A stretch of 64,000 bases of DNA from Ectocarpus siliculosus (taxonomy: Eukaryota > Sar > Phaeophyceae > Ectocarpales > Ectocarpaceae), in contig FN649750.1 of the NCBI GenBank assembly GCA_000310025.1, positions 3,489,472 through 3,553,471 of the forward strand. Reading direction: 5' to 3'. Position 1 is the first letter of the stretch. Every line of letters starts with the position of its first letter. Of the stretch, positions 1 to 64,000 are shown in pieces. The translations under genes were made by a program, and so were the position numbers. The notes below the pieces were generated by a model. That model saw only the letters and a program-made list of their open reading frames with translations, was not told the origin of the DNA and did no database searches.

Positions 1-2
1 TG

Positions 3-443
3 CGGCAACTCGTGAAAGGCTACGTGTCAACTCACGGAGAAGGACAGGTATAATCAGTGGGAGGTGACCTCTCTGCTCAGCTGTTGGAACCAGTTGTTTC
101 CAGCAAAGCATGCAAACATCTTAGCACAGCGGCTGCACATTTCTTAACACATCAGGATGCAGGGCATGGTAAACATATTCTGCGGATATTATCTTCTCCT
201 TTCCTACTGATGCATGCTCCCCACCACTATCGCTGTCGCTCTTGCGTGCCTCTTGCTGATCCCGGACAGATCCGAAACCTGTTCCTTCTTACGCTGGAAT
301 CAACGGTACCTTTCTACGAAAAGAACGGTTTTGCTGTTGCTCCTGCAAACGAAATTCCCACGGTGTTGAAGGCCGAACGTGCTGTTGGTTCCCTCTTGCA
401 GTCGTTCTTTGGCAATTCCGTCGTTTGCATGCAAGCCCAGTGA
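3..443 (+). CDS. GNAT-family N-acetyltransferase, 3' end (partial)
   Basis: Last two visible exons of a gene that begins left of the window: 3-47 and 270-443, joined in phase by GACAG|GTATAA and GGACAG|ATC. The joined peptide begins RQLVKGYV, which fits the end of the acetyl-CoA-binding motif A helix of GNAT enzymes. It continues with IRNLFLLT and VPFYEKNGF, the typical beta6-alpha4 region where the conserved Tyr and Gly-Phe sit, and ends in SVVCMQAQ before a TGA. The family transfers an acetyl group from acetyl-CoA to an amine; the substrate cannot be told from this piece. Family assignment rests on this C-terminal pattern only, because motif A proper lies outside the window. The gene converges on the importin-5 gene. 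Confidence 0.7.
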
Positions 444-1615
444 TCTTCCTTGCGAGGAAACGTGTTCGTTTGTGGCTGCGAGAACGGGGTTCCATTGCAT
501 TTGGCTGCTGACAGTTGAAACGAAACAGGCCTACGGTTTTGTTGTGTTTATGCGCCGGGTTGTCATGCATGTTGAGACCAATTGGCGGGTCCACGTATGA
601 TTTGGCGGGTCTTCACGTCGATAAATCCTATCGAGGCCGGGTATAGAGAGGACCTGGGAGTTGAGAACTTGTGGCTCAATATAATAGAACTAGAAATTTG
701 ATTGCACTTGCCCTTATGAAGAGGTGCTCAGTCAAGAACCCGGCAGAGAAAATACGAAACGTTTCTCGGGCAATACAAGCGGCTCTTAGGTGGGGTAGCG
801 CGTTCTACAGACAAATGTGTACGTGGGTAAATTGTGGGCGGAGGGCACGGTTTTAGATACTCGTGATGTTGCACGCTGCTTGCAAGCCGTTGTTAATAAT
901 TGTAAAAAATGTGGGTGGATAAACAAGTCGTTTGTCCTCACAAGAGGATTGCAACTTTCACTTCACACCGTCTGTACGGTCCCAAGTGTCAGCGTGAACG
1001 CCCCTGTGCGGTGTTCTGACACGCAATGAGCGCATTTTTCATCCGAATAAGATGTTCTAGGTAGCGGGGGGGTTGCAATGCGCAACGGGAATTTCGGGGC
1101 ACCTAAACGTTGTCCTCCTTTCTTGCGAAAGCGTTCTGGGCTTAACAACGGTCGAAAAGGCAACCTTCCATGTGCAACGGCACCGTTTCAACAATCCCCT
1201 TGCCGCTACGTCATAGCCCAAGTCGGGAGAAGCTAATCGCAGCTCTGCAAACGATATTTACCACATGGATGTGTACTCATCAGTACTATCATACAAGCGA
1301 AGAGGCCCAAAGAGAGCAGCAACACGAAAAACACCAACACACTCATAACCTAAAGACCGAACCAAGAAAAAACCATGAGACGCCACCAGCCTCAAATCGT
1401 CCGGGTACTGAACTGTTTACCTGCTGTGTACATGTTGAAAAAATTCTACAATCGAGTAAAGTGACAAGGCGGTGATGGGCGAATCCTTGCACTGCTTGGA
1501 AAAACCGCCCCTAGGTATGCATGGCAATAGCGTGAACCAAAAATGTTGCCATGCGCACTTCTTCAAAACGGGCACGATGATTAAGGCCTGAAACTACCGC
1601 AGGAGTGATCACGGG
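444..1615. other. intergenic, convergent 3' ends
   Basis: About 1.17 kb between two converging genes (GNAT on +, importin-5 on -). It should contain both 3' UTRs. I see no further exon, RNA gene or repeat that I can support. Confidence 0.5.
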
Positions 1616-4600
1616 TCAGGAACACGCCTGTTGAATGGCAGCCTTTTGTCCTTGCGTCAAGCCCCCCCACGCCTTCTCCATTACTTCCGTGGGGTAAGAC
1701 GTTTGCATTCCGTTAAGGATACGACCCATGCGACGACCCGTTGTAGCATCCACGATTGCCAAGTCCGGGTCGAGCAAGCACGCTTCCAGGATCTGGCCCA
1801 GTACGCTGACCACCAGAGAAACCTGTCAAGCCATTCCGTTGTGACCAACGCGGATACGTGAGAGCGAAACCATTTTTTCGTCAGAAAGAATGGGTTTACG
1901 CCAGTCAAATGCAGAAAAATGTTCTCATAGAGGCCAACGTGTAGCCTCGTGGGAAAAAGTCGACATGTGTGTTTCGTGAGGGGTCGAAAGGAATCGTGCT
2001 GAACCGAAAACAAGGACGGGTGTACACGGTCCAAGCGCTAACACCAATTGATAAGGACGTGATACAGTACGTACAAAGAGGAGGGTGGCACAAGTGGAAA
2101 CCCGATCTAACTTGAGCCGACGCACCTTCCCCAGGTTGTTACCGAGCAGATTTGGGTCTTGCTGCTCCACAAGCTCACAGAGCGTTCTGTGGACGACGCG
2201 GGCCTCCGTCTCATCCTGTTGAAAGGTGAAAAGATCAAGCGATGGTGAGAGGGCAGCTTCCCATGTTGGACTCGACAAAACCTTCCGAGCACGAACCGTT
2301 CGAAAACAAGCGACGCCTCCAACTGGATCGTGCCAGAGAGCCAAAGCGCACAGCCAACGCCTTCAGGTTCACGGAATGCACCGAAAACATGCAGCGACTC
2401 CTACGCGGGATCGAGGGGCATCCACGCCGTTCAACAACGTACCTCCTTAAGAGGGAGGTGGGACAACCAGAGCGGAAGAAGCTGCGATCGATCCACGGCC
2501 GAGGACAGCGCGGGCGACACGCACAACGTCCCGAGAGCTGCGACGGCGTTTTCGGTGACTAGGAGGCTGTCTTCGTCCTTCGCATCGGGACGGTTGATGA
2601 GGTGCACGAGGTGTCGCACGACCTGAAGGTGCAACAGAGAGGAGGGGTATGGAGGGTTACAAGATAACATCAGCCGGATTAGATACTAATACAACGGGCT
2701 ACCTCTACTTTCAATCGGACAGCGTCTTGTATATAGTGTATCGGCGAGTTTCTCGAGTTGCCGACTAAAAGCAGCGTGGGGGAAAGAGTCCTTACCGCGT
2801 TGCAAAATTGGGAAGATGTTCAGCAGCCATTTTGACAAGCCGTTGTCCTTGCGACTGTATCGAGACAAACGACATGCAAGCTAGAATATCACATACCTCC
2901 GCCACCCTCGGCAAAATGAAAGCAGGCGCGTGCTTGGCAGTCTGCTGCACGCCGTACACCGATGCCATCTGCAACGTCGGGCTCGACTCCTGTGGAATTC
3001 AAACGAGGGCAACGATGGTCCAGAGTCGCGCGCAGAAAAAGAGTACGGGGAGGGATGTATTGAACGTTGGACGTCTCGGTGCGGAAATGATCAAATCTGA
3101 ACGTAGCGCTTTGAAACATCCAACTGGTATTCACCATGTGTTCAACACAGAATCCTTGCCGAACGTGGGAGAAGCAGATGGACCATGCGTCTTTGTCGTG
3201 TGGAAGAGACTTGATATCTATGTACGCCTTGCCACGCAACGCGCCAACAGTTTTTCGTGTTGGTGCAAAGCGAAGAGCGTGCATTTGTCGATTGTCTACC
3301 TACGTCGAGGACGTTACAAAAAGTGTCTCCTTCCTGCATTAGAGAGAAGACGCCCATTGAGGGGTTTTCGGTAGTACCTCCATTATTCCTGCCATGAATG
3401 CAGGGAAGCAAGCAGGGAGGTACTTGTGCGCTCCCTCTCCGCAGTGCTCGACGCAGTCGTCGAATACACAGACGGCATTCCACCTGCGAAAGAGCACATG
3501 AACAGAACCAGCTAGAGATTAGTAAAGGAGGGTAGGTATCAATAACGGGTGCGTCCATGGGGGGTAGTGAGATCACTGCTGTGAAGGTCTCAGCGTTGGA
3601 GCGAACTTCAGGCGTGGAGAAAGGCTGAGGGAAGGCTGGCTGTGTGAACGCGCTGGCAATATCCCTCAAGACTAACGACTGCCAGCATGTTCCCTATACA
3701 AAATATTCATTAACGATTATATTACCCACCTCAGGGACGCGGGCTGCGAGCTCTCCAGCAACGCACCGAAGACAGGAGCGGTGACCGTGTCGAATACATT
3801 GAGGTAAGCAGGGCCGTGCCCCTTGAGGAGATAACCCAGTGAGTCTACGAGGTGCTCCATCACTTCCTGCGAACGACCATGGAAAACGCAGGGTGCGAAC
3901 GACGATAAGCTCCCAACAACATGCTGGTAACTGCGACTGCCACAGCCGACTGACCATGGCCCAAGGCACGGAAACAAGCACGTGCACTTCTGTGGTGGAA
4001 CTTGGTACATAAGCATACCATAAAAGAACGGCACCGCTCGAGTTAAACACATACGTACCTCTTCCGGCGCGATCTGTTCCTCGAGGAGATCGTTGTCTTC
4101 CTCGTCCCAGGCACCCTCGCCCTCGAACTCAGCCTCCTTTGCAACGCGGCGCTCCAAGCTTGCCTTGACTCGCGCCACGAGCTGTTCCGAGATGGCGGCA
4201 GCTGCCTCCATGGGCGCCTGGGTAGGTAAGTTTCGGTGGGAGACGGAGTTAAGACCGCCGTGTTTAGGGTGCTGCAGTGCGATGAATGGGCCCAACGCAG
4301 ATACACGGCACCTCATACGCTACACGTACGTACTCCACAAACCACTCACTTTCAACATCGTGGCTCAGTGCAGTGCTTCAGGCGGAACAGGGACAGGTAA
4401 GGGAAACGTGACGGCAAGAGACTGAAGAAATGGACCGTCTCTCGTACCTGCATCTTGGGTGGTAGTTGCGATCCGGTGGCTTCGTCGGTACCACCGCTCT
4501 CGTAGCAAGCGCACAGGACGTCTCGTAGCGCGCTCGACATGCAGGTGCGTGCCTAGGGAACAAGAGAGCCAAGCAGTACGCCAGGATATGAGGTAGGGGT

Positions 4601-7600
4601 AGATCTGAGCGAGGCATGATGCGCTCATGACAAATCGGAGCCCAAAACCCGAACGCTTTAGTCTATATGCAGTTCGAACTCTTTCAGCCAGTGAAAATAT
4701 CCGCATCGATAGCGCAAACAAGGGTTGCGAATATTATTGGATAACTGAACTACATTCTCTGCATTTGCCACGTGCACGAAACGTCAGAACTGCCGTGCTA
4801 GAACTGTTGCTGTGTCGGAGCTGCTGAGGCCGGACATTTTCGGCCCGGTGGTCAAGGCAACGAACGTGTCAAACGACCACCTCCGACTTTTTAAAAGGGT
4901 CGGCCATGCACCATCCCTACCGTACTGTACCTCGTCCTGGGACTCCCCCTGCAGACCCTCCAGAAGCACGGTGATGCAAGGCGAGAGCAGCTGAGACGCC
5001 ATCGACACATCTGCCTGCAGCGAGCTAGTGTATACCTGAATATCACCAAGACAAAAGGGAAGGGTCAGAAGAGCGATCGATGCCAAGGAAGTCACCCCCA
5101 AGACAGTGGTCGTACGCGCGTGGTCCAAGTGTCATGGCCACTTCCCTGCTAGCATAAACCAGTTCGGAAAGCTGCCATACGTTGTCTTCGTGCGAGGAAA
5201 CGACATGAATTAAACACAGACCAACTGACGTTCGACTCATTATTTGTGGTGTGAACTGCTCAGCTGCCACCTTTCAACAGACGCAAGGAAAAAATCGGGA
5301 GACCCCCGGCAAACAAAGATGACGATGGCTTTCAAGAATGCCTTCCGGAACGCTTCTAACCTTAGCCAAGGCCAGGGCGGCGGCAGAGCGGACTTCCTCG
5401 TTGAACCGGAAAGTGACCGCTGGGATGAGAGCCGAGGCGGAGGCCGGTACGTGGGGGAGAAACGCTCCTTCCAGGGCACCGGCGTACTCAAACAGTAGCC
5501 TGATTGCGTGCGGTCACAGAAAACAGACAAAAACGATGATGCGGCAACCGCGTAAGGGTATGCTCACGGTACAGAGTTAGAACACGGCATGTCTTGCTCT
5601 TGTTGTAACGAAATCAGCCGCGGCACGCATAAGACAAGACTATAACTCGTGTAGCTTGGGGGTTACATTCTTGAAGAAGCTCGCTCACCGTGCAGCGGTT
5701 TGCTTGCTCGCGATGGCGAACGTGCTGAGGGTGACGCGCTGCGCACCCAGGCCTCGGATGTTCAGGACAGCTGTCTGTGTGCCGGTCTGTTCATCCGTGA
5801 CGCACTCCTGTTTCCCAGAAAGAATCGGTTCGCACAGAAAGAACCGTCAGACATTACGTCATGAGCTCCTAGCACTGGTACTGCTGTAACAATCTTTGAT
5901 CAGCACATTCGCGTACACCCTACTCTCTACACTGCGGCTTCAACGGTTGATACAACTACACGTGTGTATCAAGACCTATTTTTCCGGACGAAAGACAAAA
6001 GAAGGAAATACAGCAATACGCAGACAGAGACGCCCCCGGTGACAACCTTGAAGCTACAATAGCTCCGTTGTCGAAACACGCCTCCTCACCTCCCCGTCGT
6101 CATCCGGGTCAGCCGCCTCCATGCTGAACTTCACCTCCTCCTCAAGAGCCGCGAAGAGAGGAGGCAGTACCACGGGCAGGAACATGGCGAGGTCTTCTCC
6201 CAGGGCGCGGCACAGATTGCCGCACGCGGGGGCCACGTGCTCGAAGATAAACTGGCTGTGCCCATCCACGCCACCCTTCCCGAGTCGCTCCTGCCAACGC
6301 AGGAGGGAGACCAACAAAGAGACAGGGAACGCCGGTAGACAAGACAGACATGAGTCGAAGACCCGCAGGTAGCGATATCCGCCAATCTTGCAACCCTAAC
6401 GATTGGCATTACCTCAAGTCTTGCCTATGAGGGAAATAGCACGCACTGCTGCGAACTGCAACTACAACGCAATCGTGCTTGCACATTGTAAATTGACAAC
6501 AGATGGTCAACACCAAGGGCTTGACTTGACGCACAGGATACCGTTGGTGATCTCACCATGAGAGTACTCATCATAGCCAATCCATCTGATTTGAAGCGGG
6601 CCCTGCCCACAGCCTCTCCAATCATCCCTGCGCACTCCATGGCCTGGCCCAGGAGCAAGTCGTTCTGCTCCACAGAGAGACCAACAAAAGTCAAAGGGGA
6701 AATCGAACGGCGGGTCTTAGACGGATGCCCATGTGTCGCGAGTGATAAACGCGGGACAGATGGCCCATGGGAAAACTCGGAATTGCAGTAGTCCTCACTG
6801 CCGCGCATTGCAAAGCGCCGACCCGTGCGAAGCCACCGACTACTAGAAGTACGCTGCTCGCCTTTGGACAAGTTACCGTTCGCTGGTGACCCAACGCACC
6901 TGAGGATCGGTGCCGGCCTTAGGGGCGGCCGCCAGGACGATCTCCTTGATGCCCGGGATAAACGAGTCGTAGTACTTGCCGAACTTTGCTTCAGCCGTCT
7001 TTGCCACACATGCCACCGCAGTTAGGGCACGGCACTGCTCGAACGAGGAAACATGGTTCGGAACAAAAGGTTTGTTAATGTAAAGGTGACAGGGGGGGGG
7101 GGCTGCCCGTCGGAGACATGTAAACTGCACATCGAACAATATTAAACGACGTAGCGAAATTGTCAGATACGATTGAAGGAAAATCTTTGACGAGTCTCTT
7201 TCTATCGGCGCGCTTACGGATGCTTGTCGATCACAGATTCAGAGCTGACACACAAAACCCAACACGAGCACGCGGAGAAATGTACACACGCACCTGAACA
7301 GACTGCGGCACGCCCCCGTTCAAGCACGAGCAGAGGGCCGACAGTAGAGCGTCCAAGTGCGGGGTGACGGCTTCTTCGGGGACGTCTTCCGTGTCGACGA
7401 AGTTGACGATGGCTGCTGCCGCGTGGCCGCGGACGCGGACAGGCTGCGAGGGTCCGGACACCAGTCCGCACACCGCGGGGACCACCTTCTCGTGGTATAC
7501 ACCCTACCAACAGCCAACAACGAAGACGCGATTAGGTGTACATGATATCAGCCCAGAGGGATGCTGCCAGGGTGCCGGCATAACACAAACGTTAAATATC

Positions 7601-10600
7601 TGCTGAGCAATTGGCAACAATTCCGGCACGACTACAACTTGTGCCAATTAGGTGTATACTGCTGTGAAAGTATGAGAGTCTCACCTGGAAGTCTACGGGG
7701 TATAGATCGCTGAGTCTTCCGGTGAGCTGCAGCGCTTGGAACCTCACTCGTGGGCTGGGGTCCACCAAGAGGGAGATGGCAGCTTCGGCGACGGACGGCA
7801 GGTGTTCCTGTTCCAGTCCGAAAGAGGGCAACCACCAAACTGAGTGCCAACTTAGGAGAATGCTATAGCCCTGCTCTTGCGTACATGAGGTTGTCACAGG
7901 TGCCGTGCCGCTTGTTGCTCAAGCTTCGTACGCCCCCTGCTGTTAACTTTCGACACGAGATATCCATCTCCGCTCGTTGTTGTGATGACCGCTTCGCACT
8001 CTCTAAACGCGTGCAGCGGCAATTCCAATCCTGCTCTGAAAATCGATGCCATCACTATGACCATCACCGTCACCTTAAATGTCTTGGTGGCGCTGTCCGC
8101 GAGAGCACCCAAAGCACAGAGACCAGCCCGTCGTTGCCGCCAATCCGCTCCTGCTAGGTACTGTGGAAGCGCGCACGAAAAAAGAAGACATGTCAAATCA
8201 CAGTTCCCAAAAAGCCATGCATGCCTTCACGAGGCTTCTCGTCGACGTCACACAGCTGAGAGAGAGAGAGAGAAAGAGAGAGAAAGAGATAGAGAGAACA
8301 GGCTCTGTGCGCGTACCTCGGGCACCAGCTGCAAGGCCGTTGGCATCGTGGCTTTGCCGTGCAGAGCGGCAATGATTCGACACATGGCCTCCACGCCGTA
8401 TGCAGCCTCTTCGTCGTGATCCACGTCGTCATCGTACGGACCGGCAACCCAGTCGGTTTGGTCCTCGTCCAGCTGGGGTGGGTCACCGAATAAGCGGAGA
8501 GACGTAAGAAAAAATAATCCTGAGCGACAGAAATGGAGATACGGAGAAAGAATGACCCGAATAACAAACTACTATGAGTTCCTTCCCACGGGAGAGCTGG
8601 GTACGTCATTTCTGTTGGCACCTGAAGCTCAACCATGGAAATAGCACGTTTTCGAGCAGCACACTTACGCATATGTAGCGGCGACGAATTCATATTGGTC
8701 ATCACCTCGCAAGTCAACGCCATAGCGAGAGGTAGCACGCCCGGCGCGATCGAGGAGCACTTGCGCATGATCGCGGGCGCGCGTTCGGCGAGACTGAGAA
8801 GCACCTCCACACCAGCGGCGCGGGTGCAAAACTCCAGCTGAGACGCCGAGCCCACCGCAAGCATTGCCTCCGACAAGGGCGCCTGGTCAACCAAAGAAAA
8901 AAAGGGGGGGTCGGTGTTTGTAAGATCTAGAGCCAGGCCATCCATGTGACAAAACTCGCAAAAAACTGAGCCGTGCGGCGACTGACATACAAGTGAGTCT
9001 CGTGCTACTGTATCTCGGAAGCTTCAGCTTAAGGGTGCCGACGGGACTTGAAATCAGTGTGACACCGCCGGATGACACGAGACATCTTTCGTATTCACTT
9101 ACCACACTTGTCCGGAAGAACAAGGGCGAGACGTCGGCCAGTTGGACGAGGGACTCGAGCATTTCTTGGGCCTCCAGCTCCTCTCCAGCCGACAGCACCG
9201 CACTCAGCACCTGCACAAACACCACCCGATAGAGGTGCACAACATTGGCCGTCAGACTAAAGCTGCGGGACCTACACAGTATGTCAGAGAGCGTAAAAAT
9301 GCTTATGTTTGTGTTCGATCCAGGAGATGCTACACTAAAACAGTCCTGCCTGGCCATGAAACAGCCGCGTCGCGCCAGGTCTGACCTGAAGCATTTGCGG
9401 GAGGATCGCATGGAACGCAGATTGCTCCGTTTCGTCCACGATGGTCTGAAGCACGGCGGCCGCGGCCTTGAAGGCGCCAGAGGCAGTCGCCAGCTGGGAT
9501 AGGTTTGAGAGTGCTTCGGCGCACATCTGTAAGCGCGCCAATCCACAAAAAACATTTGGTGGGGGAAAAGTCAGCCATTGTAAGGGAGGGCGTCATGTGA
9601 TGAAATTCACAACCATACCTGTATCAAATATTAGTGGAAGAAGAGAAATGTTCCAAAATATGAACGAATCCGGCAGTGGAACTTACACCTTCGAAGGCTG
9701 CGCAGTTCACCAATACAATAGATGAAAGCGGCGGGAAACCACTCCCGCCTGTACACACGCCAGGAAACATCCACAAGTCACAGGCAGGCCAGTACCGACG
9801 TACCTGCATGAGCGACGATGCCTGTCTCGACAAGGTCTCGAGGGAAGTCTCTGCCATCGCCCCTAAGAGGAAGAACGCCAGCGTCTTCTTGCTTTGCTCC
9901 GCCGACTGGATAGAGTTGACCGCACACACACGATGCAGCGGCTCAGCGAATGGAAACAAGTGTACATATGTTCAACATGAGCACCCGGGGCGGGATTCAA
10001 AGAGGGGGTTGTTTGGAAGCAATCCGGGCGAGGTTACATGATGCCGGCCGGAGACCGTATTTGAGGGAATACCGTAGGGAATATATTTTGACGCTACGCA
10101 TTGGCGGTGCCAAAGCACACACTTCTGAATTTTCACAACCTACTTGTATGTACCATATGGTACTCAGCAACACTTTCAATTGCTTCTGTTTTCCTACCGT
10201 CGGGTGAATAAATTTCAATTTTCAATTTGAATTTGGCACGCCCGAAACGCTTCCTATCCCACGGCTAAAGCTACAGCTGTTCCTCTTGTCCCAAGCTGGT
10301 TCTTGTAGAGGCCACTCAGCAAAATCACCTGTGCAGTGTAGATTACCGCTGGCAAGAGCTCCGGCCACGGCCCTGCATCTGGCGAGGCCGACGCCGCAAC
10401 GGCATGGCAGATCTGTTGCCGCAACAAGCAGTAGCAGTTGGCGCCGTGTCAGCAGGTATTGCATTGGCTGCTCTGATGCTATGCATGGTACACGTTCGGG
10501 GTTAGATTCTAACGCTCGTTGGTTAGCTTCTCCCGTGTGTCGTTTATAAAGCATTACTACAGCTGTACCTTGCGTGCGACAGGGTTGGATGTCTCGTTCC

Positions 10601-11179
10601 CGATAGCCGAAAGAAGGCCCGCGCGGAGGGCAGCCTTAGTCGCGCTGTCCAGACGAGACCAGTGTGGGCCCGACGGCACGACGACACGCCGGATGAGCAC
10701 GGCGCAAGTCGTCCGGATGAGCTCAGCCTACAGAAAAATAACGGGAGAGGAAGAGGGGCAACGAGCTGGGGATGATGGAGCTGTTGATTGTGCCACGGGA
10801 GAGCAGCAGGGAGGGGGAAGGACAGGGGTCCAAACCACGGAGCCGTTACCTTCCACAAGAACACCACAAGAACACACCAAAAATAATAAAGAGGGCGTTG
10901 TGTGCTGCTGAGAAGTTGATTGCTCCCCAGTCATGGCGATAATCCGCCCGAGCCCGTCATAACCTATTCAATCTGCAGCAAGAGAGCTGGCGTTTCGTTC
11001 AATAACCGCGGTCGCTTCACCTGTGCGCTCGCAAGGCATCGCAAGAGCTGCCCGGCAATTACCGCCGGTTGTGTCTCGAGCTCCTTGTTGTAGACAGCTT
11101 CAGCGTTTTTCCGCACGGCGTTGTCTTGCGAGAGAAGGCCAGCGAGCACTGCTTCGAAGTTCGCATCCCCACTCGACAT
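1616..11179 (-). CDS. IPO5: importin-5 / karyopherin beta-3 (Kap121 type), 25 exons resolved
   Basis: Nuclear import receptor of the importin-beta family, built of HEAT repeats; it carries ribosomal proteins and histones through the nuclear pore in a Ran-GTP-dependent way. Exons read on the - strand: 11021-11179, 10569-10727, 10347-10412, 9804-9941, 9386-9526, 9103-9210, 8706-8882, 8317-8472, 8074-8160, 7685-7807, 7294-7503, 6900-7034, 6557-6664, 6090-6290, 5689-5807, 5361-5499, 4931-5035, 4448-4552, 4059-4217, 3730-3866, 3378-3483, 2897-2989, 2443-2622, 2126-2215, 1616-1822. All GT-AG; phases agree; about 1135 residues against about 1100 in animals. Recognisable blocks are AVLIRRVV near the N-terminus, DWRQRRAGLCALGA, GHAAAAIVNF, YYDSFIPGIKEIV, VCVFDDCVEHCGEG and the C-terminal GQKAAIQQACS. 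The start is the first ATG of exon 1 (11179). Two short stretches (between 9526 and 9804, and between 5035 and 5361) may hide small exons that I could not fix. Confidence 0.93.
8258..8299. repeat. (AG)n microsatellite in importin-5 intron
   Basis: An imperfect AG/AAAG run lies inside the intron just upstream (on +) of the donor side of importin-5 exon 8317-8472. On the transcribed strand it is a CT-rich tract. Likely length-variable; no function is evident. Confidence 0.8.
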
Positions 11180-11398
11180 AGCTGTTTCGTGTGCTGTATG
11201 CAATATTGGGGACTACTACTGCTGTTGTTGCTTCCAGTGTTGCAGGGCCTGATGTGTGAAGCTAGCCCGTGTCTCCCGAGGGTGAACGGTGATATTTTCA
11301 AATTTGAATCAACGATAAACGCCTCCGTGGTCTGACTGCTGCTGTGTCCCTGCGGGAGAGATAATTCCTGATCGCGGATCCCCCCGGGAGTGCGAGCA

Positions 11399-11447
11399 AG
11401 TGCCAGCAAAGACTATGATTATAGTCATAGTCTTTGAGTGCCAGCAA
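11399..11447. repeat. 28-bp near-palindrome flanked by 11-bp direct repeats
   Basis: Positions 11408-11435 form an almost perfect inverted repeat (AAAGACTATGA ... TCATAGTCTTT). On both sides stands AGTGCCAGCAA, at 11399-11409 and 11437-11447. The left copy overlaps the palindrome by two bases. The arrangement looks like a tiny insertion with a target-site duplication, or a hairpin-mediated templated duplication. Confidence 0.75.
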
Positions 11448-11715
11448 GCGCTCGAGGGCACCACGTCCCAGCGTTTTGCCTGCTCCCTTGCACAGAGAAG
11501 ACAAAGTTAACGTGTGTCACGAAGCGAAGGCATGGAGAGCATGGTGCTTGCGGCGAGAGCTATCAGGCTACGGATTGCCGGTAGTCACACCCCATCTTCT
11601 CTACAGGCGAGTTGCGGCTCATCTTACGCGCTGGCTCTTTGGATCGATCTTGATATGTACAGCAGTATTGGCTGCTTGGTTGTCGCAGCACAAAGAGCAT
11701 GCACTGCTGCCTTCG
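11440..11715 (-). repeat. dispersed repeat, copy A (inverted relative to copy B)
   Basis: Read on the - strand, this segment matches 14265-14530 on + along roughly 260 bp with indels. Shared blocks include GTGCTGCGACAACC, GATCGATCC, GAGAAGATG, CGCAATCCGTAGCC (here GGCAATCCGTAGCC) and CATGCTCTCCATGCC. A short shared reading (VEKM/AEKM, CDY, QSVA) suggests that it once came from coding DNA. I do not recognise the family. Confidence 0.65.
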
Positions 11716-12872
11716 TACTCCGCTGATCCACTGCAGTACTTTCATGGGGAAGCTGGAGCACATGTCGATATACAGCGTATCTATCAGATCGTATATAGGT
11801 ACAACATGCCGAGACGCTGTGTAGCTGCTGCTGTGCTGATTCGTATGATATGAAGCGATCAATGTGTGTGCGTGCTGTGTTGTCCTCGCTTTTGGCAGCT
11901 TCGGGCCCGAGACCACGTATTTCAACCGCTGCTGCATGTGAAGTCGGGACAACCTGCAACTTGCACGATGAGGAGGTGGTTCGGTGCACGTTAGGTAGAA
12001 GTGTCATGTTGGCACATGAGGACGCATCATGTACATACGCTGCAGAGAGAACAGTCAGGAGCTACGCGATACTTACAGCAGTAGTTGTTCCTCTGTCGAG
12101 CATTACATGCAGTGTGTAAAAACTTGAGTGTGCGACAACGAGATAACTTCTGTAGGGAAAGTGACGAGAGCGGACCGAAGATGCCACAGAAGCCCGGGGT
12201 TACGGGCATGCATGATGCTGACGCGATGCGATTCTTGATCTCAATATCATAGGAGCGACCATTCAAGATTCTGGGACTGCAGCAGGTCGCCATCGGCGGA
12301 CTTGAGAAGAAGGTATACCGCTGTAGTACTCAATGCGGTGACACGTTACGTATTGATTTCACGATCTTGGGATCAGTGTATGAGCCTACGGTTTGGATAT
12401 CCCTCTTCCAAATGCGGGGCACAATAAGGTTCTGCTCTGAAGACAGCTACGTGTAGGGGGCTAGATCCTTGATATCGCCGGTATATTTTATTGTAAAACT
12501 ACTGTACGTAGGCTCCTCTTCCTTCCCCCGTGCCGGTCGAATGACTCTTGTTTTTTCCAAGGACAGGCCTTGGCACGGCTGTGGAGTGACACGCTTGGGG
12601 TGGAGAAGGTCGGGTCGTACGAGAGCAAAGTAAGCGAGAAAGAAGCCTCGAGATGGCACGCGTCTTGAGAGTACTGGAGAGTATGCAACTTGAGAGGACT
12701 CCTTGTTACCGTAAAGCTCGCTGAGGTACACAGCAAAGTAACATTACCTCCCGTGTGGCGTGTCATGTCGTTGTTGCGCTTCTTGTTTTGCGCAGCACCC
12801 AGTGCAGCAACCTCGCGTCCTCATTGACCCCCAGCGGAATTGACATGATGCCCTTCCTTCTTGTCATAATAG

Positions 12873-14036
12873 GGGACGCCCCAGTGGTACCCAGGCCCCC
12901 CGCTGTTCGGCGAATTCCCCCACGAACTAAGTTGGATAGTGCCGTGTAGAAAGGCTTCCCGTGCGCTTCAGGTATGTTGAGATATTGGCATGTTTGTTAA
13001 GGGCAATATTCTTGATCAGACTTTGACTTCGAAGGCGAGGGATAACTACGTGTGTACGGTACTCCATTGACAGCTGCACGATCGCACTCCCATTGTGTGG
13101 TGCCTGTCTGAGTTATCCCTCGATCGAATGCTATCAGTTCATAACGTTTCATCTTTCACTCCTTCACACCAAACCAACCCACTGATCCCCGTGGGAAAAC
13201 ATGAATCTAACAGGTTCATGTTTGGGTTTTATTTAGTACCCTGGTTCTCAACCAGAGCTCGCTCGCTGTCTGAGTTGTACGTGCACACCCAGCGAGCGTT
13301 GTGACAACCAATGCTGCTGTCTACTCTGAGAGCAACGATCGCGTTTGCTCTGCCACGATCGCGTTTGCTCTGTCACTCCCTCTCTCTGTGATGTCAGCTG
13401 TACACGCGTTGCTGTTTAGAAAATACTCCTCTCATCATGCCTTGTCGTACTTCGTCGGGGATCGAAGCAGTCACTTGAGCCTTCAGCAGGTCTCGAGCAG
13501 TGTTGTCGCTCATCTTGTGGACGCGCGCATGCTGTGTTTTTGTTTCCGTGCACGGCTCTGGGAGCAGAAGGAAAACGTCCGTGAGGACATCCTGAAGCTC
13601 GGGCATGGTGTGAATGCTGTCGAGATCGATCTGATGGAACCCCTTGATCCCACAATACCTCCAAGGTGAGTCATGACTCAGACACAACACAATCCGTGAA
13701 TGAACATGGCGTGCAATATCGACCCTGCGACGGGAGTCTGAGAGTCCGACAACTCACACACGTGGTTGTTTTTCTCCCTCGTTGCTGTACAGGGTGCAGA
13801 CTCCCGCGCTCAACCACATCGGGCTGTGGGTTCATCCACTCCCCGAGTGCGTGGAGTGGCTGACACGGCAAGGAATGCGTTTCACTCCCGGCGGCATTAG
13901 GCAGGGTGCCTCTGGTCACGATGTGGCTTTTATACACCCAAAAGGGGACGTGAATTTTCCCCTCTCCGGGGAAGGGGTGTTGATTGAGCTTGTTCAGGCG
14001 CCACCCGATATTGTTGCGAATGCGGAGAGGCAATAG
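12873..14036 (+). CDS. VOC-superfamily protein (glyoxalase / epimerase fold)
   Basis: Two exons are firm: 13568-13665 and 13793-14036, joined CCAAG|GTGAGT to TGTACAG|G in phase. They read [16 protein letters not shown], then [34 protein letters not shown] and [10 protein letters not shown] before a TAG. This is the second beta-alpha-beta module of a VOC protein (glyoxalase I, methylmalonyl-CoA epimerase and relatives); His in LNHIG and Glu in LIELVQAP are the usual metal-ligand positions. A likely earlier exon is 12873-12971, reading [17 protein letters not shown], which fits the first beta strand and helix. The exon or exons between 12971 and 13568 and the true start are not resolved. Substrate unknown. 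An antisense frame (13394-13690) is judged a shadow. A 20-bp-period duplication lies in the likely intron at 13335-13372. Confidence 0.6.
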
Positions 14037-14264
14037 TAATCTTGCCTTGCTTGGTGTAATCGCATGCTCGTGCGGTGTCGCTGCAGTTGGTGCTAAACAC
14101 TCAGCAGCGTTGGAAGCACAATATGGCTTGTGTAAACTGGTGTGCGCGGGGGCATTTGGGTGTTTTTCTCGAACGCGTGACCGCTTGTCTATCGGGAGAT
14201 CTTCGGACGTGGATCGACTTTCCACAACTCATTATTTGTACACGAAGAGAACTATCCCAGCGGA

Positions 14265-14530
14265 ACCACGACATTGTACACAAAACGCACATGGTGCTGC
14301 GACAACCAAGATTAGGATCGATCCAGTCACAAAGAGAGCCAGCGCGAGGAAGAGACGCAACTCTCATCTCTCACCCGCAGAGAAGATGCGGTGTGATTAC
14401 CCGCAATCCGTAGCCTACTACCTCTCGCCGCAAGCACTATGCTCTCCATGCCCTCGTCGGCACACATTGAATGTGTATTCTTGTGAGGGAACAGACAACA
14501 CCGACGTGCTGTTGAGCACTTGGTCCATCT
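14265..14530 (+). repeat. dispersed repeat, copy B
   Basis: This is the + strand copy of the repeat at 11440-11715, in inverted orientation across the VOC gene. The two differ by many substitutions and small indels, so the duplication is not recent. It lies in the roughly 740-bp gap (14037-14775) between the convergent VOC and thiolase genes; I see nothing else in that gap. Confidence 0.65.
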
Positions 14531-14775
14531 CCCGCCCGCCGCGGGGTCCGCGGGCAGTCACACCCTCTCCAGGTACGAAATAGTTGTGCCTGTAGTCAAC
14601 TGATTTTTTCTCGACTCTGCATGGGCATCACACTGGATTGGGCACTCATTTGACGAAAAAAAACATGACTCTATTCACCTGTGCGTCATGCCCTACATCG
14701 ATTACTTGGTACTTATAGAGGGCGGCTTTAGTGCTGCCATATCAGGCTGTGACTCCATATTTCCCCAGCGCCGTT

Positions 14776-17700
14776 CTAGGCAACATTTTCAATGACGACA
14801 GCGATTCCCTGTCCCCCGCCAATGCAAGCTGCCCCTACTCCGTACTTCAATCCTTTGCGACGAAGCTCGTGGGTGAGGTGCGCCATAATCCGACTCCCAG
14901 ATGCTCCGAGTGGATGCCCCAGCGCGATGGCGCCGCCGTTGGTGTTAGTCTTGCCACGCTCCAACCCCAGCTCCTTCTCTACGGCCAAGTATTGAACTGC
15001 AAATGCTTCGTTGACCTGTGTTGGTCAATGAAGCATACGTGCAGATGCAGGGGAACAGCGGACTTCAATCCGCTGCTGCTGTCGAAACTGTGCCCACAAT
15101 AGATTCGGAACACATCGCCGCGTGGGCTGTCACTCTAGGGTTGGCGGAACACAGACATTTCCTTCATGCAGCTTTCACAAATGCCCCACTGCAAATATGA
15201 GGGCTAGGTACAAGTTGTTGCATGAATGAAGGAGAACAAGGTTCGTTAGACTTGAGATCTAGCAGTATCACTGGACGAGTTCTGGTTTCAGCAAAATGAA
15301 GGTACAGAAGATATAGCTCCCTGGTCTATTCATATGTGGTTTGGCACAGTGTTGAGGTTCCAGCTTGGATGTGTGTGTGTGTCGTCCAAGTAATTCTTGG
15401 ACATGGCAATGGATATCATCGTTTTGGCATTTTTGGCATCATCATCCGAAGACACATGAGGTTCATTGATCTGGGATTATATCGATACCCGTGTGATGCC
15501 ATGGTAATATATTGGCACATGTTGCGCCACCAACGACAGATGCAACAGAGCGTACCTCCACGAGGTCCATGTCGGCTAGCGTAAGTCCCGCCTTCTGTAG
15601 AGCGCCGCGGATAGCATTGACGGGGCCGATGCCCATGATAGCGGGGTCGCACCCAACCTCGTGCGTCGCCACCACACGTGCTAGGGGCGTCAACTGTTTC
15701 TGGTTGACGGCCGATTCTCCTGCGAGCAGCAGGCTGAAATGGGCAAGCGTGGAGTTTAGGGGGGAGGTCAGCTGCAGTAGCTTTCACCGCGATTTGCACG
15801 AATTGATCGCACTTTTCGATGGGTATGTATCAGGAACATCGTGTCCGATGGCGGCGTCCCCTAATGTGAAGATGCCGGGCTTTTCAGCGCGACAAGGGCC
15901 AGATGTGCCAAAGGTTTGGTCCCTTCTGCCGCCCCGGGTACAATCGGGTGCGGATATGAGTTGAGCAAGCAACTGCCGTGGCCCAAACACATGCACCAAC
16001 TGACCTCCCAGCTCCATCGCAGATACCGGAGGCGGTTGCTGAGGTTACAACGCCATCTTTCTTGAAGACCGGACGGAGCGCAGCCATTTTCTCCACTGAA
16101 CTTGGTCGTGGGTGTTCGTCCGTATCCATCACCTTTAGAAAGCGTCAACACGTATCATTTCAAATGACTACGACTCAGTCGATCCCTTCGAGAATCGCAT
16201 TTCGTCCGCAAATGACCCCACTGTTTTACACCAGAGACCTCTGTCGAATATGGCGCCTCAGGTTCAGAGTGCACAATCCCCGGGTTCAAGGATGCTTCTA
16301 AACCCACGCCGTCCTCACAGGGTGTTGCTCCCTGGGCGTGATTCGCCGCGCCTGCACATACCTGGCGTGGAGAGAACGCTGTTATCCTCCATCTCTGCTA
16401 GAAACACAACACGTACTCCCTTCTACAGTACTTGTGCGCAACCGCCCGTATAACTTGGGAGTGATGCAAAGCTGGCATCCATGCTTCCAAAACTGAGAAA
16501 CGCTTCACAAGAGTTATTGACACTCCTCACACCTTTGGCCCCTTCTTGGTCTTGACCTCGATAGGCGCCATTTCCTCGGTGAACGCCCCGTTGGCATTAC
16601 CTGAGCTCCACCGCGTCTGCGAGAGGACGGAGTACTCTTCACATTGCTCCCTTGTGATGCCGTACTGCCACAGACAACGGCAAAACCCACAAAAAAAACA
16701 AATTAATCGATTACCTCTCGTGGTTCGCGGAGATGCGCACCACAAAGCACAATCGCTAGCACCGAACCACGATGACAAAATCTAGTTCAACGCTTGAAAC
16801 TTGAGGGTTGTTCTAGACCAGAAGTGAACAAAGAGCCTCTCAAAACAGACTGCCGAACATCGAATTGCTGTATGTAGTGTGTCGCATCGACAAGAACATT
16901 TACGCCTCCCGCGTTCACGTGGTATCAGGCAGACGCACGCACCTTATCCCCCAAGTTCTCAGCCGTCATTCCCATGGGCAGCCCAGCATACGAATCCGTG
17001 AGGCCAGCCCACAAACTGTCTTCCATCTTCAGACCACTCCCCAAAGCGACACCCCACCTTTGGTTTGCCCATCAAGAAATTCACGTTTTAGACGGCGAGA
17101 TAAATCGTCGAATATGAAAACGTTGAAATACTTCATTTAGCCTCAAGATTTCGATTGCACGAGCTCCGTTCGCTCGTGCTTGCACTCGTGAGTATCGCTG
17201 TGCCGGCGACCAGCGACAACCAGTATCCGTTTCCCACCTTGCATCGTTCCCAGCGACAACCAGAGGTGCTGAACTCATATTTTCTGCACCTGCGCACAAC
17301 GCAACGGAGGCCTTGCCAAGCTGGATCGCCTCGGCTCCCTAATTCCAGCGGATAGACAACACGGAAGCACAGGGTCCGATCGAGCGGGACGGCCGCAACG
17401 GGGGGGTGGTGGTTGACCACAACGCAAGATGACTCCGTACATTGTCAAGGTTGACATCAAAGACGAAGAATACAAACGAACCTCGCCGTCAAAAAGCTAT
17501 GAAGGCACTCATTTGCCGGCAAATGAAAAGTATGCGCCCTGTGTCACGACACAACCAGGAGCACACGCAGGTGACCTCAAACGGATGCTTATCTTCAGCA
17601 GTTTTATTCAGCTGCTGCCACAGCTGCGGGTTGACCCGTCTATAAAAAGTGCAAGCCCGCTCGTTTTTACCTTATCCGTGAAACGAGACTACTAGCGCAA

Positions 17701-19290
17701 ACATACATATGCAAGACGTGATTGTGTACACGAAGAGAGGGGGTCTCCCAAGGTGGAGATAGTGAAGGTTGGATAGGGACGCTATGAACAGCATGCTTGT
17801 GCAACAACGCAGCCCTGATCTTGCGTTGGGCGGAAGGCGTGCACTGTTCTCTACCCAGCGGATATTGGTACCCACATACTTGACACGATCCTAAAGTCAG
17901 CTACGTAAATATCTGCCCAAATATCTACGTATCTATATACTTAATCGCCAGCCCCATAGGTGGATCCAAACCACCCGTGGGTCTACCACAACGACGCTCA
18001 CCTGAACGACGGTCTCGAAGCCGCTGCCGCACAAGCGGTTTACTGTGAGGGCGGGAGTCTCCACCCGGGCCCCAACTTTTAGAGCGACGTGTCTGGACAG
18101 GTAGCATGCATCCGGACTGCAGGCGGAGTGCAAGTTACGCGGGGAGCCGGGTCGTGTGATGAAGCGGTGCTACTGTGGGCTTGAAATTGTAGCGGAACGT
18201 ACTCTTTCAGTGATTGTATACTTCTATATATCATGTTCTAAGAACTTTTTCAACATCAAAAGGTGGTGCAGCTGTCAGACATCACCCACCCCCCTACAGG
18301 ACCTGGACCGCTCCCAATGTGTCGGTAATTTTTCGTACCATATCTTTTGGTCCTCGCCTCATTGTATGGTAGTTGATTGCCCAACAAGCCGAGCTTACTC
18401 TCATTTTAGCTACTGAAGTCTTCGTACAACCTGTAATTGCTGCCCTGTGCAAAAGGTATGCGTAAGAGATTGATGGTTGTCTTATACGAAGTGCAAGTTC
18501 TCTTCCCTAGGCAGCGGCTTGCAATCGATTGCTTGACTATTTCACGCCAGCAGCGGTTTCTGTTTTCCTTCCGATCAGCATCCCTTGCGTCATCAAAAGA
18601 CCGAACCTTGCACACATTAGCCAGAGTTCTACTCTTCGACAGGATTCCAATCCACAACCTGACCATGCAATGCCTGTGAAAAACGTCGGGAGGCGACATA
18701 CGTTCGCTACTGGCTACTGGCTACACCTCGGGGAGGCTGGTTTGCGAGTCTTGTACAGTTGTACTACAAAGTCTACTTGAGAAGAAAGTTGAACCTTGCG
18801 TTTTCAAAACTCTCATGCCCACTACACAACATACCTTGTCTGGATGACATTTCCCACGAAGGTGGCATCAATCAAATCAGGGCCGATGCCTGCTGATACC
18901 AGGGCAGCCTTAGAAGAGGCCACCGCCAGATCGGTAGCGCTGCCGGTAGATGTTCAAGAGCGGACACACAACGCAAAGAACAGCGTAGAGATCGTTGAAC
19001 TGCAACTTGAACGGAGAAAGACAACGGGGGGTTGTTCGTGGGAACAAAGGTCTGCTTGCGTCATGAAGACACAAGGAAGCTCCCTGTGTCAGCTACATCG
19101 GCAGTGCCATACAGCCCACCCCGTGCCCCGCTAATGGCATGACCAACGAGGCAGTCCCACTGCCGTCGCGACCTGTGTCGAACTGGTCGAATATTGCACG
19201 TGGTGTGTACCTCAAACGGGACAACGATCCCCCGAAAGACCCAAATGCTGTCCTCTTTGCACCAACGATGAACACCCCACTAGCGGCCAT
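14776..19290 (-). CDS. ACAA2: 3-ketoacyl-CoA / acetyl-CoA thiolase, ACAA2 type, nine exons
   Basis: Thiolase that cleaves 3-ketoacyl-CoA with CoA, the last step of fatty-acid beta-oxidation, or works in reverse on acetyl-CoA. Exons on -: 19211-19290, 18835-18939, 18002-18116, 17238-17338, 16943-17057, 16533-16664, 16005-16132, 15556-15733, 14776-15015. All introns are GT-AG and all phases match, giving 397 residues, the same length as human ACAA2. Seen directly: [14 protein letters not shown] at the N-terminus, the nucleophile Cys91 in [35 protein letters not shown], His352 in [12 protein letters not shown] and Cys382 in ACIGGGQG. The catalytic set is complete. The C-terminus ENVA is not a PTS1 peroxisomal signal, and no strong transit peptide is evident, so location (mitochondrial, by family) is an inference. 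ATG at 19290 is the only start compatible with the family N-terminus. Confidence 0.96.
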
Positions 19291-19516
19291 GTTCTTCTTG
19301 CTTAAAGTACAGAACGTGGTGCGCGTGCTGGTGTAGTGCGTAGTGCGCAGGGTGCGTGGGTGTGGGGTGTGGGAGGTGGGCAGCTGGAGGCTGGAGGTGG
19401 TGTTAAACGAAGAACGCGGGAGCGGAGAGTTTAGAGTTGAGAGGTTCCTCCTCGGGTGATCCTGGGATCCTAGGGGTGATTACACCGCCTTTTATTGCGT
19501 GCCCATGTGCCTTACA
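19291..19516. promoter_or_regulatory. thiolase upstream region
   Basis: Upstream of the thiolase start codon. Positions about 19330-19410 are strikingly G-rich on + (repeated GTGGGTGTGGGG-like runs), which could fold as a G-quadruplex or serve as a C-rich promoter element on the thiolase strand. No core promoter motif is identified. Confidence 0.3.
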
Positions 19517-19517
19517 G

Positions 19518-19551
<34 letters not shown>

Positions 19552-19637
19552 CTTCACATTAAAAACCGTTCCGATCTCTCTCTACCCAGTACCTTCGTAT
19601 GTCCGTACTGATCCAACACTCGACGCGGTCGATTCCC
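19517..19637 (-). mobile_element. SINE-like repeat with (AAC)n tail, copy 1
   Basis: Read on -, it contains GAAGGTACTGGG, CGGAACGG, TTTTTAATGTGAAGAC and then a pure (AAC)n tail of about 11 units (the + strand GTT run at 19517-19550). Two more copies lie at 25578-25655 and 25951-26088. The unit has no coding capacity and ends in a simple-repeat tail, as SINEs often do. No tRNA-type A/B box was found in the part I can align. Confidence 0.55.
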
Positions 19638-19689
19638 AGTACGAATAGTTGGATCTATCATTATCTACTCATTGGTACAGCAGTACAAA

Positions 19690-22600
19690 CACTAATGCTT
19701 GCCATTGATATACCAACACACCAAGGATTTTATCGATGAAAACCTCATGGCCATGAGGTTGGAAATGACGGGCCACCGCGGAGCGGTCATCATCGTCACT
19801 ACTGCTGCTGTGTACGCCCCAACCGAGGTCGCCACCGCCGACGGCAAGCGTACGTTCTCGGGAAACTTGACAGTCTCGTGCGGAGGATCCCCTCCAAAAA
19901 AGAGTGCGCGTATTTTGTATGTCCCGATGGACGCCAATGCGCGGATAGGAGAGAGGACGGGTGGAGAGGACGGGGGAGTCATGGGTATACACGGGCGTGA
20001 TGAGACGAAGGACAATGGCAGGCTACAGGTGTGTTTTGTGACCTTCCCACAACGGAAAAAAACTACTTAAAGCAACCACGAACACCTTCTAAGAATATGG
20101 TACACATATACAACGGTTTGTCGGGGATCGACTGCAAGCGCATCGACTAAATCGCGGCAGGCACACCACGGCCGAGTGTCTAACGTGGTTTGTTGTTGAA
20201 CTGTTCAGTTGTCCTCCCATTCAGTCAATGTTCAGTAGCTGCGTGTGAATCGTAGTCGGCGTAATAGTGGGTGGAATGTAACGTACGCATGCATGCCTGT
20301 TATGGTATTTGGACCCTTGGACTAAGAAACCATCTGGGCGGGTAAATCATTTAGAAATATCCCGACAACACCTTCCCAGCTTCCCGGTATGCCGACATTT
20401 GGCAGTAGCAGCAGCAAGCAGGCTCACCACAACAAGTGGTAGCTACCGTCAACCCCGGTGGCAGCCCTCCCACGGCCGAGCAATTCGGACCAAACCGAAA
20501 CAGAGGCAGTTCCACCGACGGGGAATTGCAGTTCGAAGCAAACTGAGGGGTTCCTCCTCAACCTCGAACAACAACTGGGCGAGCCAGCGACCAACACCTC
20601 GGAGATGGCGACCGAGTTTATCAATGCTCTCCACGAAGCGGCGCGGGCGGTCCTACCCGAGGAACAGTGGGACGACGCACGCAGGAGTGGTGTGAGACTC
20701 CAGAGACGAAAGCAGCTTTGGAGGAGGCCCTTACCAAGCGGCGAGAAGCATGCCGAGCGACAAAGGGTAATCGGATCTCAGCAACGGGAATTGGACCCTC
20801 AAAGCAGCCTATAAAGGAGTAGCTGCAGCAGTCGAAACGGGCATGGATATGTAACGGATCTCACGCGATCCACAAGGACCGCCACAAGAGAGGACTCTAC
20901 CAAGGCCTCAAGAGATCGGTGGGCCTGGGTGGGAGACAAGCAGGAGGACAGCATTTCGTTGCGGACGAGAATGGCGTGCGGTAGGCGAGATAGTTCGGGC
21001 ACCCTCCTCAACACCAAGTCCCCCACCCTAAACCCAGACATCATCGAACAAGTGACGCAGCCGCCAGCGACACTGCCACTCGACGGTTGGGAGCGGCGGC
21101 AGACCTCGAGGAGGAGGAACGTGCAATAAAAAACCGGCAGACCTGGAAGGCATCCGGCCATGACTCCCTCCCTGCCAAGTTGCTCAAGATCGATGGCGAC
21201 GAACACATGGTCCGGGAGCACGTCCGTGCCATCTTCGCTAGGTGTGGGGCGGAGAGAGATCCCGCAAGAAGAGTGGAAGGACGCAACCATCAAAGTGTTG
21301 TAAAAAAGGGTGACCGGTCCAAGCTGTTATGACGTACACGTAGGATTGTTTTCCTCGCCCCACCCCGATCGCAAGCACGATGTATCGTGACATGCGAACG
21401 TTGTTTTTGGCGTTGGTTCCTGTCCTTTTCTTTGGCCGTTGTCTACGTTGCCGGAAACCCCCTCTTTCGCTGCTTTTCTCGATTTTGGTCGACCCCTAAC
21501 GGTTTTCCATGTCGTTTGATCCTCTGCAGGCTCGGTTTTCGTTTCTTATTCTTTATGTTTACATTTCAGCACTCGATCGCATCGTAGCCCCCCTTCCCGT
21601 AAGGTTCTGGCTTACTTGATTGCGTATTCGATCGGTTCATTCGTGCGACATCGTTTGTGATTTTCTCTTCACGATTTCGTTACTTCGTGTTATGGTCTTT
21701 TCGGTTCGGATGTTTTGTTTATTGTTCGCACCCATGTGCCTTTTTCCGATTTTATCCGCGCCGAGAGCTCGCCGCCCCCGGCTTCTTTGCTTTCTTCTTT
21801 CTTGGTTCCGCTTCTTTGGTTTGGTTAACGGAGAGGTGCGGGTGAGGGTTTTGAGTTGTCGTATCTTCGATCCATCCCGCAATCCTCTTGATTGACTAGA
21901 GTCCCTCCGAGGTTTGCTTCTGTATCTGCATCTACGTCCACTCAGGGTGGGCTATTGTTATGGTATTTGGAGGTAGACATGTGATCGTGGTTGATCATGG
22001 TTATTTGGCGCCGTCGGATGCTATGACGTGACGTCATGCTAGGTCAGGACTTTATGCCGAGACATGTGCCCTTCTGTTCAGTGTGTGCGTACAGACGATC
22101 TATGATCGTGTGTGCGTGGGATATTGTGAGTTGGCTTGGAAAGCGTTAATCAAGAGAAAGAGAACAACGGAAAGCAACAACAACCTGCTACTGTGGTCGG
22201 ACAAGAGATTCTTCCACACAGCTTAAAGGTGATTGATTCTGAAGGAAGGGGTCAAATACCATTACAAAGTTCAACAACTTCAGGGGGACCTCACGGCTCT
22301 CTCACGTAGGCAAGGTCCCCGTCAACATTATCACCAACCACCTAAGCGCCTTCTGCGAAGCCAACAACATCCTCCCGGAGGACCAGTGCGGGTTCCGACC
22401 TGGGCGATCTACCGTCGATATGCTGTTCGTAGTGTCCACTGACTCCAGGGGCTGGGGCTGAGAAATGAAATACCTCTCTACATGTGCTTCGTCGACCTGC
22501 AGAAGGGTCATGACTAGGTGGATCGAGAGCTGCTGTGGAGGGTGTTGTCCAGGGCCGGGATAGCCGCAGAGATGATCACCGTCATCCGCCAATTCCACGA

Positions 22601-24160
22601 CAGAATGAGATCCCGGGTGCGCATGGACGACGAGGAACTATTGGACTGGTTTTAGGTCACGCAGGGCTTCCGACAAGGAAGGGTGCGTACTGTCCCCACT
22701 GCTGTCCAACATCTTCTTCGCCGTGGCTCTCGAGGTCGTTGTCATTCGATTCAGCGAGGATAATGTCATTCTGCGGAACCTGGCGTACCTGGCGGAGGAG
22801 ATAGGAGTGTGGACGGGGGCACCACATGACCAAGCACGGAAGGCGGTATGGGGGATGCTGTATGCCGATAACGCGGGGGTTGTATCGAGGTCTGCCGACG
22901 GACTGGCGAGAATGATGGCCGTCGTCGTGGAGGTGTTCGGGGAGTTCGGGCTGACGGTATCGGAGAAGAAGACGGAGACTTCCCTGACGCGCGCAAAGGA
23001 GAAGTAGACAACACCACCGTTCCCCCCGCCGCCCCCGCCGTCACAGCTGATCATCGAAGCAGCGGGATAGAGGTACGCCCACACGACTGAGTTCCGGTAC
23101 CTAGGTGGCCTCACCAACGAACGTGGCGTCTCACCCGGGAGATCAATTACAGCAGCAGAGGAGCGTGGGCGTGCATCAGGAGATATGGCCGGGAGCTCTT
23201 CGACAGACCGAGAGCACCCTTTCGGCTCAATATCTGCCTGCTCCAGGCGGAGGTGACGGAGGCACTGCAGTACGGTTGAATGACGTTGGCCTCGTGTTGC
23301 GAACACTAAGAGCTGTTGCGGTCGATGCGTCACCGGCTGCTCCTGCGAGTTATCGGTTTCCAACGCAAGAAGGGCACCTACCGGCAGCTTTCCTACGCCC
23401 AGGCTCTGAAGACGGTCAGGTGCCAGCGGGTGGAAGCCACTGTTCGGCAACGGTGCCTACTGTTCGCGGGAGCATTGGCAAGGCAGTCGGACGGACGACC
23501 CCCGAAACGGCTGATGTTCGGCGAGCTGGTGGGAGGGGAGAGCCCAGGCAGGGGAAAACCGGAGCAAAACTGGCAAACGTGCCTGAAGAGCGACTTCAAG
23601 GCGTTCGGGGCTACGTGCGGATCCACGTACGAAGAGCCATATGTTTTCGGAGTCCCGGGATTAGTTTGGACGGAAGCAGCGAAGGTGGAGCGGGGAGTAC
23701 CGTGGCATACGGGGGTACTGCAGGGAGCTGAGAGATTCAAGACCTCCTGGCACAAGGATGAAGAGGAGGCTTGCCGACATCGAGCGCTTAGACGAGACAA
23801 CGAGCCAAGCATTAGTATAGATATGATGACAACCAAACCGGCGGGAGTGGGGCAGCAGACGGACGAGACGGCGAGGGAAGAAAGCAAACGAGAAGAGGCT
23901 GGCCAAGTGACGCGATCTGTGCCGGCGGTATGGGGACACAAAGATTGAGTCACGGAAGGCACCTCTCTGGCCGGTGGTGTTGACTTCCATTTTCATTTTT
24001 ACCTCATATTCATGGCGTATACAGGGGAGCGGAGGGCTCCAGGCTATCTGTCTCTGATTTTGATTGTTTTGCGGACCCTTCGGGTCCATTTCTTTTGTGT
24101 ATGTGCCTTTTTTAGGGTAAGCTAGCCTGTGACTATGGGAATCGACAACAACAAGAAAAA
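19690..24160 (+). mobile_element. degenerate LINE (APE-type non-LTR retrotransposon)
   Basis: Parts in order: an APE endonuclease-like stretch (about 19700-20180; EMTGHRGAV, VPMDANARIGER, then a GIDCKRID-like block), a linker region (about 20450-21150), the start of reverse transcriptase (to about 21330; KKGDRSKL), an unrelated insertion, and the rest of RT (about 22264-23010; LSHVGKV, CGFRPGRSTVDMLFVV, GFRQGRV, LSPLLSNIFFAVAL, MLYADNAGVVS). A C-terminal region follows to 23948 (RQLSYAQALKTV, RLLFAGA-like, PKRLMFGEL). The catalytic box reads YADN instead of YADD. Several stops and frame changes break it, so it is dead. The last coding part is the longest intact frame (23316-23948). The 3' end probably lies near 24160 at GACAACAACAAG, a short (CAA)n tail. 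Clade is uncertain (RTE-like or Jockey-like). Confidence 0.85.
21330..22263. other. about 0.93-kb insertion inside the LINE reverse transcriptase
   Basis: LINE RT reads up to KKGDRSKL at about 21330 and resumes at NNFRGTSRLSHVGKV at about 22264; these are adjacent in the family. The DNA between is T-rich on +, has no convincing coding frame and contains a small palindrome (TGACGTGACGTCA, about 22025). I could not see clear terminal repeats or a target-site duplication, so its type is unknown. Confidence 0.6.
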
Positions 24161-24429
24161 AAACACTCTTGGCGTCGTCGAATGTCCACTGGTTGTTGTA
24201 TGGAGTTACGACCCGGACAGTGTCGTGACGGTTTCCTTGCATGTATACGAAGTATATCATCTAAGGAACGCTGAGATTGTCCTCGAAACGGGCAGCTGGT
24301 AGGTGATTTTAATCTGCTGAGAATCCGAGTATGTTTCCTATTTTACAAAAAAACTATTCACTCCATGTTTTCGAGTTAGCCCACGGAAAAATGCACGCTA
24401 GCTTGTCCAATACTGTTACAGGTCTCATG

Positions 24430-24783
24430 ACTAAACTCTTGTTGTAGAGAAACTGTTAACAGTAAGCTACATGGGGGATTTGTCTGTTTTTTCTGCGCCG
24501 AATATGCGGGGTCGGTCCCAGACGCCCCCTTGACTCAGGGAGGGGGGCTGATGCGCCGAACGGAAAATAATAAATCAAGAAAGCCCTACAGAGTTTGGTG
24601 ATGACCTTACGAACAAAGAATAGTGTGTGGTCTATAGGAAGAATGTCGAAAACACAAAAAGAAAGGCGTTTACCACATCATCATATAAACGCCGGGTGGT
24701 GGACGGAAGCAAATTGTTTAATTTTTCGGCTGAACCAGGTTGTTGAATATGCAAGCTCTCACATAGCGAGGTAATCATCAAGT
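24430..24783 (+). repeat. 5' flank of tRNA-Val copy 1, inverted partner of 26274-26626
   Basis: This segment matches the reverse complement of 26274-26626 at many blocks: ACTAAACTCTTGT, TTTTCTGCGCC, GGAAAATAA, ATCAAGAAAGCCCTACA, GAGTTTGGTGATGACCTTAC, GAAGAATGTCGAAAACAC and TGAACCAG near the tRNA. Similarity runs straight into the tRNA gene, so flank and tRNA were copied together. Confidence 0.8.
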
Positions 24784-24857
24784 GCTCAGGTGGTTTAGTT
24801 GGTTATAATGTCCGCCTCACACGCGGAAGGTCGCGGGTTCGAACCCCGCCCCGAGTA
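24784..24857 (+). tRNA. tRNA-Val (anticodon CAC), copy 1
   Basis: 74 nt. Acceptor GCTCAGG pairs with CCCGAGT, with a G-U at the first pair and an A-C mismatch at the fifth; discriminator A. A box TGGTTTAGTTGG, B box GGTTCGAACCC. Anticodon stem TCCGC/GCGGA with loop CTCACAC gives CAC. T stem GCGGG/CCCGC closes TTCGAAC. A run of six T starts eight bases downstream, a pol III terminator. No intron and no encoded CCA, as expected for a nuclear tRNA. Confidence 0.92.
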
Positions 24858-25072
24858 TACTTTTTTGCGCTTCGTGCTTCGTTCATTTTCGTCCCATGCC
24901 CAGGTGTTTTTGACAGCACATACAATATAGAGACCCTCATCTTGTCGATTCGGTCTTCACCGAATTCTGGTCTGTCTGGTCGTTTAGTCGTAGTACTTCG
25001 CAGTAGTTGGCAGTACAGAACCAGGTCGTTGCTGGATATAGAAGTTCTCCTGTCCTTCTTCCTTCAACATGT

Positions 25073-25146
25073 GCTCAGGTGGTTTAGTTGGTTATAATGT
25101 CCGCCTCACACGCGGAAGGTCGCGGGTTCGAACCCCGCCCCGAGTA
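25073..25146 (+). tRNA. tRNA-Val (CAC), copy 2
   Basis: Identical over all 74 nt to copy 1, including the acceptor-stem mismatch. Followed by TATACTTTTTG, a pol III stop. Second member of the tandem array. Confidence 0.92.
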
Positions 25147-25359
25147 TACTTTTTGCTTTTCGTGCTTCGTTCATTTTCGTCCCGTGCCCGGTGTTTTTGA
25201 CAGCACATACAATATAGAGACTCTCATCATGTCGATTCGGTCTCCACCGAATTCTGGTCTGTCTGGTCGTTTAGTCTTAGTACTTCGTAGTAGTTGGCAG
25301 TACAGAACCAGGTCGTTGCTGGATATAGAAGTTCTCCTGTCCTCCTCCATACAACATGT

Positions 25360-25433
25360 GCTCAGGTGGTTTAGTTGGTTATAATGTCCGCCTCACACGC
25401 GGAAGGTCGCGGGTTCGAACCCCGCCCCGAGTA
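25360..25433 (+). tRNA. tRNA-Val (CAC), copy 3
   Basis: Identical over all 74 nt to copies 1 and 2, followed by TATACTTTTTG. The spacer homology stops about 40 bp after this gene, so it is the last tandem unit. Confidence 0.92.
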
Positions 25434-25577
25434 TACTTTTTGCTTTTCGTGCGTCTTTCTATTTCGTCTCACTCCCTCACGATACCTCGTGCTTTTTCTT
25501 AATGAAGACAACAACAAACTCACTCCCGCTACGGCATTGTAACACCTAATAACACATCGATGTGATGATGTTATTCT

Positions 25578-25655
25578 GTTGTCTTCACAGTAAAAACCGT
25601 TCCGGTCTTCGCTCAGTACGTAAAAATATCCCTACTGGTCCAACTGACACGGACG
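25578..25655 (-). mobile_element. SINE-like repeat, copy 2 (short)
   Basis: Shares TTTTTACTGTGAAGACAACA (on -) and the neighbouring CGGAACGG and CAGTA blocks with copies 1 and 3. Its tail is short and impure, suggesting an older or truncated copy. Confidence 0.5.
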
Positions 25656-25950
25656 CCTTCGTTGCTTGGTCACAATACAAGTGAACGACCCAAAGAGAGA
25701 ACGCAAAAAAGACCCAGAAAAAAAACTCCAAAAAAATGCGATAATATGCATAGCATAGCACATAAATTACGACGAAATACAACTGGAGACGATTGAACCC
25801 GGCCACAAAAAAAGAAAAGAAAAAAACAAAACAACAGTAGACAGTAAACAAGGCACAAGAGGAATGGGAAGGAGGACCCATCCAACGAAGGGAGACAAAT
25901 AAATCTAAGAGGAAGAGGGAGAGGTGCGGATGGATGAGGTAATATCCATG
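25656..25950. other. no gene seen
   Basis: Between two SINE-like copies. A-rich on + with long A runs (about 25700-25840). A 131-residue antisense frame here is Phe/Val-rich only because of these runs and is not a gene. Confidence 0.5.
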
Positions 25951-26088
25951 TGTTGTTGTTGTTGCTATTATTGTCTTCACATTAAAAACCGTTCCGTTCT
26001 CTCTGCCCAGTACCTTCTTCCGTCCGTATTATAATATTAATAAATAGTCTAACCTGTAACACTTGACGTGATCAATTCCTGTGGTCAC
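25951..26088 (-). mobile_element. SINE-like repeat, copy 3
   Basis: Read on -, it contains GAAGAAGGTACTGGGCAGAG, CGGAACGG, TTTTTAATGTGAAGACAA and an AAC-rich tail, matching copy 1 closely. An AT-rich insert (TATTATAATATTAATAAATA on +) separates the middle from the distal block TGATCAATTCC. Confidence 0.55.
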
Positions 26089-26199
26089 ACGCTAACTTAC
26101 CCCAAAAAAAAGGTACACGAAAATAACATGTGTGTGCTGTAAAAAAGACGAGGACGTGGTGGGCGGAAAAAAAAAAAAAGTACGAAACGCATAAAAGTA

Positions 26200-26273
26200 T
26201 ACTCGGGGCGGGGTTCGAACCCGCGACCTTCCGCGTGTGAGGCGGACATTATAACCAACTAAACCACCTGAGC
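26200..26273 (-). tRNA. tRNA-Val (CAC), copy 4, inverted
   Basis: Exact reverse-strand copy of the other three 74-nt genes. Downstream on its strand the sequence is TATACTTTTATG, only four T, a weaker terminator than the + copies have. Its upstream flank matches that of copy 1, while its downstream side does not share the tandem spacer. Confidence 0.92.
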
Positions 26274-26626
26274 ACATGTTGACACACATTTTCCAGAGAG
26301 GTTTTATATCCAACAAGCTGGTTCAGGGAAAAAATTAAACGCATGCTTGCGCCCATCCGGCTGTTATATTCCATGTGGTACACGCCTTTTTTGTGTTTTC
26401 GACATTCTTCCATGGGGCAAGAAACTCTGCACACACACTTGTCCGTAAGGTCATCACCAAACTCTGGACGCTATTGTAGGGCTTTCTTGATTTATTTTCC
26501 GTTTGTCGTCGTGATACCGGGGTCGTCAGCGCGCCTCTCTAGGTCAACGGGGCGACCGGGACGCCGCATATTTGGCGCAGAAAAACAATTGTCATAACTT
26601 ACTGTTTCTCGACAAGAGTTTAGTTA
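26274..26626 (-). repeat. 5' flank of tRNA-Val copy 4, inverted partner of 24430-24783
   Basis: Reverse complement resembles 24430-24783 block by block, with substitutions and indels, while the adjoining tRNA genes are identical. With its partner it brackets the whole tRNA cluster as a large, diverged inverted repeat. Confidence 0.8.
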
Positions 26627-26627
26627 T

Positions 26628-26660
26628 GCGCGGAAGGTCGCGGGTTCGAGCCCCGCGTAT
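26628..26660 (+). pseudogene. 3' half of a tRNA-Val, truncated
   Basis: GCGGAAGGTCGCGGGTTCGA and the following GCCCCGCGTA match the anticodon 3' strand, variable loop, T arm and part of the acceptor of the nearby tRNA-Val, with one change in the T loop. The 5' half is missing; its place is taken by the outer end of the inverted flank. After it comes TTTTCGTGCTT, like the spacer after the intact genes. Confidence 0.7.
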
Positions 26661-28141
26661 TAGAGTACATATGTTTTCGTGCTTTTTTAGTTTTCTTCTG
26701 ATGTTACTGCCGTAGCGCCCTTGCGATCTATCTCAAGATGTTTTTTCAGAGTACATACATTGTAGTATATATGTAGATATAGTATTTTCACCAAAAGAAA
26801 CACTCATTGCTCGAAGGGGTAATCGGACTGTGATGCCATATCATGCGTACTTTCTGAAAAAAACTCTGGCCCATCTTGCCGCTACGGTACTTCCTCTGTC
26901 GCTTGAAGAGGCAAACGGGAGCAGTAACGTTTTCTCGTGTCTCGACGGGATTTGAGACGCGTGGCATGAATGGATGCACGTCTGTATACACACGGCGTAG
27001 TCTATCCCTTTGCAGTCTGCACACTACACATACTTAACCCTAGACTGCTGTGTGGTGAGGGGGAGAGGGGTACCGCGGAAGAGGGACGTGTAGCCGAGTT
27101 GTGTTGAGTGGGAGTAGCTCAAATCGCCTCCGCTGCCGAGAAATGATTTAAACTGCTTGAGAGAGCGAAGGCCTGTTCTGCGAATGTACTGGTGATTGGC
27201 AAGCAGCACCAGAATCCAGGGCGATGATATTTCGCACCGACTCGGATGGTGTGGGCCAAGTTAGCTGCTAAGTTTACAAAAACAGACGTGAGTGAGAGCT
27301 CCAGATTCGCGAGCATGCCAAGAGAGCTAGACAGACTTCCACCAGCTGTATCGGTTGTTGTCTTGATGGTGCGTTTCCACCCTCTCACGGAGTGTTCCTG
27401 TGAGAGCAGAATGTCTGTGCATTTGAGCTCGCTCTACGAACTGGTGTGATGGAGCCTTCGCTGTCGTCAACTTTTTGTACGCAACACCAAATCAAGATAC
27501 TGAGAAAACAATGTCTAGCTTGTCGCTTTCCGAACTGACTGGTGTTCTCAACGTCTTTCACTAAAATCCGACGATATCTACGGGCGCCGTACGCATCGTT
27601 CTCAACCCCTTCGAGAAAGACACGCATAACATGTAACATATCTCACGGCTTTGCATAGGGACAGAAAAACGCAACGTGGATATATATGCATATCGTATTA
27701 TAGGACACGAAAGGCAACATTCTTTGCATACCTGTCGTTTAGGGCAAACTGTGTACTCTGTGGTGTGATTGCGCCTAGGGGGGGCACCTCTGTTCTTGTC
27801 AGAACTAGTAAATGGGGGGCCACGGGGGTTGATATCCCAGAGGGCATTCCCTCTGTCACAACCCAAGTACAATGTACCACCTGGGCTCGAGACACCGACT
27901 CCGTACAAGTATACAATGTTCCTTTTAACATCGCACGTGAAGAACGCCATGGACAGGTTGGCATACTGCAAGTCATAAACTGATTAAGTAAAGCACCAAG
28001 AGTAGAGAACGAAGTGATCCCTCCTTGAACAACAACAGAGTAGGACCTCCCCCCGTTCACGCCCGACGCACCTACAACATCCACACCACCCACCCTCAAA
28101 CATCACAAAAAAACACCCGCAGTCACACCAGTAAACAGAAA
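26661..28141. other. intergenic, no gene supported
   Basis: About 1.5 kb between the tRNA cluster and the Mrd1 3' end. Several frames of 60-136 codons occur on both strands, but none has family resemblance, consistent splice sites or a codon pattern like the neighbouring genes. Confidence 0.4.
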
Positions 28142-31100
28142 TTAACCGTCCATGTCCGCGAAGTCGTCGCCGCTGCTCGCCGCCTTTTGCCGTTTTGCTG
28201 GTCGGCCTCCGTTCGATGGACCGCGCAAATCTCTCGCAGCCTTCGCCCTCAGAGTGTCCATGTCTTCCCCATCTTCCGCCCACTCCCCTACAAGATGACG
28301 GCCGTAGAAGTGCGTAGACTCCAGCGACTTTTTGGCGCCCATGGCCTCCTGCCACGCGGCACGAAAATGAACCGGGGGGAAGCAGTCGATGGTTGGGTTG
28401 AGTCCTCTATTGCTGGATCACGACTAATGCTGCTTATACTATAGGTGCCGGCCTCAAGTGTGGATAGACCCAAATCAGTTCATTCCTCAGTGCTAACTTC
28501 TCCCAAATGACAAAAGGTGTGGAAGGGAAGGGGTCTTGTGATCATGCCAGAACCACGAAGAGAACGAATCACACTTATACCTGTGCAGTCAAGAAGTCAA
28601 CGAACGCGAATCCTCGGTGGCCGCCGTCGAACTTCTTCGGTAATCGCACGCGTTTCAGCTGACCAAAGCTTGAGCATAGTTCGCGAATCTCCTTCGCAGT
28701 TGCCTGGAAAGGAAAGGTGGTTTGGCGGACAGCATGCGATGCGATTCAGGGCAGGATTTCCGTCACACACATGATGCAGACATGAGACAAACCGGGTCGA
28801 CCTTCAACGCACCCCTTTAACCAACCATAGGCGCAGTACTTCGAAGTACCAAACAAAACGATACAGCAGTAGCTATACACGAACATGGAATGAGGAGGCG
28901 TGGATGAGGACTGTGCCAAACGAAACCAACTGTCCCACAACTTCTTCTCGAGAACCACACAACAGTGTGGAATTTGCTGACGCCCCCTCCCCACAACGCT
29001 ATCCTTTGGCCATCCTGTGATCACGTCAATAACTTCAAGGAGGCAAGCGGCTCAGAGAGCTACGAAAAGCCTCTTGCGCGGCCAAGGCTTCAAACGCCTG
29101 CCTTCGCCTGATCATAAAAACAAGCTGTGATGACACCCCAACGTATTCATCAGCAAAATCGTTGTCATCCTTCAAACGTTGAGTGAAGGTGTGTAGACAG
29201 TCGGCTGAGCTGACCTGAAACGGGATGTTTCGGATAATGATCTTGGTTCGCTTGAGGCTGTCCCCCTGTGAAGAAGAAGAAGAAGAAGACGATGCCTTCG
29301 TTGCTGGTGTTAGTCTCTTGGTGGATCGCTTCAGCTCCAGGGCATGCCCGTCGAGGACCGTGCCTTGAAGAGTCTACCAGACAGGCGCCATGGGAATGCC
29401 GAGGGAAGAGGATAGCAATATGAGCATATTTAGTGGGCCATCTCATAACGCCGACGTGCGCGTGTCTTCACACATCGTGAAAAAGACACTGACAGCGGGC
29501 ATTTGCTGGAACCCCCTTCACACCGAATGCCGACGGCAAATGAAAGTAATATCGAGAAACGTCCCACGCGAACGGGTGCGAGAATGCATCATCCCATCGA
29601 CAATTCAACCGCGAACAAAATTCGTGGAAGACTCTTATGCGGTCTCAACGTGTGTACCGCAAAAGTGCCTGTAGTGATCCATGCCGTCAAAATAGGAGCC
29701 GCCCCCCGCACGTCCTCCACTCCAGCGCAACAGGTTGCCTGCCAAACACCACGAAACGCAGAAAACCTTACCTTGAGAGACTTGTCGACCAGACTCGCGT
29801 CGGCGCACTCCACGAACCCGAAGCCCATGCTGAGAGTGGCTTCGCTTGCCCCCGGCCCCTTTTTTCTCGGAATCGAGACCGAGCGCACTTGCAAGCCGGC
29901 CTTCTCGAAGCAGGTTCTCAGGCCCGCCTCGGTGGTGGAGAAGGACAGGTTCTTCACGAACATCGTCAAAGGCTCTTTCGACGCACGCCCCGCGGCAACC
30001 TCATCCTCGTCGACCTTTCACACAAGGCAGACAGACAGACAGACAGACAGGCAGACAGATATCCAACAAGCAGGGGAAGTGGAGTATGTGGGGTTTCCAC
30101 CCTCATTGTTCCTTGCCTCCAACGTGGTTTCGATGCGGCTTGTCCAGAAACCTTTGAACGGGCGCGAGATCATTTTTTTCCTATCATATGCCACATGGTT
30201 GTGTAATTGTGAGCGATTGGTGAGCTCGCTTCGGAAAACAATGGACAAGCTCTCAACGTACTTGCGCCTATGTTAGCTTCATTTAATACAGACAGGAGTG
30301 AAGTGGACTTAACAAGCGGGCCGTACCTTTGCCTCCTCTCCAGTCGCAGCCTTCTCTGATGCCGGCAGTGATGCCGGCTTCGACGAAGGCTCAAACGTAT
30401 CCTTGAAGGCCTGGTATCATAATACGACAAGCAGCTCAGTCAAGTAGGGCTGGCATGCAAGAATGAACCGTTCAGCCGAGTCAACACACAGGGCATACGA
30501 ATCAACCGAGGGACCCCACGAACAAAATTGCCGCCCGTTGTAGTGTTTGGCAAAGCCAGTCGGCTGCGATGACTTTCTCCCTGTACAAGGAGGGGTCGGA
30601 GGTCGGTGTAAGTGGGGCACAACGTTTGATTTCGACCGACTGGTCTACATCACAGAAAACATGCACCGTAGCCCCCAGTTATCTATTTTCTTTCGACCCA
30701 TGCACAAACACTCATAGGGTCTTTGCGTAATAGTTGGACCGACACTAGTGTGAGAACAAGCTTGTGCCCTGACACGGGTAAAGCGTGTTGTGTTAAACCG
30801 CCTTGGCAACCACGCTTGTCCTCTCTGCTCACGGAATCAACGCGGATTTAGCACACGGCCGGACTGGGTGGATGGCTGCAAAAAACAGCGGTTTAACGTC
30901 AAGATAACACAACAACGCAACAGCAGCAGCACCGACAGGCTACAGGCAAGAGGTTGTCGGAGCAAACGAATCCTCTCTCTTTGATTCAGGAGCACAACAC
31001 ACAGCAAGCAGTACAGCAGTACAACCATACCTTCAAGGGTGCCCACTCGAGGTACAGGAGCACGTGTTGGAACCTGGCGCAGGCCAATCGTTTGAAAGCT

Positions 31101-34100
31101 TTTTTCGCGTCGGATGCTGCAAGGAATTCAACGAGCGCCACGGTCTTGGACGGTGGGAGGAGGACTCGTCCCACCTGCACAGATGAGGACAAAACAATAA
31201 TTCGAGTCAGCGTGTCGCGTGGAATACAAACTCACGATATGCATATTCGTTACGATTGCCAACCATCAAGTATCTTGCCTGTAATCGTTTATCCATAACT
31301 CGCATCTGTTCTCGTGCATTATTCAAGGGTAAGAGCGCAACAAGTACTTACATGTTTTGAGTGGTTTTCTCCTGAGCAGAAAGTAGCATGTGGACATTAA
31401 GGCACGGGAACAAGCGCATGGCGTGAAGGATAAAGCACTCAATGCAGTCAAGTGATGCTCCAGATGTTGCACCGCAGATTCGGCCGGTGTGATATTTGTG
31501 TCAGTCCGGCCGTTATGCGCATTGGAACATATGACGGGCTTGGGAGCAGCAACTCGCGGCAAGCAGAAGGTGCTAAATAGAGTAAGCACAGTGAGCAATT
31601 GCGCCAGCGCGACACCGGACATTGAGCTGGGGCACCTAGCGCTGGACTGGAGATTCTCCACCAGCCATCTTCTAGGACCGAGGCAGGCTATCGCTGTTGA
31701 GGCGGGTTCGGTAACTGGGCACACCAATCAGAATACGCCAGCCGTGCTTACGTCTCCAAACGCCCCGAACCGCTTGGCCAGCTCCGCCGCTTCTGCGCTG
31801 TACGGCAAGTTCTTGACCAAAATGACCGTGCTGCTACGCTCCTCGGCCCCCTTTCCGCTCCCCTTGCCCTTGGTACTCTCCAGGACCGAGAGATCCACCC
31901 CTTCCTTCTCGAAGTACTCCTTGTTCTCCTTGACCAGGAGAGTCTCTCCCAGAGCCAACCTGACGGCCATGTCGCCCTAGCGATTCGTGTCGATCAATTT
32001 GGACAGCGCGTAAGAGCGGCGCGAGAGTGCAAATAAATAAACGCATTGTTTTCGAAAATTGCAGAGAGGACGTGCTGCTCCATAAAAGATCAAGCGGTGG
32101 GTGGAACAATACAGAGAGGAAGACAGCAGAAGCGGTTTACGGAGTGCATAATTTTCGGGAGCACGACGTGCACGACGTACTTTCGCCGTCTAAGCCCTCT
32201 GTCTCTGTTGCAACTGCTCTGTTGACAGCAACACTGCAGACGCGTTGGATGCATTTTGTGTCGGCACCACCCTTGCACCGCGCATCGCCAACGCGAGCAA
32301 CAGCGACCAGACAGTGAAAGAGGCTGCAAGGCCACAACTAGAACTGCGTTCGCGTAATCGATTGGGCCCTACACCAGGCCTGTTCGACAGCCCCCGGCAA
32401 TTTTGCTCCGCAATCGCAGCTCGCCCACCTCCTCTCGATCCAGAATGTCGCTCTTGCCGACCCCCAAACGGTCTGCGAGAGCATCCACCACGGTGTCCGA
32501 TCGCACGAAGGAAGCGTTCCACCCCACCGTGTCGCCCGCTCGCGCCCGGCGATCCATCTCCTTTTTCTCCTTATAGCTCTTCCCCGCGGTAGCGGCACTG
32601 AAGAGACCGAGGTGACGTGTGTGCGGGGTGCAGCGCGAAGGCTTCAAGTATCGTGGTATTTTTCAGCGATAGTTGGTTCACGCACAGTTCTTTTCCAAGA
32701 TTGGACGGTGCCTATTTGAGGCAGGCGTCTCTCGAGTCCACACGCTTGCGCACCAGCTGAGCTCAGCTGTCGCACAGCACCAAGGGTTCCGAAAAATAAT
32801 GACACCTAATTGCGCCAAACACAAGATTTAATGCTTCGGGCAACGATCGGCTCATCCTGCCGGAGTACGGTGCGTACATGCACACCCTCTCCTCACCACC
32901 AACTCTTGGTTGTGTCACATTGTACGCGACACATATGTACAAACACCTTATCAAAGGAAGGAACGATTGGCCATGGGTGATCGGCCCTGTGGGAACAATG
33001 CTCCCGTCCTCTCGAGGACATCGCGTGGTCAACGGTCTATCAAACAGATCACGGGCGTCTACGGCCGTGACTCCTGAAACCAGTGTTTGGGGTTGGGTCA
33101 CAAACAGAATTATCGCTACAGCCTCGTCCATGTTTCAAACAATGTGAACGCGTAAGGTGTTGGGAAGAACCTCTCTAGATGAAACCGACGTCACAGAAGA
33201 GGCAGCACCAACTTGGGCACAACAATCAGCCCCTCAGGCACAGCAAGAAGTATCAACAATTTACCTTCCAGCCGTGCCGGACGCCTCCGCCCCCGATGAG
33301 CCGGGCTGCCTCCTGGCTGGTATGATGTGCAGCAATCTCCCGTGGAAGGCGTGCCTGTCTAGCTGCTCCAAGGCCTTCCCAGCATCTTCCGGGATAACGA
33401 ACTGAACGAAAGCAAACCCTTTGCCCTGGGTGCGAGGGCAATGGGAACACGAGAGAGGGGCAATGAAGTCGTCACCATCTGGGAATAGTGAATAACCTAC
33501 CCGGTGATGGGCCGGCGGTGCGCTTACTCAGAGAACGAGCTCGCCAGCAGTCCGAACAAGAATAGGAATGGAACACTCCTGGCAGACATCTTACTGGAAG
33601 AGTTGACACACAACCCACCGCGTGTTGTATTTCCTTCCGCGTGGGCTTTGAGACAGGAGCAGAAGATGATTACGTGTAAAACGGTTTCAACGAGTCCACA
33701 GACAAACATGCGATACGCAACCCAGGCCGTGGTTGACTCCGACTAGGCCAACGTCAGAGAAGTACAGAGTGGGTCGACTCTCTTCGCGGGATCCTGCGAT
33801 GACGAGGACGGGATACAACTGGCCAGTTCTGTCGGCTCTACACCTCCTTCGCCTCTAGGAGGGGGTCAAACATAGACCGCGTTCGCACGCTCGTGTCGAG
33901 AACACACACCTTCTTGACGTCATCCACAGGGAGGTGAACTTCCGACAGCATCCCGAAGCTCCCAAACAAGTCTCTGAGGTCATCTTCGGTACACGTGTAC
34001 GGCAGGTTGCGCACAAACAGCCTTCCCACGGACAGCCCACTCTCCTCCTCCTCCTCCTCCTCGTCGCCTTCGTTGTCGGAGTGGCCGCCATCGGCCGTCT

Positions 34101-36439
34101 GAGCATTCCTCTTGGGATTTTCGCTTTCCCCACGCCCGGAAGCACTTCCCTTTGACCCCGTTCCTCCTGTTCCGGCTCCACCGCCCTGCTCGTCTTCTTC
34201 GCTTTCGCTCTCGCTTGCACTAGCTTCGTCGCCCTTTGCTTTCCCCCTTCCTGCTCCTCCCTTGCCCACCTTGGAGCGGAGCCAGTCCATGTCCGACCCG
34301 CCGCCGGCTTGTCGCTTCTCCTTACTGCTGCTCGTGCTTCCCAATGTTCCCTCTTCTGTTGACTCCGCGTCACTGTCAGCTCCATCCGCGAGTTCCTGGT
34401 TGTCTTCACTCGCTTGATCGTCGTCCGAGCTGGTGGCGTCACTATTTGTACCTTCGCGATCCTCGATGTTGCCGCCTGCTGCAGCTTGCGCTTGATCCAG
34501 CAAAGCATCGTCGTTGTCCCAGAACCTGGCCTCGCTCCGCTTTTTCAGCGCCGCCATGAACTCCTCCTTCTCCACCTTCCCACGTGCCGATGCCGCAGCT
34601 GCCTTGGCACTGGAAGACTCGTCTGTTTTTCGCTTCTTATCCTTGGCCTTGACTTCTTTCCTGGCCTTTGCCTCTGCCAGCTTTTGTGCACGGGAGCTAC
34701 CCTCGGAATGCTTGCTCCAAGGCCGCGCGATGCCGGCGTTTCCTTTGGGCTGGGCGCGTTCGACCTGGAGACAACGCCACAGAGGTGTATCATATGTTTC
34801 TATCGAACGTACAGCCTCATGTATGTTGAGAGTAAACACAACGAAGCGTATCATGTGTGGTTATGAATGTATCAGAAACGGACGGTTCCAACAGCCATAT
34901 AAGAGAACCTGACTTGCACAGTCGAGAGGGGGTTCTACATACATAGAAACGTTAGGCATGCAGGTGCAAGGCAGGTATGGTGATAAACGAACACAGAAAC
35001 AACAGTAGAGCATGATAGCGACGTCAAAGACGGTAGAAGTACAAATCGACAGTTCTCTCCGCGACGCGTCCTCACCTGTATTCGGCTGGTATCCAGGAAG
35101 GTCTGGTTGTAGTACTTCAGAGCCTCTTCCGCGTCGCTTTCAGTCGTGAATCCCACGAAGGCGAATTGCCGCGACTTTCCGTCTTTGGTGCGCACGATCT
35201 TTGCATCGGAAACCTACACACATTCCGCCAGAGGCAAGAGGCAGAAGGGGGGCCAACATGATGGATTGAAGTGGTACAACAGCAGTGTTGTATTGGACCA
35301 CAGCAGTCCCCAAGAAGGAACGCGCAAACAAACAATATATTAAACGCTTCAGTCGCGCGAGTTCATTGTCCGTTTTCAACTTAACTTAACCTTGCACTGG
35401 AAGAGAAGAGAAGTTGTCCGAGTGTTGATGTTCGTCATACAGTACTGGTTGAAGATGGGGCATAGATCTACGGCGATTGTAGTTGCAGAATGCGGGAAAA
35501 CAGGGAGTTTCTACTTGGTTTCCTCAGAGACTTTGGATTAGTGATCTGAACTGCGTGACAGATGGGTGTGGTGATGGTGATGCGCTCTCGCGTGGTGCTT
35601 CACTCTCGTTTCCGCTGCAGTACCCTCTTACAAGACTTTCCCACCTCGGCCCTCACTGACCAAGTTGCCTTTCTCCACACACGCACAGGCCTATGCACGC
35701 GATTAACCTGCTGAAACAGCAGCAGTTGAGATGGCTGCCCATCGAACGACACTGACGCTGCTTGCGTTGTTACTCGTTCAAAATTTTGATGCGAGCATTG
35801 ATGTCGCGGAAAAAGAGGTCTATCTGATGTCAACCCTCTCTATTGCTGTTGAACAGTATCTAGCTTTTAACAGAGTTTGGTCTACTGCTCTGTATATCAT
35901 CCCAGTTGAAAGTTCAAAGACAACACCGAGGACGTACAGCCGAAAGTGCACCAACTGCTTCCCGTCCCTAGATATATTAATAACACACGCAGGACAGCAA
36001 ACTGACTTGGAGTTGCTTGCGGCAACACAATTCGGCCGCAAAGGTGCAGGTGACCACCGCTGTCACGTCCACTATGCATGCGACTCTGAAGTCTGAACAG
36101 AAGACGTCAGCAATGGAGTCAGCACTGGAGAGCACGAGAGCACAGGTGTAGAGACGACGAGATCAGGAGAACATAAGGGCTGACTGCAACAAATTACACT
36201 TGTTGACAGCGTTGTACAAATCTGCAGCCTGAGCCCGCCAAGGTGTCCAGCAAATACTACTGCCCTCGCTGTGGGCCCGAACATGTCCGGTGTGATTGTG
36301 TGCTTGTTGGTGGTCCTTGTTCATCTTCAAGTCTCAAAAAGCTCACCTCCCCCCTCTCGGCAAAGTGCTGCCACAGGCGTTTTTCGTCAACGTGCTTGGG
36401 CACATTCTTCACAATCAAGCGAGTTTTTGGCGCCTCCAT
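28142..36439 (-). CDS. MRD1: Mrd1 / RBM19 homologue, five-RRM pre-rRNA processing protein
   Basis: Nucleolar RNA-binding protein needed for early cleavages that release 18S rRNA. Exons on -: 36347-36439, 35076-35213, 33910-34764, 33265-33425, 32429-32597, 31752-31976, 31031-31174, 30327-30410, 29772-30014, 29215-29373, 28581-28703, 28142-28348. All GT-AG, all phases fit: 866 residues, close to yeast Mrd1 (887). RRM1 about 6-75 ([14 protein letters not shown]), RRM2 about 325-405 ([17 protein letters not shown]), RRM3 about 515-595 ([15 protein letters not shown]), RRM4 about 640-720 ([16 protein letters not shown]), RRM5 about 745-830 ([18 protein letters not shown]). The conserved block [13 protein letters not shown] precedes RRM3 as in RBM19. 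A large acidic linker lies in exon 3. The second RRM of animal RBM19 is absent, as in yeast. ATG at 36439 fixes the N-terminus next to RRM1. It is divergent from the MDP-1 gene. Confidence 0.95.
30028..30059. repeat. (CAGA)n microsatellite at a splice acceptor
   Basis: An ACAG/CAGA run lies 14 bases upstream of Mrd1 exon 29772-30014. On the transcribed strand it is a (CTGT)n pyrimidine-rich run in the place of the polypyrimidine tract, so its length could affect splicing. Confidence 0.75.
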
Positions 36440-36861
36440 CTCTTTCTCTGTGGCGGTGTATGGCATACACAACAAACGACCAGGCAGCACAGCGTCCGTC
36501 CGTGGTGCCGTGGTGGCACCACACAGGCACAGGCCAGCGACAGCCGGGCGGAGAATATCCGGGTATGTAGGCAGAAAGTTTCAGTCTGCGGCACCCCCCC
36601 GAGCTGATTGGTTGTGATTTCACAGTCTTGCGGTCCCTGTTTTGTCTCTGATCATGATCCCAGAAGACCGTTCCTTGTGGGGAGAGACAGGGCACGCCTG
36701 GCCACAGGAAGAATCCAGCACAACACTTTACTCCCCTCAGACTCTGGCAAGGAAATAGGCTTGAGCTACTGGCCAGCAGAGCAGCATCGAGCGGGCTGGG
36801 TATTTCAAATTTCAAATCCGTCCAGTTTTTTGCCAGGACGGGGAGATTGTTCACGTGTCAC
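36440..36861. promoter_or_regulatory. shared upstream region of MRD1 (-) and MDP-1 (+)
   Basis: Only 422 bp separate the two divergent start codons, so both promoters and 5' UTRs must fit here or overlap. The stretch is not unusually AT-rich, and no clear TATA box is seen. Confidence 0.55.
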
Positions 36862-39765
36862 ATGGCATCGCTGAAGCGGAGTGCCGAGGACGCGCTTGAT
36901 AGCCATGGTGATCGGGAGAGAGGTGCCAGTGGACAAAGAGATGAGATCAGCTCTTGCGTTGGAGGACCATCCCAAGATGAGAAAACACCAAAAACCGGGA
37001 ACGCTCCTCCGCCAAAGAGCTCGTTGGAAAATCATCCGGCGCATCAAGAGGGTCAACTACACCTCACCGGTGCCCTGCCTAAGCTCGTCGTGCTCGACCT
37101 GGACAAAACGGTGAGAACGAGGTTGGTGGCCTACGTTGGCAACTACTTTGGTGATTGCGACTTGGTTGGGAGAATTCGTGTTCGAACACCAGGCCCACAT
37201 GACCCCATTTTCACCAGGCGCACTCTTCGTGCTTATTTACACTATACCCTCTCACGATACACGGCACACGATCACGATGCACACGATGCACCGAATGGGG
37301 ACACAAGGCGGCGATGTGCTGGTCACTGTGCACCTGTTAGCGCTGTATGATGCCGCTCTTCAAGCGGTTGGTCTACATACACACATACGTCGACATACGA
37401 ATCGATACAAGTAGGATCGGTCGGGAAAGAGTGTGATGAAAAATAACAAGCAGCGACGTCGTGACGTGTGGTAGATGTTCAGCATCTTCAGAAGAGAATC
37501 AGCCAGGTCACGTTTCAGCCCCTCGGATGGCCTGACGATGCTAGATTTTTGGCATATATGATCGCGACATCTCGCGACCGAAACCTACAATATTGTTGTT
37601 ACTATTGGACTGCTGCACAAGAACATTTGCAGCGTTGAACATACACGTGTGCGCTGGGGCTACTCAAGAACGGATGATGAGAAGAAAGGGAAACTTGACC
37701 CCTAGGGCATGGTGCTGCGCCACAACCATGTGCTCTCCCATCAATTTTGTTCGACCCCCCGCAAGAACCCGTTCGCGTTAATGCCTGCAAGGCCCCATCA
37801 AATCATGATGTACATGAGCCGTGAGAATCATCTAGCACACAAGAAACATTTCTTGACCAAATAGCACGGAGACAACAAAGCCAACATGAACTCTTCCCGG
37901 GCCTTTTGATGACAGAAGGCAAACGGTAGCACAACCAAAAAACAGCCTCAGGGTCAACTCGCGAACTGATTAAAGTTAGGGTGCATGCCATATGTGTAGT
38001 TCTGGCCCACGTTCGCTCGCGGGGGGGTTCTTCCTCTTGCGGTAGGAGTCTATTGCTGAGACACGAATTGCTCATGTCCGGCTTTTTTTCCCGTGCCTGC
38101 GCCAATGTACTTAGAGGAACCCGAAAGAGGCCGTTCATGCTCTCAACCTACCGGTGTTGTGCAAGCGCGCGTGAGCCACTGATGCCGTCAGACCTGGTTG
38201 CTCTCTTCGGATTCGTCAGTTTTGGCTGAGGACATGAAAGCGAAACAAACCCCGTGAAGGAACTCCATGAACGACAGGCCGCGACAACACAATGGAAACA
38301 TGCCCGACGGAACTACGTTATCCGAGAACTGAACCTATTGCCCTGATCTGCTCCGATCACGACGTCCACTCAGGTGTGGCCCGTCTACTGCCACGAGGAA
38401 ACCAGGGGGCCGTACACTCGGTGCCTTGGCAACACTCGCTTCTGTGACAGTGAAAGCGCTGTGGAATGTTACAGTTCCTTCGGGGGGAAAAAAGTCGTAC
38501 GACTTTTCCCTGACGTGGTCGCCCTATTACGTTGCCTCCAACAACAGGTGGGAGCGGGGCCTCCATCGGTGGTACGTTGAACACATTGAACTGTCTCGAC
38601 CTCTGTTTCTCACTGTCTGTTGTTCTCACGCGGTCCTTTTATTGGTCTACTTCATTCTACCTACACCAGACTGCATTGGTGCGGCTACCTACACCAGACT
38701 GCATTGGTGCGGTGGGAGTTCAGTGTTCGCATGGCTGACCGTAAGCCATTTCCCCACCATTCAAGGGATCAATCCGCCTCGCCGTGGCAAGTCGTTCACC
38801 TATAGACGAGGGCGGAGCAGCACGAGGCATCTTGGGCGCCGTGGGGCTACTGGGCCTGTTCTGCTGCCTCGAAATTCACACAGGAAGCAAGGCAAAGCAT
38901 TTCCAGGTACGTGTTTGGTATTGGCACCTTCCTGACCTTCGCCGCGAGCTGACTTGTCGCGCCTTTTTACTTCAACTACATTCCGCACCGAGAGCTCATG
39001 GAATTCATTTTGGTTAAGTTTGTGAAATGTTATTGGTCTGCTGCATCTCGGCATATTTTTTCTTTGTTTGGTGCACACATTTTCTACCAGAAACGTACTC
39101 TCCCAATGGGAAGCACCGTTCATGATCGTGGCTCACAACCAAACCGAAACCATTTTGACCTCCGGTTTCGGAACGCCAACCCCGGGGTATGCACTATCTT
39201 CAAAACTTGCGTATTTATTCACTCCGGTGTACCTCATCCGTAGGAAAACGGTCGCAGAGCGGTTCGAAACATTTCGTGTACATGCCCGAATGGAAGTCTT
39301 GCATATGGAAGTAAGGAACTATTGGTTTCAAGTAGAACCCACGCGATGAGAGTGAACTGGTGAAAAGCAGGCTCTGGTGAGAACCGTGGGTATTTGTTGG
39401 TTTTGGGCCCTCACAACTCGGCACCAATTCGCGCTTGCAACGATGCCCACTTCTATTCTACCGCCGTCCAGAATATCCACGCGGCTACGGGTGTAGAATA
39501 CCGAGACATGCTGTTCTTCGACGACGAAAAGCACAACATTAAGACCGTCAGAAGGCTTGGCGTGACCTGCATCAAGGTTAGCAAAGAATCCGGTCTAACG
39601 TTCGCCGCCGTGAACGCGGGGTTGAAGGAGTACAGGGAGGCGTGCTTGTCGCGGTCAAGCCTGAGAGGTTGGTTCACCCCGGCGGCACCGAAAGAAGACA
39701 GCGAACACGCGGGGCAAGTAAAGAGGGACTGCGCAGATGGCGCGTGTAGAGACGAACCGCGGTGA
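36862..39765 (+). CDS. MDP-1-type HAD phosphatase
   Basis: Magnesium-dependent phosphatase of the HAD superfamily; MDP-1 acts on protein tyrosine phosphate and on sugar-derived damage adducts in animals. Firm exons: 36862-37110, a middle exon ending at 38549 (from about 38451), 38766-38906 and 39472-39765. Exon 1 encodes an about 70-residue charged leader and then LPKLVVLDLDKT, HAD motif I with nucleophile Asp79 and acid Asp81. The middle exon gives VVRLFPDVVALLRCL; the next gives RLAVASRS (motif II region) and LEIHTGSKAKHF; the last gives YRDMLFFDDEKHNI (motif III/IV acids) and LGVTCIKV. A small exon after motif I is missing; TTCTGGCCC at 38000 is a candidate (FWP, cf. LWP in the family), but phase is not proven. 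The C-terminal tail beyond GLKEYREA is longer than in animals. Confidence 0.85.
38657..38712. repeat. perfect 28-bp tandem duplication
   Basis: Two exact copies of a 28-bp unit starting CTACCTACACCAGACTGC lie back to back in an MDP-1 intron, 53 bp before the acceptor of exon 38766-38906. Exactness implies a recent slip or unequal exchange. Confidence 0.9.
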
Positions 39766-39954
39766 AATCCAAGCGGATTCGTGTTCTCGTTTCTACGTAC
39801 TCACTGAGCGTAACCTTGTTGGACCCTGAAGCCAGGCACGTCAATGTTGATACTGGTAGTATTCTACAGGATTACGGGTTCCACGGGGTCGTGGGTATGG
39901 TACGTTAGCTTGCAAACCAGTGCGAAGTGCAGTTGGTGTCGTGTCTCATGCTGT

Positions 39955-40256
39955 GGGGGGGTCTACACCCGTCACCTTGTGCGACCGACTGCGACGGCTT
40001 CAACTCCTGAGCGTCGTCAACGAAATGATGGCTTTATGTATAGACAAGGGGTAGCCTTCTAGTGTACAAGTCTAGAGATACCACCCAAGTGCGGAAATGG
40101 CACCGCGATGGGGGGGTGTACACCCGTCACCTGATGTGACTGTCACAGCTTCACCTCCCCAAGCGTTGTCAACTAAAGTAGTCTGATCATTACGGATGTA
40201 GAAATTGGTAGTGTACAAGTCTAAAGCTAACGCAGTAGTGCGGAAAAAGGCACAAA
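39955..40256. repeat. diverged tandem duplication, about 155-bp unit
   Basis: Two imperfect copies (39955-40109 and 40110-40256). Shared landmarks are GGGGGGTCTACACCCGTCAC / GGGGGGTGTACACCCGTCAC, GTGTACAAGTCTA and GTGCGGAAA, in the same order. It fills most of the 567-bp gap between the converging MDP-1 and thioesterase-like genes and may lie in their 3' UTRs. Confidence 0.8.
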
Positions 40257-40332
40257 AGTACGCTCACAGAGGTGAAAAAAGACACCGCAAGCTCGTTGGA
40301 CAGATTTGTGGTCTTGCCAAGCTTGGAGGCGT

Positions 40333-43300
40333 TTAGTGATCGTCAGCCCCACGGCGTGCCAGACCGCCTGATCCCGACTCTCTGCGATCTTCGCTTGCTT
40401 CGGAATCTGACCCATCTTGAACCCTGGAGGGGGGGAAGCACAGCAAGAGTTGAAGGGCACAATGAAGGGCACAGTGGGTGTTGTCAACACCAACACCCCC
40501 CATTCCAGGTTGAGACTGCCTCGGGTACCGGTGCTAGCTGTGTCTGTACTTGTCATATGCGTTCTGTTCTGTACTCACCACGTGGTTCTCGGGTCGTCGA
40601 CGGCCTTGCCTTCATGTGTGCAGAGATCTCTCAGGAGCCGCAGAATTTTGACCTATAAGAATGTACGACCGAAACGTAAAGAGTCAGGTTATAGGATGCA
40701 ACAGCTGCCGTTGAACGCCGAGTTTGAGCAAGTTTCGTGGGCGGATAGCTGCCGCAGCGACCGGTCCGGTCAAGACCGTTTCGCCACATGAAAATTCCAT
40801 ATTGCCCATGTCTGGGCTTCTCTGAAACGGATTTAGTGGCACTGTGTCCGTCCACATCAAATTGCTCGGAAACAGTTTTTGTCGTACGCGGGTCTGTGAC
40901 ATGCTGCTCAACGTACACACAAGTACAGGGCTTGTCAAGTGACCGACGATTTGATTTTTGTAATTGTTCCCGACGGAGGACCCTGCCAACACTGCACCTC
41001 AAACCAGGACCACCATCTTTTTCCAAATAACACGGAAACATGAGCCCAGTTTCAACTGCGCCGACCTCGTTATCCCGATCCAGCAAGAAGAAAGAGCCCC
41101 CTGGAAACATGGTGGTCTCACTTGAGCCCGAGGACGATTCCATGGCCCACTTACTCATGTCCTGCTCCCCGTCCTTGATACCTCCCAGGCTGTATATGGG
41201 GCACTCAAGCAACGTGCCGCTCTTGTATTCATACGTGTCCACAGCGCTAAGTGGGGTCGAAAGAGAGCGTTTTCGGGGGGTTGGTGAAGAAACTGACTTG
41301 AGTGCCATATTCCCATGAATTGCAGGGGATCACGAAAACACCTGGGTCGTTGCATGCACGAGACACCAAAATAGCTGGGACAGCGATAACAATACCTCGT
41401 TGCGTGCGCGTCGCTCACCTCAAGTCTGCAAACCACAGAGGCGTGAATATCTCCATCAAGCCTTTGTTCTCGAGCAGTTCCGGCGGCAACGGCGGTCCTC
41501 TCCGAAGCATCGCACTCTCAAACTGTCCGATACAACAAACGTGTATCAGGTGCATGCGAAGACGTTTGCCTACTTGCCACCACGCTGTGAAGGTCGTAAC
41601 ATAGTGAGAAAAGTAATGGGTATGCTACGGGTAACACATAACGAGGTGTGTATCTCTTGAGATGCGGGACTGCCTGTGTCAAGTTTCGAGGTCAAGCACT
41701 TGCTCGTGTTGTCGATTAGAGGCACACAGACATACATACCAGTCTTCGGTGCCTCAAGTACAAAACGTCAGGTTTGTTCACATAGTACGCGCCTCATTCT
41801 CAGCGCCGATTCCAACGAGATGTAGCACAAACATGTTGGCGTTGGGCAAACATCGTCTCGTAAGTTGCACCCTCAATGGCGCTGCAGTAACGCCAACGTG
41901 AATATTCCCCAGGGGCAACGGTATTCCATTACCTCATACGTATATCATTGTAGACGGACTTACCTCGGCATTTTTTGCGTGTAGAATCTCGCCCTCCGGA
42001 GAAACTTGGCACAGCGACGTCATTTTCTCTCGTCCGTGTACCATCTGCACTGACGTTCAGGAGGAAATGGGAGAGGGTGTCGGAAGCAGTTCAACGCCAA
42101 TTTTTTCGCGCCCAAGAGAACGTTTCACCACACTTTCGAGCGTAGCCTAGCCTGTAGTCTTACGGAACTTGGAAAAGGCTGACCAAGATCGTTTTGGCGT
42201 TCTTGTGTCCCTTTGTGGCCCCACTCAGAGTCCTCTCTACTTCGTTACTACTGTACTTCGACAGGATTTGCTTTAGTGCTTCCACAAAAATGCGTACGCG
42301 TCGCCTGTACTAAACCGCTGCGATAAAATGTCCAACTAAGGTCATAAAAGAGGGCCATCCACCTGAGGGCAGCTCATGCTTGATACGATGAGGGCTTTCA
42401 TGGGGAACTCGTCTTGCACCCTCCGACATATCTCGAACGCCACAAGTGCTCCGAAGTCGTGCCCATATATTAAATACGGGATGTCCTCGTGTGTTAGAAG
42501 ATGAAGCCCGCAGATCGCCTCAACCACCATCGTCACGATATCCGACAAGTTTGTCACGGCATTCTCTCTCGCACGTCTGGGTGGAACGATAGCAGCAGCA
42601 ACAGCAACAACCAAGAGCAAACAAGCATCCCTGTTCATCACTGAGCCACGTATGTTTTACGAATGTCGGTCGGATGTTTTTGTACAATGAATGCGACTGC
42701 TTAGGATTCCCTATGCCAGTCCCGTCACGTGTTCTGTTTCCGTCTCTGGTGTCGAGCTACAGCTTCTTCTGAGAGGAATAGGGTGGCGTCATTGGCTGGG
42801 CTCATAATGTCTCATGTTGTGGTCGCCAAACACAGACCGCATTAACTCCTCGTTTTTCCCACATTGCGGAAACAATCAGTTCACCATGACTCTTGCATTC
42901 CTGAACTCCTGCATTTCGCGATAGGAGCGCGTCCTTGGAAACGTGTGCCCATCACTGGCCGCCAAGACCAGCCGTAAGACCGAGTACTTACGTGAGTCTT
43001 CCCGGCAGTAGAAGGGGCACAACTTCCACTCCAGGCAGTTCTTCTGACCAGCGTTCAAACATGAGGCTGTTTCCTCCAGCCCACGGACAGCAGAACAAAC
43101 GCGCTGATGCCTTGGGCACGCGGTGTCGCAGATCAACCCACGCACGCCATGCGAGAATGTGCTCGTGCTCGACCCGGTCCACATCATCCTGGGAGTTCGC
43201 ATGGTAACAAGTAACAAGCGCGACGCTGGTTTGATGTGATTTAGACAGCATGGTGTGCACCAGCAGAACCTCATTTCGACCTGCCAAGCGCGTTTCATAC

Positions 43301-43379
43301 TCTCTTCGAGAACGGAGGACAGTTTGCCCCCATTTGCCTCTGCGAGTGTGTCCCGACTGCAAGGTCTTGTGCATGCCAT
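40333..43379 (-). CDS. type II thioesterase-like alpha/beta hydrolase with altered active site
   Basis: Resembles GrsT/OLAH-type thioesterases, which remove acyl chains from carrier proteins of polyketide, peptide and fatty-acid synthases. Exons on -: 43281-43379, 42992-43188, 42363-42576, 41964-42044, 41419-41522, 41066-41246, 40579-40652, 40333-40423; all GT-AG and in phase, 346 residues (family about 250). Seen: RLFCCPWAGGNS, FERWSEELP and LLLPGRLT (N-terminal strands and the PGR signature), LVAFEICRRV after the nucleophile elbow, PPLPPELLENKGLMEIFTPL (lid/C-terminal helix), ECPIYSLGGIKD and FPGGSFFLLD. The elbow reads GHDFG, so the nucleophilic Ser is Asp139. The usual catalytic His in FPGDHFF is Ser283. 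Asp257 of the acid position is kept. It is therefore probably not an active thioesterase. The N-terminal 33-residue exon and C-terminal acidic tail are not family features. Exon 1 is the least certain. Confidence 0.85.
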
Positions 43380-44323
43380 TGCTGACGTCAATTTCCACCT
43401 TTTGTGGACACCACTAGGCTGGGATGTAGGGCCGGGGTTCTCGATCTCAATGCTGGCGCGGTGCTGGGGTGCGCCTACCAGTGAAAGTTGCGTTCATTGA
43501 GTGGGCAAGCGGTATCTTCTCAACCAGGCACACAAAACATGTGCCGAGAGGTCCGACGTGCTCGCTGCGCACGATGAAACGGACGAAGGAACGAAGGGGC
43601 TTACTTCATCACCAAGAGGACGTAGGCTGGAAGGTACCCGCGGTGTTGAACTTTTGCACACTGACAAGACCAAACTCGTAGTGTACTTTGCCTTTCACCA
43701 CGAGCTATGTAGCTGCATGTCACACGATCAGGCAACTAAGCTGCTACAGTACATCGACAGCCAAGCTGCTAGAATTGGTCTCAGGCACAGCTTGTCATAC
43801 TGGCTATTCACCATCGCATGGTACGGAGTTACGCACGGGTGTGTGCGTAATAATACCGCAACAGCATTACTAGAAAGCGATCGCACCTCCGCGCCAGTGC
43901 TCGAACACGTGCGAAAGTACCAACTCATATGAACAGAGACAGGGTTCTTCTTGCCATCTCGTTGTAGGGTATAATAGAAGGCTCAAAGTGCTTTGATTGG
44001 TGCTGCTCTGTATTTGATAAATGTATAATGTCCAACCTGCTCGATGAGGTTCTTCTCTTCGCTGTAGTCTCCACATTTCGCGAGTGCTCGTTCAGTGAAG
44101 TTAGCGTAGAAATTCCTGCATGGTACCGTTGGTGATGTCGGCGGTCAGCACGTAGACAATAGGTGTATGTGCATGTGCATATCTCCTTGTTGCATTCCAT
44201 CCATCTATAGGCTAAGTGACAACGATGCGTGTGTCTAAACAGACGAAGGAAACAGTTGCCTCACACCATTGGCGTGACCTGCCGATTTTCAGGAGGACCC
44301 GACCATCAGATGAGCCAATGGAT
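43380..44323. other. intergenic, no gene supported
   Basis: About 0.94 kb between the start of the thioesterase-like gene and the stop of the small - strand gene. A 143-codon + frame (43501-43932) has no family likeness and no clear promoter or splice context. The left end must contain the thioesterase-like promoter. Confidence 0.4.
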
Positions 44324-45039
44324 TTATGGGATTGTGTTCCGAGTTTGGGCATTGTGGGTTGGGTTCGGGACAACAACGCGAGAGCGAATGTGCGGCAGCT
44401 GCGCGCTTCCTTCGCCGTGGTTCTCCTTCCGCGCCTCCGCAGGATATGTTGGATCTCCTCGCTCCCCTTCCCTGGCAAGCTCGCGATGGATGGGCCGGAC
44501 GGGTCCAAGCCACTCGATAAGTGCGGTAGCCCTGCTCGCTCTATGTTGGTGTGTACAGTACAGTAGATGATCCACACAGAAATCAAGTTAATTGTATTGC
44601 CACTTTTCACCGGCATTATACAGGGCAACCGGCATTATGCGACCGCCATTATATCGGGACCACTGCTAACTGTAGCGCTGTGTAGGCTCAACCGAGACGG
44701 TGATTAGGCTATTTTTTGTTGAGTACCTTTCCGGGTCCTGGAGGGCCATACAAAGATTGAATATGCTGCAGTAAACCTATCCGCTATAAAGCTCTATGAC
44801 GGAGCTCAAAGTAGGCTGTGTATGTACATGTTTAATCACCCGCACCTCCGCGCCTGCTTCTCCTTGGCGCTCATGGTGTCAGCCATCATGGTCCCGACCG
44901 CAGCCCCCGCTTCTTTATCAGGGTCTTTCGGCGAATCACCTGCCCAATTTGTCACCCAACCGTCGGTGTACTGCAGCTCCTCTCCATCCCACCCTGGCAA
45001 GCTTCCGTTACAGCTGCCGTCATCACGGTCGCCTTCCAT
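44324..45039 (-). CDS. small unknown protein, two exons
   Basis: I do not recognise it. Exon 44846-45039 starts at an ATG and reads MEGDRDDGSCNGSLPGWDGE, then DGWVTNWAGDSPKDPDKEAG and SAKEKQARR, ending CGGAG|GTGCGG. Exon 44324-44531 begins after GAGCAG| and continues in phase with ATALIEWLGPVRPIHREL, GDPTYPAEARKENHGEG and RSRVVVPNPTHN to a TAA. Total 133 residues, hydrophilic, charged, with three Trp and no membrane segment. Composition and phase agreement suggest a real gene; a further exon replacing the second is possible. Divergent from Maf, so expression may be coupled. Three 10-bp CCG(G/C)CATTAT repeats occur just upstream of exon 2, at about 44614-44655. Confidence 0.45.
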
Positions 45040-45374
45040 CTTTCTCAAAACTGATGAGCGACGCGTCCCGCGCCAGTCAACTATATTTTCGCGAAACGTT
45101 GAATATGTTCGCAGCGTACAGCGTGCGGTCGTCTACACTCTTCTGCATGTCGTCGCGCGTGTGATCGATAGGTACAGCGTGCATGTTAGCCTGCCCTTTG
45201 TGTTAAGATATCGTAAAAAAAAAATCGGGAATCCGTCACAGTCCCGTACCGACGGCATCGGGTAATATGTCTCTCTTGTTCGGTGTTGTGTCTTTGGTCT
45301 TTGGTGCACTCCTCACTCCTCGCCGTCGCACACCGCCGCTGGATCCGAGCTCTTTATCAGGCTCTCCGCAGCTT
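45040..45374. promoter_or_regulatory. shared upstream region of the small gene (-) and Maf (+)
   Basis: 335 bp between the two preferred start codons (227 bp if Maf begins at 45267). It must carry both promoters. An A9 run lies at 45216-45225. No defined motif is seen. Confidence 0.45.
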
Positions 45375-48300
45375 ATGTATTTCCAACGACGGGTCTTTGT
45401 CTCACTAGTAGTTGCCGTGGGGTCACCAGCACTGCACACGAGTGCTTTCTTTCTGCGGCCGAGTGTCGTCGCCGCGCGCGGCAGAACTACGAGCAGCGGC
45501 GGTTCATGTTCGATGACTTCGTCACCTGGGCACAGCAGCAACCAGGGTCAAATAATTCTGGGCTCGAAGTCCTTCACCAGGAAGATGATCATCGAGGAGA
45601 TGGGCTTTGTCCCAATTGTAAGGTGAGTAAGTTTGGTGCTGTGGGGGGACGGCAATCGCTAGACTACAGCAGTATATGCATCTCTCTCCGCCTGCTGTTG
45701 GTGGTGGTCCGAAGTCCGAAGCAGCTGAAACATCTTTCGTCGTGCCGGAGAGCTGAAACAGACATGGAGGATCGCCACCTTCCCGCTCTCCTCTCTAAGA
45801 CAAAGTGCACATCATCTACTTGCTTTGGGTCTAGACTATAGCTGCAGTTGTGCTTTGTCCGTTTATCCATCGGGCATCGGGCGGGCATGGTGCATGTTGC
45901 GCCGCAAGTAGACTAAGTGTCGTCGGTTCAAGTTTCAAGTGAATCACGCGCCCTCAATATTAATTAAGGAAAAATAAAAACACTCAATATATACTAGGGG
46001 GAACGATAGGCCCCCCGCCCCCCAATAGGGCGGGCGGTCACCATGCCATGCGTGGTAAGGCTGCCGGGTTCGCGAGTTGATGTAATGGTTGAAAGCCGGA
46101 AACAATCGTGATGTGGGGGAGGCAAGAGTTAGAGTTATCGATCCAAAGAGAGGCGAATCCCGAATGGTCTTTAGACTCGGCGCTCGCTGTAAAAAATACT
46201 GATGATGACGAGGGTTGTTGTACAGAATCGCCCATTTTTCGTTGATTGATTTATGCAGGAAGGAGATAGATGCACATACACCGCGTTGAGGATCATACGA
46301 CAATGTTGTCAAGGCGTTTACGACAACTATATGCATACAACAGATAGTTTTCATCGGGTTAATTGTGTGTACAAGTTGGGACATCAGTTCGCATGTCTGT
46401 GTCTATTTAGGCGATAGTCAGTCGTCTTGTGGACGCGTCGCCATCCGAAAATGTTAGCGTACTGTAGAGTCCAACGTATTGTGTCGACCAATGGCTGCGA
46501 ACGCATAGAATGTTTCAGGTGTCATACCTCAGCGTTCGCAAGAAGACTGGTTCCACCAGAGTATGCAGTAGTTCGCGTGGTGGTGGCGACTGCATGCAGC
46601 GTTCCGGCTATGGACGCGTATCGTCGCACGTAGATGACGAATTGATTGTTCTGAATCGACCGGATGGTATTCCGTGTTTCTTTTTTGCGTTTTGCAAATG
46701 AAGTTTGAATGCCCTTGGATCGGAAGATCATGATGATGTTTGATTGTTATGATTGTTGTACGAATATGCTTGTCATATCCGCCGTTGCTGTGGATCACAA
46801 GACACACGTGGGATAGCACAACTTGACAGGGTGCTCATGTGTGAACACAAGGAGTCTCGTTTTTTGTAGTGTATAGCAGTGGTTACACATATGTCTATAG
46901 ATGTTGTTGTTGATGTTGCAGGATGCATGTTGCTTCAAGCGTGTGTGTCGGCAGAAGCGCATGCGGTATGTGCAACGTTCGAAGGAAGCCGGATGCAATG
47001 TTTCCAACACCGAACCGAAGCCGGGAAGTTGGTGGGAACAGACATACACATGCGCTCTTTGTTGTCTACAGCTATTAACTTCTCTCTGCATAGGATTTTG
47101 GTGTTGTGGATGACACATGTACTGTATCTACGTCGGATAAATGAAGAGGGTCAGGTGGAACGGCCGAAGCATTGGATGTGGTTGTACAGTTTGAAACAGG
47201 ACCATAATCATTGGTAAAGTCACCAGCAAGGTCATCACGTCATCGCAATCCAACATTGCTGTTAACGTTCGTACTGCTGCCTGGAACAGCTGAATTATTC
47301 CACGGGTACCACCTCATTAGACGGAAGAGCAATTTCTTCGCAGATTCACGTGTGGCACGTCGCGTGGGATCGCGTGGCGAAAGAAAAATCGCATCCACGT
47401 GGGTCCACTGTAAAATCAAGTCTAATGTGGTGCAACATCCTGTGAGTACATATGTATATAGCATGATACCCGTCTTTTCTGTGGAAGAGACGTTGACTCT
47501 GAAGTTGTTCAGGCGTTGGCTGAGTGAAATCTTGCTTCATGAACTGCGGTCGGCAGGTCTGCAGACATCAATGAGGCAGCGATCGGCGACCGCACTGCAG
47601 ATCCGGCTGACCTCGTGCTGCAACTCGGGCTCGCTAAGGCGGAGGCGCTGCTCCCTGCACTGAAAGCGGAGGCTGACCGTGGAGAGCTAAGCACTTCATG
47701 GCTTCTGACGGGAGACCAAGGTACATACGTCCTACCGTTTCTGCCACGAAGCGCTCCACGCTTTCGCCCGAGCAGTACCTGAAACGGGCTGCCCCGGTGC
47801 ACTATGCATACATATCACTGCGGGATTGGTCGTCGGCGTTTCCCACTGCTTTATGCTTGCAAGTAAATTTCTGTATTACATGTAGGTGAGAGGAATGTAC
47901 TCAAACCGAAACACGTGTTGTGGTATTGGTGTGACAATCGCACTAGCTACGGCATTCGCTAGGGAACGACACAGGGGCAATGCAACCACCATCGACGGCT
48001 GATGTTTCGTCATTTTTCGGAAGTATCGGAGTTGTCGCGCAGCAGGCGGTGCGTTACAACCGCCAGAACGACGTGGTTGAAGAAACGACCGTACGTACCG
48101 GTGTGCGAATACTCCCAAAGGTCATGGCACCTTGGAATACAGTAGTAGACCTCAGAAGCCGATCTCGAGCTCGACGATATCTACGTCGACACAATCTCCC
48201 ACCAAGATGTGCTCTGGCTTTTGTCACCCGCGGGGAATTCTTACCATACCGTCTTCTGCTTTTCGCCGCGCCCGCGCGTTTTTGGCAGTTGTCGTCCACG

Positions 48301-50488
48301 ACGGCCGGATCCTAGAGAAGCCCGCGGACGAAGATGAAGTGCGAAGGAACATCGCCAGTTACGCGGTAAGTTTGTCTTTGGAGGGGGCTGCCGTTGGGGA
48401 TCGCGTGTGGTCACGGTCATACAACGAACATTGTGTACGCACAAGTGATGTACCACCACCACCGGTAACGGTAATGGTAACGGTGTGTAGATGGTGTTCG
48501 CGCCAGTCAGTGCAGTGCGGCACCCGACACAAGGCCGTCTGAGTAAGGCGGTTGCCCGATACATGTATGTACGTATGGCGGCTGAAATTGACGCGCGCAC
48601 TACCGGGACCCGGTATACGGCGGCAACCGCTTTCGACGTTACTCAGGACAGATACGACAAGACGGTAGCAAACCACCGAGCGCATCCTACTACCAGGCGG
48701 TGGCACCTAAGTACATTGATTTGTCTGTTAAGCGCGCGTGCCTCTCTCGTACCATTGTAGAGACTTCGAAGGGAAGAACGCGGCCAGAGAGAGAGCGTGG
48801 TAAAGTACGCTCGCAGCAACAACGCCCCCCCAACAGCTTTGTGAAGTTGGCCGCACGTGGTTCTTATTCGGTCCATGTTGAAAATTTTGGTTGATGCTTC
48901 CTCACGGCGTGAATTGATTCATTTCTTGTTCCTCGTAGACCCAAGCTTTGCACTGAGTCGGGAAAATAACCCAGGCAGGTCGTGCGGGCTTTCTCAGGGC
49001 AACACAGTACAGCCCTGGTGGCGTGCTTGCCGGGTCCTTCTTTCAAGTGGGAGCCAAGAAATGGATATTCACCTTTTGTGTGGACCAACTCAAGATCTGT
49101 TTTCGGGGAAATAGCACGACGTGTATATTCCTCGATTACTATACGACAGTTTGTGTTGGTTGTGCGAATGAACTAGGAAGAAACCCGCGGATGTCTGACT
49201 CAACGTGCCACAAAAGATCGTTGCGAAGAGTAGCGAGGACGCTACAATTCCAACACCGCCATATTTCAGTTTCCAAAAAGAAAGAGACCTGCCCCTCTTT
49301 TATTCCATGCCGATTCCTGTGCGGGAAGGTATTTGTTGCATGTGATCGACACTGACCCTGTCTTGACCGTTTCGTCCCAAACCCCCAGCGATCGCCGTGT
49401 CGGACAGTCGGGTCTGCAGTTTTAACGGACATCTCAACCGGGCAGCAGTTTTCGGGGGTTGATACTGCCGAAATATTTTTCAAGGAGGTAAGACGGTGGT
49501 CGTGTGTATCATCCCCACCTACCGGGATAACTCGTTTGTGAACCGCACGTCCCAGCACCTACTTGTACGGAGAACATTGTTGTTAGTCTTGGCGTATGCA
49601 GTAATACCAGGTGAATCCCTTTCGGCAGTCGATGATCGCCCAGGGTCTGTGCGCACGGCATTTACATCAGGGTCTCGGCAACCCGTCGCAGCAAAGCCTG
49701 GTTTGCCACTTCCGGAGGTCCTCCGCCCATGACGCGAGCGACGGAGGGATCACCCATCCCCATTTCAAACGTCGTCTGATGTCTGATGTACGTCTCCTGT
49801 TCCTATTTACTTCTTCAAAAGTAGACAATATAGTTTCCTGAGCACAAGCCAAGCCACAAATAAGGTACAAATGAAACACATTTGCGAGAGAATAAGCCCC
49901 CCGAGATATTCCTACATCATCATCGGTGCTCCGGACAGAAGGTGACGAATGCAAGAAAACTCCAAATATAGAGCTCTGCTTCAATTGCGATTACAGTATT
50001 ATCGACGCCGACGATCATCGTCAGCGTCGCCTATCTGAGTTATTTTTATTTTTTTAATACTAATTAGCATTAAGCCGCGGGCCCGAACCTCGGAAGCCGA
50101 ATACAACCCCAAATGTATACATAAAATAGCACACTAGAAAAAAAAAAAACACCTGAACCGTCCTCGTACGCCTACGGGAGTCGGGGAGCACTTCACCGTT
50201 GGGCTTACCACCAGGCCAACCCTCTCCACGGCTCGCCCAGGTGTGCCAAGATCTTCACGAGTAAAAACGTAAAAACGACACGAAAGTAAACCACGCACAT
50301 CACGCGACAAGACACGACGTACCGTCGGCTTCTCACCAATCAGACAAACCGCCCCCCAATGCAACCGACAGAGCTTAGGGTGTGTAGGAGCGGTCAAGTA
50401 ACACGGGACGGTCTGTGCGATGCTACTTGCATGGAAGTTAGACAAAGTGTAGTACTTGACGAGATAACAACCCAAGAAGTAAAATCCG

Positions 50489-50550
<62 letters not shown>

Positions 50551-51008
50551 GCAAGCAAACAAGCCGACAGACAGCACCCCTTCAGGGGCAACAAATAACC
50601 AAGAGCCCCCCGTGCGGAGATAAATAATACTGGGCAAAAACAAAAAAACTGGGAATGAATTAACGCAACAAAGAAGCCTGGTCATCTATTACTACGTTTC
50701 CTGATGCTATAATAACCTCTCAGCCCTTGTCCCGCGACGCCGAAGGTGATACTGAATAATACACCCAATCGCTGCTAATCGTGTTCGTGCTCCGTTCCTT
50801 CCCGCCGAAACTATGTCCAAAGGTGCCGGAAAGCGTGGTGACCAAGTTGTGTGGCGAGGGCACAGTGCTTCAGTGCGCTGGTGGCTTAATGGTGGAACAC
50901 CCTTTGGTTGAGCCCTTCATCGCCAGAATTGACGGCTCCATGGATTCCGTCATGGGGCTGTCCAAGGCTCTAGTCCTTGAGCTGCTCGAGAAGCATAAGC
51001 AAGCTTAG
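45375..51008 (+). CDS. Maf-like nucleotide pyrophosphatase, probably plastid-targeted
   Basis: Maf proteins hydrolyse modified or canonical NTPs to NMP and pyrophosphate (house-cleaning). Exons: 45375-45622, 47557-47720, 48289-48365, 49389-49487, 50823-51008; GT-AG, phases fit, 257 residues. Seen: IILGSKSFTRKMIIEEMGF (the S-x-x-R-K substrate motif), RSADINEAAIGDR, SWLLTGDQVVVHDGRILEKP (catalytic Asp in TGDQ), GSAVLTDISTGQQFSGVDT, and GLMVEHPLVEPFIARIDGS then VMGLSKAL. The pattern is nearest to plant Maf proteins. The N-terminus MYFQRRVFVSLVVAVGSP followed by ALHTSAFFLRPSVVAARGR looks like a signal peptide cut before Phe-rich SAFF and an Arg/Ser-rich transit part, the heterokont plastid presequence. 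An in-frame ATG at 45267 would add 36 residues and bury the signal; I prefer 45375. Introns 1 and 4 are long (1.9 and 1.3 kb). Confidence 0.93.
50491..50560. repeat. (GCAA)n microsatellite in Maf intron 4
   Basis: About 16 nearly pure GCAA units, ending in GGCAAGCAAACAAG. It generates long false frames on both strands (Ala-Ser-Lys-Gln and Leu-Leu-Ala-Cys repeats). Confidence 0.95.
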
Positions 51009-52914
51009 TAGTCCAAAATATATAGCGGTTACCTTAGAGACAGCATCGGCTGTGTTTGCGTTCGGGTGTCGCGGTTACAGACAACGCTTGATCAATTCAC
51101 TATGCGTACGCATGCAAGTGCACAATATTTTTCACGGATCACACCCGCTAGAGTACCCTCGTCTCCCACCATTCGCCGCATCCAATACTCCTCACAGCAA
51201 GTGGGACTCCACGAAATGACGGCACACCACTGCTGTCTTGCATCCAGCCAACAGCTGCTTGTTGGCAACACGATCATCTTCCTCCCTTTACTACCTCAAC
51301 TTTTGCTGCTCTGTTCTTCCCAGAAAACACTCGCGCTCGCAATTCCCTCGCTAGTATACGTTTCTGGTCCTTGCCACCCGTAAAATAAAAGTAAAAAAAT
51401 GCAGCCGTCCAACGGACAACCTCCTGTCTACCTGCGAAATCTCTCTCAAAAGCCACACTACGGGGCTCGAAAATCACTATTTCACTCCTCACAAACATAA
51501 GACATGACATTTTCCGAGTGAGGCGATCGATTCAAACCCGTCTATTGCTCCTTTCCCACACAAACTTTCGGCCGAGTTCAACACGCGCCCAGAAATAGCC
51601 CATTGTTTCCTGGAGCCAAGCCAAGTCAAGACTAATGTACGTGACCTGTCACCCACCACCAATCTCACCATCAACTTCAATTCAAACAAGGGCACCACTA
51701 TCTAGCGCGGGGGCAGCTTACGTCACCTTTTCACCCCGCACAACGTCAATACTTACCGTCACATGCAACAAGACGCAGCAACACACAACGGCGGTGCATA
51801 CACACCAACCACAACGCCTTGACAAATACATTTCGAGAAAAAAACGTTCCGCTGGCCAGGTTAAACCAGGCGGTGGTCTTCTCTCTTTGCAAAAACAGAT
51901 GCAAGCATGCAAGGGGGGGAAATTCGATACTAAAGCCGACATCGCTCCCAGTAGCCGTCTGAGCCTTAGGGCAATGGACTGACAACAACAAAAAAAAAAC
52001 TCAGCAAGCACACCGTAGGGCAGTGTGCCGATAAGGAAGACAATAAATGGTATTTTGTACCGCTGTGTACCCGGCTTGCATCGACCGACCCCATTCGGAC
52101 AGCGTGCTCCTTACGGCAGTGGACCAAAAACAAAACAAAAAACCCCAACCTACACACAACAAGCGAACGACAAAACAAAAGGAGAGAGCCAACAGCCAAC
52201 AAAAGGCCAACACACGCACACCTCGCATGGGCGGTCTGACGGCCTCGTAAATGAGCGGCGCGTTTCAAGACAACGGCAACACACTCGCGTTATCGTATCA
52301 ACAACTACAGACACTTTTCGGGCTGAAACAACCTGTCTGTCGTTTCTTCAGCCTGTACAACGATGAGGCACGTTTCTCCCGCGCTCGTTCCCACACAAAC
52401 CCCGACGCTATTTTCAATTACCAAACCTACTAACAATGGTGGCCCGGCCCGGTCTGTCCTGTCCTGTCCTGACCTTCACCGCCCCGGCATTCCGGGCGTG
52501 GATCTTTTGACCCCGAGCGATTGTTCGCCGAAGCCCGACTTTTGAAAGAGTCCAGCGGTTGCGGTACCGTCGAACGGAGGCGGCGACCGGCGTTCCGACG
52601 CACCACCCGGGCGTTCCACCGTAGGCCTGTCGCCCGAACGCAAGCATTGGTGTTCAAACACAGGTTGCGACATCCAGGAGAAGAAACGAGCCCAGGTTGG
52701 CGAGATTGTTCGAAATAAAAACAATCAACAAACGCGCGCATGCATGTATGCATGGTTCTGAAACGAACGCGCGTGTATGTCAGCAAGGTGGTGGCACTAT
52801 CCAGGTCAAAACCTGAACATGTTGGATACGCCTTGATCCGCTCCCTCACGTGGTCCAATACAAACCAGCAAGTAGGTGTTAGCGTTCGCTTGACGGACGG
52901 GGAATTGCTATAGT
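51009..52914. other. intergenic between convergent Maf and MYB genes
   Basis: About 1.9 kb. Several 60-140-codon frames exist but none has family likeness, and many overlap one another on both strands. A short (CCTGT)n run lies near 52457-52475. I see no RNA gene or mobile element. Confidence 0.4.
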
Positions 52915-55900
52915 CTAAACCAGAGTAAGACTGCCGCAGCGGTTACGGAACGGACCGAGCAAAGGTCGGGGGAGGGGATCACGCGACAATTCACCTGAGG
53001 GACTTGTTCCCTGCGTTCGAAAGCCCCGACTCCGCAGCCTTGACAGCCACCTGTCGGCGCTTCACAAGCAGATTGAACCTGATGCAAGTACACGCGAACG
53101 GGAGACGCATGACGGAGACTGTCAAGACAGCAGTGTCCATAGCGTCAACATCACGTTAAGCATGATACAAACCAGCATTGGTGAACTTCTGACACGTAAG
53201 GAATGGTGATTGGTGATTGGTGATTGATTGGCCGACTTATGACAAGTGGCTCAGCAGTGCGAAAGACTGACCAAAGCTCAGACTCGAGGCGCCATCGCGG
53301 AAGGGCGTCTCTATCCAGTCTATCCAGCAGGCCGAGAAAACAAAGTAGCACCACCTATGTACACCACGTAGCCCCCAACAACACCGCCCCACAGGCCGTC
53401 CCCGAACAACGAAAGTAAGAAAGTCGATGGCTGCGCAGAGAAATAGCACCAACACTCGATTGTACCGGACTGACTCGCCTGTTCTTGACGTCGTCGTAGC
53501 ACCGGCCGGGAATGTTCCTCGCTATCTTCGCGAACTGGTTGTGGTGTTCGGCATGCAACTGCATCACCAGGGCATCCTCCTCGGCCGTCCAAATCTTGTC
53601 CTTCTTGATGCCCGGGTCTACGTGGTTGTTGTATCGCTCACGGCACTGTTTGGCCGTTCTCCCCGGCATCACCTCCGCGATCTTGGCCCAGCTGCCGACG
53701 ACGCAAACATACAAAAAACAAAAAAAATCAGCACCGATGGTTGATTGCTGCACAACCTGTCTCCTACAAAGCAAATTCCTGTCCATGGACGAGCACGTCA
53801 ACTAGCGTACACGAACAGCGCTGCACAGCTGTTCATGTGCAGCACGACAATTTAGCTTGATGTTGCGGGAACAGAGTGGCTGACGTCAATCCCAAGCATG
53901 AACCGACGCGCACGTGGTTGTAGACTCTGCCCACTCCTGCCATGAATCTTTCAGAAAGAACGGAGCCCAAAAATTCACGTACCGAGGTCCGGTTGAAGGC
54001 GAAGAGAAGACGGGTGCCAGCTTTCGCAGACGCTCGTCTTCCTCGGCTCCCCAGGTCCCGTTGCCCCGAATGATGCCGTTGTCGTTCAGCGTGAAGCGCC
54101 AGTGGAGTAGGCACTGGATTCCAGTCTGCTCCACAAGACCCCACACCGTGTACAGAGCGTACGAAAAGTAAGAATTAAGTCTGCACTTGTGACAAGGACA
54201 GGAGCCGCTTTACCCTGGGAAGGGGCACGGAATCTCAACCTTGAGACTATGCCTTGGTCTATACACCCCACGAGATGCCTGTTCGGCGCCTATGTGTGAC
54301 TTTCGTACCGTACCGTTTGGTCGCCCTCTTAATCCCGTAGCTTCCGAATCTGAGGAGTCATACACACGTGAAAAAAAAAAACGACCTATAACCCTCACCT
54401 TTGTCGGGAAGTAGCGCGCGATGCTCGGCCATGCGTGTGTCACGGGGGCCACTACAACCATGAAAAAGTTGACAACAGAACGTGGGCAGCGACCACAAGT
54501 TAGTATACCGGGGTTGGCGCGCTGATTCGAGATTGCCAGGAAGTGGTGTGTAGAGAAGTCACGATTTGCGAGAAGACACTGAGATCGTACGTATAGATTG
54601 AATCGAGCTAGCCGAATGCAACATGTACTTTTACAATACATTGCCGAGTTGAGGACAGTGCACGAGACATCGACACACGACATTAACAATTGCCAAAGGC
54701 TTCAAGACAAAGCTAGAGACCACGCTGCTGGGAACTCGCTCCAGTCACTTACCGAGTTGGTTGACTAGTTCGTCCAGTTTGCGTGTCTCCTCTTGGTTCC
54801 AGTCGGTCGGACGGTACCCCTCTACACCCGCCCCTTCCATTGCTTGATGGTCTTCCGGAGTCGTGCGCTTGTAGGGGGCGCTCTTGGTGGCCTCTCGCTT
54901 ATGCGACCGTTGGTGCTTCTGGACCTGCCAACAACAACGGAGGAGAATTGAAACACGAGCGATCGCTATTTTGGGTAAAGGCTACAGTGGTACGCACCCA
55001 ACGTCAGCAGACACGTCAATGCGCCAGGTAAGGGGCCACTCCTACAACGAATCACTCTGTACTCAAGGGGCCCTCCATCTGGAAACGTCGGAACACCCCT
55101 GGGCTACGCTGTAATCTTGGTCGCGGGGGGGGGGGGTCCTTATATGTCCCCGGTCGGGAATATTTTGACAAAATCCCCGGGGTTTCGACATTTTCGGGCG
55201 CTTTTTTCAGCGCGCGCGCGCGGGATCCCACACAGAGAGCTAGTGGAAATCATGGGAACACCCCAAGAAAACGCGTCAATCTTGGTCGCGAGGTCTAGAG
55301 TATGGTGTAGGAATAAGTATGACGACACGAAGCCTACAAATGAAGAGAATTTTATGGGTTTTAATGCGGCACGAAAGTCTGTTCAATGAAGAGAATATCG
55401 GTTTATTATGGACACACTAAATCCTATACAAAAACTGCTGCAAGCGTGCCGCCTAAACCCCCTATATTGCGCTGCAATCTTGGTCCGGGGGGGGGGGGGG
55501 GGGGTGGGGGGTTCCCCGGTTTCCCCCTGGGGGGGCCCCCCCCCCTTGTTGTAATCCCTTTAAAAATAAAAAATTTTTCTTTCAAAAAAAAAAAAAAACC
55601 ACCCTGGCGCCCAAAAAAAAACCCCCGGTGTCCTTTTCCTTTTTCAACCGGGGGGGGGGAAAACCCCTGCCTTTTTTTTCCCCCCCCTTTTTTTTTTTGG
55701 GGCCATTTGAAGGGTAATGCCCCCCGGAAACCATTTCTGCCCTTTCAAAATTTTCAAAAATTTTCGGGGGGAAATTCCCGAAAAACCCTTTTCCAAAAAA
55801 ATCCTCCAAACTGCGGTAAACAAAAAGGGATGCCCCCCCAGGGGCCCGGGATAACCCCCCTTTTTTTCCCTCCATTTCCCCCAAAAACCCTCCTGGCGAC

Positions 55901-58900
55901 AAAAAATTTTGCACCCTCCCCCATCCTTCCCGGAAAAAAAAAGTTTCCTGCCCTTTTCCCCCAAACAAAAACCCCTCCCCCCCNNNNNNNNNNNNNNNNN
56001 NNNNNNNNNNNNNNNNNNNNNNNNNNNNNNNNNNNNNNNNNNNNNNNNNNNNNNNNNNNNNNNNNNNNNNNNNNNNNNNNNNNGGGGGGGGGGGGGGTCT
56101 TTTTATTCCCCCGGTGGGGAATTTTTTGAAAAAATCCCGGGGTTTTGAAATTTTTGGGGCGTTTTTTTCGGGGGGGGGGGGGGGGTTCCCCCACGGGGGG
56201 TTGGGGAAATTCAGGGGACCCCCCCAAAAAACCGCGTCATTTTTGTTCGGGGGTTTTGGGTTTGGGGGTGGAAAAAATTAGGCCGCCCGAAGCCCTCAAA
56301 AGAAGGAAATTTTTTGGGTTTTTATTGGGCCCGAAAATTTTTTTAAAGAAAGAAAATTTGGTTTTTTTTGGGCCCCCTAAATTCTTATAAAAAAATTGCG
56401 CAAAGGGGCCCCCTAAACCCCCTTTTTTTGCGCTCCATTTTTGTTCGGGGGGGGGGGGGGGGGGCTGGGGTGTTCCACGGTTTCCACATGGAGGGCCCCT
56501 CAGCCCTTGCTGTACTCGCTTCAAAACTACAAAATTATGCTTCAAGAATAACAACGAATCAACCATGCTGCCGAGAAGATAGCACCGGCTGTCCTTTACC
56601 TTTTCGAGCTGGTGGTGGTGAAACGCCATGCCTTTCTTCTCTCCGCCGTTGTGTGTATGGGTGCAGTTGGAGTGGTAGTGCCTCCTGGAAGCGATTCGTG
56701 CCTGTCGAAAATTTCAAAATATTGTCGGGTGGAAATGCCGGAAAATCCTGTGTCGACGAGATGCATCGATACTGCGGTACACAGAATGGCATGCACGCCA
56801 AGGTGCCAGGCATGACCGCGCTTGTCTGCAGTCGATTGCCTCAAGAAGCGCTCATGGCGACAAGATAGTTGGCAGCTGCAGCGATCGTTCCGGCAAGAAA
56901 AGTGTTCACTGCCGTTCTCGCCTAACCAATACCCTCTCCGCCGCCATGGTAAACGACAGCGGTAACTCACCGCATCCCTGTAGGTGCAGTCCCGGGAGGT
57001 GCACACGCTGCCCTTTTCCACCACCACCCACAGGTCTTTGTCGAGGCCGTCATCGTCATCATCGCCTCCCTCGAAGGGCTTCAGGCGTGCCAAGGAAGGC
57101 ACGGGGCTGTGCACCGGCTGTTTGCAAAAAAACAAGGACAAAAGTAAATAGACACAACAGGGTTGTACGCCGTGAACAACGAACGGCCTCTGACTCCACA
57201 ACAGCAACAGCAGTGGAGAGGGAGGTGATACTTGCTTACGTCATCCCAGCACTGACAGAGCCTCATACCCGTGACACCAAGAAGCATGCAAGGAGCAAGA
57301 ATTATGGTGGTCGTGACACCAACAACGAACATGGTGATGGTGGCACACCGTGAGAGGGCCCACTTGTACATTACAACCATGTACAAATATGTTCTTCGAC
57401 GTGCAGGTAGGCAGATAGAGAAGCGTCAAACGCGCAGCATACCTTGGGCGCGTCAACCAAGGCAGGCGGAGTACTGGCGATGTTCCTTCCGGCGGCAGCT
57501 ACACCGGCTTGCTCGGGCCCCGAGGTCACGGCAGCCGTCGTTGTCGTTGGAGCCTCCAGCTGAGCCCTCGTTCCCAGGTCGACAGATGTCCCCAAGCCCA
57601 CCGACATGAGCGCCTGGACGGCGCTTACCTCGTCCATTGGCCGCTGCTCCATCGGCAAAACGCCTTGTTCCGACTCCGCCGCTGCTGGGGTCCTGCTCGC
57701 TTGCACGTTGTTGTTCACGCCGCCCCAATCCCCGGGTTTGGTCGTAGCAAACGCCTCGGGTTCTCCCACGTGCCACTGCGACGGCGGCGTGGGTGGTTCG
57801 GTCATCGCGGGCGACAGGGGTCCCAAGGCAGGCGGCCCTCCTCCTGATCCGGCGAAGGCGGGGGGTCGGCAGTGAAAACCCGTCACGTTGACCCCCTTGC
57901 CGGGCGAAAAGCGCGGCGTGAGGCGAGCGGTGTCGAAGTACGGGGCCCTCCCAGAGGTCGAGTACGTCGGAGACGGGGTCAACCCCATCATTGCCATGCC
58001 GTCCTGCTGCTGCTGCTGCGCTGGGCCGCCGCTGCTGCTGCTGCTGCTGCTGTCCAGAGCCTGGCTGAGCCGCATCCGCTTGATTTCCTCGAAGGGACGC
58101 GTGTCCGCATCGGGCATGACACCCATCGCCGAGCTCTGAGAGACCAACCCAGCGACAGAGGAGCCTGTAGCGGGTGCCTCGCCCTGGCCGCGGACGTTGA
58201 CGAAGTAGGACGCCCTAAGCTTTGGCGCCCAGTCCATTGCATTGCTGCCACTGTGTTTTGTGTACCGTAGCAGAGAGTGCGGGCGAGGAAGAAACACGAT
58301 GGATACAAGCAAGAACCCGGCTTGTGATTGTCGGTTGGGGGGCAATTGATTTGTCAAGTCAGGTTCACAGGTGCACACCAAATAATCATACTAATACATC
58401 TACTCTCAGGTGGAAGTAACCCGTGCTCTTCGTTTTCTGCAGACCCTTCAGGTGGTGTGATGCTGCAGAGAAAACAAACCGCGCTCTGTCTGGTGAAGGT
58501 GCGTGTTAGTGTGAATGTTCGAAAAAAAAAAATGCCTGCCGCCAAACAGGAGGCCGACACGAACGAACGCCGTTTTTTTTGCGTGTGAGCGAGCGCCTGA
58601 CTAAATAACTGCTGCCAGGCTTCTGCGAAACGTGAGAGAACGTGTTCCAAGTTTGGCACGGCATGAAAATCCAGACGCACCTTGGATCCCGCGTTCCAAA
58701 GTCGATGGCAGACGTGAGCCCGGTACCCCACGGTGGGGCGGTGCTGCGGACACGCCAAGACCGCGGCCGGTCGGGTGCGATGCTCGGCTGAAGAGGGGGT
58801 TCTAGCGCCTGGTTTGCAAAGGAAACGAGGGCAGCAAGCAGTTCAAGAACGGATCTAAACCATGCGGCATATGCCATATCACTAAAACGCCTCTCTCGAC

Positions 58901-60660
58901 TTCGTCAGACAGTTTGACGATCGAAACCACACACACAAGAAGAGCAGAAGTATCGGCGTATCTGATGCCACACAATTTGGCAGGCAACGGCGGGCTGGTT
59001 TGGGATTTGAGTTGGTCCGTCGAATTTGCTCTGCAGGGAAAAATGGGCGACAGAAAGTAAAAGGAACTACTCTCAACACGCGTTAGCTTCACCTGCGCGG
59101 GCGCGCGCGAGGTGAAGGAGCTGCAACTTCTTTCAAGTTTCATTCAAAACCAGCGGCAACATGTGTGCCACGGTGCTGTTCGAGTGAGATCCAAAAGAAA
59201 GCATTCGTTATGTGCCGCCGCCCGCCGCCAACGCGTCGATTCCCCTCTCAAACAGGCGAAAAATTAGTTGCCACCCACAGAGCGAACGAACAAGTTGGTT
59301 GGTTGCCTGGAGAGGAACGACGCAAGAGCCAAACAACCAGGAAAAAGGCACGCTTTCCGCCAACGATGGCAGTGAGTAGCGGCCCTCTGCTGCGCGCGCA
59401 CATCGTCAGTAGGAGTCATGCTGCACGCCTTGCCCTGGCCATAGGAACACGGAGCATCCATCCCCGTCGTAATATTCAGCGGCAGAAATTCTACAAACCA
59501 CGTCTTCTTTGGGGGAACAACGTTCAAAAAAACACTCGGGTCACCCCAACACAGCCGGCCGCCACCCAAGTTTCGGTACTAATTTTTTGTAGCACTGTTC
59601 GGAGGCAAAAAAATCACACCGTCGAAATAAAGAGCCTGGCTTTACCTCGAACCGCCGACCCTCGGGGATAGCGTGGTCGCGAAGGCCAGGCGCCGGGGCG
59701 CCGGAGGAGAAGCCGCTCTTGTTGCGCCAGTTCGAGACCGCCCTCGACCCCGCAGCAGAAGACGACGAACACGACTCTCCGGCCGTAAGCATGTTGGGTG
59801 CCGAGTTACACCGGCGGTGCTGTGATAGGCTCTTCCATGCAGCAATCGCCACGCCCTCCGACGGGAGGTTGTTGCTAGGGCAGTTGATCTCGCCAAAGCC
59901 GCCCCCGTGGCTGCTGCTGCTGCTGCTGCTGCCGGGAATCTTCACAGCATCACCACGATCCAGTAGCAGGACGGACACAACCCCCCCCGAGAAAAAGGGG
60001 CAGAGGAAATTAATGTCGTGTGTCCAATACGTAGCAGACTCCTTCTTGCTTTAGCTCGCAACAAACAAACATCGGCAGTGGCAAGTTGGGGGAGGAACCG
60101 AAGGTGCAAATGTGATAGCCACAGAAGCTCGCTCACCACACGCGAAAGGCGACAGGCAAGCGCACACCATCGCCCACATGGTATGTACATAGATCTTCAC
60201 ATACCACCGATCGATCGCGAAGAGACTCACAAAAAACTAAATCGTATCTCGTTGCTGGGTGTCGCACATCAAAAACAAATTTTGCTGCAAATGAAGTGGC
60301 AACAAGGACACACACACGGATTGCTGTTTCGATCGGATCGAAATGAACGCCGATGAAGGAGACACGAGGAAGAAACGTGTGTTGGCTCACATGACTGCTG
60401 TCCTCTTGTTCCTCTTCGGGGAACGGCCGTGCACTAGCGTCTTGCAATCCAGGTTGCCCGGTGGGTCTTCCCATGGAGGTCGGCCGACCTCCTCCGTAAC
60501 CCAGGCTGCCGTGTGTGACAAGACGCGGTGCTACTGGCTCGGCTTCCTTGGCGAAGGACAAGGGACCTGCCACCGTTAGGGCCAACCCCCCCGCGTGACC
60601 AAAGCTTCTCTCCCTCTCCGGCACATGTTGCTTTCGGAAGTCGAGTTGGCTCCTGTCCAT
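52915..60660 (-). CDS. 3R-MYB (R1R2R3) transcription factor with long N-terminus
   Basis: DNA-binding protein of the animal c-Myb / plant MYB3R type, which controls cell-cycle genes in other lineages. Exons on -: 60391-60660, 59646-59939, 58681-58808, 57443-58244, 56971-57117, 54753-54924, 54399-54451, 53983-54125, 53479-53691, 52995-53078, 52915-52930; phases fit throughout, about 773 residues. R1: DWNQEETRKLDELV, HAWPSIARYFPTK, GIQCLLHWRF. R2: GTWGAEEDERLRKL, RWAKIAEVMPGRTAKQCRER. R3: KIWTAEEDALVMQLH, FAKIARNIPGR, DVKNRFNLLVKRR (second and third aromatic positions are Phe). R2 has an extra Pro/Ser loop (APVFSSPSTGP). The first 580 residues are low-complexity, with Ser and Gln runs encoded by AGC/CAG. 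The intron after R3 uses a GC donor (AACAG|GCGAGT). The last 16-base exon and the start ATG are less certain. The 2-kb intron 54925-56970 contains the assembly gap. Confidence 0.9.
55485..56448. other. low-quality duplicated sequence around a gap (assembly artefact)
   Basis: 55485-55983 is a degraded copy of 56449-56945, and 56084-56448 is a degraded copy of 55117-55484. In the degraded copies, runs of G, C, A and T are lengthened and many bases are replaced by their neighbour, typical of failing read ends. All open frames here (Gly/Pro/Phe/Lys-rich) are meaningless. Confidence 0.85.
55984..56083. other. assembly gap of exactly 100 N
   Basis: 100 unknown bases, a conventional fixed-size scaffold gap. 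Because the sequence on each side repeats that on the other, the real gap is probably zero or negative. Confidence 0.98.
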
Positions 60661-63641
60661 GCTCTCTCGAGTTGCTGCCGGTGTGCGGTAGGCGCGTCGT
60701 GAACAATGTGGCTCCAGCTGCTGGTCTGGCAGTGCTCGCCTGAAAAAGAAAAAAAAAATGCTGTTGTATTTCGGCCGCATGTCACTGGTTCTTCTCGTTG
60801 CAGGCAGGTGGATCACCGCGGCCGGCTTCCTGTGAGCACCGCGGGTCATGTGTTGCTGCTACTCCCGTGCAGAAAAGGCGTGACCGCAAAGGACGCTGGC
60901 AGGTGTTCCCCGTGTGTTCTATATCACGAGCACAGCAGTAAGGAGCGCCATGCGGCGGCCCTGTTCATACATGTACAAGAAGGTCGTGCGCGAAGTATGG
61001 GACACTACAAGATGGGCGACTCGATTTTGTTGCTGATTTTGGCGAATATACATGTAAATCTAACCCAGAGATGTGCCGAGATGTGCTGTGCATAACGTGC
61101 AGCAACAACGCGCGATAAGGTAGCCGTTGCTGCTGCTGCTACTGTGTTCAAGGTATACCCACCGTCGGACAAAGCCCTTTTTCAAGCTCATCTACTCCCC
61201 AACATCCGGACAGATCAACCATGTATGTGCAGGACGAAGCATCACTTACAAACAAAATGTGTGTTGCGTTGTATGTAGTATGCATATATACGTTGGGTGT
61301 TCGCTCGAATAGGTTGTGTCCGCATGGCGTCCGAATGGGAAAGGGAGGAGCGCCTAGACCTCGCTTTTTCCTCTCTGCCTGAGGCTGGTGTGATACTATC
61401 ATTCCCCCGTAATTGCTTCCAAAAACGTTCCTGGTGGGGTCCTCTGCCCTTGCTGGATGAGGGCGTGCCCGATTTTGGAGGAAGCCCAACATGCCGTCGC
61501 AACGGTTTACAACGACACACACGCCAGCAAACAATTCATGAAAAGGGTGGCGCTGCTGCTGCTGTGGTTGATGTTTCGGCGGCTCCGCACGCCGAGCTTC
61601 AAGCTCGTTTTGCTCCCCCTCTGGTTTGTCATAATATGCCGTCTCGGTGCCGCATCGCTGCTGTGCGTGTACGGGGTTAGTTATTGCTCGGCCCGATATA
61701 ACGACGACAGCTGAACGACGATTGATTTGAAATGTAACGTACAACGTACTGACGGACGACGGCGGACGACGGCGCGTGATATTTAAAGAAAGAAGGTCTC
61801 CAGAGGGAGGCGATTCGAATCCTTAAATAATTTTACGCGTTTTTTTTTTCTTTCCGTTCTGAAATGAACTTGCATGTACTGTACGCAGAGGTCGGTCGGT
61901 CGTGGTCGGTTGAAGTCCTCTTTGGCATCGAGGGTGCGGTGGCGAAATAATAAAATATCAGCAATCAATGCGTATCATATCTATCTAAGCAGCGTATGCA
62001 ACACGTTGCTGTTGTTGTTGTACGCAAGCGGTGAGTAAACCTTCATCATGTAGCAAGATGAGGAACCAAACGAGGAGACAACAGCTTGCAGTTAATATAT
62101 ATAGTAAACAATAACCATTTCATCACACTACTACTCTGTACCCGCACCGAAGGGGGAAGGTTGGAGAACCAAAACAAGTGACAACCTCCTTCTTTCTGTT
62201 TGTGTGACCCTCTGGCAGGTGCTCAACCAAACATTAGATCTGACTGTACATATATATCTACATAAGCCGGTCGCCCCGGTGGTCTAGTTTGCATCCCTGC
62301 TAGAGGTCAGGTCAGGGGTTCGAATCCCGGCGTAAGCGAGCTTTTCTTGCAAAGTGAGTTTTTCTCTCGCTTCCGCTCCTCTGGCCTATAGTGGATAGCG
62401 CTAGTTCGTGTGTACACAGGGTTAGGGTTAGAAGAAAGTGCTGCACTCTTCTCGCATTCAAAGTCGAAGGCAAAGTACCGCAGGAGGGGAGGGTAAAGAA
62501 GGACTCTTCTGTGTGACCACGGGTTGGAGTAAACGGCACTAATGCTGTGAGCGCTGATAATGAAGTAAAGACAAAAAAAAAAACTACATCATCTGGGCGC
62601 CGGACGTAGGTGCAGACCGGCGACAAGAAGAATGGACGGGACGAAACACACGCTCATCATCCCTTGTACACATGGATATCAGAGACGTACCACCCAGTCG
62701 CCCGGTGGTCTACGCTAAGCGAGCACTAGCTGTTTCGTGCTTTTTTTGCCTCAAAAACGAACTACAACAGCAGATTGTAAATATATGTAGTCGGGCGTTG
62801 CAGAGTTCCTGCTGCGTCTGCTATATTTCCGTGGTGACAACACTTTTCGATTTGCAGTGGAAAGCGATTAGACTGATGCGCGGGGGAGTGTAGTTTAGAC
62901 ACTTCACGACCGACGAGGGAAAGGGACGGTTCATCCAACTTGGTTCATCAGCCCTTTTCGCGACGAACACCGAGTAGAAGGAGACACGCTGAGGAGTGAA
63001 AAAAGGTGGGGCAAAAAAAAGTTCCATCGTGACCCCCTCTAATAATAGACTAAATAGAGGCTACACAAATGAAACATCACCGACCGGCGTTTAGACCGTC
63101 GCCAGAATAGATGCGACGGACACAACACGCACACGCCGGAAAACAAAAGGCAGACGCCGTCCATCTACTTGCTTGAAGCGTTGACACAATAGAGCGATAC
63201 GTCATCACCGGCTGGCTTAAGCAGTTAGCAGTCATGCAGCCGGGAAGCATTTATTGACCGTTCAGAAAACCTGCTTACAGACGCGAGTGGAGCTCCGACT
63301 CAAGCTGTCTCCCGCCCACGAACGGATCGGACCGGACCGGACAGTCCAAGAATCTCCAAAGATGGTCAACGTCCATGTCTAGCACGCTCTGTTGTTGTGG
63401 ATGTTTTTGTGACAGAAAAAGTCCGTACCTCCGTACATTATCTTGCTTACTGCTTACCCCCGAAGGCAGAAATGTATTTGTGTGGTCACAACCATTCCTT
63501 GGCCTGGCCCATGAAACCGCCTGAGGGCGGGATTCGATTCCGCCCTGCCCCAACACCCGACATGGTTACACACACCGGTGTACATCAAACCCAATGCCAC
63601 GGTTCCAGCGACCGTAGTTCAACATCACACAGACAGCACGT
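60661..63641. other. intergenic, MYB upstream region; no gene supported
   Basis: About 3 kb. The MYB 5' UTR probably continues with an intron, since TTTTTCAG|GCGAGC stands at about 60740 on -. Frames on both strands around 61150-61740 and elsewhere lack family likeness or coherent splicing. A degenerate tRNA-like stretch at 62269-62337 is listed separately. (TGT)n and short AT runs are scattered. Confidence 0.4.
62269..62337 (+). pseudogene. tRNA-like sequence (degenerate tRNA or SINE head)
   Basis: Contains an A-box-like GGTGGTCTAGTT and a perfect B-box core GGTTCGAATCC at tRNA-like spacing. The T stem pairs only three of five bases and I cannot close an acceptor stem, so it is not a functional tRNA. 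A related block, CGCCCGGTGGTCTACGCTAA, recurs at about 62699, hinting at a repeat family. Confidence 0.35.
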
Positions 63642-64000
63642 TCACTTCCTCTGCCTCGCAGCAAGCACAGCAAGGACCTCGTCTTCTTGCTCCTCTAAAC
63701 TGCGTGCGGTTGAACCCTTGGACGCCCTCGAACCCTTCCCATGAGCCTTCGGTGCTCTCTGTTCTGGCATCTCTTCACCGTCGGATGAATCGCTTCCTAT
63801 GCCCCCGTCGTCGCCGTCTGCACTAGATTCTGACCCCTCGCCATCATCTTCGTTAGCATCAGAGCCCCCGCTGCTTTCGCTGTCGCTGTCAGCATCGCCG
63901 TCAGAGGACGAGCCACTGCCGAGGGTGGGGGCTTCCGCCAACTCTTCCTCTTCCGTGTCCTTATCCTTCAGCCGGCGCTTGAGGTGCTTCTCTCGGACGC
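63642..64000 (-). CDS. acidic Ser-rich C-terminus of an unidentified protein (partial)
   Basis: Open to the right edge, with TGA at 63642-63644. Reads VREKHLKRRLKDKDTEEEEL, then about 60 residues of alternating Ser, Asp, Glu and Gly, then SLEEQEDEVLAVLAARQRK. Such basic-then-acidic tails are common in nucleolar proteins, and the basic start faintly recalls DDX10/Dbp4 helicases, but this is a guess. No domain is visible. Confidence 0.65.
   Translation of the reverse strand, partial: VREKHLKRRLKDKDTEEEELAEAPTLGSGSSSDGDADSDSESSGGSDANEDDGEGSESSADGDDGGIGSDSSDGEEMPEQRAPKAHGKGSRASKGSTARSLEEQEDEVLAVLAARQRK

Follow-up and report, generated by a model that had tools for sequence, protein, structure and literature searches.

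A type II thioesterase relative in Ectocarpus siliculosus that lacks the catalytic serine and histidine and may be retained for binding

The stretch of Ectocarpus siliculosus DNA analyzed here (the window, 64,000 nucleotides in length) carries on its minus strand a thioesterase-like gene of five exons, spanning 43251-41066, in which 4/4 introns have GT-AG borders; the intron phases hold the reading frame, and this last point the initial annotation of this DNA had stated. Exon 1 (43251-42992) encodes the RLFCCPWAGG and LLLPGR segments and ends at the donor AC/GTAAGT; its candidate start is the ATG at 43251, and a second in-frame ATG lies at 43374. Exon 2 (42576-42363; acceptor CCCAG, donor CAG/GTGGAT) contains the nucleophile elbow, YGHDFGALVAFE, with D127 in the place of the usual Ser. 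The lid region, as judged from alignment, begins in exon 3 (42044-41964) and is completed in exon 4 (41522-41419), which continues into LPPELLEN...FADL and includes F216 at the position of the family's Arg. The core of exon 5 (41246 to approximately 41066) supplies CPIYSLGGIKD, in which the acid D245 is kept, and MFPGGSFFLL, in which S271 occupies the His position. The frame then remains open over 41065-40631, where the stop at 40631 represents a putative 3' end. The span first assigned to the gene (41066-42576) holds exons 2-4 and the core of exon 5 and omits exon 1 (42992-43251), home of the AGG and PGR motifs that had been quoted in its description; the residues there called Asp139 and Ser283 are D127 and S271, the earlier numbering having an N-terminus 12 residues longer.

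The core reading frame is open across 233 codons, with a GC content by codon position of 0.558/0.429/0.635, the third-position value comparing with an intron GC of 0.485-0.523. Residue 127, in the GHDFG elbow, is encoded by GAC and residue 271, in FPGGSFF, by TCT; two or more base changes would be needed to turn GAC into any Ser codon, and likewise to turn TCT into any His codon. Beyond the core, the C-terminal helix of the family was not recognized in any of 631 C-terminal models, including read-through to 40631. The best alternative splice scored 226.6 bits versus 224.2 for read-through, and none stands out; since the scoring profile contains the window gene itself, only the differences between these scores count.

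Ten open reading frames of the window (eight of the 29 that reach 190 amino acids, and two shorter ones) were scanned with Pfam. Three gave a match, to an acid phosphatase, to an RNA-recognition motif and, below threshold, to an importin repeat; the other seven gave none. The acid phosphatase frame (PF12689) is exon-like and lies downstream of the thioesterase-like gene on the opposite strand (39364-39765, plus). Also downstream of the gene are direct repeats of two kinds, 32 and 38 nt long, which interleave (39954-40246) and are each present in two copies with a spacing of about 150 nt, and a run of N is found within low-complexity sequence at 55365-56277.

The spliced protein matches the Pfam Thioesterase family (PF00975) over residues 51-279 (E 7.9e-25). 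The score is 88.8 bits, the curated cut-off being 26.4, and the match runs through positions 2-214 of the 226 in the profile. No other alpha/beta-hydrolase profile in Pfam exceeded its own cut-off with this protein, the only other listing being Hydrolase_4 at E 0.25. A sequence search of the PDB returned 14 solved sequences at E <1e-3 (20 up to E 1), the nearest of which is the medium-chain S-acyl fatty acid synthase thioesterase 4xjv (E 1.7e-21), which we take to be human OLAH, followed by RifR (3fla, E 3.1e-19) and, behind these, other thioesterases. Counted by eye in the RifR alignment, Ser94 falls on D127, Asp200 on D245 and the His of PGGHFF on S271, these three being the catalytic residues of RifR. 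In the terms of type II thioesterases, Asp127 stands where GHxxG provides the nucleophilic Ser (or Cys), Ser271 stands where FPGGHFF provides the catalytic His, and the catalytic Asp is present as D245. The type II thioesterase framework and both replacements claimed in the initial annotation are borne out by these results, and the gene is confirmed, at the level of sequence, as a relative of type II thioesterases in which the nucleophile and the base have been replaced and the acid kept.

Two sets of prokaryotic relatives were used to establish how unusual these replacements are. The first came from a motif scan of species genomes, with patterns in which parts of two motifs were specified, any residue was accepted as nucleophile, and the base could be either His or Ser; in the best 80 of 100 relatives the nucleophile was Ser in 80/80, the base His in 80/80, and the acid Asp in 79 and Glu in one. 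The second was obtained by searching with the window protein itself rather than by motif, with matches in 8/8 chosen genomes, in 44/292 and in 19/296 (23, 62 and 49 matches, respectively, some of them repeated). Tallied on the 80 loci returned, this set had Ser at the nucleophile in 77 and Cys in three, and His at the base in 79 with a single gap. When the sets were pooled and near-copies removed (160 reduced to 150 distinct relatives), the nucleophile was Ser in 147, Cys in three and Asp in none; the base was His in all 149 that could be read, the one gap belonging to a cut-off protein; and the acid was Asp in 148, Glu in one and a gap in one. The position of residue 216 is Arg in 144 of the 150, versus Phe in the window gene.

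The genome from which the window derives (189 Mb, 492 contigs) was searched by profile, only the best candidates being scored, and among these the only other clear type II thioesterase is a paralogue on contig C2, with six exons between 5367 and 1671 on the minus strand, GT-AG introns and a clean frame. It carries GHSFG and GGGHFF, with Ser, His and Asp all present, and is 38% identical to the window gene (33% in a larger alignment). Pfam Thioesterase gave 10 matches among the best candidates, two of them belonging to the window gene, three to the C2 paralogue and five to other places. Four of those five (L012-L015) were set aside as candidates, three because another hydrolase model fits better and one (L012) because, while above the Thioesterase cut-off, it is fitted equally well by Lipase_3; the remaining match, on contig C10, has E 1.08. 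An Abhydrolase_6 search of the genome provided no further lead on the gene.

Three introns are common to the two genes in position and phase, namely a phase-2 intron following PGR, a phase-0 intron preceding the lid and another of phase 2 within the Asp-Leu/Asp-Tyr segment, which lie ahead of exons 2, 3 and 5 of the window gene; two introns are particular to the C2 paralogue and one, before exon 4, to the window gene. In a maximum-likelihood tree of both genes and 95 prokaryotic representatives (214 columns, LG+G4), in which these two were the only eukaryotic sequences, they were sisters with an ultrafast bootstrap of 97, on branches of 1.19 for the window gene versus 0.72 for the C2 paralogue. 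The tree says that the two genes would have duplicated after their split from the prokaryotes sampled, and the shared introns imply that the duplication took place in a eukaryote.

The losses of the window gene at conserved positions were set against those of the C2 paralogue at several levels of conservation. In the second set (73 representatives), the window gene loses the His position alone among the six columns conserved at 98%, only that position of the pair counting at this level, since the nucleophile is Cys in three relatives; C2 loses none. At 95% the window gene keeps 9/11 columns and loses the nucleophile and the base (chance of both being among the lost, 0.018) versus 11/11 kept by C2; at 90% it keeps 18/21, losing the catalytic pair and Arg216 (chance 0.014), versus 21/21; and at 85% it loses 5/28 columns (chance 0.026) versus one in C2. 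The first set (37 representatives) was partly shaped by its own search patterns, and with that reservation the window gene keeps 21/23 columns at 95%, losing exactly the nucleophile and base, versus 22 in C2. At 90% in the same set it keeps 28/32, versus 31 in C2 and a range of 28 to 32 among the 80 relatives, so that it is level with the two lowest of them; at 80% the figures are 43/56 and 50. Besides the catalytic pair, the changes at conserved positions of the window gene include Arg to Phe at 216 and Gly to Pro at 196. Together these comparisons offer modest evidence that catalysis has been lost while the rest of the framework was retained.

The reading that we favor, at a probability only slightly above one half (about 0.52), is that the gene encodes a catalysis-dead duplicate with a type II thioesterase fold that has been kept for binding. 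An ancestral thioesterase gene with the usual Ser-His-Asp triad would have duplicated in this lineage; one copy, now on C2, would have remained canonical in sequence, and the other would have replaced its nucleophile and base but retained the rest of the conserved framework, with its AGG glycine loop, its PGR segment and the Asp of the triad. Because the protein has neither a Ser or Cys nucleophile nor the His, ordinary thioester hydrolysis should, from the established mechanism, fail. The ligand of the product is most likely an acyl or phosphopantetheinyl group, a carrier protein or something related to these, bound but not hydrolyzed, and the protein may serve as a chaperone, competitor or sensor. 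That the protein is made, adopts the fold and binds a ligand that it does not hydrolyze is what we infer. A non-catalytic binding partner was one of two possibilities raised in the initial annotation and is the one that we prefer; the other, new chemistry, has gained no positive support in its Asp-nucleophile form.

The foremost competitor of the binding protein is an early pseudogene, that is, a duplicate that lost its function and then its catalytic residues under relaxed selection, has not yet accumulated stops and does nothing. We regard this as the less likely of the two, but it is a serious contender, and the earlier view that decay is unlikely was too confident: the frame is intact, yet the family's C-terminal helix goes unrecognized, the Arg and Gly at positions 216 and 196 are also altered, and the branch is longer than that of C2. 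Against decay, the core contains no stops, frameshifts or broken splice sites, the frame and all four splice sites being intact; GC3 exceeds intron GC; the catalytic pair is hit by the losses more than chance would predict; and at 38% identity to the paralogue, a long period free of constraint should have left stops. In view of the framework, glycine loop, PGR segment and acid that are kept, and of the precedent of GID1, we favor a ligand or carrier binder over a decaying gene.

Much less probable is that Asp127 acts as a nucleophile, attacking an alkyl halide, an epoxide or an activated acyl group; with no His to hydrolyze the adduct, it would stay esterified, and the protein would behave as a HaloTag-like single-turnover scavenger or sensor of a reactive metabolite. 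In epoxide hydrolases and dehalogenases that use an Asp nucleophile the elbow reads GHDxG, and GHDFG fits that pattern and supplies the Asp nucleophile expected of haloalkane dehalogenases and epoxide hydrolases; their catalytic His, however, is replaced here by Ser271. In dehalogenases the nucleophilic Asp is followed by a halide-binding Trp, but in the window gene the next residue is Phe, and the family match is to thioesterases, with no dehalogenase or epoxide hydrolase family reaching E 1. An Asp nucleophile without the His is what was engineered into HaloTag, in which the intermediate remains bound (PMC8555439).

A rearranged form of catalysis, in which water or Ser271 would be activated by Asp127 as general base, perhaps with a His of the lid, and hydrolysis would be slow, appears more doubtful still. 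Asp245 is retained and H180 lies in an insertion in the lid region of the window gene, both of which such a mechanism could use. However, none of the 80 relatives of the second set has a residue in the columns of H112 and H180, H116 is His in 11/80 of them and H161 is not conserved, while H126, which adjoins the nucleophile, is His in 72/80; moreover, the side chain of Ser is probably too short to reach the place of the imidazole.

Wrong exons or an error of assembly or sequencing are the least credible of the explanations. A tblastn search of the whole window (E up to 1), for which the C2 protein and 30 relatives served as the 31 queries, matched the exons already assigned and a further 13 places, among which it found no usable alternative exon supplying Ser or His. 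The strongest match outside the gene (7229-6999, minus; E 7.9e-4) lacks the elbow motif. A weak thioesterase-like match at 51001-50801 on the minus strand (E 0.12) ends in GHSFGG and is probably due to chance; given its in-frame stop and its position some 7.5 kb upstream of exon 1, it cannot stand in for exon 2. Although neither end of the gene is certain, an error would have to account for four or more wrong bases, divided between two sites in separate exons, each of the two codons being at least two changes from those of Ser or His, in a core whose frame is otherwise intact, which makes it very improbable.

If the product of the window gene is indeed a binding protein, possible partners are encoded elsewhere in the genome, none of them linked to the gene. 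Carrier domains and PKS-like exons are present, but no condensation (NRPS) domain was found in the genome at E 0.01. Ketosynthase matches occur at three places in the genome, on contigs C198, C1 and C20, and none of the ketosynthase, condensation or carrier-domain matches falls within the window. On C198, a 65 kb contig with a stretch of N, a carrier domain and ketosynthase exons occur together (40000-49900), an arrangement like that of a type I polyketide synthase; sequence there resembling a ligase end had no Pfam match. Two carrier domains lie in tandem on C4 (28000-37900), and on C33 (1284500-1294000) a single open frame of 1467 codons combines adenylation, carrier and GNAT acetyltransferase domains; contig C25 likewise has a carrier domain. 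An E. siliculosus gene annotated as a type I FAS has been argued, in a published survey, to be a type I PKS (PMC4661987).

Searches of an open-licence library gave no paper whose title concerns a pseudoenzyme among the thioesterases, a thioesterase with Ser replaced by Asp, a type II thioesterase in a brown alga or a thioesterase in Ectocarpus, and no paper with GHDFG was found there. The haloalkane dehalogenases, epoxide hydrolases and HaloTag resemble the window gene in having Asp at the nucleophile position, HaloTag also in being without the His, but the window gene differs in its family match and in having no halide-binding Trp after the Asp, and HaloTag is engineered. The dehalogenase triad is Asp-His-Asp/Glu (PMC6100074), and in HaloTag the replacement of His272 by Asn leaves the adduct trapped on Asp106 (PMC8555439).

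RifR (3fla), the surfactin synthetase thioesterase (2k2q/2ron), YbtT (6ba8) and 4xjv are like the window protein over the core and in the AGG, PGR, GHxxG, GG..D and FPGG.FF motifs, from which it departs by Ser to Asp, His to Ser and Arg to Phe changes and by having no recognizable C-terminal helix. The gibberellin receptor GID1 is an alpha/beta-hydrolase for which an origin as a receptor with loss of the active-site His has been suggested, and in this respect it offers a precedent for binding without hydrolysis (PMC3531792). Unlike the window gene, GID1 derives from the hormone-sensitive lipases, a different subfamily, and keeps its Ser; it shows that an alpha/beta-hydrolase can turn receptor after losing a catalytic residue (PMC3531792). 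The C2 paralogue has a canonical triad and, unlike the window gene, a shorter, family-like C-terminus, and if the window gene is expressed, the presence of this canonical copy in the same genome would allow the two proteins to be tested directly side by side.
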